DNA of 64,000 nucleotides from Bradyrhizobium diazoefficiens. GTDB taxonomy: Bacteria; Pseudomonadota; Alphaproteobacteria; Rhizobiales; Xanthobacteraceae. The stretch spans positions 7,654,501 through 7,718,500 of the forward strand of contig NZ_CP067102.1 in NCBI RefSeq assembly GCF_016616885.1, given 5' to 3'. This document shows positions 1 through 64,000 of this stretch, piece by piece. A program made the translations under genes and the position numbers. The notes under the pieces were generated by a model that was not told the DNA's origin, did not search any database, and worked only from the letters and a program-made list of their open reading frames with translations. Position 1 is the stretch's first letter; each line of letters begins with the position of its first letter.

Positions 1-288
1 CTGGTAGAGGGTCTCGAACTGCTCAGCAGTGATCGACTGGTTGCCGGCCCACCACATCTTCTTGTCGGTGGTGGCGTCACGCACCGTGAACTTGTCCTTC
101 GGGCTACGGCCGGTGAACTCGCCGGTATCGGCGCAGAGCGAACCGTTGGCGGAGAGCACCGCCTCGCCCGCGGAGAGCGAGTACTGATACAGTTGCGGCG
201 CGCCGAAGTTCCAGTGAACCTGCTTGAGATTCTTTAAGCCGAATTTGTCGGCGCCGAAGGCACCGTTGCGCACGCCCGTCTCTTGCAC
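1..288 (-). CDS. pckA: Phosphoenolpyruvate carboxykinase (ATP), N-terminal part
   Basis: This is the first 96 codons of an ATP-type PEP carboxykinase, which decarboxylates and phosphorylates oxaloacetate to PEP in gluconeogenesis. The rest lies beyond the window edge. Visible family signatures are 'WNFGAPQLY', 'GEFTGRSPKDKF' and 'WWAGNQ'. The start is a GTG (codon at 288-286) with a GAGGA ribosome-binding site at 296-300. The gene lies on the same strand as, and downstream of, the CHAT protease gene, with about 280 bp between them that carry nothing else I can identify. In rhizobia pckA commonly neighbours chvI/chvG, which fits here. The identification is firm; activity cannot be judged from a fragment. 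Confidence 0.93.
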   Translation of the reverse strand, partial: MQETGVRNGAFGADKFGLKNLKQVHWNFGAPQLYQYSLSAGEAVLSANGSLCADTGEFTGRSPKDKFTVRDATTDKKMWWAGNQSITAEQFETLYQ

Positions 289-570
289 GAAAAAATCCTC
301 CTAGAACCCGCGACACATAGCGCGACCTAACTTTGGCGCCATCGCGGTCACCGTGAACTACAGGCCGTCGGGCCTCGGTTGGATGACCTAATACTGATGA
401 ACGCCGACGTTGCCAAGCTGATCCCGCAGGATTTGGTTTATTCAAGGACCGCGCCAAACGCCGCGCATGTCAGCCCTGAGCAGGCTGATGCAAAAATCAC
501 GAATGATCGCGCAACCAAACGCGTGTTTCAGCGTTATCAAGTGTTTTGCGACGCACAATGCTGCGCCGCG

Positions 571-3162
571 CTATCGTACCGCACCTTCGCCGATCAGCGC
601 GAATGGCCCCCACATCGCGGGGTAGGCATTGCGGGACGACGAGGTATCGTCGACGTACGTTACCATCGCGCGCCGCAGAGCTTCGGCTCTGCCGATTTTT
701 GGTTCGTTTTTGAGCAGATCGAAGGTCGAAGTGGTCAAGCGGGTGGCAGCCTCCGAATCCACGGCCCAATGCGAAACCAAGAGCGCGCGCGCACCGGCAT
801 AGAAGAAAGCGCGCGCCAGTCCCGACAGGGCCTCGGCGCCCGGCTTGTCGCCGGCGATCGTGTTGCAGGCCGACAGCACGACCCAATCGGCATTGAGCTT
901 GAGCTGGGCGACTTCGCTCGCCGTGAGCAGGCCATCATCGAGCTCCGAGGGCTGGCCGGGAATCGAGAGCGCAAGCGATGGCTCGCCCACGCCTTTGATG
1001 TCGCCGGCGACGAGGCCGTGGGTCGCAAAGTAGATGATGCTGTATTGAGCAAGCGGTGCACGCTTGAGCGTCGCTTCGCTGGCGTCGCGGCCGAGATGAA
1101 TGTCGGCATCAGTCGCACCGACATCTTTCGCCACGGCATTCAGCTCGTCTGCTGTATCGGGCAGTTGCGGCAGCGCCTGCGCAAGCCGCGCGCGATCGAC
1201 GCCGGCGCCGCGCCAGAAATCGGTATAGGCTGACGTCACGATGCTGCGCGCGGCAACCGTGCCGCTTGCAGCGCGGCGATCGGCGGGACCTTCCTGCGCC
1301 GGGTTGAATACGGGATCGCCAAAGCCCGTCATCGGCTTGACGCCCTGATCCTTGCGCGCAAAGGCACGCAGCGATTTCAGGCTGACCACCGATGGCAGCA
1401 CCGAGACAGCTTGACGCCGCAGCAACCAGGCAGCGCTGCGATAACCTTCGAGCGTCTCGGGGATCGCAGCTTGCGGTGCCTCCGTGACGAGCAGATGAAA
1501 CGGCAGCGCGGTAAGCGCGCCCGACGGCACGGTGAGCAGGCTGCGCTTGTCCCTGGTCAGCGCCTCGACCGGGCCGAGCAGCGTGACATAGAGCTCGTTG
1601 GCGAGCGCGAGGTCGAACAAGCCTGATTTGCCGGAGCCATCGCGTGCCTTGCCGACATCGAGACCTCGGCGGAAAGCCGTGACCTTCTGCGCCAGCGCAT
1701 CTGCGCCAAGCGGAATTTCCTTCCAGTCGGCACTCTCCCGCGTGATGGCAATGACATAGCTGCGCTTGTCGACGACGGAATAGAGCACCATCGCTTCGTC
1801 GGCCGACAGCAGGGGCTGGACGTCCTTGACCGTCAGAGGCAGCGGGTTGGAGAGCGAGGCGTAATCGGGGAATTCAATGGCGAGCGTCTTCTGCAGGCCG
1901 GCGCGCTCGCTTGCGATGACCGCGATCCGCCCGCGGCTGCGCTGCTCGGAGGCGACGTCGCGCTGCGCCGACGGCTTCGATACGGCCGTGATGATCGCCT
2001 TGTCGAGCGATTCAGATTCGGCCGCGAGATCCTGGTCCTTGCGCACCAGCTCGGCGAGACGGTCGTTGCCGGCGGCGAGCCGCACCGCGAGCTTGTTGAC
2101 GGCCGATGCGGCGGAGGATTGCGTGCCGCGCTGGATCGCGGCGAGCGCCTCGTCCAACGCCTTGTCATGCGGCAGCAGCGATTGCTGGCGCGCCGCGAAC
2201 AGGATCGGCAGCACCACGCGCAACTGGGCGCGGTCGTTCGCAATCGTTTTTTCCGCGAGCGGCAACGCGTCCGCAGTTCGCCCGGACACAAGGAGGAAAT
2301 AAGCGAGATTGCTGATGGATGTCGCAACATCCGGATGATCCGGCCCAAGCGCACGCTCGCGAATGGCGAGCGCGCGGCGATACAGCGGTTCGGCATCGGC
2401 ATAGCGCTGCTGGTGCTCGTAGAGCCCGGCGAGATTGTTGAGGGACCGCGCGACGTCGGGATGATCGGGCCCCAGCGCTTTTTCGCGGATCGCGAGCGAG
2501 CGCTTGATCGGCGCTTCGGCATCCGCATCGCGACCGAGGTCGCGATCAAGCTGGCCGAGATTGTTCAGGAGCGTTGCGACCGCCGGATGCTCGGGGCCGC
2601 CGACCTTCTGGTAGATCGCGAGCGCCCGCTGGAACAGCGGCTCGGCATCTGCAAAGTGCTCCTGCTTCACATAGAGCGTACCGAGATTGTTGAGGGACTG
2701 GCCGACGTCGGGATGCTCGCGCGACAGCGCCTTCTCGCGGATAGCCAGCGCCCGCTTGAATAACGGTTCGGCATCAGCGAGGCGGCCTTGCCGCTGATCG
2801 AGAGCGGCGAGATTGTTCAGCACGGGCGCGATCTCGACACTGTCGAGGCCGGTCCCCTTCTCCATCAAAGCGATGGCGCGCTTGTAGATCGGCTCCGCCT
2901 GATCGTCATGCCCCTGATCGGCGTAGATCTGCGCGAGGTTGTTGAGTGCAGCGGCGAGATCGCGGTTGTTGCTGGTCTTCTCGAGCGAGACCACCATGGC
3001 CTGCGCCAGCGGCAGCGCCTCGGAGTATTTCCCGGCACTTCTCAGCACATTAATCCGCGCGCTCTGCGCGGCAAGACCGCCCGCCTGGGCAAAGCTGGGC
3101 GTGGCAAGCGATGCCGTGATCGCGAGCCCCAGGCCCGCAACCAATGCCAAACGACGCGTCAT
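571..3162 (-). CDS. Exported TPR-CHAT domain protease
   Basis: An 863-residue protein. Residues 1-26 form a signal peptide ending near 'TPSFAQA'. About six 42-residue kinesin-light-chain-type TPR repeats follow (roughly residues 40-300; typical unit 'HPDVARSLNNLAGLY...RALAIRE'), then a helical linker and a C-terminal CHAT caspase-like domain (about 550-863). The expected His-Cys dyad is present: His about 715 in 'YFATHG' and Cys about 766 in 'LSACNT'. CHAT domains are cysteine peptidases related to separase and caspases. The start at 3162 was chosen because it opens a clean signal peptide; an upstream in-frame ATG at 3195 would add 11 residues. It lies 79 bp downstream of the HugZ-like gene on the same strand. 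The substrate is unknown. Export to the periplasm is inferred from the signal peptide. Confidence 0.88.
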   Translation of the reverse strand: MTRRLALVAGLGLAITASLATPSFAQAGGLAAQSARINVLRSAGKYSEALPLAQAMVVSLEKTSNNRDLAAALNNLAQIYADQGHDDQAEPIYKRAIALMEKGTGLDSVEIAPVLNNLAALDQRQGRLADAEPLFKRALAIREKALSREHPDVGQSLNNLGTLYVKQEHFADAEPLFQRALAIYQKVGGPEHPAVATLLNNLGQLDRDLGRDADAEAPIKRSLAIREKALGPDHPDVARSLNNLAGLYEHQQRYADAEPLYRRALAIRERALGPDHPDVATSISNLAYFLLVSGRTADALPLAEKTIANDRAQLRVVLPILFAARQQSLLPHDKALDEALAAIQRGTQSSAASAVNKLAVRLAAGNDRLAELVRKDQDLAAESESLDKAIITAVSKPSAQRDVASEQRSRGRIAVIASERAGLQKTLAIEFPDYASLSNPLPLTVKDVQPLLSADEAMVLYSVVDKRSYVIAITRESADWKEIPLGADALAQKVTAFRRGLDVGKARDGSGKSGLFDLALANELYVTLLGPVEALTRDKRSLLTVPSGALTALPFHLLVTEAPQAAIPETLEGYRSAAWLLRRQAVSVLPSVVSLKSLRAFARKDQGVKPMTGFGDPVFNPAQEGPADRRAASGTVAARSIVTSAYTDFWRGAGVDRARLAQALPQLPDTADELNAVAKDVGATDADIHLGRDASEATLKRAPLAQYSIIYFATHGLVAGDIKGVGEPSLALSIPGQPSELDDGLLTASEVAQLKLNADWVVLSACNTIAGDKPGAEALSGLARAFFYAGARALLVSHWAVDSEAATRLTTSTFDLLKNEPKIGRAEALRRAMVTYVDDTSSSRNAYPAMWGPFALIGEGAVR

Positions 3163-3241
3163 GAGCCCTCTCGCTGCCAATCTCAGACCGATCACGATCT
3201 TGGGTCGCAGCGATGTGAGGCGACGTTCAAACTATTGCGGG

Positions 3242-3976
3242 TTAGTCCGTCTTCGCACGCGCTTCTCCCACCAGACGGACCAGCATCTTGCGCAGTGCCG
3301 TGCCATCAGCGACCCGCTCCGGAAAATCCAGCCGCAGCGTGGTCTGGCCGTCCTGCATGTCGATGCCTTCGGGGTCGCAGCCGGTGCAGCGCCAATCGCC
3401 CGCGGGCGCACCAAGCAGCCTTGTTGCGTACAGGCCCATGGCGGCACGGTGGTCGGCATTCATGTGCTCGACGGCGCCTTCCTCCGCCGCCAGCAGGTCC
3501 TCGGTGCCGGCGAGGTCCGTGAGGAACTGTTCCGGCTTGAGATCGACGATCCGGCCAAAACCTGCGACCAGATGGGTTCCCGCGGGTCGGATCCGGAAGA
3601 ACGCAAAATCCTTAAATGAGACAAAGGCTTCCGCCGCCGGATGGGCATTGAGATACCGCCGCTGAAGCAGATCCCTCTCATCCTCGGCCTGTTCGGCCCG
3701 GCCGGACAGCATGATCCGAGCGCCTTCCAGCGGATCGCCGGCGGCGCGCTCGTCCAGCATCAGGGAGACCCGGCTGTCTGCAAGGATGTTCCTGGTATGA
3801 ACCGCCAACCGGGAGATCAGCAGGATCGGGGAGCCATCGAGGTGACTGGCCAGATTGACCAGGGAACAGTAGGGATCGCCGCTGCCCGGCATGAGCGTCG
3901 CGAGCGCGCCCTGCCGCGACCGCCTGAGCAGCGATTTGGCGAGCTTTCCGGGGTCGAAGTCGGAGGTCGGTTCCAT
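3242..3976 (-). CDS. HugZ-like pyridoxamine-phosphate-oxidase-fold haem utilisation protein
   Basis: A 244-residue protein with a split-barrel flavin-binding fold (PNPOx-like, about residues 15-150; motifs 'YCSLVNLASHLDGSPILLIS', 'HTRNI' and 'RVSLML') followed by a DUF2470/HugZ C-terminal domain (about 165-240; 'HMNADH', 'GCDPEGIDM', 'LDFP'). This architecture is that of HugZ-type haem oxygenases and related haem-iron proteins. No signal peptide, so cytoplasmic. The start at 3976 (MEPTSDF...) is preferred over 4012 because the extra 12 residues are proline-rich and not family-like. It is divergent from chvI. No haem transporter is next to it, so a haem role rests on family membership alone. 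Confidence 0.8.
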   Translation of the reverse strand: MEPTSDFDPGKLAKSLLRRSRQGALATLMPGSGDPYCSLVNLASHLDGSPILLISRLAVHTRNILADSRVSLMLDERAAGDPLEGARIMLSGRAEQAEDERDLLQRRYLNAHPAAEAFVSFKDFAFFRIRPAGTHLVAGFGRIVDLKPEQFLTDLAGTEDLLAAEEGAVEHMNADHRAAMGLYATRLLGAPAGDWRCTGCDPEGIDMQDGQTTLRLDFPERVADGTALRKMLVRLVGEARAKTD

Positions 3977-4216
3977 TGGCTTTCTCGGCCCAGGTGGTTG
4001 CAAGGCGGGCATTTTTTCGGGTAAACGGGGGTCCGGTTATGGGTCGACATGCGGCGAATCTGCCGTGTTTCGTGGAACTTGGTCACACTTCAGCCCAGCT
4101 TGCATTGCTCGGTGACAAAGTTCGAACGCCGAATTCGGCACCCATGTATGCGGCGCATCACTGGATTGCTCGCCGTTTAAGCCACGACCCAAACGGAAAG
4201 CAGAAAGCACAGGCTC

Positions 4217-4918
4217 ATGCCCACAATCGCTTTGGTCGACGACGACCGCAACATTCTCACATCCGTCTCGATCGCGCTGGAAGCCGAAGGCTACCGCATC
4301 ATGACCTACACCGACGGCGCCTCCGCGCTTGACGGTTTCCGCACCACCCAGCCCGATCTCGCCATCCTCGATATCAAGATGCCGCGCATGGACGGCATGG
4401 AGACGCTGCGCCGTCTCAGGCAGAAGTCCGACTTGCCGGTGATCTTCCTGACCTCCAAGGACGAGGAGATCGACGAGCTGTTCGGTCTCAAGATGGGCGC
4501 CGATGATTTCATCCGTAAACCGTTCTCGCAGCGCCTGCTGGTCGAACGCGTCAAGGCGGTGCTGCGTCGCTCGGCGCCGAAGGATCCGACCGTCGCGCCG
4601 AAGGAGAACGATGCCAAGGCGCTCGACCGCGGCCTGCTGCGCATGGATCCGGAACGGCATACCTGCACCTGGAAGAACGAGCCGGTGACGCTGACGGTCA
4701 CCGAATTCCTGATCCTCCAGGCGCTGGCAACACGGCCCGGCGTGGTCAAGAGCCGCAATGCGCTGATGGATGCCGCCTATGACGATCAGGTCTATGTCGA
4801 CGACCGCACCATCGACAGCCACATCAAGCGGCTGCGCAAGAAGTTCAAGGTGGTCGACAACGATTTCGAGATGATCGAGACGCTCTACGGCGTCGGCTAC
4901 CGCTTCAAGGAAGCCTGA
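4217..4918 (+). CDS. chvI: Two-component response regulator ChvI (OmpR family)
   Basis: A 233-residue OmpR/PhoB-type regulator. The receiver domain occupies residues 1-120 with acidic pocket 'VDDD' (8-10), phospho-acceptor Asp52 ('[13 protein letters not shown]'), 'LTSKDE' and the conserved Lys in 'IRKPFS'. The winged-helix domain is about 135-230 ('[15 protein letters not shown]', '[10 protein letters not shown]'). The first strand '[14 protein letters not shown]' is typical of rhizobial ChvI. The partner kinase chvG follows 115 bp downstream. In Rhizobiales this system controls acid/envelope stress responses, exopolysaccharide and symbiosis or virulence genes. Linkage to hprK and PTS genes is the conserved alphaproteobacterial order and supports the symbol. 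Confidence 0.96.
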
Positions 4919-4952
4919 GGCGCAGGCGCCTTCACAACAGATGAGAGCTGCG

Positions 4953-4978
4953 CCGGTTCTGATTCCATCGGAACCGGG
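4953..4978. repeat. Palindromic element between chvI and chvG
   Basis: An imperfect hairpin ('ccggttctgatt' / 'atcggaaccgg') lies in the 115-bp gap after chvI. It resembles the first half of the dispersed repeat at 54991-55094 and so is probably a relict of that family. It could form an RNA hairpin between chvI and chvG that lowers expression of the kinase relative to the regulator; that role is inference. Confidence 0.5.
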
Positions 4979-5033
4979 CATGCTCTAGGATGCGGGGACC
5001 GTCGCACGAGCTGTCCTAACGCGGGCGTAAGCA

Positions 5034-6824
5034 TTGCTTGACCGAACGCAGCCTGATCCGAGTTCGAACGCCGAGGACGTTACCGCCCACGGCGCCTCGG
5101 AGCATGAGGACAAGCCGATCACGCGAGGCTGGGGGCCGCTGAACTGGCTCAAGCGCGCCGGCCAGTTCTTCTTCGCGTTGTCCTTCTCGAGCCTGACCCG
5201 CCGCATCGTCTCGCTCAACCTCGCAGGCCTTGTCGCGCTGGTCGCGAGCATCCTCTATCTGTCGCAGTTCCGCGCCGGCCTGATCGACGCACGCGCGCAG
5301 AGCCTGCTGGTGCAGGCCGAAATCATCGCCGGCGCCATCGGCGCCTCGGCGACGGTGCAGACCAACGCGATCACCGTCGATCCCGAACGGCTGCTCGACC
5401 TGAAACTGGGTGAGAGCTATGGCGGGCCCGACGATTCGCTGGATTTTCCGATCAACCCCGAGCGCGTGGCGCCGGTGTTGCGCACGCTGATCTCGCCGAC
5501 CAAGACCCGCGCGCGGATTTTCGATCCCAACGGTTCGGTGTTGCTCGACAGCCGTGACCTCGACGTCCTCCGGGCCTTTCCGCTGCCGCCACCGTCCGAG
5601 AAACCCGGGCTGGTCGAGCGCGCCATGGTCGCGACCCGGACTTGGCTGAACCGCGGCGACCTGCCGCTCTATCGCGAACTCGGACGCGAGAACGGCAATG
5701 GCTATGTCGAAGTCGCCGATGCGCTCCAGGGCCAGAAGCGCTCGATGGTGCGGGTCAATGCGCGCGGCGAGGTGATTGTCTCGGTCGCGGTCCCCGTGCA
5801 GCGCGCACGCGCCATCCGCGGCGCGCTGATGCTGTCGACGCAGGGCGACGAAATCGATCAGATGGTCACCGCCGAGCGCCTCGCGATCCTGAAAGTCGGC
5901 GGCGTCGCTGCCGCGGTCATGATCATGCTGTCGCTGCTGCTCGCGAGCACGATCGCAGGCCCCGTGCGCCGGCTCGCCGACAGCGCCGAGCGGGTCCGCC
6001 GCCGCATCAAGACCCGCGTCGAGATTCCCGACTTCACCCGCCGCCGCGACGAGATCGGCCATCTCTCCGGCGCGCTACGCGATATGACCAGCGCGCTCTA
6101 CAAGCGGATCGAGGCGATCGAGATGTTCGCCGCCGACGTCGCCCACGAGCTGAAGAACCCGCTGACCTCGCTGCGCTCCGCGGTCGAGACGATGCCGCTG
6201 GCGCGCAACGAGAACAGCCGCGCCCGCCTGCTCGAGGTGATCGAGCACGACGTCAAGCGGCTGGACCGCCTGATCTCGGACATCTCCGATGCGAGCCGGC
6301 TCGATGCCGAATTGCAGCGGCAGGATGCGATCCCGGTCGATCTGAGGCGGCTCCTGGGCACGCTCGTCGCGGTCGCCAATGAAACCAAGCTCGGTCACGA
6401 CGTCGCCGTCGAGGCACGCTTCGAGGGCCGCAGCCCGACCGACATTTTCGCGGTCACGGGCCATGATTCGCGGCTCGGGCAGGTGGTTTCCAACCTGCTC
6501 TCCAACGCGCAGTCCTTCTCGGAAGCCGGCAGCAAGGTGCGCCTGACCTGCCGCCGCGTGCGCGGCGAGATCGAGATCGTGGTCGACGACGACGGCCCCG
6601 GCATCCGCGACGACGCGCTGGAGCGCATCTTCGAGCGCTTCTACACCGACCGGCCGCATCAGGGTTTTGGCCAGAATTCCGGCCTCGGCCTGTCGATCTC
6701 CAAGCAGATCGTCGATGCCCATGGCGGACGCATCTGGGCGGAGAACCGCGCCGGCCCCGCTGATGAAGACGGGGCGCCGACGGTTGCCGGCGCACGCTTC
6801 GTGGTGAGGCTGCCGGCGCTATGA
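5034..6824 (+). CDS. chvG: Sensor histidine kinase ChvG
   Basis: A 596-residue membrane kinase. One transmembrane segment lies near residues 57-80 and a second near 285-310, enclosing a periplasmic sensor region of about 200 residues. HAMP follows (about 310-365), then the dimerisation domain with phospho-accepting His about 371 ('VAHELKNPLTSLR') and an ATPase domain with 'NLLSNA', 'DDGPGI', 'FERFYTDRP' and 'GLGLSISKQI'. The start is TTG: an in-frame TAA lies at 5028-5030, only two codons upstream, and there is no nearby ATG, so TTG at 5034 is the earliest possible start. Its stop overlaps the hprK start (ATGA, 6821-6824), so the two are translationally coupled. It phosphorylates ChvI. Confidence 0.95.
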   Translation: MLDRTQPDPSSNAEDVTAHGASEHEDKPITRGWGPLNWLKRAGQFFFALSFSSLTRRIVSLNLAGLVALVASILYLSQFRAGLIDARAQSLLVQAEIIAGAIGASATVQTNAITVDPERLLDLKLGESYGGPDDSLDFPINPERVAPVLRTLISPTKTRARIFDPNGSVLLDSRDLDVLRAFPLPPPSEKPGLVERAMVATRTWLNRGDLPLYRELGRENGNGYVEVADALQGQKRSMVRVNARGEVIVSVAVPVQRARAIRGALMLSTQGDEIDQMVTAERLAILKVGGVAAAVMIMLSLLLASTIAGPVRRLADSAERVRRRIKTRVEIPDFTRRRDEIGHLSGALRDMTSALYKRIEAIEMFAADVAHELKNPLTSLRSAVETMPLARNENSRARLLEVIEHDVKRLDRLISDISDASRLDAELQRQDAIPVDLRRLLGTLVAVANETKLGHDVAVEARFEGRSPTDIFAVTGHDSRLGQVVSNLLSNAQSFSEAGSKVRLTCRRVRGEIEIVVDDDGPGIRDDALERIFERFYTDRPHQGFGQNSGLGLSISKQIVDAHGGRIWAENRAGPADEDGAPTVAGARFVVRLPAL

Positions 6825-7270
6825 GCGACGGCGAGCCGAGCGTTCACGCCTCCGCGGTCAAGGTCGGCCCCCTGGCGGTGCTGATCCGCGGGCCTTCGGG
6901 AGCCGGCAAGTCGCGCCTTGCCTTCGATTTGATCATGGCGGGGCGCTCAGGCGTGGTCGAAAGCGCCGTGCTGGTCGGCGACGACCGTGTCCATCTGGCG
7001 ACAGTCGGCCATGAAATTGCGGTCCGTCCCGCCCCCCTCCTGGCCGGGCTGATCGAGATTCGCGGGCTGGGCATCCGCCGCTGCGACTTCGTGGAGCATG
7101 CGACGGTCGGCCTCGTGGTCGATCTGGATGCCGACGACGCCGAACGGCTGCCGTCGCCGGAATCGCTGAAAACCATCATTTTGGGCGTCGAAATACCGCG
7201 AATCCCAGTCAAGCGCGGCGATTCGCCGCTCCCCCTGGTTGTTGCGACCTTGATCACTACCAAGAGTTAA
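6821..7270 (+). CDS. hprK: Short HPr kinase/phosphorylase (catalytic domain only)
   Basis: A 149-residue protein with Walker A 'RGPSGAGKS' (residues 23-31), 'LVGDDRVHL' and 'LIEIRGLGIRR', the HprK catalytic-domain signatures. It lacks the N-terminal domain of the roughly 310-residue Gram-positive enzymes, which is normal for alphaproteobacteria. It should phosphorylate HPr on a serine (Ser61 of the HPr encoded at 7876) and reverse this. The 4-bp ATGA overlap with chvG ties its translation to the kinase. Together with EIIA-Man and HPr it makes a regulatory PTS with no sugar permease. Confidence 0.93.
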   Translation: MSDGEPSVHASAVKVGPLAVLIRGPSGAGKSRLAFDLIMAGRSGVVESAVLVGDDRVHLATVGHEIAVRPAPLLAGLIEIRGLGIRRCDFVEHATVGLVVDLDADDAERLPSPESLKTIILGVEIPRIPVKRGDSPLPLVVATLITTKS

Positions 7271-7477
7271 CCTCCGGCTAACCCGTGAGGCGATTGTTTG
7301 AAGGGAATTTGTAACCATATGAACCCCACACTCGCGACCGAGTAGACCGGCGCAGCTCCCCTTATCCATCCGTCTAGATTCAGGGAGATACGCAACATCC
7401 CCCCTTGCGCGGGGGCTCTGGATGGTCAAAGTGGCGCGTTCGTGCGGTGCACCAAAAGCGCCCGCGGGAGTTTTCCG

Positions 7478-7879
7478 ATGATTGGTCTAGTACTTGTGAC
7501 CCACGGGCGCCTTGCCGACGAATTCAAGGCAGCGCTTGAACATGTCATGGGCCCACAAAAGCAAATCGAAGCGATTACGATCGGTGCCGAAGACGATTCC
7601 GATCTCTGCCGAAGCGACATCATCGAGGCGGTTAACCGCGTCGATTCCGGCGACGGCGTTGCGATCCTCACCGACATGTTCGGCGGTACCCCGTCGAACC
7701 TCGCGATTTCCTGCATGAGCCGGCCGAAGGTCGAAGTGCTCGCGGGCATCAACCTGCCGATGCTGGTGAAGCTCGCCAAGGTGCGCGAAGAGCGGCCGCT
7801 GCCCGACGCGATCGCGATGGCCCAGGAAGCCGGTCGCAAATACGTCACCATCGCCAGCCGAGTGCTCGCCGGCAAATGA
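7478..7879 (+). CDS. PTS mannose-family EIIA component
   Basis: A 133-residue soluble EIIA of the mannose/fructose/sorbose class. The active-site His9 lies in 'LVLVTHGRLADEF', and 'ILTDMFGGTPSNLA' is the family hallmark. No EIIB, EIIC or EIID is nearby, so it most likely acts as a phosphoryl acceptor or sensor rather than in sugar uptake. The start at 7478 is preferred over 7442 because 'GCGGGAG' lies just upstream and the family begins with MIGLVLV. It overlaps the HPr gene by 4 bp (ATGA). The 207-bp gap after hprK contains a short CCCCC-ttgcgc-GGGGG hairpin near 7401-7416. Confidence 0.92.
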   Translation: MIGLVLVTHGRLADEFKAALEHVMGPQKQIEAITIGAEDDSDLCRSDIIEAVNRVDSGDGVAILTDMFGGTPSNLAISCMSRPKVEVLAGINLPMLVKLAKVREERPLPDAIAMAQEAGRKYVTIASRVLAGK

Positions 7880-8193
7880 GCGACGACGCGCCGCAAGCGG
7901 GGACAGGCGTGCCCGCGGGCGCGATCTCCAAAGAGCTCCTGATCATCAACAAGCGCGGCTTGCATGCGCGCGCCTCGGCAAAATTCGTCCAGGCGGTCGA
8001 GCGCTTCAACGCGCAGGTGTGGGTGACGCGCGGCGGCGAGACCGTCGGCGGCACCTCGATCATGGGCCTGATGATGCTCGCGGCAGGACCAGGCACGACG
8101 ATCACCGTCGCCGCCGCCGGCGCCGATGCGGAAGCCGCGCTTGCGGCAATCACCGATCTCGTTGAAAGCAAGTTCAACGAGGAAGGGGTTTAG
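7876..8193 (+). CDS. Phosphocarrier protein HPr
   Basis: A 105-residue HPr with an N-terminal extension of about 18 residues before the family start. His30 in 'RGLHARASAKF' is the site phosphorylated by enzyme I. Ser61 in 'GGTSIMGLMML' is the regulatory site for HprK. It is translationally coupled to the EIIA gene by a 4-bp overlap. Its stop is 9 bp from the convergent stop of the glycosyltransferase gene, and I see no clear terminator in that gap. Confidence 0.95.
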   Translation: MSDDAPQAGTGVPAGAISKELLIINKRGLHARASAKFVQAVERFNAQVWVTRGGETVGGTSIMGLMMLAAGPGTTITVAAAGADAEAALAAITDLVESKFNEEGV

Positions 8194-8202
8194 GCGCCTT
8201 GG

Positions 8203-9825
8203 TCACTTCGCCGGCGGGGCGATGTAGACGTTCCACGTCATCGACGGGCCGGCCTTGCCGTGGGTGAAGCGGCGCGTCGTCATCACCATGCGCTCGGCGT
8301 TCGGCGCGATTTCGGACACCCACTTCTCGAATGCCGGCAGGCGGCCGTCGGTCGGATCGAACACGCCGATAAAACCGTACTTCTTGACGTCGTCGAGTGT
8401 CGTCAGCCCGGAGCCCCACGCCTCATTCGGCGTGAACGCAGCCGGGTGATCCGGGCTGTAGAACACCATCGGCTGGATCGATTCCATCGTGCCGGCGACG
8501 ATCGCCCAGCGCGAGGCGAAGCGCGAATGCCAGGCTTGCGTCAGCTCGCGCGCGAGCTCCGAGCGTGCGCCATAGGTCGCCGTGTTGTCCGAATTCGCCG
8601 CCATCTCGCGGGCGGCGATCCAGGGTGAGGCGACGAGCGTCGCGACGCTGAGCACCAGCCAAATCACGGTGATGTTGAACAGCACGGCACTCTGCACCCG
8701 CAGCGCCGGGATCGCCACCAGTGCGAGCGGCACCAGGAAGAACAGCGAGATGCCCCAATCGGTCTTCATGTAGATGGAGAACACGAGCGCGCCGAGCGGC
8801 GGCCCGGCCGCGACGATGATCTGGATGATCCAGATGTTCAGCGCCTGGGAAACGTTGACGCCCGCATTGGCGCCGCGCGCCCAGGCCCGCGTGACAATGC
8901 GCAGCGGCGCGCGCGCAAGCAGCGTTGCCCACGGCGGCACCAGCGCCATCGCGAGTGCGGCGAGCGCTACCGGCAGCGCCAGCAGCGCGGCATTGTGCAG
9001 GACATAGCCGAACACGAGCTGCCGCACCTGGCCGGCATCCTCGATGCTGTAGGTGTCGCCGGCATAGGTCAGCGGCACGAAATGCGCATCCGCAAGCCAG
9101 ACGATGTGCGGGATCATCGCCACCGCCATCGTCGCGATCGCGACCCAGGGCGCCGGCGACAGCAGGAATCTTATGCGCTCCGGATGGATCAGCGCGGCAA
9201 GGCCAATGGCGCCGATCATGGTCAGCACCCAGTATTTGGTCATCAGCGCCAGCGCGCCGGCGAGCCCGAGAAAGACTCCGGACTGCCAGCTCCGCTTCTC
9301 GAACGCGTTGAGATACGCGAGCACGACGAGCGGCAGCGTGACGAGCTGAAGCAGATCGGGGTTGTACTTGAACCCCTTGAAATTGAAGATCGGATAGAGC
9401 GCGACCATCACCACGACCAGGAACGCGCGGCGCGGATCGACGACGCGCAAGCTCACCAGCCAGCAGATCACCATGCCGACGCTGACCGTCGCCATCGCCA
9501 GCGCATAGGTCGCCCAGTCCGCCGCTGGGAAGACCTTGAACCAGAGGCCGGCGATCCAGCCCGACAGCGGCGGATGCTTGCCGTAGCCCCACAGGAATTT
9601 CTGGCCCCAGCCCCAGGCTTCTGCGACGTCCATGTGAACGTCCTGCGCCGCCTTGAGATTGATCAGGATGAAGGTCCAGATCACGGCATGCAGGATGGCG
9701 AGCTGGATCACCAGCCAGAGCCGGGCTGAGGGGTCGGTCGCGTAGGCAACCAGCCAGGCCCGGAAGCGGTTGAAGTTCATCCGGGTTACGCGCGTCCGGG
9801 CGGAGGGGATCGAGGTCGTTGACAT
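8203..9825 (-). CDS. ArnT/GT39-like membrane glycosyltransferase
   Basis: A 540-residue polytopic protein with about 10-12 hydrophobic segments. The first extracytoplasmic loop has the acidic 'HMDVAEAWGWGQ' and then 'KHPPLSGW', the arrangement of dolichyl-phosphate-mannose/ArnT-type transferases that use a polyprenyl-phosphate sugar donor. These enzymes decorate lipid A, lipids or proteins on the periplasmic side. The start at 9825 (MSTTSIPS) was chosen because the 29 residues upstream are unlike a membrane-protein N-terminus. It is divergent from lepA and convergent with HPr. Acceptor and sugar cannot be read from the sequence. Confidence 0.82.
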   Translation of the reverse strand: MSTTSIPSARTRVTRMNFNRFRAWLVAYATDPSARLWLVIQLAILHAVIWTFILINLKAAQDVHMDVAEAWGWGQKFLWGYGKHPPLSGWIAGLWFKVFPAADWATYALAMATVSVGMVICWLVSLRVVDPRRAFLVVVMVALYPIFNFKGFKYNPDLLQLVTLPLVVLAYLNAFEKRSWQSGVFLGLAGALALMTKYWVLTMIGAIGLAALIHPERIRFLLSPAPWVAIATMAVAMIPHIVWLADAHFVPLTYAGDTYSIEDAGQVRQLVFGYVLHNAALLALPVALAALAMALVPPWATLLARAPLRIVTRAWARGANAGVNVSQALNIWIIQIIVAAGPPLGALVFSIYMKTDWGISLFFLVPLALVAIPALRVQSAVLFNITVIWLVLSVATLVASPWIAAREMAANSDNTATYGARSELARELTQAWHSRFASRWAIVAGTMESIQPMVFYSPDHPAAFTPNEAWGSGLTTLDDVKKYGFIGVFDPTDGRLPAFEKWVSEIAPNAERMVMTTRRFTHGKAGPSMTWNVYIAPPAK

Positions 9826-9938
9826 CGGCGTTGCGTAGCGCGTTTTGGGCTCCGGTGGAATCAGCTTGGCGTGAAGAAAGGCCCTGAAAATACAGCAATA
9901 TGGTTGCCGCACGGGGATGTGAGTGGTATCCCGCGCCC

Positions 9939-11750
9939 ATGACGACCGTCCCCATTTCCAACATCCGCAATTTCTCCATCGTCGCCCATATCGACCATGG
10001 CAAATCGACGCTGGCCGACCGTCTGATCCAGATGACCGGCGGCCTCACCGACCGCGAAATGGCGGGCAAGGAGCAGGTGCTCGATTCCATGGACATCGAG
10101 CGCGAGCGCGGCATCACCATCAAGGCGCAGACGGTGCGGCTTGCCTACCGCGCCAAGGACGGCAAGGACTACATCTTCAACCTGATGGACACGCCCGGCC
10201 ATGTCGACTTCGCCTACGAAGTCTCGCGGTCGCTGGCGGCGTGCGAGGGTTCCCTGCTGGTGGTCGACGCCAGCCAGGGCGTCGAGGCACAGACACTCGC
10301 CAACGTCTACCAGGCGCTCGACAACAATCACGAGATCGTTCCGGTCCTGAACAAGGTCGACCTTCCCGCAGCAGAGCCGGACAAGGTCAAGCAGCAGATC
10401 GAGGACGTCATCGGCATCGACGCCTCCGACGCCGTGATGATCTCGGCCAAGACCGGCCTCGGCGTTCCCGACGTGCTGGAAGCCATCGTCACCCGCCTGC
10501 CGCCGCCGAAGGGCGATCGCGACGCGACCTTGAAGGCGCTGCTGGTCGACAGCTGGTACGACGTCTATCTCGGCGTCGTCGTGCTGATCCGCGTCGTCGA
10601 CGGCGTGATGAAGAAGGGCAGCCGCGTCCGCATGATGGGCACGGGTGCGGCCTATGACATCGAGCGCGTCGGCTTCTTCACGCCGAAGATGCAGCAGGTC
10701 GACGAGCTCGGCCCCGGCGAGATCGGCTTCATCACCGCCGCGATCAAGGAAGTCGCCGACACCCGCGTCGGCGATACCATCACCGACGACAGGAAGCCTG
10801 TCACCGAGATGCTGCCGGGCTTCAAGCCCGCAATTCCGGTCGTGTTCTGCGGCCTGTTCCCCGTCGACGCCAACGACTTCGAGACGCTGCGTGCTGCGAT
10901 GGGCAAGCTGCGGCTGAACGACGCCAGCTTCTCCTTCGAGATGGAAACCTCGGCCGCGCTCGGCTTCGGCTTCCGCTGCGGCTTCCTCGGGCTGTTGCAC
11001 CTCGAGATCATCCAGGAGCGGCTGTCGCGCGAGTTCGACCTCAACCTGATCGCGACCGCGCCGAGCGTCATCTACAAGATGAAGCTGACCGACGGCAGCG
11101 AGCTCGAGATCCACAACCCCGTCGACATGCCCGACGTGGTGAAGATCGAGGAGATCCAGGAGCCCTGGATCGAGGCGACGATCCTTACGCCCGACGAATA
11201 TCTCGGCAGCGTGCTGAAGCTGTGCCAGGACCGCCGCGGCGCGCAGAAGGAGCTGACCTATGTCGGCGCCCGCGCGATGGTGAAATACGATCTGCCGCTC
11301 AACGAGGTCGTGTTCGACTTCTACGACCGGCTGAAGTCGGTCTCCAAGGGCTACGCCTCGTTCGACTATCATCTCACCGACTACAAGCCGGCCGACCTGG
11401 TCAAGATGCAGATCCTGGTCAACGCCGAGCCGGTCGATGCGCTCTCGATGCTCGTGCATCGCACCCGCGCGGAAGGCCGCGGCCGCGCCATGGTCGAGAA
11501 GATGAAGGAGCTGATCCCGCCGCACATGTTCCAGATCCCGATCCAGGCGGCGATCGGCGGCAAGGTGATCGCGCGCGAGACCGTCCGCGCGCTGCGCAAG
11601 GACGTCACCGCGAAGTGCTACGGCGGCGACATCACGCGTAAGCGCAAACTTCTGGAGAAGCAGAAGGAAGGCAAGAAGAAGATGCGGCAGTTCGGCAAGG
11701 TCGACATCCCGCAGGAAGCCTTCATTGCCGCGCTGAAGGTGGACAGCTGA
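9939..11750 (+). CDS. lepA: Elongation factor 4 (LepA)
   Basis: A 603-residue translational GTPase that binds ribosomes and can back-translocate them. G1 'AHIDHGKST' is at about residues 16-24, G3 'DTPGHVDF' at about 80, and G4 'NKVD' at about 134. The C-terminus has the LepA-specific domain ('[20 protein letters not shown]'-type, seen as '[13 protein letters not shown]'). Length equals the family norm. The start at 9939 (MTTVPIS) is chosen over 9900, whose extra 13 residues are not conserved-looking. A 7-bp hairpin (11755-11761 / 11768-11774) follows the stop but has no T-run. Confidence 0.97.
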
Positions 11751-12160
11751 GGCACCGTCGCTGGCTGGCGACGGCCGTCCTTTGGGTGCACGAGCCTCGG
11801 CTCAAACCAAAACCGCGAAAACAACCCCATGCACAGTAGCCGACACCTTGTCGGCATTGCGCTTTTTCGATTTTTACGAAAATAACTTGACGCGTCGGGC
11901 AAAACACCGGCACGATGGCATCATGGCAACGCTTGTGGATGGCGGGACCATTGCCGGGAGATCGAACAGCCGCCTTTCCAGGGCGTGTCGAACCCCGCGC
12001 CTCGCGCGCTTGAAGCGCGACGTCCTTAATGGCCTTGAGCATCGGGCCGTCCCCCGATCGAACGACGCTGGCAGCAGAAATTGTCGCCATGATGCGGGCA
12101 GCTCAGGGCCTTGCCGCTTGGTCGGGCATCCAGATGAGCGGACAGAGCAGGAAGCAAACA
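11751..12160. other. 410-bp intergenic region after lepA
   Basis: I find no gene here. It contains the small hairpin just after lepA and, around 11860-11930, an AT-richer tract ('cgatttttacgaaaataacttgacgcg') that resembles a non-coding sequence I associate with other Bradyrhizobium intergenic regions. That resemblance is from memory and unverified. The last bases carry the ribosome-binding site of the next gene (AGGAAG, ending about 6 bp before 12161). Confidence 0.4.
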
Positions 12161-12406
12161 ATGAAAAATTCCATGAATTTCTTTTCAATCGTCACGACAG
12201 CCGTGGCGGGCATTATGCTCATAGCAGCGACAGAAGGCGTGTTCGCCCGAGACAACACCGGCGCACGCCCGATCAGCTCTGCCGCAGCAAAGCCTTTCAA
12301 CATCAATGGTGGCCCGGGCAAGGGCATCGGCGGCGAACCCACTGCCGGGTTGGGCGGCTCAATGGGTGGCGGGACCCGCCCCACTCGCCCGCACCGGCAA
12401 TGGTGA
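12161..12406 (+). CDS. Small exported glycine-rich protein
   Basis: An 81-residue protein of unknown function. It has a signal peptide (about residues 1-30, cleavage near 'GVFA-RD') and a mature part of about 50 residues rich in Gly, Pro and Arg ('NINGGPGKGIGGEP', 'GLGGSMGGGTRP'). The start at 12161 has a good ribosome-binding site (AGGAAG) and yields the signal peptide; a longer reading from 12029 would bury it. No cysteines. It lies convergent to the LuxR-type regulator gene. I do not recognise a family. Confidence 0.65.
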   Translation: MKNSMNFFSIVTTAVAGIMLIAATEGVFARDNTGARPISSAAAKPFNINGGPGKGIGGEPTAGLGGSMGGGTRPTRPHRQW

Positions 12407-12453
12407 TCAGTGAAGGCGCTGAGGAAATGTGGAGGCACGCCGTTTGCGTGCCT

Positions 12454-13662
12454 TCAATCCGCTAGTGGCGTGGAAAATCCGGCGACAAGCTTGACCAGAT
12501 CGGCCTGTCGGCCAGCGCCGGTTTTTTCATAAAGACGACTGACGTGCGTCTTGATCGTGCTCTCCGCAACCCCAAGCGCCGCGGCGACTTCCGGAACACC
12601 GCCAATTTCCACGACGGCAAGCAACACGCGCAACTCGGTCGGTGTCAGCTTGTAGCTCCGGCCGATAACCTCCGGAGCCGACGGTGCTTCCAAGACGGCC
12701 TTGCGGACGAACAATGCAGCGACCGCCCCATTGATAGCGCCAGCAGGCAGATGGGCGTCCGATTTCAGCGGCAACAGGTGAGCGACGTAGCGTTCTCCGT
12801 CGGACGCTTGTAGTGGCAACGCAATGCCCCTGGCGGAGCGCACAGCGCCGCCCTGATCGGCCGCTGCGAAAGTGTCGCGCAAGATCCTGTTGATCTGCGC
12901 TTCGCCTGCGTTGAGTTCGCCATTAATCGAACGGAACACGCTGCCTTCCCTGAGAAGGGCATGCCCTGCGGCGTTGGCGTGCACGATATGTCGTCGTCCA
13001 TCAACGAGAAACAGACCGGAGCACAGTCCATTGAAAGCTTCGGCGAATGTCGACGACTCTGCGCGCTTGAGATCGATGGTCTTGCCTATCAGAGCCGCAC
13101 GCCGGACGTGAGGGATGACAAGCGACATGCGCCGACGCATTTCGTCGTCGACCATCCCCGCCGTCCGGCCGCGGACGACGCTGAGAAAGACACATCCCGC
13201 CGCTGATTTCTCCAGCACGGCGCTCGCAACGTCGATCCATCCCTGGGGCGCCGCCCATTCCTGATAGAAGCGCCCCTTACAGAACTCCTCGTACGACACG
13301 AGATCCGGAAGGCTGACGACTTGTCCAACGCCGACAAGCGCAACTGCCGCGAGCGGGTTGAATTTCGAATATGTCTCCGAATAGAGCCGCATGCTACGCG
13401 CATCGATACCGAACTGATGATACGATTCGACGACTGTAAGGCCAGGCCGCGTGAAGGCCAACATGGCCGCCGGACCGCCTACGAATTCAGCTATCTCTTC
13501 GAGGACAGTGGTCCAAGTCGCCGGGTCGAGGGAGGCATCATAGATATCTCCAATCAGACGAGATGCTTTTTGATATTGGCTCTGCCGTTCGTTCCCCGCG
13601 TCCGACCGAGCAACGGTGCCCGCCGGAACAGATTTCGGAAGGTATTGAATGCTGCTAGCCAC
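12454..13662 (-). CDS. LuxR-type (NarL-like HTH) transcriptional regulator
   Basis: A 402-residue regulator with a C-terminal LuxR helix-turn-helix (about residues 335-395: 'LTPTELRVLLAVVE', 'ALGVAESTIKTHVSRLYEKTGA'). The N-terminal 320 residues hold no receiver or autoinducer domain I can name; the part around 200-310 ('GLFLVDGRRHIVHANAAG') looks PAS-like. The start is a GTG at 13662 with GAGAGGAG immediately upstream, much better than the ATG at 13821, which would add 53 residues of unrelated composition. Its upstream region is shared with a possible small gene at 13727 on the other strand. Confidence 0.8.
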   Translation of the reverse strand: MASSIQYLPKSVPAGTVARSDAGNERQSQYQKASRLIGDIYDASLDPATWTTVLEEIAEFVGGPAAMLAFTRPGLTVVESYHQFGIDARSMRLYSETYSKFNPLAAVALVGVGQVVSLPDLVSYEEFCKGRFYQEWAAPQGWIDVASAVLEKSAAGCVFLSVVRGRTAGMVDDEMRRRMSLVIPHVRRAALIGKTIDLKRAESSTFAEAFNGLCSGLFLVDGRRHIVHANAAGHALLREGSVFRSINGELNAGEAQINRILRDTFAAADQGGAVRSARGIALPLQASDGERYVAHLLPLKSDAHLPAGAINGAVAALFVRKAVLEAPSAPEVIGRSYKLTPTELRVLLAVVEIGGVPEVAAALGVAESTIKTHVSRLYEKTGAGRQADLVKLVAGFSTPLAD

Positions 13663-13726
13663 TGTTGCTCCTCTCGACAGGCGACCGAAATTCCACAACT
13701 GCGACGACAGAAGGGGAGGACAGTCG

Positions 13727-14011
13727 ATGGACAGCCGGATCGGAACGAATGCTGAGCGCCCAACAAAGGGGGATTCACTCACTTCGGATGAGCAATGTTC
13801 ACCCACGTCTCCGCCGGCCATTGATAAATTTGCGATCCGTGGAACGGATTCAAATCAGATTATTTTCGATGAAGCCTTGCTGAAATCGCCAGGCAATCTC
13901 ACGAAATTGCCTCTGCCGGTCAGCATCGAACGTTCGCTGGGCGATGCCGAACCGGCAGAGACGCAATCAGGGACGATGGCCTCGCGGATTATTTGGCGAG
14001 CCTGGCCTTGA
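13727..14011 (+). CDS. Possible small protein divergent from the LuxR-type gene
   Basis: A 94-residue reading frame preceded by GGGGAGGA about 6 bp before its ATG, one of the better ribosome-binding sites in this region. It has no signal peptide, is hydrophilic with few motifs, and is AT-richer than its neighbours. Its last 23 bases overlap the 3' end of the convergent SRPBCC gene. I do not recognise it. The support is the start signal and divergent position only, so it may be spurious. Confidence 0.35.
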   Translation: MDSRIGTNAERPTKGDSLTSDEQCSPTSPPAIDKFAIRGTDSNQIIFDEALLKSPGNLTKLPLPVSIERSLGDAEPAETQSGTMASRIIWRAWP

Positions 14012-14507
14012 TTTCGGCCAGACCAACTTCATAGACGCCGTTCAACGCCTCGTTAGCCGCCTTTTCCTTGCCTTGGTCGGGGGTGTAAGAGCCGGTCCAT
14101 GTGACAGTGGAGGAGCCGTCGCCCTTGGCCGTAACCTTGATGGTCGACGTGTAGTTTGTCACCGGCAACGGACTCGATAGGAACGAATAGGAATAGCTAT
14201 ACTCCGAGTCATTGCGTGCGGTTTGCTTTTCCACGAATGCCGCCTTGCCGTCCTTTGTCACGAGGGTTCGGGATGGGGGCGCCTTGCCGTCCTCAATGCA
14301 GGCGCCCACGGGCGGCAACCAGTCCTTGATCGCGCAGAACGGACCGATCATCGACCATACGGCCGATGGTGAGCCTTTAACGTCGACACTGCGTGACAGC
14401 GTGGCCGCGGAAGCTGCTGAGACGCCCATCACTACAAGGGCTGCCGCGCCAAGCGCCGCGGAGCGGATTATCACCGGCAAAGTCGGTTCAAACGTATACG
14501 ATGTCAT
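13989..14507 (-). CDS. Exported SRPBCC (START-like) family protein
   Basis: A 172-residue protein with a signal peptide (residues about 1-35, 'VSAASAATLS') and an SRPBCC hydrophobic-cavity domain ('SVDVKGSPSAVWSMIGPF', 'KDWLPPVGACIEDG', 'STVTWTGSY'). This fold binds small hydrophobic ligands and includes polyketide cyclases and MxaD-like periplasmic proteins. It is divergent from the HxlR regulator, and the shared intergenic region contains two operator-like palindromes, so it may be a target of that regulator. Ligand unknown. Confidence 0.75.
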   Translation of the reverse strand: MTSYTFEPTLPVIIRSAALGAAALVVMGVSAASAATLSRSVDVKGSPSAVWSMIGPFCAIKDWLPPVGACIEDGKAPPSRTLVTKDGKAAFVEKQTARNDSEYSYSYSFLSSPLPVTNYTSTIKVTAKGDGSSTVTWTGSYTPDQGKEKAANEALNGVYEVGLAEIKARLAK

Positions 14508-14642
14508 AGGAAATCCTTATTGGTTAAAAGCTGCGAGGGGCGGCTCTGCACCTCATCGGCGGCACGCGACGACAGGCGGAGTGCGCGTTTTCGGCGAGCC
14601 CAAGCTCGCTCCCCCCAGTTATCAACCGGCATTGCGCGCGAC

Positions 14643-14656
14643 CAGTTCAGGAACTG
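14643..14656. promoter_or_regulatory. Operator-like palindrome 1 upstream of HxlR gene
   Basis: The perfect palindrome CAGTTC-AG-GAACTG lies 77 bp before the HxlR start and 135 bp before the divergent SRPBCC start. The same 14 bases, read on the other strand, occur at 15514-15527 in front of the GFA gene. Dimeric winged-helix regulators bind such sites. Binding is inferred. Confidence 0.7.
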
Positions 14657-14667
14657 AATCGAAGCCG

Positions 14668-14687
14668 GTACAGAAACTGAACTGGAA
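14668..14687. promoter_or_regulatory. Operator-like site 2 upstream of HxlR gene
   Basis: The 20-mer gtacag-aaa-ctgaactggaa matches the site at 15511-15530 at all but three central-left bases (aaa against ttc). Its palindrome is therefore damaged in one half, which suggests a weaker site. Its centre is 28 bp from that of site 1. Confidence 0.6.
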
Positions 14688-14733
14688 GCGCTCGGGTCCA
14701 AGTCGTACGGTGACCTGATTGGCGGAGGAAAAC

Positions 14734-15432
14734 ATGGCAACAGGCAGCTATAAGCAATTTTGCCCGGTCGCGATGGCAGCAGAGATATTATGCACCCGTT
14801 GGACAGTGGTGTTGCTGCGCGAGCTCGTGGCCGGCTCAACACGTTTTAATGACTTGCGCCGCGGCGTGCCGCGGATGTCGCCGGCCCTGCTCTCCCAGCG
14901 GCTCAAGGACCTTGAGGCGGCGGGAATCGTCGCCCGCACGGCCTCGGTGTCCGATCCCGGCATCTTCGAATATCATCTGACGGTATCTGGACGCGAACTC
15001 GGGCCCATCATCGAGGCCTTCGGCGTCTGGGGTCAGCGCCGGATCGAAGCGGACCTGTCGCTGAAGCACCTGGACGTTCAGCTTCTGATGTGGGACATGC
15101 GGCGAAATCTGAATACGACCCCCATGCCGCGAACGCGTAGCATAGTCCAGTTCGTCTACCCTGACTTGTCGGCTGCGCAGCGCTCCTGGTGGCTGATCGT
15201 CGATCCCGAAGATGGTGTCGATCTCTGCTCGGTGGATCCAGGGTTCGATGTCGATCTCTATGTGTCAGTAGACCTGCGCACCATGACGGCCATCTGGATG
15301 GGACTTGATACCGTACGCGCTGCCGTTGGGAGCGAGCGGATGATGCTGACCGGAAATCGGCAACTTGCCTCGGCGATGCAAGTCTGGCTTGGTCTCAGCC
15401 CATTTGCAAAGGAGCAAAAGCTCGCGAGCTGA
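14734..15432 (+). CDS. HxlR-family transcriptional regulator with C-terminal SCP2-like domain
   Basis: A 232-residue regulator. Residues about 10-100 are an HxlR winged helix: 'CPVAMAAEILCTRWTVVLLRELVAG', 'RFNDLRRGVPRMSPALLSQRLKDLEAAGIV' and 'YHLTVSGREL'. A leading Cys is conserved in the family. Residues about 120-230 form an SCP2-sterol-transfer-like domain, a common extension in longer HxlR proteins that may sense a hydrophobic ligand. The start at 14734 has GGAGGA six bases upstream. Two palindromes lie before it and a third before the following gene, which points to autoregulation plus control of the GFA gene. Confidence 0.85.
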   Translation: MATGSYKQFCPVAMAAEILCTRWTVVLLRELVAGSTRFNDLRRGVPRMSPALLSQRLKDLEAAGIVARTASVSDPGIFEYHLTVSGRELGPIIEAFGVWGQRRIEADLSLKHLDVQLLMWDMRRNLNTTPMPRTRSIVQFVYPDLSAAQRSWWLIVDPEDGVDLCSVDPGFDVDLYVSVDLRTMTAIWMGLDTVRAAVGSERMMLTGNRQLASAMQVWLGLSPFAKEQKLAS

Positions 15433-15510
15433 ACGCAAGATCCGGCTCCAGCCCGTCGACCAGCATGAAGCTGAACTGCTTCACGACGACATTGCATCTC
15501 TTGGCGCCAA

Positions 15511-15530
15511 GTACAGTTCCTGAACTGGAA
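15511..15530. promoter_or_regulatory. Operator-like palindrome 3 upstream of GFA gene
   Basis: gtacagttcctgaactggaa contains the perfect palindrome CAGTTC-CT-GAACTG (15514-15527), identical in its 14-bp core to the reverse complement of the site at 14643-14656. It is about 60 bp before the GFA start, a promoter-proximal position. Confidence 0.7.
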
Positions 15531-15590
15531 TCGCGTCAACACTCTTTGATACTCGATGACACGTGATCAACTTCGAAAGGGAGAAGAGAC

Positions 15591-16013
15591 ATGAGTCACA
15601 TCGGAAGCTGCTTTTGCGGCGCAGTGAAAGTCGAGGTCACAGGATCTCCGGAGGCCATGGGGTATTGCCATTGCAGTTCTTGCCGGTCCTGGTCCGGCGG
15701 TCCTGTCAATGCCTTCAGCCTGTGGAAGCCCGGCGCAGTGCAGATCAAGTCAGGAGCCGAGCACGTTGCGACGTTCAAGAAGACGGCACTCAGCGAGCGC
15801 CAGTACTGCAACAAGTGCGGCGGTCATCTGATGACCAACCATCCGCCGCTGGGGCTTGTGGACGTCTTCGCCGCGACCATCCCGACCCTTCCCTTTGCGC
15901 CTGGCGTTCACGTCAACTACGCTGAAACGGTGCTGCGCATGCGGGATGGGCTCCCCAAGCTCAAGGATTTTCCGGCCGAACTCGGCGGCTCCGGCGAAGC
16001 AGTGCCGGAATAA
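15591..16013 (+). CDS. GFA (glutathione-dependent formaldehyde-activating)/CENP-V-fold zinc protein
   Basis: A 140-residue Mss4-like beta-fold zinc protein. Zinc ligands are visible as 'GSCFCGAV' (residues 5-11), 'YCHCSSCR' (25-32) and 'YCNKCGGHL' (72-80). GFA proteins were named for spontaneous-adduct formation between formaldehyde and glutathione; for most members the real role is unclear. An AGGGAGAAGAG ribosome-binding site precedes the ATG. It lies downstream of the HxlR gene on the same strand but with its own operator-like site, so it is probably a separately controlled target of that regulator. Confidence 0.88.
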   Translation: MSHIGSCFCGAVKVEVTGSPEAMGYCHCSSCRSWSGGPVNAFSLWKPGAVQIKSGAEHVATFKKTALSERQYCNKCGGHLMTNHPPLGLVDVFAATIPTLPFAPGVHVNYAETVLRMRDGLPKLKDFPAELGGSGEAVPE

Positions 16014-16413
16014 GGCCGGCTCTCCGGACAGCGGCAAGCCGCGTCAGAACGGTTCTCGCCGAAGCCCGAGCTCAAGCTCGCGCTTCGGCGATGTCGGTCG
16101 GCAAGCGATGGAAACTCGCGCTAACACACCTGCAGTCCCGGCTTCCAACATCGACAGCTGACGCCGCGTGTTCTCGACCATTTTGCATGAGCAGAAAAGC
16201 GTCGAACGCGTGTCTCTTTCGTCGAAGCCGGATTTGAGCTCGGCTTCGACGATGAGGGTCCTTAAACTCTGACCAAGCACGATGCCGCTAAGGTCTTCGC
16301 GGGCCGTGCCCTCTCGGGAACCAGAGGCAGCATATCCGCAACCTTTGGCTGGCCTGCGCTGGTCTGCATCTGATAACAACCCCGGATCCCGAGAGTCGCA
16401 GATCTGTCGTGCT
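16014..16413. other. 400-bp intergenic region with two hairpins
   Basis: No gene was recognised. At 16058-16089 there is a long interrupted palindrome (GCCGAAGC / GCTTCGGC with an inner GAGCT / AGCTC). At 16220-16230 / 16241-16251 there is an 11-bp perfect inverted repeat (CGTCGAAGCCG / CGGCTTCGACG). Neither has a T-run. They may end transcripts from both convergent genes, or be relics of repeats. Confidence 0.45.
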
Positions 16414-16683
16414 CTATCGCGCGCGCTTGCCGATGACAGGCGTCATGACGACCCGGCTGCTGTGACCACGATGAAAGGGGTACCACCAACTACGATCGTG
16501 CCTGTGCTCGCCCCGGTAAACTGGAGGGAGAGGCTTTTCGATTGGAATTTCTCGGAGGGCGCGGCCTTCAGTCCCGGCGGCGTCTGCTGCAAACGTACCG
16601 CCGGCGGCTGCCGCCGGAACGCTTCCGACTGCAATCAGCGCGACGATGTGGATGGTGGAAATGAGGTTCTTCGACTTGTTCAT
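16414..16683 (-). CDS. Small exported protein, function unknown
   Basis: An 89-residue protein with a signal peptide (about residues 1-28, 'VPAAAAGG') and a basic, His/Arg-rich mature part ('RGEHRHDRSWWYPFHRGHSS'). AGAAAGGAAAAAC before the ATG is a good ribosome-binding site. It is the first of four consecutive minus-strand genes for exported proteins up to 19444. I recognise no family. Confidence 0.55.
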   Translation of the reverse strand: MNKSKNLISTIHIVALIAVGSVPAAAAGGTFAADAAGTEGRALREIPIEKPLPPVYRGEHRHDRSWWYPFHRGHSSRVVMTPVIGKRAR

Positions 16684-16769
16684 GGGTTTTTCCTTTCTAT
16701 TAGTCTCGCGGATGCTGCCTGCTTTGGCAAAGCGACTTACAGAGATTCATTGCCATCCGCGTCTAGCAC

Positions 16770-16841
16770 TCAGCGCCGCCGCAGAAATCCTCCGACCGGG
16801 GGACAGTACGTGAATTCAGTTTGCCCGTGATCAATCAGCAT
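16770..16841 (-). CDS. Possible 23-residue leader or small peptide
   Basis: A very short frame (MLIDHGQTEF...FLRRR) preceded by GAAGGAGGT five bases before its ATG, the strongest Shine-Dalgarno match in this neighbourhood. The peptide ends in three arginines. It could be a leader peptide upstream of the 16414 gene, a small effector, or chance. Nothing else lies in the 307 bp between 16684 and 16990. Confidence 0.3.
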   Translation of the reverse strand: MLIDHGQTEFTYCPPVGGFLRRR

Positions 16842-16990
16842 AGTGACCTCCTTCAGGACTCCGAGCGCATCGGCACTCTTTGTCGCGAGGGTCGCTTGGC
16901 GCGGTTCGTTGCGCAAGCTTGAGCGGACTGCATGTGGAGAGACGCGACGCCAGTCTCCGCAGTCTTCAGCGCCGGCCTGGTCACAGGGTC

Positions 16991-17506
16991 TCAGTCCTTT
17001 CGCAAAAAGACGTAATCCGCCGAGTAAGGCACGCTGAGGAAAGCGCCTGCTTCGTCGCAAGGTCCGCGCGCTACGCCACCCCGGGTGTTGACACGCTCTA
17101 CGCGGGTCACGCCGGACAATTTGCCGTTGCCGCGCTGGTCCACGACATCGAGCCGGAGCCACGGGATATCGTCCTCGGACGCACCAGGCGTGCTGCTGGC
17201 CAACTTGGCGTGCACCACGCTTCCATCGACGTACTCCCAGCGTGGACCCGCGTAATGGCGCCCGACCGTGCTACCGTCGAAGACAAGCGTGGCGATCGGC
17301 TCACGGGCGCGCCAGGCGAGGTTGCCGTCGGATGCGGCCCTGCACTCGTAGATTTGAGCCCCCTCGGCATGAAGGACAACAGCTAGTGCGAGGCTGGGCG
17401 TTGCAATTGCCGTAGGGATCGGCGCTGAGAGCTGGGCAGTAGCCGCGGCAAGCGATCCGACGCTGAGTGCGACGACGAATAGTGGCATTCTCCAGCGAGC
17501 ATCCAT
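16991..17506 (-). CDS. Exported DUF3455 family protein
   Basis: A 171-residue protein with a signal peptide (about 1-25) and a DUF3455 domain: 'LHAEGAQIYECRA', 'VGRHYAGPRWEYVDGSVVHAK', 'IPWLRLDVV', 'VTRVERVNTRGGVA' and 'SVPYSADYVFLRK'. The role of the family is unknown; members are secreted. AGGAGAAAGCC precedes the ATG. It sits within the run of exported-protein genes between 16.4 and 19.4 kb. Confidence 0.85.
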   Translation of the reverse strand: MDARWRMPLFVVALSVGSLAAATAQLSAPIPTAIATPSLALAVVLHAEGAQIYECRAASDGNLAWRAREPIATLVFDGSTVGRHYAGPRWEYVDGSVVHAKLASSTPGASEDDIPWLRLDVVDQRGNGKLSGVTRVERVNTRGGVARGPCDEAGAFLSVPYSADYVFLRKD

Positions 17507-17550
17507 GGCTTTCTCCTAGGTGATGCGAGATTGCGCAAATCCATTTCGGT

Positions 17551-18411
17551 TCATTTCTGCCTGCGGTTGCCGTCACCCGAAGCAGATCCTGAACCCGCAG
17601 TCCTGGTCGTCTGGGTGACCGTAACCCCGCCTTCGTGGCCGGAAGCAGCTCCTGCCGGATGACGATGATCGCTAACCCGCGACACTGCATCAGGGTTGGA
17701 TACGGGCGTGCTGCTGACGGTTCCCGGGGCGGCAGCGGGCGGCGGGCTGTCGGGCTTGGGCGAGCCGCCATTGCGATGATCGTTGACGACGGGAGCTCGA
17801 TTACCTAACGCGTCGTCGTTGCGATGGCCGGTCGGTGGAGGGACAGGCTGGCCCGCTGCGATCGCTCTGTCGCGGACGACCTTGTCGCGCGAGAGCGCGT
17901 ACTCGTTTTTTGCAGCCGCGGGATTGGCGTAGGCGGCATTGACGCCTGCTGCTTTGAGTTGCCTCGCCAGTTCAGGATCCCAGACGTGATAGCTGGCACC
18001 GTTTGGTGCTAGAATCATCTGTCCATTTTCGATAGGGACGCCTTGTTTGACCGTGTAGGTGCTGGTGCCTGCATTGTCCGTCACGACGACGGTCGTGTAC
18101 TCGCCATTCCAGGTCGCGCCATCTGAGGCAGTCTTGCCTCCGCCCTTTCCCCCCGTGTTCTTTTCCTTGCCCTCCGTCCCGCGGCCTTGCACCTCATTGC
18201 CTTTATATCCCCTGTCGCGATTCCTGCCTTGGCACGCTTTCTCTGCTCTGTTGCAGGCGTTGAAAGAGCCGAGTTTCTCGCCATCGCGAATGCAATGGTT
18301 GAATCTCGCCGAGCAGTTTTCAGGCTCAGCAAGGGCCTGCTGGGTGAAAGCCCCGAAGCTGATCAGGGTGAGCGCGACGGTGGGGATCGTGTGACGTGAA
18401 AGTCTGGACAT
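17551..18411 (-). CDS. Exported protein with four-cysteine motif and low-complexity tail
   Basis: A 286-residue protein. The signal peptide is about 1-28 ('QQALAEP'). A four-Cys segment follows ('CSARFNHC', 'CNRAEKAC'), then a Lys/Gly-rich linker (about 65-95), a small beta-looking domain ('TYTVKQGVPIENGQMIL', 'YHVWDPELARQLKAAG') and a Pro/Gly/Ser/His-rich tail from about 185. GAGGAGACC precedes the ATG. I do not recognise the family. It lies 44 bp upstream of the DUF3455 gene on the same strand, so co-transcription is likely. Confidence 0.6.
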   Translation of the reverse strand: MSRLSRHTIPTVALTLISFGAFTQQALAEPENCSARFNHCIRDGEKLGSFNACNRAEKACQGRNRDRGYKGNEVQGRGTEGKEKNTGGKGGGKTASDGATWNGEYTTVVVTDNAGTSTYTVKQGVPIENGQMILAPNGASYHVWDPELARQLKAAGVNAAYANPAAAKNEYALSRDKVVRDRAIAAGQPVPPPTGHRNDDALGNRAPVVNDHRNGGSPKPDSPPPAAAPGTVSSTPVSNPDAVSRVSDHRHPAGAASGHEGGVTVTQTTRTAGSGSASGDGNRRQK

Positions 18412-18496
18412 TCTGGTCTCCTCGGATGGCTACTAGGCACTGGTGCTGGCAGGGCGACGAGAATAAGCCCGCCGCCCACGCGATCAGTTGCAGAGG

Positions 18497-19444
18497 TCAC
18501 CAAGTCAGAAAGTCATAGACGGCCTTCGCCGACTCTTTGACGCCGTGAACAGCGCCCTTAACTCCGTCTTTGGCGAGGCCATAGCCGGCAGCAACGGGAG
18601 GGCCAAAGGTGGCGATTGGAACTCCGTACATCATCACGACGGCAGCTTTCGCAAGAGGCGGCGAATCAAAACCGGTGACAGTGCCTCTAACGGTCGGCGC
18701 CTCCGGCGTCGGCGCAACGCTGACGACCGTCTTGCCTTCGCCGTTCCGAGCGCCAACTTGAACGTTATTCTGCGCGGCTCCGACCCCGAGCGCGTTGGAC
18801 ACCGTCACGGAGCTGCCGTTCAAGGTCACCGAATCCTTGCCGTTGGTCACGGTGATCTTGCCGGGAGCGCTGGAATATGCCGACACCCCTCCCGCGCCAT
18901 CGGGTATTTCATACTTGGTCACGCCGTTGGACACGGTCACGTTGCCGGCGGGCGGGCTGAGAATCGGATGGATGGTGTTAACGGGCGGAGCGACGGCGGC
19001 CGTGCTCACGGAGCCGGAAGCAATAGGTTTGCTTGCAGCTGAGTCAGTTGGCTTTCCGCTACTCGCCTCAACAGGCTTGTCGCTCGGCTTGCCCGTGGGC
19101 CCAGTCAATTTCTTGCCGTCAGCGAGCCGCTCTCGGTCCCGTCCCCATTTGTCGTGCTCTCGGTCCTGCTTGTTGGCATGCTTGTCGGCACGATCTGGCT
19201 TGAGACCAAACATGGGCTTGCGATCAGATTGGTCGCTGCCGCGACGCTCGGCGCCGATGGCATTGCCAGCCGGATCGCCCATGCCGCGCCTGGTGTCACT
19301 GCCGCCGCCATGACCAAAATGGTTGAAGCCATGATTGCCACCATGATTGCCGGCAGTGGCCCCTTGTGCCGCGACCAGAAGAATCCCGGCAGCAAGGGCT
19401 GTGATGGCGCTTGTTGATCTAATGACGGAGTTGAATGTTTTCAT
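18497..19444 (-). CDS. Exported low-complexity protein, function unknown
   Basis: A 315-residue protein with a signal peptide (about 1-32), a Gly/His-rich stretch ('GNHGGNHGFNHFGHGGG'), a charged Asp/Arg/Lys-rich region (about 70-120), and a beta-repeat-like region around 165-250 with repeated 'VTVSNG' / 'ITVTNGKDSVTLNGSSVTVSN' units. A hydrophobic stretch near the C-terminus (about 265-290) could be a membrane segment. No cysteines. It is the first gene of the exported-protein run. Family not recognised; perhaps a surface or envelope protein. Confidence 0.6.
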   Translation of the reverse strand: MKTFNSVIRSTSAITALAAGILLVAAQGATAGNHGGNHGFNHFGHGGGSDTRRGMGDPAGNAIGAERRGSDQSDRKPMFGLKPDRADKHANKQDREHDKWGRDRERLADGKKLTGPTGKPSDKPVEASSGKPTDSAASKPIASGSVSTAAVAPPVNTIHPILSPPAGNVTVSNGVTKYEIPDGAGGVSAYSSAPGKITVTNGKDSVTLNGSSVTVSNALGVGAAQNNVQVGARNGEGKTVVSVAPTPEAPTVRGTVTGFDSPPLAKAAVVMMYGVPIATFGPPVAAGYGLAKDGVKGAVHGVKESAKAVYDFLTW

Positions 19445-19710
19445 GAGACACTCGCTGTGCTTGCTCGCAGCTTCCGATCAGCCTGCGATCAGGTTGTCGA
19501 TCTCGTAGCGGCGAGATCCACGCAACCGTGTCATCACATCGAGCACTCCGCGTCCGCCAGTCGGGGGAAGCCAGACGGCACATTTCCCACGGAGGCGTCA
19601 CTTCGGCGTGACGGCAATCCAATGGAAACGCGCTCAGAGGACGCAAGGACTACAGCGGCGGCATCCCGCGCAAACGGAAACATCCGGCAAAGATGGAAGG
19701 CAGGAAGCCG

Positions 19711-19829
19711 GTAGGATGGGTTGAGCTCTTGCGAAACCCATCGCCCGACGGGCGGGCGCCGCGTTCAGCTCGATCCGATTGCGAGGACAAGAAGTTTGAT
19801 GGGTTTCGCTTCCGCTCTACCCATCCTAC
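19711..19829. repeat. Palindromic repeat (GTAGGATGGG...CCCATCCTAC type)
   Basis: Two inverted arms (19711-19742 and 19798-19829) read 'gtaggatgggtt...gcgaaacccatc' and its complement. A third partial copy follows at 19830-19860 ('agcttcgctctacccatcc'). This class of extragenic palindrome is widespread in proteobacteria. The rest of the 418-bp gap 19445-19862 contains no gene I can support. Confidence 0.75.
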
Positions 19830-19862
19830 GAGCTTCGCTCTACCCATCCAACGAGCTTGCTC

Positions 19863-20309
19863 TCACACCCAGCGCCGCACGCGCGCGACATAGTCGTCAT
19901 ATTCCGCTTGGAACTGGCGGCGCATCTTGGCTTCCTCAAAGGGGATATGGACCCAATTGGCCGTCGCGAACACCGCGACAGGCGCAATAAACATGGGCCA
20001 GGCGCCGACCCATATCGCGATGCCGAGAGCGAGAATCACGAGGCCAAGATACATCGGGTTGCGCGTGAACTGGTAGGGGCCGCCAGTAACCAGCTTGCGA
20101 TTTGTCGGCGACGTTGGTTGGATCTCGGTGTCCTCACGCCGGAACAGAACGAAAGCCCAAACTGGAGCGATGAACGCCAAGGCGACCAAAGCCACTCCCA
20201 GCAGCGGAAGCGGGAAGCCCGGAAGCGCCGGCCAGCCGAGCGACCAACTGAGCACCGCGCACAAGACCAGGTAGATCAACATCCAAATCGGCGGAGGGAG
20301 CTGGAGCAT
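19863..20309 (-). CDS. Isoprenylcysteine carboxyl methyltransferase-like membrane protein
   Basis: A 148-residue integral membrane protein with about four hydrophobic segments. The C-terminal half carries the ICMT/phospholipid-methyltransferase signature 'GPYQFTRNPMYLGL' and 'PFEEAKMRRQFQAEYDDYVARVRRW', which binds S-adenosylmethionine. Bacterial members are mostly uncharacterised; lipid or small-thiol methylation is possible. It is monocistronic, with palindromic repeats just downstream. Confidence 0.82.
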   Translation of the reverse strand: MLQLPPPIWMLIYLVLCAVLSWSLGWPALPGFPLPLLGVALVALAFIAPVWAFVLFRREDTEIQPTSPTNRKLVTGGPYQFTRNPMYLGLVILALGIAIWVGAWPMFIAPVAVFATANWVHIPFEEAKMRRQFQAEYDDYVARVRRWV

Positions 20310-20475
20310 GGTCGAACCACCTGGGCTGGATGCTCGGTTAAGTCGTCGGAGCGCTGGTAACGCAAGAGTTTGTCCACTTTGGGCCGAATTCGTCCGGTGT
20401 GTCGGCGCCTACGCTGACGAGATTGGGGTCGTGATATCGGCGAATTGAACCAACGCCAACCCAGCTACACCGCCC

Positions 20476-21165
20476 TCACCCGATCGCGAAATCGGCCGCT
20501 GTCTCTGCATGGATCGCCGTCGTGTCGAACGTCTCGACCGATGTATCGGCAGCCCCCACCAGCATCGTGATCTCGGTGCAGCCGAGGATGATGCACTCCG
20601 CGCCGCGATCGACGAGCGCGGCCATCACGTCCCGATAGCGACGGCGCGAGGCATCGGCGACGACTCCGAGGCACAGCTCATCGTAGATGATGCGGTTCAC
20701 GTCAGCCCGTTCGTCCGCAGGAGGAATAAGGACATCGAGATCATGCGCGCGCAGACGATCGATGTAAAAGTCCTCCTCCATCGTGAACTTGGTGCCGAGC
20801 AGCCCGACCCGCCGATATCCTTTTGTCCGGATTCGCCGCGCCGTCGCGTCGCCGATGTGAATGAACGGAATGCTCACGCTCGACACGATAGCGGGCGCCA
20901 GCTTGTGCATCGTGTTCGTGCACAGCACGATCGCGCCGGCGCCGGCGCCTTCGAGCCGCAGCGCAACCTCGCTAAGGCTAGTCGCCGCCTCCGTCCAGCG
21001 GCCGGCGTATTGCATCTCCTTGATCTCCTGGAAGTCGTAGGAGTACAGCAACAACGGCGCCGAATGCAGTTTGCCGAGCCGATCGCGGACGCGCTCGTTG
21101 ATGAGCTTGTAGTAGAGCGCGGTGCTCTCCCAGCTCATGCCGCCGATCAGGCCGATGGTTCGCAT
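20476..21165 (-). CDS. Aspartate/glutamate racemase family protein
   Basis: A 229-residue cytoplasmic protein with the fold and both catalytic cysteines of the PLP-independent Asp/Glu racemases: 'VLCTNTMHK' (Cys about 83) and 'ILGCTEITML' (Cys about 194). The N-terminus 'MRTIGLIGGMSWESTALYY' is typical of YgeA-like aspartate racemases. It would interconvert D- and L-aspartate or a related amino acid. A role in D-amino-acid supply or scavenging is inference. It is divergent from the L,D-transpeptidase gene. Confidence 0.85.
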   Translation of the reverse strand: MRTIGLIGGMSWESTALYYKLINERVRDRLGKLHSAPLLLYSYDFQEIKEMQYAGRWTEAATSLSEVALRLEGAGAGAIVLCTNTMHKLAPAIVSSVSIPFIHIGDATARRIRTKGYRRVGLLGTKFTMEEDFYIDRLRAHDLDVLIPPADERADVNRIIYDELCLGVVADASRRRYRDVMAALVDRGAECIILGCTEITMLVGAADTSVETFDTTAIHAETAADFAIG

Positions 21166-21408
21166 CGCGGTGCTTTCCGAAACAATGACTCGACCGGATC
21201 GTAAACGAAGACGCCGAGCACCGCCATCGCGATGCGGAGCACCCGTATGCCCGTCATCCTGGCGCGTGGCGGCACTCCCCCACCTCTATGTTGGCGAACA
21301 AGAGTTGGCGTTAACGACGTTTAACGGTTCCAGCTTGGGCGACATCGCTTCGAGGTTTCTTAAATTTTGCCGGGTACCTCTTCGAGGCATGGTGACCTGG
21401 GGAAAGAT

Positions 21409-22203
21409 ATGAGCAAGCGGGCCAAACGTGGAAAGGCAGAGACGCTCGCAGTACCAATGGTCGCGAGAGTTGCAATTGGCGCCGTGGCCGTCGCCGCATT
21501 GGGGTACTGTTTGCTGTCCGGCCCGGAGACCGCTCAGCCGATGCGGAGGCCGCCCGCACACCAAGCTCTGGCATCGTCAACTCCGGTTTACGTGGCAACT
21601 CCGATTCATGCATCAGCGCCGGCTCCAGCTCCGATTCCGGCCCCGGCGCCTCTGGTCGAACCACCAAAAGCCGCCGACGGTCCCGGAGCATTCGTTCGGC
21701 AGGTGGTTGACTACGCCAGCCGCCAGGCGCCGGGCACTGTGATCATCGATACCAGGAACACATTCCTTTATTTCGTTCTGAACGACACGCAGGCGATGCG
21801 CTACGGCATCGGTGTCGGCCGCGAAGGTTTCGCATGGTCCGGCGAACAGACCGTGGCCCGCAAAACAGAATGGCCGGACTGGCGTCCGCCTGCAGAGATG
21901 GTCGTGCGTCAGCCTTATCTGCCGCGGTTCATGGCAGGCGGTCCCGGCAACCCGCTCGGCGCCCGGGCGATGTATCTGGGCGAGACCGAATATCGAATTC
22001 ATGGCACCAACAAGCCCGATACGATCGGGAAGCGGGTTTCGTCCGGCTGTATCCGCCTGACCAATGAAGACGTCGTGGATCTTTACGAGCGGGTGAAAGT
22101 CGGAGCGAAAGTGATCGTGCTCCCAGCAGCGCCGTCGAACCGGCCCTCGGCAGCCAACGCGAAGATGCTGTCATCCGGACCGAAGATCGCCGAGGCCCGG
22201 TAG
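21409..22203 (+). CDS. L,D-transpeptidase (YkuD domain)
   Basis: A 264-residue protein with an N-terminal membrane anchor (about 17-36), an Ala/Pro-rich linker (about 62-86) and a YkuD catalytic domain (about 105-240). The signature His198 ('YRIHGTNKPDTIG') and catalytic Cys214 ('SSGCIRLTNEDVVDLY') are present. Such enzymes make 3-3 peptidoglycan cross-links or attach proteins to peptidoglycan in the periplasm. The start at 21409 is preceded by GGGGAAAG and gives a clean anchor. The Rhizobiales have many paralogues. Confidence 0.92.
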   Translation: MSKRAKRGKAETLAVPMVARVAIGAVAVAALGYCLLSGPETAQPMRRPPAHQALASSTPVYVATPIHASAPAPAPIPAPAPLVEPPKAADGPGAFVRQVVDYASRQAPGTVIIDTRNTFLYFVLNDTQAMRYGIGVGREGFAWSGEQTVARKTEWPDWRPPAEMVVRQPYLPRFMAGGPGNPLGARAMYLGETEYRIHGTNKPDTIGKRVSSGCIRLTNEDVVDLYERVKVGAKVIVLPAAPSNRPSAANAKMLSSGPKIAEAR

Positions 22204-22264
22204 CTCGGTGCTCCGTGTTCAACTGAGGGCAAAGTAAACATACAGGTCGCCGCTTTAGGCCGAT

Positions 22265-22504
22265 TTATCGGCCGATCTTCTTGATGCAGGTGGGTTCGCT
22301 GCTGGGGTGAGGCATGCAATCCCAGTCGGGTCCAAAGCCCGCAGCGGCGTTCCGCTGTGGCAGGAAAGGGTAATAAACCACAACTACCGCAAAGATGGTG
22401 ACAGCGATAATTGCTGACACCAGTATCCATACAATGCTCGCGCGATCCGGACTCCAGTGAAGTCGCCGAATGGATCGATGTTTCCTTGGATTGGGATGCT
22501 TCAC
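22265..22504 (-). CDS. Small single-pass membrane protein with Cys motif
   Basis: About 79 residues: a basic N-terminus, one transmembrane segment ('IVWILVSAIIAVTIFAVVVVYYPFL') and a short C-terminal tail 'AAGFGPDWDCMPHPSSEPTCIKK' with two cysteines. I recall similar 'GFGPDWDC' tails in many small Bradyrhizobium proteins. The GTG at 22504 is my best start but has a weak ribosome-binding site. Function unknown. Confidence 0.5.
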   Translation of the reverse strand: MKHPNPRKHRSIRRLHWSPDRASIVWILVSAIIAVTIFAVVVVYYPFLPQRNAAAGFGPDWDCMPHPSSEPTCIKKIGR

Positions 22505-22544
22505 TGCCGCATCATCGATGTGATCTCGCCGATACTTTGCGCAT

Positions 22545-22799
22545 TCAAGCGGTTTCGCCTCTATCGACCTGTGGTTTTGCCCTGCCAATCCCAAGCTCGA
22601 GAGCAGCAGCGATCCGCTCCAATCCTGCGTTCGTTCGGCGTGTTTCGGCAATCTGCTGCTCATATAGATCAATCATCGTGGCGCCGGACGGCGTGCGTTG
22701 TCGCATCACGCGCATTGCCAAGATCGATCCACCCACTATCAGGATGAACGGCCACCAAGAGTACATGGCAAGCAGTATGTCGCTCACGGTCATCCACAA
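22545..22799 (-). CDS. Small membrane protein, tandem paralogue A
   Basis: An 84-residue protein with one N-terminal hydrophobic segment (about 8-30) and a hydrophilic helix with 'SGATMIDLYEQQIAETRR...ERIAAALE'. The neighbouring gene at 22829 encodes a clear homologue with the same layout, so the pair arose by tandem duplication. AGGTTAGGAGAT lies upstream of the ATG. Family not recognised; the tail may form a coiled coil. Confidence 0.6.
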   Translation of the reverse strand: MWMTVSDILLAMYSWWPFILIVGGSILAMRVMRQRTPSGATMIDLYEQQIAETRRTNAGLERIAAALELGIGRAKPQVDRGETA

Positions 22800-22828
22800 T
22801 CTCCTAACCTAGGTAACTCTGATCACGT

Positions 22829-23044
22829 TCAATGGTTTTTCTCCAGAACAGCCGCGATCCTCTCCATCGCAGCTCTCATCCGAGATGTTTCGGTGAGGTG
22901 TTGCTCCCGCAACTCGATCATCGAGGCCCCCGAGGCTGCGCGTTCCCTGCACGATCGCGCCAATAGGATCCATCCCGCAGGGATCAAGATGACTGGCCAG
23001 GCGTAGTACAGGACAATAGCCCAATCGTATGATTGCATCCGCAC
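22829..23044 (-). CDS. Small membrane protein, tandem paralogue B
   Basis: A 71-residue protein with a transmembrane segment (about 9-29) and 'SGASMIELREQHLTETSR...ERIAAVLEKNH', matching its neighbour at 22545 over the whole length. The two genes lie on the same strand 29 bp apart. The charged helical tail could mediate homo- or hetero-oligomerisation. Function unknown. Confidence 0.6.
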   Translation of the reverse strand: MRMQSYDWAIVLYYAWPVILIPAGWILLARSCRERAASGASMIELREQHLTETSRMRAAMERIAAVLEKNH

Positions 23045-23170
23045 CCACGGCTTTCGACCATTATGTCGATCACAACTTAAGCGTTAATCATTCAAAACGC
23101 ACGCGAGGTGTGCGCTCACGATTAATAGATCGTTGCTCGGGGCGCCTGTTGGCGGCGGACTTCGGGAGTT

Positions 23171-23530
23171 GGCCGATTTTGTTGCAAAAGTCGGCTGTAA
23201 CCGATGATGTCGTTCGGCCATTTCACTTGGGGTGACGGGGTTGGGTCCCGCGACCCCGCGCTCTCTCCGCAACTTTTACGCTACGCAACACACAGAGCCG
23301 GAGCGGGTGGCGGTCGCGCAACCAGCGATGCGCGGCGCCTTAGGTTCTGAGCGGTAGCGGCCAGAACGAACTCGTCCTGAGCGCCTCATGGACAACGCAG
23401 TCGAAGCCGACCGAGCTTCAGGATGCGCTTCAAGCGGGCGACGAAGCCGATATGTTTGCCTGATAGGACCTTTGGTGCGGTCTCCGCGCCCTGAGCGTTG
23501 ATTTGCTCGGACGACCGTATCACCGGCTGA
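23171..23530 (-). mobile_element. Remnant of an IS1182-type transposase and element end
   Basis: Reading 23281-23460 on the minus strand gives an IS1182/DDE transposase C-terminus: 'SGKHIGFVARLKRILKL', 'RLRLR', then a TGA where family members continue, then 'GAQDEFVLAATAQNLRR' and a terminal stop at 23281-23283. The in-frame TGA and absence of the remaining roughly 350 residues show it is dead. Downstream, 23171-23195 is a palindrome (ggccgattttgttgcaaaagtcggc) of the sort found near the ends of these elements. Inner boundaries are approximate. Confidence 0.7.
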
Positions 23531-23535
23531 CGCGG

Positions 23536-23691
23536 TCAGCCCCGCTGGTCTTGATCGTAGGACCGTAGGATACGGACAAAATCGGCCATGCTGGATTGAT
23601 CCTGGTTTTCGGCCATAGCCGCAACCTCCGGATTGGACGCGGGCTGGCTCACCTGCCAAAACCGCACCAGGAGATCGGCGATGTTTCTCAT
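23536..23691 (-). CDS. Possible small protein next to the IS remnant
   Basis: A 51-residue hydrophilic frame (starts MRNIADLLVRFW, ends SYDQDQRG) with AGGGAG about 7 bases before its ATG. No signal peptide or cysteine. It abuts the transposase remnant, so it may be a passenger or a fragment. The flanking 23692-23926 contains nothing I can identify. Confidence 0.35.
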   Translation of the reverse strand: MRNIADLLVRFWQVSQPASNPEVAAMAENQDQSSMADFVRILRSYDQDQRG

Positions 23692-23926
23692 GGCGTGCTC
23701 CCTGAGCCAAGTGTGGAGGAGGCCGGCGGGCGCTACGCCGCCGACCTTGTCCCGCAACTGCCGGCTCGCGGGCCGGTTCCGTTGCTTTTCACTCTGCGTT
23801 CACTGGTAGCACCGGGAACGTGGTTGACGCCATTGTGCGCGGGTATGACGTGACCATACTGAGGTAGGTCCGGACCAGTGAGTCGGGATAGGTCGACCAA
23901 GGGTCGGTTTAATGACCGATTCGCCC

Positions 23927-24337
23927 TTACGCCTTCTTCGCCTCGACGTATCGCGCAAAATTGTCGAGAATCGCCTGCCAGCCGCCTTGCTGCTGCGCGA
24001 CCGAATGCGTCGGCTCGCTGTCGAAGACGACGCGGACGACAATGCCCTTCGGACCGGGCACAAACTCGACTTCGGCCCTGCGGTCGCCGAACGCATATTC
24101 GATCAGCTTGTGCTCGACGATCGTCGTGTAGGTGCCGGCGAAATCGAAGCCCATGCTGCCGTCCTTGGCCTCCATGCGGGACGAGAACACGCCGCCTTCG
24201 CGCAGGTCGACCGTCGCCTTGGTCGTATGCCAGTCGTCCGACGCGGCGTTCCACTTCACGATGTCGGCAGGCGTCGTGTAGGCACGCCAGACCTGATCAA
24301 TCGGGGCGGCGACGATGGTTTCGACGGTGATCCTCAT
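23927..24337 (-). CDS. SRPBCC/AHSA1-type protein (activator of Hsp90 ATPase-like)
   Basis: A 136-residue cytoplasmic protein of the AHSA1 branch of the SRPBCC fold: 'TVETIVAAPIDQVWRAYTTPADIVKWN', 'DLREGGVFSSRMEAKDGSMGFDFAGTY', 'HKLIEYAFGDRR' and 'GWQAILDNFARYVE'. Bacterial members often accompany ArsR regulators or ECF sigma factors; neither is adjacent here. A hydrophobic ligand or stress role is plausible but unproved. Confidence 0.85.
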   Translation of the reverse strand: MRITVETIVAAPIDQVWRAYTTPADIVKWNAASDDWHTTKATVDLREGGVFSSRMEAKDGSMGFDFAGTYTTIVEHKLIEYAFGDRRAEVEFVPGPKGIVVRVVFDSEPTHSVAQQQGGWQAILDNFARYVEAKKA

Positions 24338-24542
24338 GGGTAGTGCTCCAGTTCGATTGTGACGGCTCGAGATGACGACATCACTTCAAATGTGCGGGAG
24401 GCCCATGTCCAGCACGTCCGGGAGATGTCTACCCAAGGACGATCGAGAGCAGCCCTTTCCGACATGGTCGAGCCGTCAATGTGAAAAAAGATGCAAAATG
24501 TGCTATCTTCGATTTTTGAAGCTCCTCAGGAGCAGCCCGGTC

Positions 24543-24782
24543 ATGCAATTACAATCGACCCTGACCTGTCCCGCATGCGGCCACAAGGCCACAGAGACCA
24601 TGCCGACCGACGCGTGCGCGTTCTTCTACCATTGCAAGGGTTGCGGCACCAAGTTGAAGCCCAAGGCGGGCGACTGTTGCGTGTTTTGCTCCTACGGCAG
24701 CGTGCCGTGTCCGCCCATTCAAGAGACTGGCAAGAGCGCGTGCTGCGGTCAGGGCCTCCGCGTTGGCGCCGAGAGCTCGTAA
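24543..24782 (+). CDS. Small cysteine-rich zinc-ribbon-like protein
   Basis: A 79-residue protein with 'CPACGH' (10-15), 'CKGCGT' (33-38), 'GDCCVFCSYGSVPCPP' and a terminal 'ACC', at least ten cysteines in all. The 'GDCCVFCSYGSVPCPPIQ' core is a conserved signature of small proteins that I recall near heavy-metal resistance genes, but none is here. Metal binding is likely. The start at 24543 is the one closest to the first Cys pair; an upstream in-frame ATG at 24501 is possible. The last 34 bases overlap the convergent gene at 24749. Confidence 0.7.
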   Translation: MQLQSTLTCPACGHKATETMPTDACAFFYHCKGCGTKLKPKAGDCCVFCSYGSVPCPPIQETGKSACCGQGLRVGAESS

Positions 24783-25273
24783 TTCACGCAGTCCATCTTG
24801 ATGTCGTATGGACCCTCATAGATGCTATCGCTCACCCACCGATAGACCTTGCGATACGCAGTGATTTGCTCGGAGCGCGGTTGGCGGCCGGCCGGACCGT
24901 GAACGTCAGAAACCGTCCTGGACGAGATCTCGTTCAGAGTCAGCTTCTGGTCGGGATGATCATTACGCGTGAACACCATGGTCGGGACAAGCCCCGAATT
25001 GTTGTCGGTCGCTCTAAAGCTCGAGCTCAGGAGCTGATCGTTGACGGCACCGAGCAGCGATCCGCTGACCCAGGCCTTCGGCAACATGATGAGCGAGGAG
25101 CGATTGAAAACGATGACCGGCGCATCGCCGCTGGGCAGCACGCCGCGGCAGCCGTAACTCCATTCGCTGGCGGCGACCGGCGAGGCATACGCCATGACGG
25201 CGAAGGCGATCAGGCCGCCAAGGAGGCAACGAACCGAACGATTTTCGGCGGCGGTGGGAATCAAGGTGCGCAT
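24749..25273 (-). CDS. Exported protein, function unknown
   Basis: A 174-residue protein with an N-terminal hydrophobic export signal (about 15-36, 'ASPVAASEW') and a mature part of about 138 residues ('YGCRGVLPSGDAPVIVFNRSSLIMLPK', 'MDCVNYELSA') with two cysteines that could pair. It is downstream of the TPR protein by 6 bp on the same strand, so the two form an operon. Its 3' end overlaps the Cys-rich gene. Family not recognised. Confidence 0.6.
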   Translation of the reverse strand: MRTLIPTAAENRSVRCLLGGLIAFAVMAYASPVAASEWSYGCRGVLPSGDAPVIVFNRSSLIMLPKAWVSGSLLGAVNDQLLSSSFRATDNNSGLVPTMVFTRNDHPDQKLTLNEISSRTVSDVHGPAGRQPRSEQITAYRKVYRWVSDSIYEGPYDIKMDCVNYELSAPTRRP

Positions 25274-25279
25274 GGCGCC

Positions 25280-26242
25280 TCAGATCGCCCCTGTCTTCCC
25301 GCGAATGGCCATTGACCGCTTGATGACTTCTCGGGCATCGGCGTAGCGGCCCTGATCCTTGTAGAGATCGGCCAAGTTTTCCAGAACATCGGCGAGATCC
25401 GGATGGTTGGGACCGAGCGTCTTCTCCATGGTGGCGACCGATTGCTTGAACAGCCGCTCGGCATCGGCGTTGCGTCCCTGACGCGCGTAGAGTGCGGCCA
25501 AATTGTTCAGGGCCTGGGCGACGTCGGGATGGTCGGGTCCGTACGCCTTCTCGGTCACCGCCATCGCCCGCTTGAGCAGCCGCTCGGCATCGGCGTAGCG
25601 ATGACGGTGGATGTAGGCGTCGGCGAGGTTGCTCATCAACACCGTGGCTTCGGGATCGTCACGGCCGTGCGCCTTCTCGAGCACGGCGAGCCCGCGCTTG
25701 AACAACGGCTCGGCCTGGTCGTAACGGCCCTGATTGCTATAGACGGCGGCGAGATTGCTCAACGCCAGCACGATGGACGGGTCGTCCCGACCGACCGTCT
25801 TCTCCGAAATCGCGATCGACCGCTTGAGCAGTGGCTCGGCTTGCGCGTAATGCGCTTCCGCGCGGTAGAGGTCGCCGAGATTGTTCAGCACCATCGCGAC
25901 TTCCGGATGATCCGGGCCGAGCGTCTTCTCCCGGATGGCCAGCGCGCGCTTGTACAGCGGCTCGGCCACCGCGTATTGACCGAGATTGTAGTGAATCGTG
26001 CCGAGATCATTCAGCGGCATCGCGACATTGGCGTCGTCGGTGCCGAACTCCTTCTCGCGCAGGGCCAGGGCCTTCTGGGCCAGTGGCAGCGCTTCAATGT
26101 ACTTGCCGGCCCGGTAAAGCTCTTTCATCAGCAGGGTGAGCGTGCCTGCCTCATCCTCTGCCGCATAGGACGGCGCGCCCAGCGACAGGCTCAACGCGAG
26201 CGCGGTGACCGCAACACAGATCGATGCTTTCAGGACCTTCAT
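25280..26242 (-). CDS. Exported TPR-repeat protein (kinesin-light-chain type)
   Basis: A 320-residue protein with a signal peptide (about 1-27, 'APSYAAED') and seven 42-residue TPR units (about 33-318) of the pattern 'HPDVAQALNNLAALYARQGR...RAM'. The repeats and the leading 'AGKYIEALPLAQ' segment match the N-terminal half of the CHAT protease encoded at 571-3162, but the protein ends after the repeats. It may be a scaffold or a binding partner. It is in an operon with the exported protein gene at 24749. Confidence 0.85.
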   Translation of the reverse strand: MKVLKASICVAVTALALSLSLGAPSYAAEDEAGTLTLLMKELYRAGKYIEALPLAQKALALREKEFGTDDANVAMPLNDLGTIHYNLGQYAVAEPLYKRALAIREKTLGPDHPEVAMVLNNLGDLYRAEAHYAQAEPLLKRSIAISEKTVGRDDPSIVLALSNLAAVYSNQGRYDQAEPLFKRGLAVLEKAHGRDDPEATVLMSNLADAYIHRHRYADAERLLKRAMAVTEKAYGPDHPDVAQALNNLAALYARQGRNADAERLFKQSVATMEKTLGPNHPDLADVLENLADLYKDQGRYADAREVIKRSMAIRGKTGAI

Positions 26243-26309
26243 CGCGCGTTCCTTCGTCGCGGTTGTCTGGGACGTACGCGGTTTTGGTGCGCCTGGAGAC
26301 GGGACAGGT

Positions 26310-26666
26310 TCAATACGGGGTGGATAGCGCGGTCTTGTGACGCGACAAAAGGGAGCACACCGCGGCCGGTAGCCCGCTGATCACGCCGAGCGCGAAGATG
26401 TATCTCGCGCTGCCATCCCACGCCAAATACAGAACCGCGGCTCCATAAGCGAAGAGGGTCGTTCCGACGACAGTGGGGATCGGCGTCTTGGCGATGAGCC
26501 AATCGACCAAAGCAACCACAAGCGCGGGCGCAATGGACACGACATACACCAGCGCAGGTCCGGACAGACTATCCACGACAGCACCCGTGAGGAGGTAAAG
26601 CACAGCGTAGGATGAGATGGTTGCCACGGCGGGAAAGACAAAAAGAAAAACGAGGAATCGCTTCAT
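26310..26666 (-). CDS. Small polytopic membrane protein
   Basis: A 118-residue protein with four predicted transmembrane segments ('FLVFLFVFPAVATISSYAVLY', 'ALVYVVSIAPALVVALVDWL', 'VVGTTLFAYGAAVLYLAW' and 'FALGVISGLPAAVCSLL'). The start at 26666 (MKRFLVF) is chosen since the 16 residues before it are hydrophilic and out of character. Family not recognised with certainty. It lies between the TPR gene and a broken serine hydrolase on the same strand. Confidence 0.6.
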   Translation of the reverse strand: MKRFLVFLFVFPAVATISSYAVLYLLTGAVVDSLSGPALVYVVSIAPALVVALVDWLIAKTPIPTVVGTTLFAYGAAVLYLAWDGSARYIFALGVISGLPAAVCSLLSRHKTALSTPY

Positions 26667-26717
26667 GCCACAGGTCCAAACCCGTTGGTCGCTCCCGCCG
26701 ATGGCTTGGTTCAACGG

Positions 26718-27029
26718 CTAAAGGCCTGCCTTCACGATCGCGCGCAGCAGTCCCGCGTTGCTGAAGCCGATATCCTCGCGCGTCATCCCGATGCGCAGGA
26801 TCACCAATTTGCGCGAGGGAATGATCGCGATCACCTGGCGGAGATGCCCTTGCATCATGAAGGTGTCGGCGGGGAGATCGAAGCCCTGGCCCTGGGCCAG
26901 CCAAACGTGTCGACCTCGAGAATTGCGCTGGTCATCCCTAAGGGCTTGAACAGCCGCTCGCGTCAAGCCCACGATCGCCAGCGCTAAAATGCTGAGAACG
27001 AAGCCGAAAATCCTGAGCGCCCAACGCAT
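26718..27029 (-). pseudogene. Internally deleted serine hydrolase (beta-lactamase/6-aminohexanoate hydrolase type)
   Basis: A 103-codon frame that begins with a membrane-anchored N-terminus ('MRWALRIFGFVLSILALAIVG') and, after about 35 residues, jumps into the last 60 residues of a class C-like serine hydrolase ('LPADTFMMQGHLRQVIAIIPSRKLVILRIGMT'). The catalytic SxxK and YxN parts and some 350 residues are missing. The frame is retained across the junction, so the deletion was in-frame or the product is a chimera. It cannot be an active hydrolase. Confidence 0.6.
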
Positions 27030-27166
27030 GATCTTTCACCCGTGCCGGGACGCTTTCTACTACAGCGGGAACACGGTTCCAAGGCACTCGTCCAAGGCAC
27101 TCGCCCATGGCGATTATACGAAGTCGGCGATAAAACAGCGCGTGCGGGACACTGGACACGCGGCCG

Positions 27167-27829
27167 ATGGCATTCTGGATAGCTGTTACAGTCGGATTGG
27201 TGATCGCCTATCTGCTCGGCTCGATCCCGACGGGCTACCTCGCCGGGAAGCTGCTGAGAGGCATCGACATTCGCGAGCACGGCTCCAGATCCACCGGCGC
27301 CACGAATGTGTTGCGCACTCTCGGCAAATGGCCGGCTTTGGCAGTGCTCGTCATCGACGTGCTAAAAGGCGCGGCTGCGATCTTCGTTGCGCGCTGGTTC
27401 TGTCCCTGGCTCACTACGAAGCTGTCAGCGGCACCGCCGACGGACCTGCAGGCCTGGCTGCCATGGGTGGTGTGCCTCGCCGGCATCGCCGCGCTGCTTG
27501 GGCATGGCCGCTCGATTTGGCTGTATTTTACGGGCGGCAAGTCGGCTGCGACCGGGCTTGGCGTGTTGCTGGCGATGTCGTGGCCGGTGGGACTGGGGGC
27601 GGCAGCGGTCTTCGCTCTCGTGCTGGCGTTGGCCCGGATCGTCTCACTCAGCTCGATGCTCGCGGCGCTAACGGCCATCATCCTCGTCTGCGGCTTTGCG
27701 CACCCATGGCCGTATCGGCTGCTGGTGATCGCAGGCGGCCTCTATGTGATCGTTCGCCACCGCGCCAACATTCTGCGGCTGCTCGCGGGCACGGAGCCGC
27801 GGCTGGGGCGGAGTAGCGCGTCCGGTTAG
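27167..27829 (+). CDS. plsY: Glycerol-3-phosphate acyltransferase PlsY
   Basis: A 220-residue integral membrane enzyme that transfers acyl groups from acyl-phosphate to glycerol-3-phosphate, the first step of phospholipid synthesis. Family motifs: 'YLLGSIPTGYLAGK' (14-27), 'HGSRSTGATNVLRTLG' (39-54), 'HGRSIWLYFTGGKSAATGLGVLL'-type (about 111-130) and 'HRANI' near the end. Length equals the family norm. The stop overlaps the convergent gene at 27826 by 4 bp. Confidence 0.94.
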   Translation: MAFWIAVTVGLVIAYLLGSIPTGYLAGKLLRGIDIREHGSRSTGATNVLRTLGKWPALAVLVIDVLKGAAAIFVARWFCPWLTTKLSAAPPTDLQAWLPWVVCLAGIAALLGHGRSIWLYFTGGKSAATGLGVLLAMSWPVGLGAAAVFALVLALARIVSLSSMLAALTAIILVCGFAHPWPYRLLVIAGGLYVIVRHRANILRLLAGTEPRLGRSSASG

Positions 27830-28572
27830 TTCACCGCCTGAAGCGCGGCAGTGAAGGTGGCGAGGTCGGCGCGCGCCAGCTCGTCGGGCGCCCATTTCGG
27901 AAGGTCGGCGAGCTCTGCGATCACGCGGGCCCGATCCTGCGGCAGCAGAAAGCTTGCCCAGACCTCGCGCGTGTCGCGCAGTGCGGCTGCCACCAGCCGC
28001 GCGTTGGCGGGCTTGCTGGCGCCCTGGATCGCCGCGCAGACCGTGGTCAGGATGTAGACGGCGCTGTTCTTGCGGAAGCCTAAAAATCCCTCCTCGCGGA
28101 TGCGGGTGCGTTGCTCCGGCGCGAGCTCGGCCCAGAACAGTTGACCCGCAAGCGCCTCGCGCGCCATGCCGCGGATCATGAAACTCATCGCCACGGCGTA
28201 CTGGTCGCCATACTCGGTCATGTTGCGCGCAAGTGCCGCCAGATCAGGCTGCGGCCCCGGCCTCGCGCCGTAAAGGATGAACAGCTTGTGGGTCTGGTTT
28301 GCGGCGTCGGTCCAGTCCATCAGCCAGCTCATATCGCTGGCCTGCACGGGCGGCAGCGCGGCGAGAGCGTCGAGATCGAAGACATGGCCGAGCAGGGCAG
28401 CGACCTCCGGCCGGGTCAGATCGGGCCGCTCGCCCTTCTTCGCGACCCCGTCGACATAGACCTTGAAGGCCTTCGCGGCATCGCGCGCGGCGGCCAGATC
28501 GTGCGCGCCGTCGTGCGCCAGCGCGGGCGACACGAATGCGAAAAGGATCAGGAGAATTCTGACGATCGGCAT
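27826..28572 (-). CDS. Exported conserved protein, function unknown
   Basis: A 248-residue protein with a signal peptide (about 1-20, 'VSPALAHDG') and an all-helical-looking mature part ('LGHVFDLDALAALPP', 'LFWAELAPEQRTRIREEGFLGFRK', 'AALRDTREVWASFLLPQDR'). No catalytic motif seen. The start at 28572 is chosen because it opens the signal peptide; 28602 would add ten residues. It lies 65 bp downstream of the amidase gene on the same strand. Confidence 0.65.
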   Translation of the reverse strand: MPIVRILLILFAFVSPALAHDGAHDLAAARDAAKAFKVYVDGVAKKGERPDLTRPEVAALLGHVFDLDALAALPPVQASDMSWLMDWTDAANQTHKLFILYGARPGPQPDLAALARNMTEYGDQYAVAMSFMIRGMAREALAGQLFWAELAPEQRTRIREEGFLGFRKNSAVYILTTVCAAIQGASKPANARLVAAALRDTREVWASFLLPQDRARVIAELADLPKWAPDELARADLATFTAALQAVN

Positions 28573-28637
28573 GGAGGTCTCAAGCGGCGGTATTCTTAAC
28601 AATGGCCGTTGTTGGTCGCGGGCCGCGCCGCCGAGGT

Positions 28638-30254
28638 TCAGAGCGCCGGCAGGCCGGGTGGGGCCTTGCGCATCTGCGAGGCCTGCTCATAGGCGTAGGC
28701 GAGACGCAACAGCTTGTGCTCGCTCCAGGCACGGCCTGCGAAGCTGACACCGAGCGGATAGTCCGGCGTGTCCTTGCCGTCGGCCCCCGAGACGAAGCCT
28801 GCGGGCACCATGACGCTGGGATAGCCCGCCTTCGCGGCAATTGCTGCGCCGGTCGCGCCGGGGAATAGGACGGCGTCCAGCTTGTGCTGGTTCATGTAAG
28901 CGTCCATGCCGTGCGTCCTGGCGGCGAGAAGGTCCATCGCGCGCGCCGATTTGTATTCGCGCTCGCTCAGGTCGCCTTTGGTGAGGTCGGAGGCGAGAAA
29001 GAGGTCCTGGCCGAAACGCAGCGCTTCTTTCGCGTTCGCCGCATTGAAGGCGATGATGTCGGCCATGGTCTTGATCTCGGTATTGGTCGCCCAATCCTTC
29101 AGATAGAGGTTGAGACCGTATTTCAGCTCGTAAAGGAACACGATCGGCGACCCCGTTGGATTGCCCTTGTTGCTGCTCAGCGGGTTGCGGTTGAGCACGG
29201 CCATGCCGGTGCCTGGCCCGGCGATCCAGCCACGCGTCGGCATGTTGGCGCGCACGATGACGGCGCCGAGATCCTCGAGCACTTTGATGACTTCGGCCAT
29301 CAGCTTGGCCCCGTCGGATGGCAACTTGCCGTAGTAGAAATCGTTCAGCGGGTCGGCGGAGTCGCTCGGCACGCCGATGCGCGCGCCCTTCATCGCATCG
29401 CGCGCGAGGTCGGCCGTGTAGTCGGCTGGCCTACGCTGCCGCTCCGTCGCCGGGTCGCGCGGGTCCTTCGCCGCCAGCACGTTCAAAAGCATCGCGGCGT
29501 CGCGCACCGTGCGCGTCATCGGCCCTGCGGTGTCCTGGCTGTGCGCGATCGGCACGATGCCGGCGCGGCTGATCAGTCCGACGGTTGGCTTGACCGTGAC
29601 GAGGCCGTTCCGGGTCGCCGGGTGCAGCAGCGAGCCGGAGGTCTCGGTGCCGATCGAGGCCGCGCACAGACCGGCCGCGACGGCAACCGCCGACCCCGAG
29701 CTCGAGCCTCCCGGATCCACGAGCGGGATACCTCGATCGTCCATCAGCGTCGGCACGTAAGGGTTCTTCACCTGGCCGCCCAGCGACGAGTAGCCGGAGG
29801 GCATCTCGATCGCGAGGATGTTGGCGAACTCGGTCAAATTCGCCTTGCCCAGGATCATCGCGCCGGCCTTCCGCAGCAGCTTGACGACGGTGGCGTCCCT
29901 CTTGGCGCGCGCCCCCTCAAGCGCCAGCGAGCCCGCCGTGGTCGCTTGCCTGTCGCCGGTGGCGATGTTGTCCTTCACCAGGATCGGCACGCCGGCCAGT
30001 GGCCGCCTGGCTGATGGCCTGGCGCCGTCGAGCTCCGCTGCGATCGCGAGTGCGTCGGGATTGAGCGCGCGGACGGAATTCAGCATGGGCCCGCCGCGAT
30101 CATAGGCCGCGATGCGCGCGAGATAGGCGTTGGTCAGCGCCGTGGCGGTGACCCGGCCGCCGGACAGGGCATCGATGATGTCGCTCATCGGCGCGTCCTC
30201 GAGCGCCACCGCGGGCGCGGGCGGCGCTGCAGCGCGGCGGGTTGGCTTCTTCAT
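28638..30254 (-). CDS. Amidase (amidase signature family)
   Basis: A 538-residue amidase-signature hydrolase. The Ser-cisSer-Lys triad is complete: Lys94 ('VPILVKDN'), cis-Ser184 ('DPGGSSSGSAV') and nucleophile Ser208 ('GTETSGSLL'); the 24-residue spacing of the two serines is that of the family. The N-terminal 15 residues are Ala/Pro-rich with an Arg pair and do not form a clear signal peptide. Substrate unknown. The gene diverges from a GNAT gene; a perfect 19-bp palindrome sits 23 bp before its start. Confidence 0.9.
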   Translation of the reverse strand: MKKPTRRAAAPPAPAVALEDAPMSDIIDALSGGRVTATALTNAYLARIAAYDRGGPMLNSVRALNPDALAIAAELDGARPSARRPLAGVPILVKDNIATGDRQATTAGSLALEGARAKRDATVVKLLRKAGAMILGKANLTEFANILAIEMPSGYSSLGGQVKNPYVPTLMDDRGIPLVDPGGSSSGSAVAVAAGLCAASIGTETSGSLLHPATRNGLVTVKPTVGLISRAGIVPIAHSQDTAGPMTRTVRDAAMLLNVLAAKDPRDPATERQRRPADYTADLARDAMKGARIGVPSDSADPLNDFYYGKLPSDGAKLMAEVIKVLEDLGAVIVRANMPTRGWIAGPGTGMAVLNRNPLSSNKGNPTGSPIVFLYELKYGLNLYLKDWATNTEIKTMADIIAFNAANAKEALRFGQDLFLASDLTKGDLSEREYKSARAMDLLAARTHGMDAYMNQHKLDAVLFPGATGAAIAAKAGYPSVMVPAGFVSGADGKDTPDYPLGVSFAGRAWSEHKLLRLAYAYEQASQMRKAPPGLPAL

Positions 30255-30276
30255 GACGTGCCTCTCGGACGGAGAT

Positions 30277-30295
30277 ATGCTACGAAACGTAGCAT
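30277..30295. promoter_or_regulatory. Perfect palindrome between amidase and GNAT genes
   Basis: ATGCTACG-aaa-CGTAGCAT: two 8-bp arms with a 3-bp spacer in the 76-bp divergent gap. Size and symmetry are those of a TetR-type operator. Its position would cover both promoters. The regulator is not encoded next door. Confidence 0.7.
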
Positions 30296-30330
30296 TTATC
30301 CGGATTGCACGACAAGCCGATCAGGAGCCA

Positions 30331-30798
30331 ATGATGGACTGCGCGATCCGGCCTGCGCTTGACGATGACGCCGCCGACGTCAGCGCGGTGATCCTGCGTG
30401 CGCTACGCGAAACCAATGCAAAGGGTTATACCGACGAGATCATCGAAAGGATCGAGCGCAGCTTCAGCCCGGATGCCGTACGGGCGCTGATCGGGAAGCG
30501 CACCGTGTTTGTCGCCGCCGTCGGCAGCCGCGTCGTTGCGACCGCAAGTCTTGACGGGAGCGTCGTTCGTACGGTCTTCGTCGCTCCCGACGTTCAGGCC
30601 CGCGGCATCGGCAAGCTGCTGATGGCTGAGATCGAGCGTACCGCGCGCGAGCGGAAGATCCCTTCATTGACCGTTCCTTCCTCGGTCACCGCCGAAGCTT
30701 TCTACGCCCGGCTCGGGTTCAATGCCGTGCACGACAGCTATTTTGGTGACGAACGCACGATCATCATGAAGCGGCTGCTGAACGACTCCATCAAATAG
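30331..30798 (+). CDS. GNAT-family N-acetyltransferase
   Basis: A 155-residue acetyltransferase with the acetyl-CoA-binding 'VFVAPDVQARGIGKLLMAEIE' (motif A, R/QxxGxG/A) and the C-terminal 'AEAFYARLGF' motif. The start at 30331 (MMDCAIRPAL) has AGGAG six bases upstream; the N-terminus then begins directly with the first GNAT strand. Substrate unknown. It shares its upstream region with the divergent amidase, so joint regulation through the palindrome is likely. Confidence 0.88.
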   Translation: MMDCAIRPALDDDAADVSAVILRALRETNAKGYTDEIIERIERSFSPDAVRALIGKRTVFVAAVGSRVVATASLDGSVVRTVFVAPDVQARGIGKLLMAEIERTARERKIPSLTVPSSVTAEAFYARLGFNAVHDSYFGDERTIIMKRLLNDSIK

Positions 30799-31030
30799 CC
30801 CGGATACGTCGTCCGTACAGGGATTTTTGACGGATACGGAGAAATTCTTGCCGCGCCTATCCGTGGCGTTTCACCCCTCGATAGCATAAAAGTCGTGACG
30901 CTGAACTTCGCCAACGGGACCTAGTATCCCGGGCGTAGCCAGATCGCTGTCTGAGAAGGGTGAAGGCGTCACCCTTCGACGCGAAATCGCTTTTCTGGCA
31001 ATCGCGAACAGTTCAGTTCGCATCCTCTGC

Positions 31031-32203
31031 CTAGGCGATTTCCCGTGAGGGCACCGTTAGCGGTGTAGTTTCAACGGCGAGCGTCTCGTCCTGACGTGCG
31101 GGCCGCCGCAAAGAAAAGCTCTTCCGCAGCTTGAGTGCGGGCTTCTCGATGAAGTGCCAAGAGAAGGCCGCGAACAGCGCCGTCAGTACCAGGCTGGTGA
31201 TGAAATTGAAGGCGTTGCTGCGAATGTCCGGCAGTAGCCAATTCACGGCTTGCTGGATCGGGCAGGAATAGAGATAGATTCCGTAGGAGTAATCGCCCGT
31301 GTTGAGAATCCCAAGCCTTGGAAGCGGCGTCAATCCCAAGAAGACCGTGATGTAGGCGAGCATCGGTGTGGTTATGGCCTGGATGAGCACCGATGCAATC
31401 AAGTCTTGTGTCCCAATGAACTGGATCGCGGCAAGGCCGACGAAGCAAACCGCTACGAGCGACCACCTGAGTGGTATCGCATATCGGAATTGATAGAAGA
31501 GCAATCCAGCCAGAAACGCGGGAATGAGGCGCGCGGAGCCACGCTGGGCGAAGACGTAAGTGAGCGAGTCCAGAATCGGACCCGGATGCGGCGCCGTCAG
31601 TTGAAGCGCGATGCCGCCGGACACAACGAGAATCGTCACTGCCAGCACCAAAAGAGGTTTCTTGAGCAGACCCAGGAGAATAATGGCTGACATGACGAGG
31701 TAGCAGAACATCTCATGAGGGACGGTCCACAGCGACCCGTTGACAATCCCTACCTCGTGCCCGTTGAGAAACCTCGTATAGTGCGCGTTCTCAAAGACAC
31801 CCGGCAGTTCGTATTGAATGAGACCGACGATGCTGAGGAAGTACCTGAAGAACCGTTCGTCGCTGAAATAAGAGGCGATATCCAGGCTCGTGACGAGCGG
31901 TCCTAGCACCAGTGCCGAGAGAACGATTTCCACGACCAGGGCCGGCATGATCCGGAACCCGCGGTTCAGGATGAATGAGCTAAACGCGAGACGTTGTGCA
32001 CTTCCTCCGATCAGGAAGCCGCTAAGAGCAAAGAACATCGGCAGGATCGAAAACTGAAACATCCAGACCGGATCGAGCGGAGACCACGTTCCGGTAATCA
32101 GCGGAGCGTGAATGAGCACGACGCTGACGGCCAGAAATATGCGCAGGAAATCAAAGCCAGGTCCAAATCCTTGAACCTCGTCTAGTCGTTGCCCGATGGT
32201 CAC
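31031..32203 (-). CDS. Acyltransferase family 3 (OafA/NodX-like) membrane protein
   Basis: A 390-residue protein with about ten transmembrane segments. Residues 17-25 'FDFLRIFLA' and His about 31 ('VVLIHAPL') are the acyltransferase-3 signature; 'FFALSGFLIGGS' and 'YLYSCPIQQAV' follow. These enzymes O-acetylate or O-succinylate surface polysaccharides. The GTG at 32203 is chosen since AGAGGA lies five bases upstream and the protein starts close to the catalytic helix; an ATG at 32305 would add 34 hydrophilic residues. No polysaccharide cluster adjoins it. Confidence 0.85.
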   Translation of the reverse strand: MTIGQRLDEVQGFGPGFDFLRIFLAVSVVLIHAPLITGTWSPLDPVWMFQFSILPMFFALSGFLIGGSAQRLAFSSFILNRGFRIMPALVVEIVLSALVLGPLVTSLDIASYFSDERFFRYFLSIVGLIQYELPGVFENAHYTRFLNGHEVGIVNGSLWTVPHEMFCYLVMSAIILLGLLKKPLLVLAVTILVVSGGIALQLTAPHPGPILDSLTYVFAQRGSARLIPAFLAGLLFYQFRYAIPLRWSLVAVCFVGLAAIQFIGTQDLIASVLIQAITTPMLAYITVFLGLTPLPRLGILNTGDYSYGIYLYSCPIQQAVNWLLPDIRSNAFNFITSLVLTALFAAFSWHFIEKPALKLRKSFSLRRPARQDETLAVETTPLTVPSREIA

Positions 32204-32595
32204 GGAAGTCCTCTGAATTTCCTTGTCGCCGTCCCGCGAGCTTAATGAACTCGGTCGTGGCTGCACCAAGAGCCACGTCATTTTTGAGACTGCGCCAGGT
32301 TGCATGGGATGGATCGCGCGCGTTATTCTTGGCAGTGGCTTTGCGAAGTTACGATGACAGCGGCACAGCGCTGCCTGCTCTCATCACCAACATCGGCAAG
32401 GACGATTTGCGCGGACGCAAGGACAAGCCCCGCCTTGCCGGCCGCCCGATAGAGTCCAAGGTCGCGCGCTTCCGCCTTCGCGCTCGGCGGACAAGTCGCG
32501 CCCCCGGAATGACGGCGGCACGATCTTGATCCTAGCCGCCAAATGAACCACCATCGCGGCTGATCGCTCGCGGCAGAAGGAGCGAGGAAACGCGT
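32204..32595. other. 392-bp divergent intergenic region
   Basis: This lies between the divergent acyltransferase and acyl-CoA dehydrogenase-like genes and must hold both promoters. I see no palindrome, repeat or supported small gene. The sequence is GC-rich with coding-like bias by chance only. Confidence 0.4.
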
Positions 32596-33747
32596 ATGAA
32601 CGCAACCCTCGGAGCTGGCTTGGCCGAACGCGCCCGCGCCCTCGCACCGCTGATCGCAAGCGAGGCGCCGGAGATCGAGCGGACGCGGCGGCTGACGCCT
32701 TCCGTCGTCGACGCGCTGATCGAGAACGGGCTCTATCGTGCGCTGCTGCCGCAGAGTCTCGGCGGGTCGGAAGCACCGCCCGAGATTTTCATGCAGATGC
32801 TGGAGGAGATCGCGAAGGCCGATGCGTCCACGGCCTGGTGCCTCGGCCAATGCAGCGTCTGCGCCATGATCGCAGCCAGCCTCGACCACGACAGCGCGCA
32901 CGAGATCTTCAACACCGCCCCCGGCATCCTCGCCTGGGGCGCGGTGGCGCACGAGGCGCGCGCGGTCGAGGGTGGCTACCGTGTCACGGCGCGCTGGGAT
33001 TTCGCCTCGGGCTCGCTGCAGGCGAGCTGGCTCGGCGCGCATGTCCGCATCGTCAATGCCGACGGTACACCGCGCAAGACCCCCGAGGGTGCGCCGGAGA
33101 TGCGCACCATCCTGTTTCCGCTCGCAAGCGCCGTGATGCACGACGTCTGGCAGGCGATCGGGCTCGCCGGCACCGGCACCGATTCCTATGAGGTGCACGA
33201 CCTCTTCATCCCCGATCGCTTCGCTGCGTTTCGCGACGTGCCGGCGGCCTTGCGCGAGCCGGGCCCGCTCTACCGGCTTCCCACCGGATCGACCTTCAGC
33301 CTCGGCTTCGCCGCAGTCTCGCTCGGCGTGGCGCGTGCGACGCTGGATGCGGCGATTGCTCTGGCGCGCGCAAAGCATCAGTCGCTGGCGGCGAGCGCCA
33401 TGCGAGACAACCAGGCGGTCCAGGGTCTGATCGGCCGCACCGAGGCGGATCTGCGCGCCGCCCGCGCCTATCTCTATGCGACGGCAAATGCGATGTGGCG
33501 CGATCTTTCGGCGACCGGCACGTTCAGTCAGGCGCATCGCAGCGCCGTCCGCCTCGCTTCGACCTGGACCATCCAGCAATCGGCAAAAGTGGTCGACACC
33601 GCTTATCACATGGCCGGCGCCACCGCCGTATTCCGCAGCAATCCGTTCGAGCGACGGTTTCGTGACATGCACGCCATCACCCAGCAGATCCAGGCGCGCG
33701 ACACGCATTACGAGGATGTGGGGAAGGCGATTTTGCTGGGCGGTTGA
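32596..33747 (+). CDS. Acyl-CoA dehydrogenase-fold flavin enzyme (HsaA/DszC-like)
   Basis: A 383-residue protein with the three-domain acyl-CoA dehydrogenase fold: N-terminal helices ('LIENGLYRALLPQSLGGSEA', 'ADASTAWCLGQCS'), a mid beta-domain ('RWDFASGSLQASWLGAH', 'GTGTDSYEVHDLFIP') and a C-terminal four-helix domain ('HMAGATAVFRSNPFERRFRDMHAITQQIQ'). The 'AVFRSNPFERRFRDMHA' segment and lack of the usual catalytic Glu suggest the flavin-dependent monooxygenase branch rather than a true dehydrogenase. Electron donor and substrate unknown; no partner reductase nearby. Confidence 0.82.
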   Translation: MNATLGAGLAERARALAPLIASEAPEIERTRRLTPSVVDALIENGLYRALLPQSLGGSEAPPEIFMQMLEEIAKADASTAWCLGQCSVCAMIAASLDHDSAHEIFNTAPGILAWGAVAHEARAVEGGYRVTARWDFASGSLQASWLGAHVRIVNADGTPRKTPEGAPEMRTILFPLASAVMHDVWQAIGLAGTGTDSYEVHDLFIPDRFAAFRDVPAALREPGPLYRLPTGSTFSLGFAAVSLGVARATLDAAIALARAKHQSLAASAMRDNQAVQGLIGRTEADLRAARAYLYATANAMWRDLSATGTFSQAHRSAVRLASTWTIQQSAKVVDTAYHMAGATAVFRSNPFERRFRDMHAITQQIQARDTHYEDVGKAILLGG

Positions 33748-33830
33748 AACGGAGGGATAGCCGCAAGGCCGGTATGCTCCCTCCCCCGCTCGCGGCAGGC
33801 CAATCGCGTATGGAAGCGCTTCCCCTGTGG

Positions 33831-34117
33831 CCATCCTTCGAGACGCCCGCCGTTGGCGGGCCCTCAGGATGAGGACCGAATGTGCGGCCGTAGTTTTTGA
33901 CGGGCACCGATGCTGCCTAGCCTCATCCTGAGGAGACCGCAAAGCGGTCGTCTCGAAGGACGAGGCGCGGCTCAGGTCGCGCAAAATGCCATATGCGATG
34001 GCCCTCCCGCTCGCGGGGAGGGTTGGGGAGAGGGTGTTTCCGCCAACGAGACCCCCAAGAGGAAAGAGCCCTCACCCGAGCCTCCGGCGCGACCTCTCCC
34101 GCAAGCGGGAGAGGTTA
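33831..34117. repeat. Cluster of dispersed palindromic repeats
   Basis: In the 439-bp gap 33748-34186 there are two REP-like units in opposite orientation, 33831-33874 ('ccatccttcgagacgcccgc...ccctcaggatgagg') and 33921-33964 ('cctcatcctgagga...cgaaggacgagg'), then two units of the 'ccctcaccc...cctctcccgcaagcgggagagg' type at about 34001-34036 and 34069-34115. Related copies are at 58999-59129. They do not code. They may stabilise mRNA ends or be target sites. Confidence 0.85.
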
Positions 34118-34186
34118 ACCGAAAGAGCGGCGCGTCCCTGACATCAGACGATTCATTAGCGGAAATGCCCTCAACGGAGCATAGCC

Positions 34187-36403
34187 TCACGCCACCAGCG
34201 CGGCGTCCTCGGTGTCACCATCGATCCCGCGCTGCGCGGCCAGCAGGCTGATGATCTCCGCATTCGGCCGAGCCTTGCTGAACAGAAAGCCCTGGCCTTC
34301 GTCGCAGCCCTCGGTGCGAAGGCAGCTCAGTTCGGCCTCGGTTTCGACGCCCTCGGCCGTGATGATGACGCCGAGGCCTTTGCCGAGGCTGACGATGGAG
34401 CGGATGATCGCCTGCGCCTCGCGGTTGGCGCCGAGATCGCGGACGAAGGACTGGTCAATCTTGATCTTGTCGAACGGGAAGCTGCGCAAATAGCTGAGGC
34501 TGGAATAGCCGGTGCCGAAATCGTCCATCGAGATGCGCACGCCGAGCGCGCGCAGCGCATGCAGCGTCGCCAGCACCTGGGCGCTCTTCTCCAAGAGCAG
34601 CGTTTCGGTGATCTCGAGCTCGAGCCTTCGCGGCGGCAGGCCGGAATGTTTCAGCGCATCCGTCACCATCGAGAGCAGATTGCCGCTGCGAAACTGCAGC
34701 GGCGACAAATTGACAGCGACACGGACGTCGTCCGGCCAGGTTGCCGCATCGAGGCAGGCGCGGCGCAGCATCAGTCCGCCGAGCGGGTTGATCAGCCCCG
34801 TCTCTTCGGCGACCGGAATGAACTCGGCCGGCGAGACCATGCCGCGCTCGGCATGCGGCCAGCGCACCAGCGCCTCGAAGCCGGTGATGCGGCCACTCTG
34901 GAGATCGATCAGCGGCTGGTAATAGGGCCGCAGCACGTCGTTCTGGATCGCGTCGCGCAGCTCGACCTCGATCTTGCGGCGGCTCTGTGCTTTCGCGTCG
35001 AGCGCGGCCTCGAAGAAGGCGAAGCTGCCGCGTGCATCGGACTTGGCGCGCGACAGCGCCATGTCGGCGCTCTTGAGCAGCTTTTCGGACTCGTCGCCGT
35101 CGCCGGGCGCCATCGCGATGCCGATCGAGGCGCCGATCACCACGGAATGGCCGTCGAGCAGATAGGGATCGGCGATGGCCTCGAGCAGACGTTTTGCGAG
35201 TCCCACCGCATCTTCCGGCCGGGCCAACCCGCTCTGCACGATTGCGAACTCGTCCGAGTTGAGCCGCGCCAGCGCGTCTTCCTCGCGCAAGGTCGAGCGC
35301 AGGCGCTTGGCGACGCCGCGCAACAGCTTGTCGCCGACCGCGTGGCCCAGCGTGTCGTTGACCGCCTTGAAATTGTCGAGCCCGAGCATCAGCACCGCGA
35401 CCTTCTCGGGGCTGCGCCGGGAATGCTGCAGCATCTCGTCCATGGTCTGGCGCAAGAGATTGCGGTTCGGCAGGCCGGTCAGCCCGTCATGCTGGGCCAT
35501 GAAGGCAAGCCGCGCCTCGGCGCGCTTGCGTTCGGTGATGTCCATCAGCGCGAGCAGCACCGCCGGCCGCTCGTCATAGGTCAATTCGCGCGAATAGATC
35601 GCAAGGTCGATCAGCGCACCGTCGGCCTTGACGTGCTTCCAGGTGCGCGCCGCCTGCTGCTCGCCGGTCGGGTCGGTGGTCCAGGGCGGCTCCCTGTCAA
35701 AAGCCTGCAGGGAGCGGATCTTCAGCTTCTCGAATTCGGCGCGGCTATAGCCGTAATGTGCAACCGCGGCGTCGTTGACGCCGAGAATGCGCTCGTCATC
35801 CAGCGCGCAGACGATCATGGGCACGGGATTGCCGTCGAACAGCAGGCGGAACGAGGCCTCACGCTGCTTCAATTCGGTGATGTCGACGCGCAGGCCGACG
35901 ACGCCGCCATCGTCGGTGCGGCGCTCTTCGATCAGGATGACGCGGCCGTCGGACAGCGTCTGCTCGTGGCGCTTGCCGGGCTCGTAGAGCTTCTTCAGCC
36001 GCTCGGCGATCCACTCGTCCTCGTGGCCGGCCGCTTCCGGATAGTCGCCGCGGGCAACGCCGATGCGCAGCGTGTCTTCGAGCCGCGCGCCTTCCTGGAA
36101 GAGATCGGCAGTCTTGCTGTAGATCTCGGAATATTGCTTGTTCCAGAGGACGTAGCGGCCTTCGGGATCGAGGATCACGATGCCCTGCGGCAGCAAATCG
36201 ACCGCCTGGCGCAGCCGCTCATGCGATTTGCGCGCCTCGACGATGGCGGCCTCGGTTTCCGCACGGCTCTGCAGGAGCTGATCGCGTTCGGCGGGCGGAT
36301 GAGGCGCGCGCGCAAATCGCGATTTGCGCCGCTGCCGGCCGCTTCGGGCAGCCGGCTTGCGCTTTCGCTTTTCTGTTTTTTTGGACCCCAAACTCAACTT
36401 CAC
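34187..36403 (-). CDS. PAS-PAS-GGDEF-EAL cyclic-di-GMP protein with degenerate GGDEF
   Basis: A 738-residue cytoplasmic signalling protein. It has a basic N-terminus, two PAS domains (about 60-175, 'QGIVILDPEGRYVLWN'; about 180-300, 'VCALDDERILGVNDAA'), GGDEF (about 305-470) and EAL (about 480-735). The active-site GGDEF is 'LNSDEF' and so should not make c-di-GMP. EAL residues are complete: 'FEALVRW', 'AVNLSP', 'LEITET', 'DDFGTGYSS', 'DKIKIDQSF', 'AEGVETE' and 'GQGFLFSKA'. It is therefore probably a phosphodiesterase, perhaps GTP-tuned. The start is a GTG with AGGA upstream. It lowers c-di-GMP, favouring motility over biofilm. Confidence 0.92.
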   Translation of the reverse strand: MKLSLGSKKTEKRKRKPAARSGRQRRKSRFARAPHPPAERDQLLQSRAETEAAIVEARKSHERLRQAVDLLPQGIVILDPEGRYVLWNKQYSEIYSKTADLFQEGARLEDTLRIGVARGDYPEAAGHEDEWIAERLKKLYEPGKRHEQTLSDGRVILIEERRTDDGGVVGLRVDITELKQREASFRLLFDGNPVPMIVCALDDERILGVNDAAVAHYGYSRAEFEKLKIRSLQAFDREPPWTTDPTGEQQAARTWKHVKADGALIDLAIYSRELTYDERPAVLLALMDITERKRAEARLAFMAQHDGLTGLPNRNLLRQTMDEMLQHSRRSPEKVAVLMLGLDNFKAVNDTLGHAVGDKLLRGVAKRLRSTLREEDALARLNSDEFAIVQSGLARPEDAVGLAKRLLEAIADPYLLDGHSVVIGASIGIAMAPGDGDESEKLLKSADMALSRAKSDARGSFAFFEAALDAKAQSRRKIEVELRDAIQNDVLRPYYQPLIDLQSGRITGFEALVRWPHAERGMVSPAEFIPVAEETGLINPLGGLMLRRACLDAATWPDDVRVAVNLSPLQFRSGNLLSMVTDALKHSGLPPRRLELEITETLLLEKSAQVLATLHALRALGVRISMDDFGTGYSSLSYLRSFPFDKIKIDQSFVRDLGANREAQAIIRSIVSLGKGLGVIITAEGVETEAELSCLRTEGCDEGQGFLFSKARPNAEIISLLAAQRGIDGDTEDAALVA

Positions 36404-36803
36404 ACGTCCTAGCCGCGCCCAGCGGACGCAAGTCTTGCTCCAAGTGTCTGAAAGAAAAGTAATCTCGGGTGGGCTCGCTCTCCCGGGACACGCCTTGCCA
36501 TGGCCGGGAGCCGCAGCGTTTTGCCTGTTTGCGAGGCGCGGTCAGAGTCGTCAGACGCGTCGAACCTGCTTGCTCGTCGCGACCGGCGAGAGAGGAGATG
36601 CAAAAACGTGCACTCTCCTTGAATCAATTCCGGAACGCAGCTCTGCGTGCATGCAGCAGCCAAGCGCATCTCGTTCCGAGCACGAATTTTGGTCAACGCA
36701 CGATAGAGTTATCGGACCGTTAAAAATCGCGCTGCAGCGGCGGCCAGGGGTAACGCGGCGCGCCGTCGACCCTGACGCGGTGTTGGGCTATAAGGATGTC
36801 AGC
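36404..36803. other. 400-bp divergent intergenic region upstream of mepA
   Basis: This holds the promoters of the c-di-GMP protein gene and mepA. Around 36700-36735 the sequence is AT-richer ('cgatagagttatcggaccgttaaaaatcgc'), the likeliest promoter area for mepA. The short imperfect repeat 'cgata-gagt-tatcg' is there. I see no gene. Confidence 0.4.
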
Positions 36804-37748
36804 ATGAGTCCCCGCCGCATCGCCTCTCTCCTCCTTATGATGACGCTCCTGACCACCGGCGGCGCGCTGGCGCAGGACAAGGGCAGCGTGACCCCAAAAC
36901 CGTTGCCGCCGCTCGCCAATCCGAACGATCCAAAGATCGGCGCCAAGGAGCTGTTCGCGCGAAAGCTTCTGCCCTCAAGCGGCCCTGCGCATATCATCGG
37001 CTCGTACACCAAGGGCTGCATCGGCGGCGCCGTCGAGATGCCGCTCAACGGCGACAATTGGCAGGTGATGCGGCTGTCGCGCAATCGCAACTGGGGCCAC
37101 CCGGACACGATCGCGCTGATCAAGCGCCTCGCCGCCAAGGTCCACAAAGATACCGGTTGGCCGGGGATTCTGGTCGGCGACATCGGCCAGCCGCGCGGCG
37201 GTCCTGCATTGTCCGGCCATGCCAGCCACCAGATCGGGATAGACGCCGACATCTGGCTGACGCCGATGCCGGACCATCGCCTCTCGCGTGAGGAGCGCGA
37301 GGAGATGTCGGCGGTGATGATGGTGCGCGAGGATCGCCTCGACATCGACCCGAAGGTGTTCACGCTGGGCCATGTGCTGGTGCTGCGCGATGCCGCGCAG
37401 GAGCCGGCGGTGCAGCGCATCTTCGTCAATCCCGCAATCAAGAAGGCACTGTGCCGCGAGGCCAAGGGCGACCGCTCCTGGCTGTCGAAGATCCGGCCGT
37501 GGTGGGGCCACGACTATCATTTCCACATCCGCATGCGCTGCCCCGCGGGCGCAAGCGAATGCCAGGGCCAGCCGTCGCAATCCGAGGACGAAGGCTGCAA
37601 GCCGTCCGATCTCGCCTATTGGTTCAGCGAGGGCATGCTGCATCCCAAACCGCCGCCGGAGCCGCCGAAGCCGAAACCGCCGATGACGCTGGCCCAGATG
37701 CCGGCCGCCTGCAAAGCCGTGCTGCATGCGGGCAATGCGAAGCCGTAA
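36804..37748 (+). CDS. mepA: Penicillin-insensitive murein endopeptidase MepA
   Basis: A 314-residue periplasmic LAS-fold metallopeptidase that cleaves D-Ala-meso-DAP cross-links in peptidoglycan. Signal peptide about 1-24 ('GGALAQD'). Zinc-site motifs 'GHASHQIGIDADIWL' (His and Asp) and 'WWGHDYHFHIRMRCP' (HxH) are intact, with family cysteines ('KGCIGG', 'ALCREA', 'MRCP'). A Pro/Lys-rich linker and a short C-terminal Cys tail follow. The start at 36804 opens the signal peptide with AAGGA nearby. It is likely involved in cell-wall growth. Confidence 0.93.
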   Translation: MSPRRIASLLLMMTLLTTGGALAQDKGSVTPKPLPPLANPNDPKIGAKELFARKLLPSSGPAHIIGSYTKGCIGGAVEMPLNGDNWQVMRLSRNRNWGHPDTIALIKRLAAKVHKDTGWPGILVGDIGQPRGGPALSGHASHQIGIDADIWLTPMPDHRLSREEREEMSAVMMVREDRLDIDPKVFTLGHVLVLRDAAQEPAVQRIFVNPAIKKALCREAKGDRSWLSKIRPWWGHDYHFHIRMRCPAGASECQGQPSQSEDEGCKPSDLAYWFSEGMLHPKPPPEPPKPKPPMTLAQMPAACKAVLHAGNAKP

Positions 37749-37784
37749 TGTGGTTGACCGGACGCAGGCGCTATACACTCAACC

Positions 37785-37829
37785 GTCGTCCTGGATCAGC
37801 GCTCGCCCTACTCGCTTGTCCAGGACGAC
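37785..37829. repeat. Inverted repeat (GTCGTCCTGGA...TCCAGGACGAC)
   Basis: An 11-bp perfect inverted repeat with a 23-bp spacer sits downstream of mepA, in the 'gtcctggcgaaagccaggac' class of rhizobial intergenic repeats. It may serve as a 3' hairpin of the mepA transcript; no T-run follows. Confidence 0.5.
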
Positions 37830-38008
37830 ATGTGAATGGGTCGCTTGTCCGGGATGACGAACAAGTTGGTTGGTTCGCACCACATGACTGCGCTAGGATC
37901 GCCTTGTCGCTGGGCCGTAAGCCTGCGGCATTCCGGGATGCGCCTCCCGTTCGCCAATCAAGCCTGACTGCAAGCCCCGCGCCCGCGTGGCCAACGATGA
38001 GATTTGAC

Positions 38009-38512
38009 ATGCGCGTCCTCGCTCTCCTTGCCGTGCTCTCGATCAGCGCGACCTCCGCCCTTGCCGCGGAGGAGCCCAGTGGCTGCGACAAGTTCAAATG
38101 GCCGATCGAGCGCGACCGCGCCGCGCTGACCGCGCCGGACCGCGCCAAACTCGCCTCGGGAAGCGAACAGGCCGCGGTCCCGTCATCGGCGATCACGCTG
38201 GGCCTGGTCGCGCCTCAGGAAGCAAAGCTGCCCTCGCCGCCGGAGCGGGCGCCGAAGGACGGCACCTTTGCCGGCTTCACCAGCATCAAGGCGGCCAAGG
38301 CCGGGCTCTACACGATCAGCCTGTCCTCAGGCGCCCGGGTCGATCTGGTCCAGGACGGGCATTTCCTCAAGCCGGTGGCCTTCAGCGGCGCGACCGATTG
38401 CGATGGCATCCGCAAGACCATGAAATACCAGCTCTCGGACAAGCCCTTCGTGCTCCAGATCAGCGGCGCCAAGGACAGTTCGCTCTCGATTTCGATCCTG
38501 CCGGCGCAATAG
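38009..38512 (+). CDS. Exported protein, function unknown
   Basis: A 167-residue protein with a signal peptide (about 1-21, 'SALAAEEP') and a mature beta-rich domain ('GTFAGFTSIKAAKAGLYTISLSSGARVDLVQDG', 'KYQLSDKPFVLQISGAKDSSLSISILP'). Two cysteines ('GCDKFKWPIERDR' and 'ATDCDGIRK') may form a disulphide. The start at 38009 (MRVLALL) is preferred for the signal peptide; the in-frame ATG at 37997 adds four residues. The C-terminal half looks like a jelly-roll ligand domain, but I cannot name it. Confidence 0.65.
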   Translation: MRVLALLAVLSISATSALAAEEPSGCDKFKWPIERDRAALTAPDRAKLASGSEQAAVPSSAITLGLVAPQEAKLPSPPERAPKDGTFAGFTSIKAAKAGLYTISLSSGARVDLVQDGHFLKPVAFSGATDCDGIRKTMKYQLSDKPFVLQISGAKDSSLSISILPAQ

Positions 38513-38696
38513 GTTAGACAAACGGTCGCCTTTGACCTGAGGCGCCGGCCTGCTATCTTCGAGGCTAGCGATATCCTCGCCGGCCGTAAGCCGTTGCGGG
38601 GACACGTGGAACAGCGCTTCCGCCCGTCGCGATCGAACCCACCCAACGCCAGATTTGCGCGTGCATTTGTGCGCGGGCTCGCAGGGAGCGCCATCC

Positions 38697-39482
38697 ATGT
38701 ATCGTATTGCCGGACTTTTCACCGCCTTCGTCATGCTCGCGGGCACGAGCCTTTCGCCTGCCAACGCCGAGGACAAGACCATCACGGTCTTCGCCGCCGC
38801 GTCGATGAAGAACGCACTCGACGAGGTCGATGCCGCCTACACCGCCAAGACCGGCATCAAGTTCAGCGTCAGCTATGCCGCGAGCTCGGTGCTCGCCAGG
38901 CAGATCGAGCAGGGCGCGCCGGCCGACGTGTTCGTCTCTGCCGACACCGATTGGATGGACTACGCGACTTCCAAGAAGACCATCAACGAGCCGACCCGCG
39001 TGAACCTGCTCGGCAACAGCATCGTGCTGATCGCGCCGAAGGACTCCAAAATCGACAACGTCACCATTTCGCAGGGCTTTGATCTCGCAAAGCTCGCCGG
39101 CGACGGCAAGATCGCGACCGGCGACGTCAAGTCGGTGCCAGCAGGCAAATACGCCAAGGCCGCGCTGGAGAAGCTCGGCGCCTGGCAGGCCGCGGAGCCG
39201 AAATTCGCGATGGCCGAGAGCGTGCGCGCCGCGCTGACGCTGGTGGCGCGTGGCGAGGCCAATCTCGGCATCGTCTATTCCACCGACGCCAAGGTCGAGC
39301 CCGGTGTGAAGATCGTCGGGACCTTCCCGGCGGAGTCGCATCCTGCGATCATCTATCCGGTGGCGGCGACCACGACCGCGAAGCCCGAGACCAACGACTA
39401 TCTCGCCTTCCTGCGCAGCTCGGCCGCCAAGACCATTCTGGAAAAGTACGGTTTTAAATTCCTGATCAGCCCGACAACGTAA
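38697..39482 (+). CDS. modA: Molybdate ABC transporter substrate-binding protein ModA
   Basis: A 261-residue periplasmic molybdate-binding protein. Signal peptide about 1-24 ('SLSPANAED'). Oxyanion-binding motifs 'FAAASMKNALDEV' (about 31-43), 'SYAASSVLARQIEQGAPADVFVSAD' and 'GEANLGIVYSTDA' are typical of ModA. The start at 38697 has CAGGGAG upstream and opens the signal peptide. It is the first gene of modABC; modB follows 27 bp later. The upstream 184 bp (38513-38696) shows no ModE-like site I could recognise. Confidence 0.95.
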   Translation: MYRIAGLFTAFVMLAGTSLSPANAEDKTITVFAAASMKNALDEVDAAYTAKTGIKFSVSYAASSVLARQIEQGAPADVFVSADTDWMDYATSKKTINEPTRVNLLGNSIVLIAPKDSKIDNVTISQGFDLAKLAGDGKIATGDVKSVPAGKYAKAALEKLGAWQAAEPKFAMAESVRAALTLVARGEANLGIVYSTDAKVEPGVKIVGTFPAESHPAIIYPVAATTTAKPETNDYLAFLRSSAAKTILEKYGFKFLISPTT

Positions 39483-39509
39483 TCCTTCCGACCTGATTTT
39501 TACGACTTG

Positions 39510-40205
39510 ATGCCCGACATCTCTCCCGCCGAATGGACGGCGATCCTGCTCTCGCTCAGGGTCGCCGTCATCGCGACGCTGGTGGCAACGCCGTTCGGCA
39601 TTGCGCTGGCGTGGCTGCTCGCCCGCAGGGATTTTTGGGGCAAGTCGGTGCTCGACGCCGTCGTGCATCTGCCGCTGGTGCTGCCGCCGGTTGTGACCGG
39701 CTATCTCCTGCTTCTCACCTTCGGCCGCCGCGGCGTCGTCGGCGCCTTCCTGGCCGATCATCTCGGCATCGTCTTCGCCTTCCGCTGGACCGGTGCAGCG
39801 CTTGCCTGCGGCGTGATGTCGTTTCCGCTGCTGGTGCGTCCGATGCGGCTGTCGATCGAGGCGATCGATCGCCGGCTCGAGCAGGCCGCAGAGACGCTCG
39901 GTGCCGCACCTCTCAAAGTGTTCTTCACGGTGACGCTGCCGCTGGCGCTGCCCGGCGTGCTCGCCGGCATGGTGCTGGGTTTTGCAAAAGCGATCGGCGA
40001 GTTCGGCGCCACCATCACCTTCGTCTCCAACATTCCCGGCGAGACCCAGACGATTTCCTCGGCGATCTATTCGCTGATCCAGACGCCTGATGGCGACGCG
40101 GCTGCGGGGCGGCTCGTGATCGTCTCCTTGATCCTGGCGCTCGGCGCGCTGATCGCCGCCGAATGGTTCGCCCGCCGCGCCACCGCGCGCCTGCACGGGA
40201 ACTGA
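39510..40205 (+). CDS. modB: Molybdate ABC transporter permease ModB
   Basis: A 231-residue inner-membrane permease with about five transmembrane segments. The ABC-coupling motif 'EQAAETLGAAPLKVFFTVTLPLALPGVLAGMVLGFAKAIGEFGATITF' region (about 127-172) carries the EAA-G signature used to contact ModC, and 'VLPPVVTGYLLLL' is ModB-like. It lies between modA and modC, with 2 bp before the modC start. Confidence 0.95.
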   Translation: MPDISPAEWTAILLSLRVAVIATLVATPFGIALAWLLARRDFWGKSVLDAVVHLPLVLPPVVTGYLLLLTFGRRGVVGAFLADHLGIVFAFRWTGAALACGVMSFPLLVRPMRLSIEAIDRRLEQAAETLGAAPLKVFFTVTLPLALPGVLAGMVLGFAKAIGEFGATITFVSNIPGETQTISSAIYSLIQTPDGDAAAGRLVIVSLILALGALIAAEWFARRATARLHGN

Positions 40206-40207
40206 CC

Positions 40208-40870
40208 ATGCTGCGCGTCGACGTCGAAAAACAGCTCGGTGAATTCTCGCTCTCCGCGTCCTTCGCGAGCGAAGGCCGCGTCACCGGCCTGTTCGGCGCA
40301 TCCGGTGCCGGCAAGAGCTCACTGATCAACATGATCGCAGGCCTGTTGCGGCCCGACCGCGGCACCATCGTCATCGACGGCGAGACCGTCGACGACACCG
40401 CCGCCGGCATTCATGTGCCGACCTGGCGCCGCCGCATCGGCTATGTTTTCCAGGACGCGCGGCTGTTTCCGCATCTCAACGTCGCGCAAAATCTCGACTA
40501 TGGACGGCGGATGAACCGCCTTGCGGCCGATCCGGCGCAGCACACGCGCGTCGTCGATCTGCTCGATATCGGCGCGCTGCTCGATCGCCGTCCCGGAAAG
40601 CTCTCCGGCGGCGAACGCCAGCGCGTCGCGCTCGGCCGTGCCCTGTTGTCAAAGCCACGTTTGCTCCTGCTCGACGAACCGCTCGGCGCGCTCGACGAGG
40701 CCCGCAAGCTCGAGATTTTGCCCTACCTGGTGCGACTGCGGGACGAGGCCAATGTCCCCATGGTCTATGTCAGCCACGACGTGGCCGAACTGCGCCAGCT
40801 CGCGACCCAGATCGTGATGCTGAGGCAGGGCCGCGTGACGTCGTTCGGCGGGGTGAAGGTGCTGACGTAG
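40208..40870 (+). CDS. modC: Molybdate ABC transporter ATPase ModC (short form without Mop domain)
   Basis: A 220-residue ATPase. Walker A 'GASGAGKSS' (about 29-37), Q-loop 'YVFQDARLFPHL', signature 'LSGGERQRVALGRAL', Walker B 'LLLLDEPLGALD' and H-loop 'VSHD' are intact. The protein ends about 20 residues after the H-loop, whereas E. coli-type ModC continues for about 130 residues with a molybdate-binding Mop/TOBE domain. The stop codon is followed directly by a palindromic repeat. It should energise import but lack feedback through its own Mop domain. Confidence 0.92.
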   Translation: MLRVDVEKQLGEFSLSASFASEGRVTGLFGASGAGKSSLINMIAGLLRPDRGTIVIDGETVDDTAAGIHVPTWRRRIGYVFQDARLFPHLNVAQNLDYGRRMNRLAADPAQHTRVVDLLDIGALLDRRPGKLSGGERQRVALGRALLSKPRLLLLDEPLGALDEARKLEILPYLVRLRDEANVPMVYVSHDVAELRQLATQIVMLRQGRVTSFGGVKVLT

Positions 40871-40873
40871 CCT

Positions 40874-40958
40874 GTAGCCCGGATGGAGCGGAGCGCAATC
40901 CGGGACGGTGCTGCGGGAGAGAAAGTCCCCGGATTTCGCTTCGCTCCATCCAGGCTAC
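40874..40958. repeat. Palindromic repeat (GTAGCCCGGATGGAGCGGAGCG type)
   Basis: Inverted arms 40874-40904 and 40927-40958 ('gtagcccggatggagcggagc' and its near complement) start 4 bp after the modC stop. This class of repeat is common in proteobacterial genomes. It could act as the 3' hairpin of the mod transcript. Confidence 0.75.
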
Positions 40959-41019
40959 GTCACTTGCCTCTGGAATACTGGATTGCCCGCTTTCGCGGGC
41001 AATGACAGCGAGGGTGTGT

Positions 41020-41280
41020 CTACCAGCCGCGATCGACGTTGCGCACATCGCCGGTCCGGGCGTCGACATCGACCTCCATCCAGCGTCCGCGAATGTCGCG
41101 GCCTTCGATCTGCCATTCATCACCGAGGAAGTTCGTGTGCGAGACCGTCGTGACGCCGATGTCGGTCGCGACGTCGAGCGCGACCTGCATCGAGATCTGA
41201 TCGCCAGTGTCGTAGGCCAGCGCCGGCGCAGCCGATCCGAGACTGATCGCGACGATGGCAGGCAAGATGAAACTTCGCAT
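41020..41280 (-). CDS. Small exported PepSY-like protein
   Basis: An 86-residue protein with a signal peptide (about 1-22, 'APALAYDTG') and one PepSY-type domain: 'ISMQVALDVATDIGVTTVSHTNFLGDEWQIEGRDIRGRWMEVDVDARTGDV' region (28-80), where the helix-strand-strand order and final 'DVDARTGDV' are typical. PepSY domains are thought to inhibit peptidases or bind small ligands in the periplasm. The start at 41280 opens the signal peptide. It is monocistronic. Confidence 0.8.
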   Translation of the reverse strand: MRSFILPAIVAISLGSAAPALAYDTGDQISMQVALDVATDIGVTTVSHTNFLGDEWQIEGRDIRGRWMEVDVDARTGDVRNVDRGW

Positions 41281-41449
41281 GGAACTGCTCCTGTCAAAGA
41301 CGTTGACCGTCACGCGAAGAACGAGCAACGCAGCGGGGTGTTCCGGAACCAGCGGTCACGAAGCCGCGCAAATCTTCGGCGGTCGCGGCGATTTGGTGGC
41401 GGTTCCCCTCATTCCGGGCGCGCGTAGCGCGAGCCTGGAATGACCGAGA

Positions 41450-43243
41450 CTAAACCCCCGCCACCGAGGTCCACAGTTCCGCAAGCCTACGCCGCAAGGC
41501 CTGGCTGCGGGTCAGCGGCGCCGGAGTTTCGTCGTCTTCCGGCAGGCGCAGGCCAACGACGTTGACGCGGCCGCCGGAGATGCTGCGTGCCACGAGCACG
41601 ATGGTGTCAAGCGCGAGCTCGGCGCCTTCCTTCGGTGCGCGGTCGAGATTGACGTCGAAATAATCGGCGAGGGTGAGCTTGCCCTCGTCCTCGCTCACCT
41701 TCACGCCGTAGATCTCGGCAAGCTCGGCAAGCGTGTGCTCGCCCGACACCATGAAGTCGCCGAGCAGATGCGGGTCGGGCTCCGTGCTCGGCTGCATGTC
41801 GACGAAGAAGCGATCGAGCGCCTCGGCTTTTTCCGGCGGCGCCAGCAGATAGATGTAATCGCCGGGCGCGATCGGCTCGGCTTCCACAGGCGTCAAAATG
41901 CTCTCTTTGCGGATCACCAGCGTCGGCTTGGACCAGGACGGGATCAGGCCGCGGCGGAAATACAGGCTCTTCGGCCGCACCGGATAGCCGACCAGCTGCT
42001 GCTCGAGCTGGCCGGGCAGATCCAGTTCGACACGGCGCGGGCCGCGCTCGGCGCGCGGCAGCGCCACGTGCAGCTTGCGCGCGGCCGGCGCCAGCGTCCA
42101 GCCCTGTAGCAGCAGCGAAATGATCACGACGACGAAGGCGACGTCGAAGTAGAGATAGGCTTTTGACAGGCCGACCAGCATCGGGATCGACGCCAGGAAG
42201 ATCGCGACCGCGCCGCGCAATCCGGTCCAGGCGATGAAGATCTTTTCGCGCCAGTTGAAGCGGAACGGCGCCAGGCACACGAACACCGCGATCGGCCGCG
42301 CCACCAGCATCAGGACGAAGGCGACGCCGATCGCCGGCAGCACGCTGGAGCCCAGCCGGCTCGGCGACACCAGCAGGCCAAGCAGGACGAACATCACGAT
42401 CTGCGCCAGCCAGGTGGCGGCATCGAGAAACGCCACCACCGAATTGTGGGCGCGCGTCGGCCGGTTGCCGATGATGATGCCGGCGAGATAAACGGCGAGG
42501 AAGCCCGAGGCGTGCATGATCTGCGAGCCGCCGAAGATCACGAGCGCGGCCGTGGTCACGAACGGCGCGTGCAGGCCCTGCGGCAGCGCGACCTTGTTGA
42601 GCCCGATGACGACGAGGCGCCCGCCAAGGAAGCCGACGACGGCGCCCAGCGCCGCCTCCTGGACAAACTCCATCACCACATGGCCGGGCGAGCTCGAGCC
42701 CAGCGAGATGTATTCGACCAGCATCAAGGTGAGGAAGATCGCGAAGGGATCGTTGGTGCCGGATTCGGCTTCCAGCGTCGCACCGACGCGCGGGCGCAGA
42801 CGCAGGCCCTGGGTGTGCACCAGCAGGAACACGGCGGCCGCGTCGGTGGAGGCCACCACCGCACCGACCAGCAACGACTCCGTCCAGTTCAGATCGAGCG
42901 CGTATTTTGCGAACGGCGCCGTGATCAGTGCGGTCAGCAACACGCCGACGGTCGCCAGTACCACGGAGGGCGCGAGCACGGTGCGGATGCTGGCAAAGCG
43001 CGTCTTCAGCCCGCCGTCGAACAGGATCAGGGCCAATGCCACCGAGCCGACCAGATAGGTCGTGCCCACGTCATTGAACTGGAGCTGGCCGGGGCCTGCA
43101 TCACCCGCCAGCATGCCGATCGCGAGGAAGACCAGCAGCAGCGGCGCGCCGAAGCGCAGCGCGAGCAGGCTCGACAGGATACCGGCCATGACGAGGACGG
43201 CGCCGAGCAGAATGGCGATGCTGAAAGAGTCGAGGGAGGCCAT
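41450..43243 (-). CDS. CPA1 K+ (Na+)/H+ antiporter with RCK-C and CorC domains (NhaP2/CvrA-like)
   Basis: A 597-residue protein. Residues about 5-385 form a 12-13-helix cation/proton exchanger ('ASTDAAAVFLL' with the ion-binding Asp; 'GTNDPFAIFL'; 'WTGLRGAVAIFLA'). Then come a TrkA-C/RCK regulatory domain (about 415-490, 'EPIAPGDYIYLLAPPE') and a CorC/HlyC-type transporter-associated domain (about 505-580). This order is that of NhaP2 K+/H+ antiporters. The start at 43243 has GGAAGGTGG upstream. It exports K+ or Na+ for protons and is divergent from the MscS channel, another osmotic function. Confidence 0.9.
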   Translation of the reverse strand: MASLDSFSIAILLGAVLVMAGILSSLLALRFGAPLLLVFLAIGMLAGDAGPGQLQFNDVGTTYLVGSVALALILFDGGLKTRFASIRTVLAPSVVLATVGVLLTALITAPFAKYALDLNWTESLLVGAVVASTDAAAVFLLVHTQGLRLRPRVGATLEAESGTNDPFAIFLTLMLVEYISLGSSSPGHVVMEFVQEAALGAVVGFLGGRLVVIGLNKVALPQGLHAPFVTTAALVIFGGSQIMHASGFLAVYLAGIIIGNRPTRAHNSVVAFLDAATWLAQIVMFVLLGLLVSPSRLGSSVLPAIGVAFVLMLVARPIAVFVCLAPFRFNWREKIFIAWTGLRGAVAIFLASIPMLVGLSKAYLYFDVAFVVVIISLLLQGWTLAPAARKLHVALPRAERGPRRVELDLPGQLEQQLVGYPVRPKSLYFRRGLIPSWSKPTLVIRKESILTPVEAEPIAPGDYIYLLAPPEKAEALDRFFVDMQPSTEPDPHLLGDFMVSGEHTLAELAEIYGVKVSEDEGKLTLADYFDVNLDRAPKEGAELALDTIVLVARSISGGRVNVVGLRLPEDDETPAPLTRSQALRRRLAELWTSVAGV

Positions 43244-43457
43244 CCACCTTCCGGGTCCAAATCGCTGGAATTGCATCCTTATCGTCGCCGCACCGGCGCG
43301 CCAACCCATTTTCTCCCGCTCGCGGCAATCTGCCTGCGTTTTGCGGCCTTAACGCGCTTCACTTCGCGGTGTATCGATGGCCCGGCCGCTGCCTTTGTGG
43401 GATTCTGCGGCGCCTTCGAATCAAACCCTCCCGCCCGCATCCCGACGAGACCGCCCG

Positions 43458-44774
43458 ATGGACATGGACCTCAAAGACATCATGGAGTTCGTGCAGACCA
43501 CCGCGCGCAGCGTCGGGGCCGAAATCTCCTCACCCTGGTTCTACCTGCAGTTCGGGCTCATTCTGACGGCGGCCGGGATCGCCTATGCGGCGGAAGCCGC
43601 CATTCGCAACCGCGTCGACATGACCTCGCTGGCGATGCGCTGGCCGCTGCCGCTTCGCCACTTCGCCCGCGTGATGGTCTCGAGCGCCTCGACGGCCGTG
43701 TTCACCCTGCTGGTGATCATCTCCCGCGTGGTGATGTATCACGCGACCTGGCCGAGCCGCAGCTACCTCTTGATGGTCGCCGCCAAGCTGGGGCTCGCCT
43801 GGCTCGCGATCCGGCTGCTGACCTCGGTGCTGCGCAACGCCTTCTTCGTCAAGCTGGTGTCGGTCGTGGCCTGGTTCGTCGCCGCGCTGTCCATCCTCGG
43901 CCAGCTCGATACCACGGTCGAGCTACTCGACTCCTACGCGATCGTGCTCGGCGGATTGCGGCTGACGCCGCTGCTGGTGCTCAAGGCCGGCGCGCTGCTG
44001 ATCCTCGCACTCTGGCTCACCAACATCGCCAGCAATTTCGCCGAGAGCAAGATCAACTCGGCGACGGACCTGACACCATCGGTCCAGGTGCTGCTGGTCA
44101 AGATCATCCGCATCGGGCTGCTTGCCATCGCGATCGTGATCGCGCTCGGCACGGTCGGCATCGACCTGTCCGCGCTTGCGGTGTTCTCCGGCGCGGTCGG
44201 CGTCGGCATCGGTATCGGCCTGCAGAAGATCGTCGCGAACTTCATCTCCGGCATCATCCTGCTCGCCGACAAATCGGTGAAGCCGGGCGATCTCGTCACC
44301 ATCGGCGACAACACCGGGCGCATCAGCGCGATGAAGACGCGCTATATTTCCGTGGCCGCCGGCGACGGCCGCGAATTCCTGGTGCCGAACGAGGATCTGG
44401 TGACCCAGAAGGTCGTCAACTGGACCTACACCGACAAGAACACGCTGGTGAAGATCACCTTCGGCACCAATTACGACGCCGATCCCAGGCTGGTCTGCAA
44501 GCTCGCGATCGAGACCGCCGCCGCCCATCCGCGCGCGCAAAAGGGCAAGCCGCCGAACTGCATTCTGACCGAGTTCGCCGAGGCCGGCATGAAGTTCTCG
44601 CTGACCCTCTGGCTCGCGGACCCCGACGGCATGGACAATGTCAAAAGCGACGTGATGCTGGCGCTGTGGGACGCTTTCAAGCGCGAGGGCATCCGGGTTC
44701 CCTACCCCGTCCGCGAGATCCGCGTCCGCGGCGGGGCGCTGCCGGTCGAAACCACCGTAGAAGTCCCGAATTGA
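43458..44774 (+). CDS. MscS-family mechanosensitive channel
   Basis: A 438-residue membrane protein with about five or six transmembrane helices. The pore helix and first beta-domain motif 'AVGVGIGIGLQKIVANFISGIILL' (about 245-268) and 'KSVKPGDLVTIGD' define the MscS core. The cytoplasmic alpha/beta domain extends to about 430. It opens under membrane tension to release solutes. The start at 43458 (MDMDLKD) was preferred to 43377, which would add a Pro/Arg-rich leader. It shares a divergent region with the antiporter gene. Confidence 0.93.
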   Translation: MDMDLKDIMEFVQTTARSVGAEISSPWFYLQFGLILTAAGIAYAAEAAIRNRVDMTSLAMRWPLPLRHFARVMVSSASTAVFTLLVIISRVVMYHATWPSRSYLLMVAAKLGLAWLAIRLLTSVLRNAFFVKLVSVVAWFVAALSILGQLDTTVELLDSYAIVLGGLRLTPLLVLKAGALLILALWLTNIASNFAESKINSATDLTPSVQVLLVKIIRIGLLAIAIVIALGTVGIDLSALAVFSGAVGVGIGIGLQKIVANFISGIILLADKSVKPGDLVTIGDNTGRISAMKTRYISVAAGDGREFLVPNEDLVTQKVVNWTYTDKNTLVKITFGTNYDADPRLVCKLAIETAAAHPRAQKGKPPNCILTEFAEAGMKFSLTLWLADPDGMDNVKSDVMLALWDAFKREGIRVPYPVREIRVRGGALPVETTVEVPN

Positions 44775-44801
44775 GCCTGCTTTCGGGGACATGGTGGCTA
44801 G

Positions 44802-44864
44802 GATTCTTGTTTTGACGCGTTTTCTTCACGCGACCCGGCATCCACTTCGCTCGAAAACGCTCTG
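44802..44864. repeat. Dispersed repeat unit (gattcttgttttgacgcg type), copy 1
   Basis: A 63-bp unit that matches 55032-55094 nearly base for base ('ttgacgcgttttctt-acgcg...ccacttcgctcgaaaacgct'). It lies between the MscS channel gene and map. I associate this element with Bradyrhizobium intergenic regions. Confidence 0.85.
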
Positions 44865-44958
44865 GCTAAGCTTGCACGAAGGCCCGCAATCATTAAATTG
44901 GGGCCTGAAATCAAGCCTTTCCGCCCGCACCGGGCCCGAGCCTAGAAGACCAGACCGC

Positions 44959-45777
44959 ATGAGCTATGTCGAAGCCACTGATACCTCCCTGCGCAAGACC
45001 GGACAGATCAAGCTGCATGGGCCGGCGGCCTTTGCCGGCATGCGCAAGGCGGGTGCCCTGGTGGCGAAGTGCCTCGACGAGCTCACCGACATCGTCGGCC
45101 CCGGCGTGCCGACCGATCGCATCGACGAATTCGTCCGCGAGTTCGCCTTCAGCCATGGCGCCTATCCGGCAACGCTGATGTATCGCGGCTATCGCTACTC
45201 GACCTGCACCTCGCTCAACCACGTGGTCTGCCACGGCATGCCCGGCGACCGTCCGCTGAAGGAAGGCGACATCGTCAACATCGACGTCACCTTCATCGTC
45301 GACGGCTGGTACGGCGATTCCAGCCGGATGTATGCGGTCGGCCCGATCGCGCGCAAGGCCGAGCGGCTGATCGAAGTGACGTATGAGGCGATGATGCGCG
45401 GCATCGCCGCCGTGAAGCCCGGCGCCACCACCGGCGATATCGGCCACGCCATCCAGAGCTTCGTCGAGCCGCAGGGCATGAGCGTGGTGCGCGATTTCTG
45501 CGGCCATGGCCTCGGGCGCATGTTCCACGACGAGCCGAACATCATCCATATCGGCCGGCCCGGCGAAGGCGTGCAGCTCAAGCCCGGCATGTTCTTCACC
45601 ATCGAGCCGATGATCAACCTCGGCAAGCCGCATGTGAAGATCCTGTCCGACGGCTGGACCGCGGTGACCCGCGACCGCTCGCTGTCGGCGCAGTTCGAGC
45701 ACTCGGTCGGCGTCACCGCCACCGGCGTCGAGATCTTCACGCTGTCGGAGCGGCATGGCGAGAAGCAGATCGGCTGA
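44959..45777 (+). CDS. map: Methionine aminopeptidase type I
   Basis: A 272-residue cytoplasmic enzyme that removes the initiator Met. Substrate His in 'VVCHGMPGDRPL'. Metal ligands: Asp in 'NIDVTFIVDGWYGDSSRM' (two), His in 'FCGHGLGRMFHD', Glu in 'FTIEPMIN' and Glu in 'AQFEHSVGVT'. The start at 44959 gives a short N-terminal extension as in other Rhizobiales. It is preceded by repeat copy 1. A housekeeping gene. Confidence 0.96.
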   Translation: MSYVEATDTSLRKTGQIKLHGPAAFAGMRKAGALVAKCLDELTDIVGPGVPTDRIDEFVREFAFSHGAYPATLMYRGYRYSTCTSLNHVVCHGMPGDRPLKEGDIVNIDVTFIVDGWYGDSSRMYAVGPIARKAERLIEVTYEAMMRGIAAVKPGATTGDIGHAIQSFVEPQGMSVVRDFCGHGLGRMFHDEPNIIHIGRPGEGVQLKPGMFFTIEPMINLGKPHVKILSDGWTAVTRDRSLSAQFEHSVGVTATGVEIFTLSERHGEKQIG

Positions 45778-45870
45778 CCTCCGGCCGTTCCGCGCCGTCA
45801 ATCCAGCGTGAACAATTCCGCGCCTTCGATCGCATGCGCGAAGAGAAAATCGCGGATGCTGCCGAGCGCC

Positions 45871-46467
45871 CTATCGCTGGCGGCGGAAGGACGACGGCGT
45901 CCGCCTGTAGGTCGCGGCAAAGGCATCGTTGAAGCGGCGAACGCTGCCGAAGCCGGCAGCGAAAGCGATCTCCGCCAAGGTCTTATGGGTCTGATCGATC
46001 AGGCGCTTGGCTTCCTGCACGCGCCGGGTCGCCGCGATGTCGCTGGGGCTCGCCCCGGCATGGCGCAGGAACAGGCGCAACAGATGGCGCGGTCCGACGC
46101 CAAGAGCCTCGGCAAGTTCCGTCATGGTGGCGCGATCGAGAAAGCCATCGTCGATCAGCCGCATCCCGCGCGCGACGGTGGTGGCCGTCCCCCGCCAGGC
46201 CGGCGAGCCCGGCGCGGTTTCCGGCCGGCAGCGCAGGCATGGGCGAAAGCCGGCCCGCTCGGCGGCGGCAGCCGTTGGGCAGAAGGTGACATTCTCCGAG
46301 CGTGCCGGGCGAACCGGACAGACCGGCCGGCAATAGATGCGCGTCGAGCGAACGCCGGAGAAAAACAGGCCGTCGAACGCGCGGGCACGTGCCAGCCGTG
46401 CGCGGTCGCACGTCTCCCAGTCGAGATGTGGCGGCAAGGGTTGCCGTTGCGCCGGGCCCGTCGTCAT
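45871..46467 (-). CDS. AdaA-like methylphosphotriester-DNA methyltransferase/AraC regulator
   Basis: A 198-residue protein. Residues about 20-90 form the Ada zinc domain with the four cysteines 'IYCRPVCPVRP' and 'FRPCLRCRPE', whose first Cys accepts methyl groups from DNA phosphotriesters. Residues about 95-198 are an AraC double helix-turn-helix ('RHLLRLFLRHAGASPSDIAATRRVQEAK', 'IAFAAGFGSVRRFNDAF'). There is no O6-methylguanine methyltransferase or AlkA glycosylase domain, so it resembles the two-domain AdaA of Bacillus. The start at 46467 was chosen because the longer frame to 46623 adds unrelated residues. It is divergent from a broken EamA gene. Confidence 0.85.
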   Translation of the reverse strand: MTTGPAQRQPLPPHLDWETCDRARLARARAFDGLFFSGVRSTRIYCRPVCPVRPARSENVTFCPTAAAAERAGFRPCLRCRPETAPGSPAWRGTATTVARGMRLIDDGFLDRATMTELAEALGVGPRHLLRLFLRHAGASPSDIAATRRVQEAKRLIDQTHKTLAEIAFAAGFGSVRRFNDAFAATYRRTPSSFRRQR

Positions 46468-46598
46468 GCCGCAACAATAGTTTCGAAGGAGCTCGTCGAG
46501 TAGCTGAAATCGGACTCGATCGGACGATGAGGTCCGAATTCGGCCAGCCTGCGCCGCCGCTCCGGACCATGGTGCCGGCAAATCCCGGAGCACACCGC

Positions 46599-47541
46599 AT
46601 GAGCGCGCAAGGCCTGCAGGCAACGTCAGAACAAACCAGCCTCGCCTGCGAGATCGCCCTGTTGCTGCTGCTGTCGCTGATCTGGGGCAGCTCGTTCACG
46701 CTGATCAAGGTGGCGATCCCTTCGGTTCCGCCCTTCACGATGGTCGCGGTGCGCGTGACACTCGCGGCAGGTCTTCTCCTTCTCATTGCGACGGCGCAGG
46801 GACATGCCCTCCCTCGCCGGGCATCGGTGGGCCGCCTTCTTCGTACAAGGGCTGCTGCAAAGCGCGCTGCCATTCACGCTGATCAGCTGGGGCGAGGCGC
46901 ATATCACAAGCGGCCTCGCTGGTGTGCTCAACGCGACGCCACCGATGTTCGTGCTCGCGATGGCCCTGATGACGGGGCGCGGACGACAGGCGATCAGCGG
47001 CCGCAAGATCGCAGGCGTCGCTCTCGGCCTCGCCGGCGTCGCCGTGACCGTGGGGATCGATGCGCTGTCCGGGATCGGCACGGCCGCGCCGCTGGCGCAG
47101 GCGGCCGTGCTCGGCGCGAGCCTTTGCTACGCATTCGCCCCGCTCTGGGGTCAGCGGTTCGCGAAACTTCCCGCGATCGTCACGGCGGCGGGCGCCATGA
47201 GCTGCGCCGCAATCCTGATGCTGCCTGCGGCCGCGATCCTCGAGCGGCCATGGGCGCTGGCGCCCCCGCCGGCGCAGGTGATCGCGGCTGTCGTGGCGCT
47301 CGCAATCGTCTGCACGGCGCTCGCGATGGTGATCTATTTCCGGCTGATCCGCACCATCGGCCCACTCGGCACCACCAGCGGGAGTTATCTGCGGGCAGGT
47401 TTCGCGGTGATGCTCGGTATCACCCTGCTGGGCGAGAGTTTCACCTGGTCAATCCTCGCTGGAATGGCACTCATTCTCGCCGGGGTGATCGCTGTCACGC
47501 TGCCTCCGCCAGCGCGACACGATGAGAAACCGCGAGGCTGA
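46599..47541 (+). pseudogene. EamA/DMT-family transporter, frameshifted
   Basis: The N-terminal 65 codons (from 46599, CCGGAG upstream) give 'LLLLLSLIWGSSFTLIKVAI', the first EamA helix. After about 46800 the homologous sequence continues in another frame ('WAAFFVQGLLQSALPFTLISWGEAHI' ... 'YFRLIRTIGPLGTTSGSYLRAGFAVMLG') to 47541. One indel near 46795-46815 would explain it. Two EamA repeats and ten helices are otherwise present. Either the gene is inactive or the base call is wrong; the next gene is also frameshifted. Confidence 0.8.
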
Positions 47542-47620
47542 TTGTCGCCATCTTCAAAGCCCGATCTTGCCATCCTGTTTCGCGATGACAATCTCTCGTC
47601 AAACAGACAGGAGAGGCGAA

Positions 47621-48441
47621 GTGAGCACGTCGACGCGCCGCGGCTTTCTCGGATTTGTGTCGGCCACCGCCGCTGGCCTGCTGCCAGGCCGCGCGGAAGC
47701 TGCCCCGCTGCGACGGAGACCGCGCCTGCCTGCATCCTGACGCCGCAGGCGGAGGAAGGGCCGTTTTATTCCGACCCGAAGCTCGCGCGATTCGACATCG
47801 CCGAGGGCAAGCCCGGGGTGCCGCTGACCTTGCGGCTGCGCGTGATCGAGGCCGGATCGTGCACGGCGATCCATGACGCCCGGGTCGACATCTGGCATTG
47901 CGACGCCAGGGGGCTCTATTCCGCCTTTGCCGGCCAGAGCGACAGCCACAACGTCGATGCGACCGGCAAGACGTTCCTGCGCGGCACGCAAATGACCGAC
48001 GGCGCCGGCTGGGTCACCTTCAACACCATTTATCCCGGCTGGTACGACGGCCGCACCACGCACATCCATTTCAAGGTGTTTCTTAGCGACCGCACCGTGC
48101 TGACCGGGCAGACCTTCCTGCCGGATGCGCTCAACGAGTTCATCTATGCCAACGTGCCCGATTACGGCGACCGCGCACGGCAGCGCATGGTGATCAACGC
48201 CAACGACCTCGTCATCGAACGTTCCGATCCCGAGCATCGCGCCTTCTGCGCGGTGAAGGAGGAACGTGACCGCTACGTCGCGGCGCTGACGCTCGGCGTC
48301 GACCGCCGGGCGGAGGCGACCGTCGGACGCGCCGGACCGCCGCCGGGTGCGCCGCCCGGCGGCATGGGCGGGCCGATGTTCGGACGTCCGATCAAGGATC
48401 GGCTTGCGGCGCTGGTGCCGGGACTGAAGTCTGCCCACTGA
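47621..48441 (+). pseudogene. Tat-exported intradiol dioxygenase-like protein, frameshifted
   Basis: A GTG start at 47621 with CAGGAGAGG upstream gives a Tat signal 'STRRGFLGFVSATAAGLLPGRAEA'. The mature part is read in a different frame from about 47711 ('PQAEEGPFYSD', 'VDIWHCDARGLYSAF', 'YPGWYDGRTTHIHFKV'), with the Tyr and His iron ligands of intradiol dioxygenases. One missing C in the CCCC run at 47703-47706 restores a continuous protein. Members cleave catechol-type rings. Inactive gene or single-base error. Confidence 0.8.
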
Positions 48442-48508
48442 GCCTCGGCTCAGGCCCGCTGCAATTGACGGTTGCAAAAACGATGGTCCGCGGCAATGCT
48501 GCCGGCCG

Positions 48509-49222
48509 ATGCCCGCCAAAACCGACCAAGACGACAGCAAGCCAGAGAACGCGCCGCATTATCTCGGCCATCGCGAACGGCTGCGCGAGCGCTTCTACAG
48601 CGCCGGCGCGGACGCGCTCAGCGACTACGAGCTCCTGGAGATGGCGCTGTTTCCGGCGCTGCCGCGGCGCGACACCAAGCCGCTGGCGAAGACGCTGATC
48701 AAGATCTTCGGCTCGTTCGCCGAGGTCGTCCACGCGCCGGTAGCGCGGTTGCGCGAGATCGACGGCGTCGGCGAAGCCGCCATCAACCAGCTCAAGCTGA
48801 TCGCGGCAGCCGCGCACCGCGTCGCCAAGGGCGAGGTCAACAGCCGCAACGCGCTGTCGTCCTGGAACGAGGTGATCGCCTATTGCCGCACCAGCATGGC
48901 CTTCGCCGACAAGGAGCAGTTCCGCCTGCTCTTCCTCGACAAGCGTAACCAGCTCATCGCCGACGAGGTGCAGCAGACCGGCACCGTCGACCACACGCCG
49001 GTCTATCCGCGCGAGGTGATCAAGCGCGCGCTGGAGCTGTCGGCGACCGCCATCATCCTCGTGCACAACCATCCGAGCGGTGATCCATCGCCCTCACAGG
49101 CCGACATCCAGATGACCAAGGCCATCATCGACATCGCCAAGCCGCTGGGGATTGCCGTGCACGACCACATCATTGTGGGCAAGAATGGGCATGCGAGCCT
49201 GCGGGGGATGCGGTTGATTTGA
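48509..49222 (+). CDS. radC: RadC family JAB/MPN+ domain protein
   Basis: A 237-residue protein with a helix-hairpin-helix N-terminal part ('[19 protein letters not shown]', '[15 protein letters not shown]') and a JAB metallo-domain with the JAMM signature '[14 protein letters not shown]' (about 175-188). RadC was linked to repair in older work, but its real function is unknown and DNA-repair roles are disputed. It is usually found near map, as here. The stop lies exactly where a truncated DUF6883 frame begins. Confidence 0.92.
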
Positions 49223-49487
49223 GCCACGGCCACTCGGCGCGCGCGCGAAAGCACAATTCCTCGAGGGTTTTGGGTTTCGTGCCAAGGGTTGGCATATACT
49301 GCGTGACGCCATCATTGCCCACGCGACGGCAAACGACATCACCGCATTGCATCAAACACCATTCGGCACCAGATACGAGATTGACGGCCCGCTGCCGACG
49401 CCAGACGGTCGTAACCCGATCGTTCGTGTGGTATGGTCTGTGGTGTCACAGGAAACTGCCCTGCGCCTGGTGACGTTGGTGCCCTGA
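49218..49487 (+). pseudogene. DUF6883 gene lacking its start (N-terminal truncation)
   Basis: A 90-codon open frame starts just after an in-frame stop at 49215-49217 and has no ATG, GTG or TTG before the homologous part. It reads 'ARAKAQFLEGFGFRAKGW', 'ALHQTPFGTRYEIDGPLPTPDGR' and 'VRVVWSV', the DUF6883 pattern. Family members carry about 25 more residues with 'H..GR.KA' at the N-terminus. The truncation point coincides with the radC stop. The intact DUF4926 gene follows 14 bp later. Confidence 0.7.
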
Positions 49488-49501
49488 AGGATGGCTACCC
49501 C

Positions 49502-49726
49502 ATGATCGATGAACTGGATCTCGTCGTCCTGAAGCGCGATTTGCCCGAAGAGCGGCTGACCGCCGGTGATGTTGGCACCGTTGTATTGGTGCATCAGCAG
49601 GGTGCCGGCTATGAAGTAGAATTTACGACGCTCTCGGGTGACACCGTTGCGGGCGTGACCCTCGATGCGGCCGATGTACGATCGGTCGGGCCACGCGAGA
49701 TCGTTCATGCGCGCGCAGTGAGTTAG
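49502..49726 (+). CDS. DUF4926 domain protein
   Basis: A 74-residue protein: 'MIDELDLVVLKRDLPEERLTAGDVGTVVLVHQQGAGYEVEFTTLSGDTVAGVTLDAADVR' pattern, a small SH3-like barrel typical of DUF4926 (seen as 'LDLVVLKRDLPEERL', 'GDVGTVVLVH', 'YEVEF'). The family is often encoded directly after DUF6883, as in this locus, which suggests a functional pair (perhaps an effector with its partner). Here the upstream partner is broken. Start at 49502; the 23 upstream residues in frame belong to the partner's tail region. Confidence 0.8.
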   Translation: MIDELDLVVLKRDLPEERLTAGDVGTVVLVHQQGAGYEVEFTTLSGDTVAGVTLDAADVRSVGPREIVHARAVS

Positions 49727-49793
49727 CTGCGGATGGCCAGCCTGCGCAGGATGCAGGCTGATTTAGGTCTGCGAATCAACTAGCAAGAACAGC

Positions 49794-50615
49794 ATGAGCG
49801 ATTGGCTGCACAATTTGCCGGTGCCCTTGATGGCGCTGGTGATCTTCGGCTTCACCTATCTTCTGGCAGCGGCGGTGTTCGTCTCCGTCGCGCTGGTGGC
49901 GACGGAGGAGCGCGCGAAAGCGCTGAAGGCGATCTCGCCCGGCATGCTGCCGGTGCTCGGCATCATTTTCGGCCTGTTCGTCGCCTTCACTGCGGCGCAG
50001 GTCTGGGGTGACAGCGACCGCGCCGGCGCGGCGGTGAGCCGCGAGGCCAGCGCGCTTCGCAGCGCCGTGCTGCTCGCCGCCGGCCTGCCGGCGGAGCAGG
50101 AAGCCAAGCTACGCGGACTGGTGCGCGACTATGTCGGGCAGGCCGTCGCGGTGGAATGGCCGGAGATGGCGCATCAGGAGGCCTCGCTGAAGGCGACGCC
50201 GCCGGCGCTCGCCGAAGCCCTGCAGCTGGTCGTCACCATGGCGCCGCAGGGCCGGGCACAGGAGACCACGCAGCACGAGATCGTCGCCGCGCTGGAGCAG
50301 GCGCTCGATGCGCGGCGGCAGCGGATCATCGTCAGCCTGGCCTCGGTCAACTCGGTGAAATGGTGGTGCCTGTATCTCCAGGCCCTGTGCGAGCTGCTGG
50401 TGATCGGCTTCGTTCATTGCGACAACCGGCTGGGATCGGCGATCGCGATGGGCCTGTTCGCGACCGGCGTCGCCACCTCGGTGCTCCTGATCGCGGCGCA
50501 CGACCGCCCGTTCACCGGCCAGATATCGATCTCACCGGAGCCGCTGCGCCAGATCATGCCGGAAGCGCCCGGCGGGACGGAATTGATTGCACCGGCGGGC
50601 AGTCTTCGGCGCTAG
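49794..50615 (+). CDS. DUF4239 (bestrophin-like) membrane protein
   Basis: A 273-residue protein with two N-terminal transmembrane helices (about 12-35 and 47-68) and two near 188-235, around a cytoplasmic helical part ('SDRAGAAVSREASALRSAVLLAAGLP', 'LRGLVRDYV'). This is the DUF4239 layout, described as bestrophin-like. Ion conduction has been suggested for the fold but not shown here. The stop overlaps the convergent VOC gene by 4 bp. Confidence 0.8.
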   Translation: MSDWLHNLPVPLMALVIFGFTYLLAAAVFVSVALVATEERAKALKAISPGMLPVLGIIFGLFVAFTAAQVWGDSDRAGAAVSREASALRSAVLLAAGLPAEQEAKLRGLVRDYVGQAVAVEWPEMAHQEASLKATPPALAEALQLVVTMAPQGRAQETTQHEIVAALEQALDARRQRIIVSLASVNSVKWWCLYLQALCELLVIGFVHCDNRLGSAIAMGLFATGVATSVLLIAAHDRPFTGQISISPEPLRQIMPEAPGGTELIAPAGSLRR

Positions 50616-51016
50616 GCGCGCGCCAGCGCGCAGTTCAGCATCCATTGCACACCGAAGCGATCGGTGAGCTTGCCATAATAGTCGCCCCAGGGCTGGATGC
50701 CGAGCGGCGTGGTGATCGTGCCGCCTTCGGCGAGACGCGCGAACAGGTCCGTCGTCGTCTCCTGATCATCCATCGCGAGAATATGGGCGGAGCCGCGCAT
50801 TGGCTCGGCGTCGTCGTTGTCCGATGCATAGAAGCAGATGCCGGGGCCTTCGAACTTCGCGTGCATGATCTTGCCCCGCATCGCGGGATTCCGGAGCGGC
50901 ATGCCGGGCTCGCCGTGGCGCATGATCTCGGTGACGTTGCCGAGACCGCAGGCAGCGTAGAAGGCAAGCGCCGGCTCGCACTGGGTCGTGAAAAAGAGAT
51001 AGTTCGACAGGCGCAT
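50612..51016 (-). CDS. VOC-family (PhnB/glyoxalase-like) protein
   Basis: A 134-residue metalloenzyme-fold protein with two beta-alpha-beta-beta-beta units: 'YLFFTTQCEPALAFYAACGLGNVTEIMRHG' and 'ARLAEGGTITTPLGIQPWGDYYGKLTDRFGVQWMLN'. The last segment is the PhnB-like signature. Reaction unknown; such proteins often occur with ECF sigma factors and YCII proteins, and an ECF42/YCII pair is about 3 kb away. The start at 51016 (MRLSNYLFF) has GAGGAG upstream. Confidence 0.88.
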   Translation of the reverse strand: MRLSNYLFFTTQCEPALAFYAACGLGNVTEIMRHGEPGMPLRNPAMRGKIMHAKFEGPGICFYASDNDDAEPMRGSAHILAMDDQETTTDLFARLAEGGTITTPLGIQPWGDYYGKLTDRFGVQWMLNCALARA

Positions 51017-51157
51017 ATTTCGCACTCCTCGCTTGAATTGATCAGGTCTCTGCGCAGGCATTGAGAGCGGCCACGCGGCAGGCCAGCGCGGCTTAAGGCA
51101 CAGCGATAGGAATTGGCAGCGCCGGCGCGTGCGAGACGGCGCCGGCGCATAGTCTGT

Positions 51158-51463
51158 TCAGTAGCAATATCTCGGATCGACCGGGACGTAGCGGCCGTCC
51201 GGACGCTGCATGTAGCAGCCTCGCTGATAGGCGTAATAGCCGGACCGGCGACGCTCGCCTTCGGAGGCGATCGCAGCCCCCGTGCCGGCGCCGACGACGG
51301 CACCGATGGCGGCGCCGCGGCCACCGCCGAGCGCACCGCCCAAAATCGCTCCGCCCACGCCGCCGATGATGGCGCCGCCGACTGCGTCCTGCGCCACCGC
51401 GTCATGGACCGGTACGGCCATCGCGACTGCGAAACACGCTGCAATTCCAAGACGTCGAAGCAT
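51158..51463 (-). CDS. Small exported glycine-zipper protein
   Basis: A 101-residue protein with a signal peptide (about 1-24) and a glycine-zipper membrane segment ('AVGGAIIGGVGGAILGGALGGG', about 27-60), then an Arg/Tyr-rich tail with two cysteines ('YQRGCYMQRPDGRYVPVDPRYCY'). Such proteins associate with outer or inner membranes. The start at 51463 opens the signal peptide and has AGGACT upstream. Function unknown. Confidence 0.75.
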   Translation of the reverse strand: MLRRLGIAACFAVAMAVPVHDAVAQDAVGGAIIGGVGGAILGGALGGGRGAAIGAVVGAGTGAAIASEGERRRSGYYAYQRGCYMQRPDGRYVPVDPRYCY

Positions 51464-51617
51464 CGCGAGTCCTCCCATCTGATACGGCCAGTCATAGCGT
51501 TTGGGACGATCCCGGGCCAGAATAATCGCGCGGATCCGGCTCGCTTCCCGCCCTTTACGTCACAAGGCCAGCCCGGCGCGACAACCAGCTGATGCCTCAG
51601 ATCGAGGGCGCGGCTGG

Positions 51618-51992
51618 CTACGGCTCGATCCAGCGCTGCACGGCTTCCGCCGTGTCGGCGGGTGTCGTGTTGAAGCAGATCGCGGCTTGCGGCGCCAGGC
51701 GGTGGACGAGGTTGAGCACCTTCTCGAACAGCAGCAGCCGCTCCTTCGGCTCGCGCAGGCCGGCACCGATGACGATGCAATCGAAGCGCTCGTCGCGCAA
51801 CGCGGCCGTCACGGCCGCTTCCGCGGCCACGTCGAGATCGATCAGGCAGCTCGTGACCTCGTAGCCGAGACCGCGCAGGCGCAGCAGCTGCGCTTCGATG
51901 TAGTTGCGCACGAGTTCCGGCGTGAGTTGCGGAAACGCGCTGTAGTCCGCAGCGCCGGGCTCGATACCGATCGCGAGGACGCGCTTGGCCAT
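51618..51992 (-). CDS. Conserved cytoplasmic protein with Rossmann-like fold
   Basis: A 124-residue protein with alternating strands and helices ('KRVLAIGIEP', 'VTSCLIDLDV', 'FDCIVIGAGLREPKERLLLFEKVLNLVHRLAP', 'AICFNTTPADT'). I do not recognise a named family, though similar small proteins occur in Bradyrhizobium. The start at 51992 (MAKRVLAIG) was chosen since the 45 residues upstream are Arg/Pro-rich and non-homologous in style; AAGGAATC lies nearby. It is divergent from the endolysin-like gene. Confidence 0.6.
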   Translation of the reverse strand: MAKRVLAIGIEPGAADYSAFPQLTPELVRNYIEAQLLRLRGLGYEVTSCLIDLDVAAEAAVTAALRDERFDCIVIGAGLREPKERLLLFEKVLNLVHRLAPQAAICFNTTPADTAEAVQRWIEP

Positions 51993-52271
51993 CGCAGGAT
52001 TCCTTGAGCAGACCGTCTCCGATAACGGACGGCCACCCGGCGGGTTCCGGATTGCGTGTGGCGACCGCGCGCTCGCCGTGCGTCGCCCCGATATTGCGTC
52101 CTTTGACCGCAACCTTTCGCACCGCACCTGTAAGCCACTTCACATGCGCTGCAGCGATGGCCTGCCACATTTGCCGGGCCACGCCCGGAGCCCATGCCCC
52201 AGATAGTGGCACGCGGCTCACGCCTGATTTGCATAACGAACCGATAATTTATCAATTCGCGGGAGCAGAAG

Positions 52272-53669
52272 ATGGTGTCATACGAGAGTCTGAAGAGCGG
52301 GTATGAGAGAAACTGGGCCAACCTCCAGATCCGGCCCGCACGCCTTGGCGAGGCCAATGCGACGGGACGCAAGGCCATCAACGGCAAGGCGACCTATCAG
52401 CAGGTCGAGCGACTGACCGGTGTGCCCTGGTATTTCGTCGCGCTCTGCCATTATCGCGAATCCAATTTCGATTTCGACACCTATCTCGGCAACGGCGAGT
52501 CGCTGAAGCGCGTGACATGCCTCGTCCCGAAGGGCCGCGGCCCGTTCGCCTCGTTCGTCGACGGCGCCGTGGATGCGCTGAGGATCCAGCACTTCGTCGG
52601 CACGCAGGACTGGTGCATCGCGCGCACGCTGTACCGGCTCGAATGCTTCAACGGCTTCGGCTATCACGCCAAGGGCGTCAACTCGCCCTATCTCTACGGC
52701 GGCTCGACCCTTTACGGACCGGCCGAGGCCAAGGCCGGCAAGTTCGTCGCGGACCACGTCTTCGACCCGAGCCATGTCGATTCCCAGCTCGGCACCGCGG
52801 TCATTCTGCATGCGATGATGTCGCAGGATTCCTCGATCACGATCGACGACAGCCCGCCGATCACGAGCCGCTGCGAGCCCGACGAGGACGTGGCGTCATC
52901 GGTGCTGCTGATGCAGCAGACGCTCAACAAGCTCGGCGCCAATCCGCCGCTCGACGAAGACGGCATCAGCGGACCGAAGACCAAGGCGGCGGTCTCGCAA
53001 TTTCAGCAGCAGCACGCCCTCGAGGATACCGGCCTGCTCGACGGGACCACGATCGCCGCCATCACGCGCGCGGGAATGCAACCGGCCCGGACGGCAAATG
53101 TCGATCTCTCCCAGATCCTGAGAAGGCTGGAAGGTCTCGCGCAATTGTTGCAAGGCACGGGCGCGTCACCAGGAGCCGCACCATCTGGCGGTACGACATC
53201 CGGTGGCACGACGGTGGCCACCAACGATCCGATCAGCCTGCTCGAACGGCTGTTCTCTCTTGTCAACAAGACGGCGCCCACGCCCGGAACGACCGCTCCG
53301 ACCAATCCCACCCCCGTCGACCAGTTGAAGCCGGTGCTCGACCTGCTCGGCGTCCTGCTCAACAAGGACGGCAAGCCCGTGCTCGGCCAGGTCAACGGTG
53401 CGCTCGGCGAGACCATCGGCAAAATGCTGGATGGCAAGAAGACCGCGCTCGGCATCGGGGCCTCGCTGATCACCGCGCTGCTCTCCGCCGTGACGGCGAG
53501 CCCGAATGCGGGCGGACTTGCCGGGCTGCTCGGGACGATCGCATCCGCGGTGCCGGGCCTGAGCCAGTTCGCGCTTCCGATCTCGCTGGCGCTGACGGCC
53601 TGGGGCGTGCTCGGCAAGATGGAGAAATGGGCGCAAGGCACCGCGCCGCCGCCCAAGCCGACGGCCTAG
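52272..53669 (+). CDS. Endolysin-like protein with peptidoglycan-binding domain and hydrophobic tail
   Basis: A 465-residue protein without a signal peptide. Residues about 1-190 form a phage-type lysozyme-like catalytic region ('YQQVERLTGVPWYFVALCHYRESNF', 'YRLECFNGFGYHAKGVNSPYLYGGS'; Glu in 'HYRESN' is a candidate acid). Residues about 205-270 are a peptidoglycan-binding domain ('LLMQQTLNKLGANPPLDEDGISGPKTKAAVSQFQQQH'). A Thr/Pro linker follows, then a hydrophobic region (about 395-455, 'ASLITALLSAVTA', 'IASAVPGLSQFALPISLALTAW') like a holin. No other phage gene is near. Confidence 0.75.
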   Translation: MVSYESLKSGYERNWANLQIRPARLGEANATGRKAINGKATYQQVERLTGVPWYFVALCHYRESNFDFDTYLGNGESLKRVTCLVPKGRGPFASFVDGAVDALRIQHFVGTQDWCIARTLYRLECFNGFGYHAKGVNSPYLYGGSTLYGPAEAKAGKFVADHVFDPSHVDSQLGTAVILHAMMSQDSSITIDDSPPITSRCEPDEDVASSVLLMQQTLNKLGANPPLDEDGISGPKTKAAVSQFQQQHALEDTGLLDGTTIAAITRAGMQPARTANVDLSQILRRLEGLAQLLQGTGASPGAAPSGGTTSGGTTVATNDPISLLERLFSLVNKTAPTPGTTAPTNPTPVDQLKPVLDLLGVLLNKDGKPVLGQVNGALGETIGKMLDGKKTALGIGASLITALLSAVTASPNAGGLAGLLGTIASAVPGLSQFALPISLALTAWGVLGKMEKWAQGTAPPPKPTA

Positions 53670-53699
53670 ATATCTCGAGATGTCTTGCGACATGTCTTG

Positions 53700-54980
53700 C
53701 TAAATGTCTTGGGCGTGGAGCGCAGCAGCGCGGCGCTCCATCAGAGCGCGCTCACGCCCGTTGGTCGCAAGATGCGCGGCGGCCTCGAACGCCTGCCGCG
53801 CCTCTGCGAGCCGTCCGAGCTTTTGCAGGAAATCACCACGAACCGCCGGCAGATGATGATAGGCCGACAGCGCCGGTGCGTCGGCGATCTCGTCAAGCAC
53901 GTCGAGCCCGGCTTGCGGTCCCTCGGCCATGCCAACCGCGACCGCCCGATTGAGCTCGATGATCGGCGAGCGCACCAGCCACGCCAGCTCGGCGTAAAGC
54001 TGCGCGATGCGCCGCCAGTCAGTGTCCGCGGCCGTCTCCGCCGTGGCGTGACACGCCGCAATCGCGGCCTGGAGCGCGTAAAATCGTCCGGCACCGCCGA
54101 GCTCGCGAGCACGTTCGAGCGCGCGCAGGCCGCGACGGATCTGCGAGCGATCCCAGAGGGCGCGATCCTGGTCCATCAGCAGAATGGGATCACCATTCGC
54201 GTCGGTGCGCGCACGCGCCCGCGCGGCATTCAAATCCATCAGGGCGACGAGGCCGTGAACCTCGGGCTCGTCCGGGGCGAGGCCGGCGAGCACCCGGCCC
54301 ATGCGCAGCGCCTCGTCGCAGAGCTGCGGCCGCAGCCATTCATCGCCACGCGCCGCGAGGTAGCCTTCGTTGAAGATCAGATAGATGACTTCCAGCACCG
54401 AGGCGAGACGCTCCGACAGCGCCTCACCGCACGGCGTCTCGTAGGCGAGGCCGGATCCCGACAGCGTCCGTTTGGCGCGGACGATGCGCTGGGAGATGGT
54501 TGCTTCCGGTACCAGATAGGCGCGTGCGATCTCGGACGTGGTCAAGCCGCAGATCATGCGCAGCGCCAGCGCCGCCCGCGCCTCGCGCGACAGGATCGGA
54601 TGGCAGGCGGTGAAGACCAGCCGCAACATTTCATCATCGATGTCGTCGTCGAGGCCGGCATCGAAATCGGGCACGATCTCCTGCTCCTGCAACATGTCGC
54701 GCGCCAGCATGTCGTGCTTGTCCGCCAGCATCCTGCCACGGCGCAAATGATCGAGCGCACGCCGCCTTGCGGTCGTCATGAGCCAGGCGCCGGGATTGTC
54801 GGGCACGCCGATGGTCGGCCACGCCTCCAGCGCCGCAACCAGTGCGTCCTGGGTCAGCTCTTCCGCAAGCGGAACGTCGCGCAGCATCCGCGACAGCGTC
54901 GCGATCAGCCGCGGCTGCACGACGCGCCAGGTTGCGTGAATCGTGGCACGAATGATCTGATCGATGTCGGCGGCCGTCAT
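53700..54980 (-). CDS. ECF42-type RNA polymerase sigma factor with C-terminal extension
   Basis: A 426-residue sigma factor. Sigma2 is about 15-85 ('LAEELTQDALVAALEAWP', 'NPGAWLMTTARRRALDHLRR'), sigma4 about 115-185 ('LALRMICGLTTSEIARAYLVPEATISQRIVRAKR'), then a long helical TPR-like extension (about 190-420, 'YLIFNEGYLAARGDEWLRPQLCDEA', 'YHHLPAVRGDFLQKLGR'). Long extension plus a YCII partner is the ECF42 pattern. No anti-sigma factor is present; the extension regulates activity in this group. I chose ATG at 54980; a GTG at 54986 is equally possible. A repeat element separates it from the YCII gene. Confidence 0.9.
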   Translation of the reverse strand: MTAADIDQIIRATIHATWRVVQPRLIATLSRMLRDVPLAEELTQDALVAALEAWPTIGVPDNPGAWLMTTARRRALDHLRRGRMLADKHDMLARDMLQEQEIVPDFDAGLDDDIDDEMLRLVFTACHPILSREARAALALRMICGLTTSEIARAYLVPEATISQRIVRAKRTLSGSGLAYETPCGEALSERLASVLEVIYLIFNEGYLAARGDEWLRPQLCDEALRMGRVLAGLAPDEPEVHGLVALMDLNAARARARTDANGDPILLMDQDRALWDRSQIRRGLRALERARELGGAGRFYALQAAIAACHATAETAADTDWRRIAQLYAELAWLVRSPIIELNRAVAVGMAEGPQAGLDVLDEIADAPALSAYHHLPAVRGDFLQKLGRLAEARQAFEAAAHLATNGRERALMERRAAALHAQDI

Positions 54981-54990
54981 CGCCACCGAC

Positions 54991-55094
54991 TAGAGCCTTT
55001 TCCGTTCCGATGGAATCGGAACGGGGCTCTAGATTCTTGTGTTGACGCGTTTTCTTTACGCGAACCGGTATCCACTTCGCTCGAAAACGCTCTA
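54991..55094. repeat. Dispersed repeat, copy 2 (full unit with hairpin)
   Basis: Starts with a stem-loop TAGAGCC / GGCTCTA enclosing CCGTTCCGAT-gga-ATCGGAACGG (54991-55031), then 63 bp matching copy 1 at 44802-44864. It lies between the YCII gene and the sigma gene, where it would be within the shared transcript. It may reduce or tune sigma-factor expression. Confidence 0.85.
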
Positions 55095-55113
55095 GGACGC
55101 GCGGTGGTGACCA

Positions 55114-55521
55114 TCAGGCGTGCGCGGCTACGCCCGACCTTGCGTCGACCTCGCAGGCGCCATCGACGCCCGGCGTGGCGAAGGCCCGCAACTCGCAGGC
55201 GCCGTCCCAGCCCGGCATGTGATCGAGGTGCAGCTGCATGAATTCCTTGGCCATGGCCAGAGCTTCGGCCTTGTCGCGCAGCTCGAAAATGGCGTAGCCG
55301 CCGACCACTTCCTTGGCCTCAATGAAGGGACCATCGATAACGCTGAGCTCGCCGTCGACGATCCGCACGCGCGCGCCGGTCGCAAGCGGCATCAGACCGC
55401 CATTGTCGATCATCCGGCCGGCCTTGATTTCCCGCTCGGATATCTTCTGCATGGCCTCCATCAGCGCCGGAGACGGGCCTTTCATCGGCTGGCTGGAGGT
55501 GACGATGTACATGAAGCGCAT
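55114..55521 (-). CDS. YCII (DGPF) domain protein, ECF42 partner
   Basis: A 135-residue protein with a ferredoxin-like YCII domain: 'MRFMYIVTSSQPMKGPSP', 'IDGPFIEAKEVVGGYAIFELRDKAEAL', 'HLDHMPGWDGACELRAF'. The 'DGPF' signature names the family. Such genes sit upstream of and are transcribed by ECF42 sigma factors. A matching promoter (TGTCGA-N17-CGTC) lies 64-90 bp before the start. AGGAGTCTTGC precedes the ATG. The biochemical role is unknown. Confidence 0.9.
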   Translation of the reverse strand: MRFMYIVTSSQPMKGPSPALMEAMQKISEREIKAGRMIDNGGLMPLATGARVRIVDGELSVIDGPFIEAKEVVGGYAIFELRDKAEALAMAKEFMQLHLDHMPGWDGACELRAFATPGVDGACEVDARSGVAAHA

Positions 55522-55584
55522 GCAAGACTCCTGTTGAGGCGAGACGCGGCCGGTTCGGCCGCGCGATCAGCTCGCTACCCAGAT

Positions 55585-55611
55585 GACGATCCAGCCGGGG
55601 CCGGATCGACA
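55585..55611 (-). promoter_or_regulatory. Probable ECF42 promoter before the YCII gene
   Basis: On the minus strand TGTCGA (55611-55606) is followed after 17 bp by CGTC (55588-55585). This fits the ECF42 promoter form I recall (TGTCGA in the -35 box and CG(A/T)C in the -10 box). It points towards the YCII and sigma-factor genes, giving a 5' leader of about 55-60 nt and autoregulation of the pair. Confidence 0.7.
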
Positions 55612-55646
55612 TCGGCACGGGAAAAATTGCGGGACCGGGAGGATGC

Positions 55647-56339
55647 CTACTGGCGCAGCATGATCAGGGGATCGGCCGTGTCGGGAACCCGCCGCCATTG
55701 CGCGTTGTCGTCCGCCTCGAACTGCCAGACGTCGCCCGATTTCGACATCAGGATGATCTGGCCGCGCTCGAGCCGCCATTGCGTCGGGTTGAACTGGGCG
55801 ATCGCCGCATCGCATTTCGGCTTGAGGAAGACCTGGAAATTGTCGTGATCGGCTTCCGTGTTGGTCAGCGTCAATCCGCAGACCGGCTGGCCGTTGCCGC
55901 GCACCATGGCCCAGTCGCCGATCATCTGGTCCATCGACTTGGCCATCGAGCGGGCGGCGGCGAGGTCCTGCAGGATGTAGACGCCCTCGCCCTGGCGCAG
56001 ACCTTCGAAGATGCCGGCCTCGACCTCGGTGAAGTCGATCACGGATTCACCGGCCGCATCCTGCAAGCGGACGATGTCGAGACCTTTCACGCTCCAGGCC
56101 ACGATGTCCTTGGTGAAAGGCAGCGCGGTCTTGCAGGCGGGCTCCAGCTCGAGCTTGAACCCCTGCGCCACCGCGTCGCCCTTGATCGTGACAACGCAGG
56201 TCTTGCTCCGCTCGGTGGTCGAGAGCTCCCACTGCCCGACCATCTCCTTCTTCAGGGTCGTCGCATCCTGCGCGCGCGCAACGCCGATCGCGGCGACATA
56301 GGCCGCGATCAGCAAAGCAACGGCCCGAAGAGCGGTCAT
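55647..56339 (-). CDS. Exported AprI/Inh-type protease inhibitor with two tandem domains
   Basis: A 230-residue protein with a signal peptide (about 1-23, 'GVARAQD') and two consecutive Inh-type beta-barrel domains. Domain 1 (about 33-130) is 'MVGQWELSTTERSKTCVVTI ... EPAC' and domain 2 (about 138-228) is 'MIGDWAMVRGNGQPVCGLTL ... KPKC'; each has the paired cysteines of the family. Inh proteins inhibit serralysin-type metalloproteases; no protease is nearby. Its ATG overlaps the stop of the dehydrogenase gene (TGATG, 56341-56337), so it is translationally coupled to the importer operon. Confidence 0.85.
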   Translation of the reverse strand: MTALRAVALLIAAYVAAIGVARAQDATTLKKEMVGQWELSTTERSKTCVVTIKGDAVAQGFKLELEPACKTALPFTKDIVAWSVKGLDIVRLQDAAGESVIDFTEVEAGIFEGLRQGEGVYILQDLAAARSMAKSMDQMIGDWAMVRGNGQPVCGLTLTNTEADHDNFQVFLKPKCDAAIAQFNPTQWRLERGQIILMSKSGDVWQFEADDNAQWRRVPDTADPLIMLRQ

Positions 56340-57328
56340 CAGCGCCCCTTGAACGGCGTTTCGACAACCGGCGTCAGCGGTGCCTTGCCGGCGAACCAGG
56401 ACTTGAGGTTATCGACCACGAGCTGGTCCATGGCGTTACGCGTCACCACGGAGGCCGAGCCGATATGCGGCAGCAGCACGACGTTCTGCATGGCCTTGAG
56501 CTCGTCCGGCACGGTGGGCTCGGCCGCGAACACGTCGAGACCGGCGGCGAGGATGGTGCCTGATTTCAGCGCCTGGACCAGCGCCTGCTCGTCAACCACC
56601 GAGCCGCGCGCCACATTGACCAGCACGCCGCGCGGGCCGAGCGCCTTGAACACCTCGGCATTGATCATCTTGTTGGTCGAGACACCGCCCGGCACGATCA
56701 CCATCAGCGTGTCCACCGCCTTCGCCATCTCGATCAGGTCGGGATAGTGCTTGTAGGAAACGTCCTTGGACGGATTGCGCGAATGATAGACCACCGGCAC
56801 CAGCGAGGCATCGAGCCGGCGCGCGATGGCCTGGCCGATCCGGCCCATGCCGACGATGCCGACCTTGCGGTCGCGTAGCGAGCCGACGCTGAGCGGATAG
56901 TTCTGCGTCTGCCAGAGACCGGAGCGAACGTAGCGATCGGCCTTGATGAATTCGCGCACGGTCGAGATCAGCAGGCCCATCGCGACGTCGGCGACCTCCT
57001 CGGTCAGCACGTCAGGCGTGTTGGTGACGATGATGTTGTGCTCGGCCGCGTATTTGGCGTCGATGTGGTCGTAGCCGACCCCAAAGCTCGCCACCATCTC
57101 GATCTCCGGCAATTGCGACAGCGAATCCTTGTCGGCGCGGACGGTGTGATAGGTCACCGCGACGCCGCGGATCTTCTCGCGGATCGCCGGCGTCAGCCGC
57201 TCGAGGTCGCCTCGCGTCTCGGCCTTGTGCACGACGAAATGATCGGAAAACCCGTTCTCGAGGATCGGCCGCACCGGCCCATAGATCAGAAGGTCGATCT
57301 TGTCGGACGAAATCGAACCGGTAGACAT
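56339..57328 (-). CDS. 2-hydroxyacid dehydrogenase (glyoxylate/hydroxypyruvate reductase-like)
   Basis: A 329-residue NAD(P)-dependent D-2-hydroxyacid dehydrogenase. The Rossmann motif 'GIVGMGRIGQAIARRL' (about 156-171) and catalytic Arg ('VNVARGSVVDEQAL'), Glu ('FAAEPTVP') and His ('LLPHIGSAS') are complete. 'SFGVGYDHID' is typical of hydroxypyruvate/glyoxylate reductases. It is coupled to the permease gene upstream through TGATG (57330-57326) and to the inhibitor downstream the same way. It likely acts on a 2-oxo acid derived from the imported substrate; this is inference. Confidence 0.9.
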   Translation of the reverse strand: MSTGSISSDKIDLLIYGPVRPILENGFSDHFVVHKAETRGDLERLTPAIREKIRGVAVTYHTVRADKDSLSQLPEIEMVASFGVGYDHIDAKYAAEHNIIVTNTPDVLTEEVADVAMGLLISTVREFIKADRYVRSGLWQTQNYPLSVGSLRDRKVGIVGMGRIGQAIARRLDASLVPVVYHSRNPSKDVSYKHYPDLIEMAKAVDTLMVIVPGGVSTNKMINAEVFKALGPRGVLVNVARGSVVDEQALVQALKSGTILAAGLDVFAAEPTVPDELKAMQNVVLLPHIGSASVVTRNAMDQLVVDNLKSWFAGKAPLTPVVETPFKGR

Positions 57329-58146
57329 CAGTTTTCCTTTCCAAGCGCGCTCTCATGCCAGCGCCGTAAAACGAGGTGGGAAACTAGCGCCAGCACCCCA
57401 TAGATGACAATCCCGGCCAGCGACAACAGAAGCAGCGCTGCGAACATGCGGGGTATGTTCAATCGATAGCCTGACTCGGCAATCCTGTAGGCGAGGCCTG
57501 AGCCGGCGCCCGCCGTTCCCGCCGCGATCTCGGCCACGACCGCGCCGATCAGCGACAGGCCGCCGGCAATGCGCAGGCCGCCCAGAATATAGGGCAGCGC
57601 CGCCGGCAGCTTCAGGAAGCGCAGGGTTTGCGGCGGCGAGGCGCCATAGAGTTGGAACAGGCCCGCCAAGTTGCGATCGACCGAATTCAGCCCGAGCGTG
57701 GTGTTGGACAGCACCGGGAAAAAGGCGACGATGAAGGCACAGACGACGACCGCGGTCTGCTGCTCCAGATAGATCAGCAGGAGCGGTGCGATCGCGATCA
57801 CCGGCGTCACCTGCAGCACGACGGCATAGGGGAACAGCGAATATTCCATCCATTTCGACTGGTTGAACAGCAGCGCCAGCGCGATGCCGCCGATGCTCGC
57901 GGCGACAAAACCTTCCAGCGTCGTCAGAAGCGTGGTGGCGAGCGATTGTGACAGCACCGGCCAGTCCTTGATCAGCGTCAGGAAAATCACCGACGGCGCC
58001 GGCAGCACGTAAGGCGGAATCTCCCGGACGCGGACCACGAGCTCCCAGGCGGCAAGGCCCGCCGCGAACACGATGACGGGCAGCACGAAGCGCACCGCGC
58101 TTTGCGCGCCGGAGGTTTTTGCGGTGGTGGAGACTTGCGCGTTCAT
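57328..58146 (-). CDS. ABC transporter permease (NitT/TauT/SsuC family)
   Basis: A 272-residue permease with about six transmembrane helices. The EAA-loop 'LAGLFQLYGASPPQTLRFLKLPAALPYILGGLRIAGGLSLIGAVVAEI' region (about 160-205) binds the ATPase. Start at 58146 (MNAQVST) overlaps the ATPase stop (ATGA, 58146-58143). It belongs with the ATP-binding and substrate-binding genes upstream. The family imports sulfonates, nitrate, thiamine or riboflavin precursors and similar small molecules; the substrate here is unknown. Confidence 0.9.
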   Translation of the reverse strand: MNAQVSTTAKTSGAQSAVRFVLPVIVFAAGLAAWELVVRVREIPPYVLPAPSVIFLTLIKDWPVLSQSLATTLLTTLEGFVAASIGGIALALLFNQSKWMEYSLFPYAVVLQVTPVIAIAPLLLIYLEQQTAVVVCAFIVAFFPVLSNTTLGLNSVDRNLAGLFQLYGASPPQTLRFLKLPAALPYILGGLRIAGGLSLIGAVVAEIAAGTAGAGSGLAYRIAESGYRLNIPRMFAALLLLSLAGIVIYGVLALVSHLVLRRWHESALGKEN

Positions 58147-58958
58147 AGCATCGACTGTCCCGAATAGGACGGCGCCAGCGCGGCCGACACGCGCCGGCAG
58201 TAATCGGAATAGGCGGCCGAGGTGCGAAACTCCTCGCCGCGCGGCTCGACGGTCTCGATGCGGATGTCGGCCTGGATGCGGCCCGGCCGCGCCGTCATGA
58301 CCACGACACGCTGCGACAGATAGACGGATTCGAACACCGAATGGGTGACGAAGATGACAGTCTTGCCAAGGCTGCGCCACAGCGCGAGCAGATCGTTGTT
58401 GAGGCGGAAGCGCGTGATCTCGTCGAGCGCCGCGAACGGCTCATCCATCAGGAGGATATCTGGGTCGGTGACGAGTGCGCGCGCCAGCGACACCCGCATC
58501 TTCATGCCACCGGACAATTCACGCGGAAAGGCATCGGCGAAATCGGCGAGGCCGACGCTGACCAGCGCCTCGTCGACCCGCGCCCGCCCCTCGGCCTTCG
58601 GAACGCCGCCGAGCTTCAACGGCAACCGCACGTTTTCGCGCACGCTGGTCCAGGGCATCAGGGTCGGCTCCTGGAACACGAAGCCGACGCCATGGCCGAT
58701 TTGTGCCGCTCCTTCGTGACGCGACATCCGCACCGTGCCGGATGACGCAGCGCTGAGCCCCGCGATCAGCCTCAGCGCCGTCGACTTACCGCAGCCGGAG
58801 GGCCCCAGCAGCGAGATGAACTCGCCCTTGCGTACCGCGAGGTCGAAGGGACCGAGCGCCATGACGCCGTTGTCATACGTCTTCGTCACGCCGCGCAGGC
58901 TGACGGCAAGTGCCGTCAGGCTGGCCTCGACGGCGGACGAGGTTTTGCGCTCTACCAT
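58143..58958 (-). CDS. ABC transporter ATP-binding protein (NitT/TauT family)
   Basis: A 271-residue ATPase with Walker A 'GPSGCGKST' (about 52-60), Q-loop 'FVFQEPTLMPW', signature 'LSGGMKMRVSLARAL', Walker B 'ILLMDEPFAALD' and H-loop 'THSVFE'. 'TLMPW' after the Q-loop is typical of the taurine/nitrate group. The start at 58958 is an ATG with a weak ribosome-binding site. A 200-bp repeat element separates it from the substrate-binding gene upstream. It should couple ATP hydrolysis to the permease at 57328. Confidence 0.92.
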   Translation of the reverse strand: MVERKTSSAVEASLTALAVSLRGVTKTYDNGVMALGPFDLAVRKGEFISLLGPSGCGKSTALRLIAGLSAASSGTVRMSRHEGAAQIGHGVGFVFQEPTLMPWTSVRENVRLPLKLGGVPKAEGRARVDEALVSVGLADFADAFPRELSGGMKMRVSLARALVTDPDILLMDEPFAALDEITRFRLNNDLLALWRSLGKTVIFVTHSVFESVYLSQRVVVMTARPGRIQADIRIETVEPRGEEFRTSAAYSDYCRRVSAALAPSYSGQSML

Positions 58959-58998
58959 TGATCGTTGGCTGTTGCGGGGCTCGGTCGAGCCGCACCTT

Positions 58999-59129
58999 TC
59001 ACCTCTCCCCGACGGGGAGAGGTCGCGCCGAAGGCGCGGGTGAGGGGACGCAGGTCCCACGAGAGAGCGTAACCCCTCACCCGCATCGCATCGGACGATG
59101 CGATGCGACCTCTCCCTTCGGGAGAGGTG
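58999..59129. repeat. Large dispersed inverted repeat (cacctctccc...gggagaggtg type)
   Basis: Two related units, 58999-59046 ('cacctctccccgacggggagagg...gggtgagggg') and 59072-59129 ('cccctcacccgcatcgcatcg...ttcgggagaggtg'), face each other and form a near-perfect overall inverted repeat. A further unit lies at 34069-34115. The gap 58959-59167 between the importer's binding-protein and ATPase genes holds nothing else. Confidence 0.85.
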
Positions 59130-59167
59130 AACTTCGCCGCCGCACCTTGATCCAATCTCGGCATGCG

Positions 59168-60190
59168 TTACGGCTTGCTGGGGCGCAGCTCGACACCGAC
59201 GCCCTTGTTGACGAAGCGCAGCGTGTAGGACTTGCGGAAGTCGAGATCGCTCTTCACGACACCGGCTTTCACCATCTTGTTGAAGAAGGAGGTGTAGCGA
59301 TCGTCGCTCATCGCGCCGATACCGTTCTTCAAGGAGTCGCCGGAATCGACGATGCCGTATTCCTTCATCTTGGCGACGGAATAGGCGAGCAGCTCGTCGG
59401 TCATCTCCGGATTGAGCTGCTTGATCATGGCATTGCCGGAGGAATTGTCGCGGTAGATGTAATTGTACCAGCCGATCATGGAAGCATCGACGAAGCGCTG
59501 CACCAGGTCCGCCTTCTTCTCGACCAGCTCGCGGCGGGTCTCGATCAGGGTCGAATAGGTGTTGAAGCCAGCATCGGCGAGCAGGATGACGTTGGGCTTG
59601 AAGCCGGCAGCCTTCTCGACGGCGAAGGGCTCGGAGGTGACGTAGCCCTGCATCGCGCTTTTGGGGTTGGCGATGAAGGGCTGCGGATTGAAATTATAGG
59701 GACGGACGTTCTTCTCGCTGAAGCCGTATTCGGACTTCAGCCACTGAAAGTAGCTGCCCATGCCTTCCTTGGAGACGAACAGCGTCAGCGGCTTGAGGTC
59801 CTCGATCTTGCTGACCTTCGCATCCGGCTGCGTCAGCATCACCTGCGGGTCTTTCTGGAAGACCGCGGCGATGGTCACCACGGGGACGTTGTTGGCGACC
59901 GCGTCGAACGACATCAGCGTGTTCGCGGCCATGAAGAAATCGATCTTGCCGGCGATCAGCAACATCCGGTTGTTCTCGTTGGGGCCGCCCGGAACGATGC
60001 TGACGTCGAGCCCATATTTCTTGTAGGTGCCGTCGGCGACCGCCTGGAAGAAGCCACCGTGCTCGGCCTCGGCGACCCAATTGGTGCCGAAGGTGACCTT
60101 GTCCAGGGTTTCCGCGCGCGCCGGCAGGATCGACACGACCGTGGCCAGCAAGCCTGCCGTTAACGCTCGCCGCAGATGGGAAGGGCTCAT
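59168..60190 (-). CDS. ABC transporter substrate-binding protein (NMT1/THI5-like)
   Basis: A 340-residue periplasmic binding protein. Signal peptide about 1-26 ('ILPARAET'). The NMT1/THI5 fold is seen in 'VTFGTNWVAEAEHGGFFQAVADGTYKKYGLDVSIVPGG', 'LLIAGKIDFFMAAN' and 'GYVTSEPFAVEKA'. Members bind pyrimidine vitamin precursors, sulfonates, nitrate or similar ligands; the 'AEHGGFFQAVADG' loop is closest to the vitamin-precursor branch, but specificity is unproved. It is the first gene of the importer operon, diverging from a creatininase gene. Confidence 0.9.
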   Translation of the reverse strand: MSPSHLRRALTAGLLATVVSILPARAETLDKVTFGTNWVAEAEHGGFFQAVADGTYKKYGLDVSIVPGGPNENNRMLLIAGKIDFFMAANTLMSFDAVANNVPVVTIAAVFQKDPQVMLTQPDAKVSKIEDLKPLTLFVSKEGMGSYFQWLKSEYGFSEKNVRPYNFNPQPFIANPKSAMQGYVTSEPFAVEKAAGFKPNVILLADAGFNTYSTLIETRRELVEKKADLVQRFVDASMIGWYNYIYRDNSSGNAMIKQLNPEMTDELLAYSVAKMKEYGIVDSGDSLKNGIGAMSDDRYTSFFNKMVKAGVVKSDLDFRKSYTLRFVNKGVGVELRPSKP

Positions 60191-60254
60191 GAATGCACTC
60201 CGTCGATCGAGTCTGGCCGATATGAAAACAAAGCGATAAAACCGCAAGACATTC

Positions 60255-60285
60255 GGGGACGCGAGCCAGCCAGGCACGCGTCCCC
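60255..60285. promoter_or_regulatory. 9-bp perfect inverted repeat between importer and creatininase
   Basis: GGGGACGCG (60255-60263) and CGCGTCCCC (60277-60285) with a 13-bp spacer lie in the 140-bp divergent gap, 65-95 bp before the binding-protein start and 46-76 bp before the creatininase start. It is either a shared operator or a stem-loop in the leader RNA. No known riboswitch pattern was seen. Confidence 0.55.
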
Positions 60286-60330
60286 TCCATAACACCAAAC
60301 TACGTGACAAATTCGGGCAATGAAACCTTG

Positions 60331-61137
60331 ATGACGCCTTCCCGCGACTGGACCGAGATCCGCTGGGCCGATGCGAACCCTGCGGACGTATCGCGCTGGA
60401 TCGCAGTGCTGCCGCTGGCAGCGACCGAGCAGCACGGCCCGCATCTGCCGCTCGAGACCGACGTGCTGATCGCAGACGCCTATCTCGCGCGCGTCCGCGA
60501 GCTTCTGCCCGAGACCATTCCGGCGACCTTCCTGCCCGTTGAACCCATAGGCATTTCCACCGAGCATATCGACTATCCGGGCACGCAGACGCTGCCGACC
60601 GAGGTGGCGCTGAAGCGCTGGACCGCCATCGGCGAGGACATCGCGCGACGCGGCATGAAGAAGCTCGTCATCATCACCAGCCATGGCGGCAACAGCGCGG
60701 CCATGATGCTGGTGGCGCAGGATCTTCGCGCGCATCAAAAACTGTTCGTGGTGACGACGTCGTGGTCGCGCCTGTCGGGCGCAGAGAACCTGTTCCCGGC
60801 CGATGAAGTGCGCCACGGCATCCATGGCGGTGCAGTCGAGACCTCGATCATGCTGGCGCGTTACCCCGAGCAGGTGCGCGCCAATGCGATCGCGGATTTT
60901 CCCGCGAGCAGCATCGCGATGGAGAAACAATATCGCTGGCTCTCGACGCAGCGGCCCGCGCCCTTTGCCTGGCAGGCGCAGGATCTCAACGCCAGCGGCG
61001 CCGTCGGCAACGCGACACTGGCCGTCGTCGAGAAGGGCGAGCAGCTCCTCGACCACGGCGCGCGCGCCTTTTGCGAGCTGCTGACTGAGGTCGATAACTT
61101 CGACGTGAACAGGCTCGCCAAGGGCCCCCTCGGCTAG
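60331..61137 (+). CDS. Creatininase-family amidohydrolase
   Basis: A 268-residue metal-dependent amidohydrolase. Metal and catalytic residues appear in 'TEQHGPHLPLETD' (Glu, His and Asp), 'SHGGNSAAMM' and 'HGIHGGAVETSIML' (His and Glu), matching creatininase/ArfB folds. It opens a cyclic or formamide-type C-N bond; the substrate may be related to what the divergent NMT1-like importer brings in. The start at 60331 has a weak ribosome-binding site; GTG at 60304 would add nine residues. It runs opposite to the importer operon, sharing its upstream region. Confidence 0.88.
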   Translation: MTPSRDWTEIRWADANPADVSRWIAVLPLAATEQHGPHLPLETDVLIADAYLARVRELLPETIPATFLPVEPIGISTEHIDYPGTQTLPTEVALKRWTAIGEDIARRGMKKLVIITSHGGNSAAMMLVAQDLRAHQKLFVVTTSWSRLSGAENLFPADEVRHGIHGGAVETSIMLARYPEQVRANAIADFPASSIAMEKQYRWLSTQRPAPFAWQAQDLNASGAVGNATLAVVEKGEQLLDHGARAFCELLTEVDNFDVNRLAKGPLG

Positions 61138-61276
61138 CTCGCATCTATCTGAAATCATTCTGGAAAGAGCTGAAGCCCCAGACCATCTGAGGCGTTTTCG
61201 AACCGGTTTCGGCAAGCCTCCGTCCAATTGGGCACGCGGACCACAACGGACCGCCTCAACCCGGATGGAGTTTCAC

Positions 61277-61537
61277 ATGTCGATCAAGACCAAGATTGCC
61301 GCTGTCGCTCTCGCTGCCCTTACTGTCACCGCTGGTGTCGCTTCCGCGACCTCGAGCGCCCAGGCCAAGCCGCTCGGCTGGGCCATCGGCGCCGGCATCG
61401 CCACCGCCGCCATCGTCGGCACCGCGGTCGCCGCCAGCAACCAACCCTATTACTACGGTGGCTACCACCATTGCGGTTGGTCCCCCCGCTACAACGCCTT
61501 CGGCCAGTACGTCGGCAGCATTCGCACCTGCTACTGA
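61277..61537 (+). CDS. Small exported protein with two C-terminal cysteines
   Basis: An 86-residue protein with a signal peptide (about 1-31, 'SSAQAKPLG'), a short glycine/alanine-rich hydrophobic stretch ('GAGIATAAIVGTAVAAS') and a Tyr/His-rich tail with 'HHCGW' and 'TCY'. GGATGGAG lies about 6 bp before the ATG at 61277. It is followed by a strong terminator and is likely a monocistronic, well-expressed gene. I do not recognise a named family. Confidence 0.7.
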   Translation: MSIKTKIAAVALAALTVTAGVASATSSAQAKPLGWAIGAGIATAAIVGTAVAASNQPYYYGGYHHCGWSPRYNAFGQYVGSIRTCY

Positions 61538-61611
61538 TCTGAGTATCTGAGGCCGATCTCACGTGGATCCCGCGTCCGACACGGGCGCCTCATCCACCCG
61601 TGTCGTGCCCC

Positions 61612-61651
61612 GACCCCGCCCGGCTGTCCCCCGGGCGGGGTCAACCGTTTT
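61612..61651 (+). terminator. Rho-independent terminator after the 61277 gene
   Basis: A 12-bp perfect stem GACCCCGCCCGG (61612-61623) / CCGGGCGGGGTC (61631-61642) with a 7-nt loop is followed by 'aaccgttttt'. It is the clearest terminator in the window. A second hairpin (61577-61585 / 61597-61605, CGACACGGG / CCCGTGTCG) lies just before it. Confidence 0.85.
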
Positions 61652-61844
61652 TGGAGACCGGGAATTTGTTGCCGTCGCGTCACATAACGATGCGAAGCAT
61701 CCTCTGCGACATTCTGGATCTGTTGCTATTGCGAATTATTAGCAATAAGGTTCCCAACGAACGCAGGGACTTGGCAAGACCTTGGGGTGAAATCGCGCCG
61801 GAACGAGCCTATCTCGTCCGGCCGCGTGAACAGCCAGGACCCTG

Positions 61845-63923
61845 ATGACAGGAGCACCGCGAATCGGCAGGGATGTCGGCAGCGGTTGGGGCAGAGTCGC
61901 GTCTGGGGGCGTAGTTTTGACGTTGAGAGGTCACCGACACCGGTATTTGCGGACGGCCGCGGCGATTGCCTCGGGCGTGCTCGTGTTTCCAGGTGCCAGC
62001 TTCGCTGCCGACCTGCCGCTGAAGGCACGCGCCGCGAAAACTGTCTACGACTGGACCGGCTTCTATGTCGGCGGCCATTTCGGCTACGGCGACGCGAGCT
62101 TCGGACCCGGCACCAATCCGTTGCCCGAGCAAGGCGTCGTCTTGCCCCACAGCGCAACGGGGTTCAGCGGCGGCTATCAGCTCGGCTACAACCGCCAGCT
62201 CGCCAACCGCGTCGTGCTCGGCATCGAAGCTGACGCAACGTTCACGGGTCCGCGCGATATCGTCGCGCACGAACGGTCGCCGGCGCCCTTCAACACCACG
62301 ATCGACTATGTCGGCACCGTGCGCGGACGCATCGGCTATGCTTTCGACCGCTTCATGCCTTTCGTCACAGGCGGTTTCGCCTGGGGCCACACGCATATCA
62401 ACGTCAACGATGCGGACGGAGTCTCCGAGCTGTTTCCGGTCGGAAAGTATCAGGCCGGATGGACTGCGGGCCTCGGTCTCGAATACGCCGTGAGCGGCAA
62501 CTGGACCGCGAAAGCCGAATACGAATATGTCGACCTCTCCCGCAAGACTTACGATCTGAGCGGCTTTGGCCTCGGCAGTGTCAACGTCGATCCACGCATC
62601 CATCTGTTCAAGCTCGGCCTGAACTACCAGTTTGGCGACACACCGTGGATGCCGGCGATCAACGGAAAGACCAAACTGCCGGAGTCCGGCGACTGGAACG
62701 TCCATGCCCAGACGACGGTGCTGCCGCAAGGCTACGGCCCGATCCACTCGCCCTATGCGAGCCCGCAGAGCCTTCCCGGCAGTGGCCAGTTTCAGGCGAC
62801 CTGGACCACGACGGCTTTCCTGGGCACGCGCTTGTGGGACGGCGGCGAGTTCTATTTCAATCCCGAGCTGGCGCAGGGTTTTGGCATCAACGGCACGCTC
62901 GGGCTTGCCGGTTTCCCCAACGGCGAGGCGCAGAAGGCCGGTGCGCCGTTCCCGAAAATCCGTGCGCAGCGCTATTATTTCAAGCAGACTTTCGGCCTCG
63001 GCGGCGAGCAGGAGGAGGTGCCCGACGCTCCGAACCAGCTGGCCGGCAAGCGCGATATCGACCGCGTCACGCTGATCGTTGGCCGCTTCGCCGTGGGCGA
63101 TTTCTTCGACGGCAATTCATACGCAAAGGATCCGCGCGCCGATTTCATGAACTGGGCAATGTGGGCCTCGGCCGCTTATGATTTCCCCGCCGATCTCCCC
63201 GGCTATACGCGCGGCGCCGTGGTCGAGCTCAATCGCAAGGATTGGGCGGTGCGCGCCGGACTGTTCCAGGTCCCCGATGCGCCCAACAGCGATACACTGG
63301 TCTACAAGACGGGCGGCGCGGTCGTCGAGTTCGAGGAGCGCCATTCGATCTTCGAACAGCCGGGCAAATTGCGCGTCGGTGTCTTCGCCAACGAAGGCAA
63401 CACCGCGAACTATCGCGAAGTCGTGGCGCTGGCGGCGGCAAACCCGGCGCTCGACATCAACGACATCACCATCGCAAACCGGCGCAACCGCTCCAAATAC
63501 GGCTTCTACGTCAACCTCGAGCAGCAGATCGTCAACGACGTCGGGCTGTTTGCGCGCGCCAGCTGGAACGACGGTCAGAACCAGATCCTGAACTTCACCG
63601 ACATCGACCGCAGCATTTCAGGCGGCCTGTCGATCAAGGGCAGCCGCTGGGGACGTCCTGACGATACGGTCGGCATCGGCGGAGTCATCAACGGCCTGTC
63701 GGGCGCGCATCGCGACTTCCTCGCCGCCGGCGGCACGGGTCTGGTGATCGGCGATGGCCAGCTCAACTATCGCACCGAACGCATCCTCGAGACCTACTAC
63801 GCCTACTCGGTGATCAAGGGCGTGACGCTGACCGCCGACTATCAACTCGTGGTCAATCCCGCCTACAACGCGGACCGCGGTCCGGTTTCGATTGTCTCGG
63901 GCCGCCTGCACGCCGAGTTCTGA
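61845..63923 (+). CDS. Double-barrel outer-membrane protein: Omp25-like barrel fused to OprB-type porin
   Basis: Up to 692 residues. A signal peptide ends near residue 54 ('GASFAADLP'). Residues about 65-266 form an 8-stranded Omp25/RopB-type barrel ('DWTGFYVGGHFGYGD', 'VRGRIGYAFDRFMPFVTGGFAW', 'VDPRIHLFKLGLNYQF'). Residues about 285-692 form a carbohydrate-selective OprB porin ('AFLGTRLWDGGEFYFNPELAQGFG', 'NPAYNADRGPVSIVSGRLHAEF'). Either half alone is a complete outer-membrane barrel. The start is uncertain: ATG at 61845, or TTG at 61917 with GGGGGCG upstream, which gives a shorter signal. It likely forms a sugar channel. Confidence 0.9.
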   Translation: MTGAPRIGRDVGSGWGRVASGGVVLTLRGHRHRYLRTAAAIASGVLVFPGASFAADLPLKARAAKTVYDWTGFYVGGHFGYGDASFGPGTNPLPEQGVVLPHSATGFSGGYQLGYNRQLANRVVLGIEADATFTGPRDIVAHERSPAPFNTTIDYVGTVRGRIGYAFDRFMPFVTGGFAWGHTHINVNDADGVSELFPVGKYQAGWTAGLGLEYAVSGNWTAKAEYEYVDLSRKTYDLSGFGLGSVNVDPRIHLFKLGLNYQFGDTPWMPAINGKTKLPESGDWNVHAQTTVLPQGYGPIHSPYASPQSLPGSGQFQATWTTTAFLGTRLWDGGEFYFNPELAQGFGINGTLGLAGFPNGEAQKAGAPFPKIRAQRYYFKQTFGLGGEQEEVPDAPNQLAGKRDIDRVTLIVGRFAVGDFFDGNSYAKDPRADFMNWAMWASAAYDFPADLPGYTRGAVVELNRKDWAVRAGLFQVPDAPNSDTLVYKTGGAVVEFEERHSIFEQPGKLRVGVFANEGNTANYREVVALAAANPALDINDITIANRRNRSKYGFYVNLEQQIVNDVGLFARASWNDGQNQILNFTDIDRSISGGLSIKGSRWGRPDDTVGIGGVINGLSGAHRDFLAAGGTGLVIGDGQLNYRTERILETYYAYSVIKGVTLTADYQLVVNPAYNADRGPVSIVSGRLHAEF

Positions 63924-64000
63924 GCCTCCGCAGACACATTCAGCCCGGTGCGACAATTTGGTCGGAACCGGGCAAAACGCGCACCCGCTTCATATATAAA

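Follow-up and report, generated by a model that had tools for sequence, protein, structure and literature searches.

A gene on the reverse strand of the window (the whole 64,000-nucleotide stretch analysed here, part of a genome assembled as one 8.09 Mb contig) encodes an 863-aa TPR-CHAT protein that is constrained but dispensable and is probably a periplasmic enzyme. Sequence comparison brings out its architecture, the conservation of its His-Cys dyad, its single cysteine, the selective constraint on it and the repeated decay of the gene. Taking these together, we consider it likely that the protein is an extracytoplasmic, most likely soluble periplasmic, CHAT-type cysteine endopeptidase that is gated or aimed by its TPRs and has a niche-dependent role.

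In the mechanism we propose, the signal peptide would direct export by the Sec pathway and be cut after A25. The TPR array would then bind a specific extracytoplasmic protein or peptide, binding would position or switch the CHAT domain, and one or a few substrates would be cleaved through the H715/C766 dyad. With its nucleophile as the lone cysteine, the protein would avoid tying up that thiol in a disulfide once in the oxidising periplasm. The job would depend on niche, being under strong purifying selection in many lineages and discarded in others.

Gene and domain architecture

The start codon is the ATG at 3162; beginning instead at the in-frame GTG at 3195 would lengthen the protein by 11 aa. 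The sequence ahead of the start, GCGAGAGGGCTC-ATG, contains a plausible, GAGAGG-like ribosome-binding site, and no sigma-70-type promoter was found between positions 200 and 4300 of the window. The protein runs from a signal peptide through six 42-aa TPRs and a linker to the CHAT domain:

571..3162, reverse strand: predicted exported TPR-CHAT gene, 863 aa (ORF, Pfam, synteny)
3088..3162, reverse strand: signal peptide, residues 1-25, predicted cleavage between SFA and QA (sequence, home-made test, dN/dS)
2215..2955, reverse strand: six kinesin-light-chain-type TPR units, residues ~70-316 (TPR_10/TPR_12, PDB sequence matches, register)
1609..2202, reverse strand: linker with conserved LVR..QDL motif, residues ~321-518 (conservation, dN/dS)
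586..1608, reverse strand: CHAT domain, residues 519-859 (PF12770, median dN/dS)
1018..1020, reverse strand: predicted catalytic His715 codon (FATHG), invariant in aligned sequences
865..867, reverse strand: predicted catalytic Cys766 codon (LSACNT), the protein's only Cys, invariant in aligned sequences

The ORF, Pfam matches and motifs confirm what the preliminary description had observed, namely a signal peptide, six TPR units and a CHAT domain with its His-Cys dyad. Its interpretation fared unevenly: the export signal and the intact dyad are supported, but not that export is surprising, nor the idea that the TPRs could recognise a foreign or surface protein (see below). The named close homologues are from Bradyrhizobium. 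Our homologue set comprises the 118 members of 840-890 aa among the best 120 of 8000 scored matches, and all matches of this length that were listed are at least 84% identical to the 863-aa protein.

Locus and history of the gene

The gene is flanked by the following features:

1..288, reverse strand: N-terminal part of pckA, downstream neighbour (tblastn anchor)
3242..4012, reverse strand: PNPOx/DUF2470 ('HugZ-like') gene, directly upstream on the same strand (Pfam)
4217..6824, forward strand: chvI and chvG, divergent two-component pair (ORFs, conserved position)

We take the divergent pair to be chvI and chvG, and the downstream neighbour, which was translated and used as a tblastn anchor, to be pckA. 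The neighbours expected earlier, pckA and a HugZ-like gene, were found on either side. The upstream gene scores 29.9 bits against a HugZ cut-off of 240 (TIGR04109) and 31.3 against a HutZ cut-off of 225, far below both, and is only distantly HugZ-like (PNPOx plus DUF2470). The order of chvI and chvG is that given in section 13 of PMC4550343.

The HugZ-like gene is present in 115 of 117 Bradyrhizobium genomes (no match in G091 and G101); it lies at most 3 kb from chvG in 111 of them and on a separate contig in the other four. The order chvG/chvI-HugZ-like-[CHAT]-pckA, with a whole CHAT gene or a piece of one, occurs in 75/117. In 72/117 genomes most of the CHAT query is matched at 67% identity or more, with an open frame of at least 840 aa in 64, and the distance from the HugZ-like gene to the CHAT gene falls within 1059-1125 bases in 63 of 76 entries. 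A strict operon with the HugZ-like gene was rejected, since four genomes with a long CHAT frame (G016, G055, G064 and G092) carry extra intergenic DNA.

Forty sites without a usable gene were examined, 39 from the 42 genomes lacking CHAT beside the HugZ-like gene plus the remnant in G013. Both flanks are visible at 38 sites: at 20, CHAT remnants survive between the HugZ-like gene and pckA in the expected orientation, and the other 18 show none; several remnants are short (26-50 aa). As controls in the same gaps, no match came from any of 100 shuffled queries or from the query reversed, and the real query matched nothing on the wrong strand. One genome, G090, has its CHAT gene on another contig. 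The HugZ tree has 83 rows (42 lost, 41 intact); it was built from one short gene in quick mode, and three split-match genes that are possibly assembly errors count as lost on it. There the presence/loss label needs 15 changes, at least 10 of them on well-supported branches. Shuffled labels need 27.8, so the label is also clustered on this tree. Given remnants at the same spot and these changes on the tree, the simplest reading is that the TPR-CHAT gene has been lost repeatedly from an ancestral locus in Bradyrhizobium. Such natural losses within one genus make the role testable by comparing related species.

A close relative outside Bradyrhizobium (L073) has no HugZ-like, pckA or chvI/chvG match in 14 kb, so outside the genus this close relative is located elsewhere. 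In a record titled Frankia sp. RB7 (L092, JAUEPE010000018.1), the gene is 90% identical and falls among Bradyrhizobium in the tree of HugZ-like genes; this record is probably mislabelled or contaminated.

The TPR array, selective constraint and possible roles

Pfam matches to the repeats are strong (TPR_10, E 1.9e-67; TPR_12, E 4.1e-65), with 42-residue units in register from residues 70, 112, 154, 196, 238 and 280, and the nearest solved sequences to this part are kinesin light chains (E 1.4e-46). The concave face shows no excess conservation (0.70 vs 0.69 at other positions). In the linker, R374, Q377, D378 and L379 are invariant in 38 sequences, and the Q and D are invariant in 30 CHAT regions too. 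When 18 orthologues were compared with the window's own gene, median dN/dS fell from 0.31 in the signal peptide (15 usable orthologues) to 0.20 in the TPRs, 0.136 in the linker and 0.106 in the CHAT domain. We infer that the TPR array may gate the specificity of the CHAT domain. The earlier idea that it could recognise a surface or foreign protein found no support: no substrate gene was found, PADLOC returned only a generic TPR model, and the groove has no excess of conservation.

This bears on a role in envelope conflict or surveillance, in which the TPRs would sense an invading or damaging extracytoplasmic protein (from phage, bacteriocin, competitor or host peptide) and the CHAT domain would cleave an envelope target, making the protein an outside counterpart of Craspase. 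Repeated loss, with remnants at 20 of 38 readable sites and 10 to 15 changes on the tree, together with strong constraint, fits a costly, situation-dependent gene, and the CRISPR TPR-CHAT protein is a triggered protease (PMC9729208). Against this stand the generic PADLOC result, a chromosomal locus fixed between housekeeping genes and TPRs that show no fast-evolving recognition surface, and we regard the role as distinctly improbable. A broader proposal is also unlikely: that these proteins form a hitherto undescribed extracytoplasmic branch of triggered caspase/separase-like proteases, reaching from Alphaproteobacteria to Nitrospiria and Anaerolineae, whose Bradyrhizobium members would carry a single catalytic Cys suited to the oxidising periplasm and serve as an envelope surveillance switch, directed at invaders or envelope damage, with a cost that led to repeated loss.

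The neighbourhood suggests another role, that of a periplasmic input to ExoR-ChvG-ChvI, in which the protease would trim ExoR or the sensor domain of ChvG and so tune acid- or host-responsive expression. A single gene separates the CHAT gene from chvI-chvG. The source genome also encodes an ExoR-like protein with Sel1 repeats and a signal peptide (L088:1653-2468, at about 4.24 Mb), between genes that we take to be ilvD and a convergent xthA; this protein is likely to be ExoR. Its setting resembles that of ExoR near COG0708 (PMC4550343, section 13). In S. meliloti, proteolysis can regulate ExoR, whose degradation is enhanced by JspA, a predicted periplasmic protease (PMC10659215). The link is tempting because the partner of ChvG-ChvI is regulated in this way there and a candidate ExoR is present here. 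The candidate ExoR is, however, found in 114/117 genomes (109/109 of the near-complete ones) and chvG in 116/117, whereas the CHAT gene is patchy; the close relative outside the genus is located elsewhere, and adjacency may be chance. We judge such an input very unlikely. An obligate partnership was rejected outright, with the ExoR candidate in 114/117 genomes and CHAT beside the HugZ-like gene in 75/117.

The CHAT domain and the lone cysteine

The 863-aa protein is a member of the CHAT family. The profile search proposed in the preliminary description matched PF12770 over residues 519-859 (E 9.5e-52), and features of the family are present: a score of 176.7 bits, above the curated cut-off of 24, a His-Cys dyad and an association with TPRs. 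Both CHAT motifs, 'IYFATHGLVA' and 'WVVLSACNTI', were found. Across 38 aligned sequences, with identity down to 34%, neither H715 nor C766 varies; in the alignment of 30 CHAT regions their invariance is partly by construction, as those loci were preselected for both motifs. Because earlier alignments used motif-preselected loci, the dyad was checked again by alignment alone, and H and C were found in 58/58 loci from the whole-region search (L006-L063) and 80/80 peptide-pattern loci (L089-L168), one of the patterns itself containing the His motif. Among five CHAT places in the source genome, two align and carry both residues, and three are too distant. The earlier claim of an intact His-Cys dyad is upheld by these counts, and catalysis by H715/C766 would be consistent with them. 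A PDB search with a profile of the 30 CHAT regions returned no protease, its 10 matches being no better than E 0.038 and mostly keratins and lamins.

The same residues bear on another possibility: many repeat proteins serve as adaptors, and this one could be an exported scaffold of TPRs whose CHAT domain is non-catalytic. Both dyad residues are retained in all 58 whole-region loci and in the 38 aligned sequences, where identity goes down to 34%. With C766 as the sole cysteine and CHAT as the most constrained part of the protein, a scaffold is highly improbable.

In the catalytic reading, a lone cysteine may spare the protein wrong disulfides in the periplasm. Among the matches listed, 111 of 118 homologues have a single Cys beyond residue 30 and seven have two. 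From the 35 predicted genes of the window, 6.0 Cys would be expected (Poisson P of one or none, 0.017). Genes with a signal-peptide call are, however, Cys-poor (0.30% vs 0.82%). On that basis about 2.5 Cys would be expected here, which makes a single Cys less remarkable for an exported protein. In more distant relatives the number ranges from 1 to 6 Cys (among the best 80 of 583 loci), and the second TPR-CHAT ORF of the source genome, L080 (1163 aa), has 6; the lone Cys is thus no rule of the whole branch.

The signal peptide and predicted export

The N-terminus, MTRRLALVAGLGLAITASLATPSFA followed by QAGG, can be divided into n-, h- and c-regions, with an S-F-A site before Q. We applied a home-made signal-peptide test that looks for a basic n-region, an uncharged hydrophobic window and a small-x-small site. 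Among the matches listed, 114/118 homologues are positive and 112/118 have an [AGSVT]-x-A-[QTE] cleavage site in place, and the base rate is 6 positives in the 35 predicted genes of the window. A Tat-like RR.[FLIVM][FLIVM] motif was found in only 8/118 of these homologues.

To represent the wider family, we took the best 80 of 583 loci from a family-profile search; four are cut by contig ends and five are broken or short. All 71 intact N-termini are positive (67 plus 4 that were missed by an ORF finder requiring both active-site motifs and were tested separately), under a lenient test that allows free choice of start codon within the first 260 codons and in which 59 of 2234 internal decoy starts are also positive. 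Of the five broken or short frames left out, three are positive at a meaningless internal place and two are negative. The positive relatives come from Alpha- and Betaproteobacteria, Nitrospiria and Anaerolineae, plus two gammaproteobacterial loci (L166 and L167). These two, together with L107, L111 and L113, have a lipobox-like Cys at the N-terminus (LGGC, VAGC and similar), and some members of the exported CHAT branch may accordingly be lipoproteins rather than soluble proteins.

With 114/118 homologues and 71/71 intact N-termini positive, export appears to be the rule in this CHAT subfamily and no oddity; since the search profile was built mostly from exported proteins, the result describes the subfamily and not all CHAT proteins. 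That export is surprising is not supported for this branch, and export peculiar to this gene was rejected on the same 71 relatives among the best 80 of 583.

The signal peptide also holds against the competing view of it as a TPR helix. Residues 1-26 diverge fastest, yet charge, hydrophobic core and cleavage site are kept, which is how a cleaved signal peptide is expected to look, and the canonical TPR array begins only at residue 70. Export of the 863-aa protein is well supported by sequence, as judged with the home-made test, and we infer that it would take place in the cell. The mature part is probably soluble, since it lacks both another strongly hydrophobic stretch and an N-terminal Cys to which a lipid could be attached. 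That the N-terminus is a TPR or amphipathic helix of a cytoplasmic protein would suit its modest hydrophobic core, whose best 19-mer averages 1.65 compared with 1.47 for the best in the mature protein. This is exceedingly improbable, given that 112 to 114 of 118 homologues retain a basic n-region, an uncharged core and a small-x-Ala site even though this part diverges fastest.

Comparison with known systems

Csx29, the Craspase TPR-CHAT protein of type III-E CRISPR, is cytoplasmic and not known to carry an export signal, and the signal-peptide statistics set the 863-aa protein apart from it on this point. Both proteins join a TPR array to a CHAT domain whose dyad is His-Cys (H585/C627 in Csx29), but Csx29 is bound to a CRISPR effector and triggered by target RNA (PMC9729208), whereas the protein described here has an export signal and kinesin-light-chain-type TPRs. 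No Cas7-11 or type III-E locus was found among the immediate neighbours (pckA, HugZ-like, chvI and chvG), and the protein does not appear Csx29-like in location or context. Eukaryotic separase has a similar fold and a His-Cys dyad (PMC9729208); it is, however, a securin-regulated chromosome protease, and no separase matched in the PDB search with the profile of 30 CHAT regions.

HetF of Anabaena, the founding CHAT protein, also combines CHAT and TPR; it is a divisome component with one predicted transmembrane segment, sits at the cell periphery, and has no export signal mentioned in the part of the source covered (PMC8406250). Its CHAT domain is N-terminal (aa 1-555), with the transmembrane segment and TPRs in addition (PMC8406250), unlike the signal peptide-TPR-CHAT order found here. 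A CHAT protein thought to be transmembrane is mentioned in PMC11854122. The C14 metacaspases (orthocaspases) are likewise caspase-like, with N-terminal helices that are possibly signal peptides (PMC3501461); the term 'CHAT' does not occur in that article on prokaryotic caspase homologues.

In the portions of the open-licence PMC papers covered (PMC10907252, PMC8406250, PMC9729208, PMC11854122, PMC9895726, PMC6722718 and PMC8055020), we found no account of an exported TPR-CHAT branch, and the protein may represent an exported variant without a description in that literature. The most closely studied CHAT protease in the literature covered works inside a CRISPR complex, and HetF belongs to the division machinery. 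A large exported branch, if real, would bring regulated proteolysis of the caspase-like kind into the bacterial envelope, and a genus of soil and root nodules would provide a model for it that is non-essential and amenable to genetics.

Other caspase-like loci

L080, the second TPR-CHAT ORF of the source genome, is signal-peptide-negative from its first start codon; a later, likely internal start gives an export-like N-terminus, judged by eye only. Two further CHAT ORFs, both signal-peptide-negative, lie close together at about 5.22 Mb (L081:5301-11738); they have 8 and 10 Cys, one carries DUF7379 and DUF7363, and an unmatched 539-aa ORF lies between them. At about 6.36 Mb (L082:5373-6845) the same genome has a signal-peptide-positive C14 metacaspase, which differs from the 863-aa protein in that its best match is C14, not CHAT, and it has no TPR match; export signals thus occur on more than one of the genome's caspase-like proteins. 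Finally, genome G294 of the same family has three adjacent same-strand genes (L079:3307-9781) encoding a C14 caspase-domain protein (781 aa), a signal-peptide-positive CHAT protein of 566 aa that lacks TPRs, and a third protein, of 810 aa, that matches nothing in Pfam; together they may be an envelope cluster of caspase-like kind.
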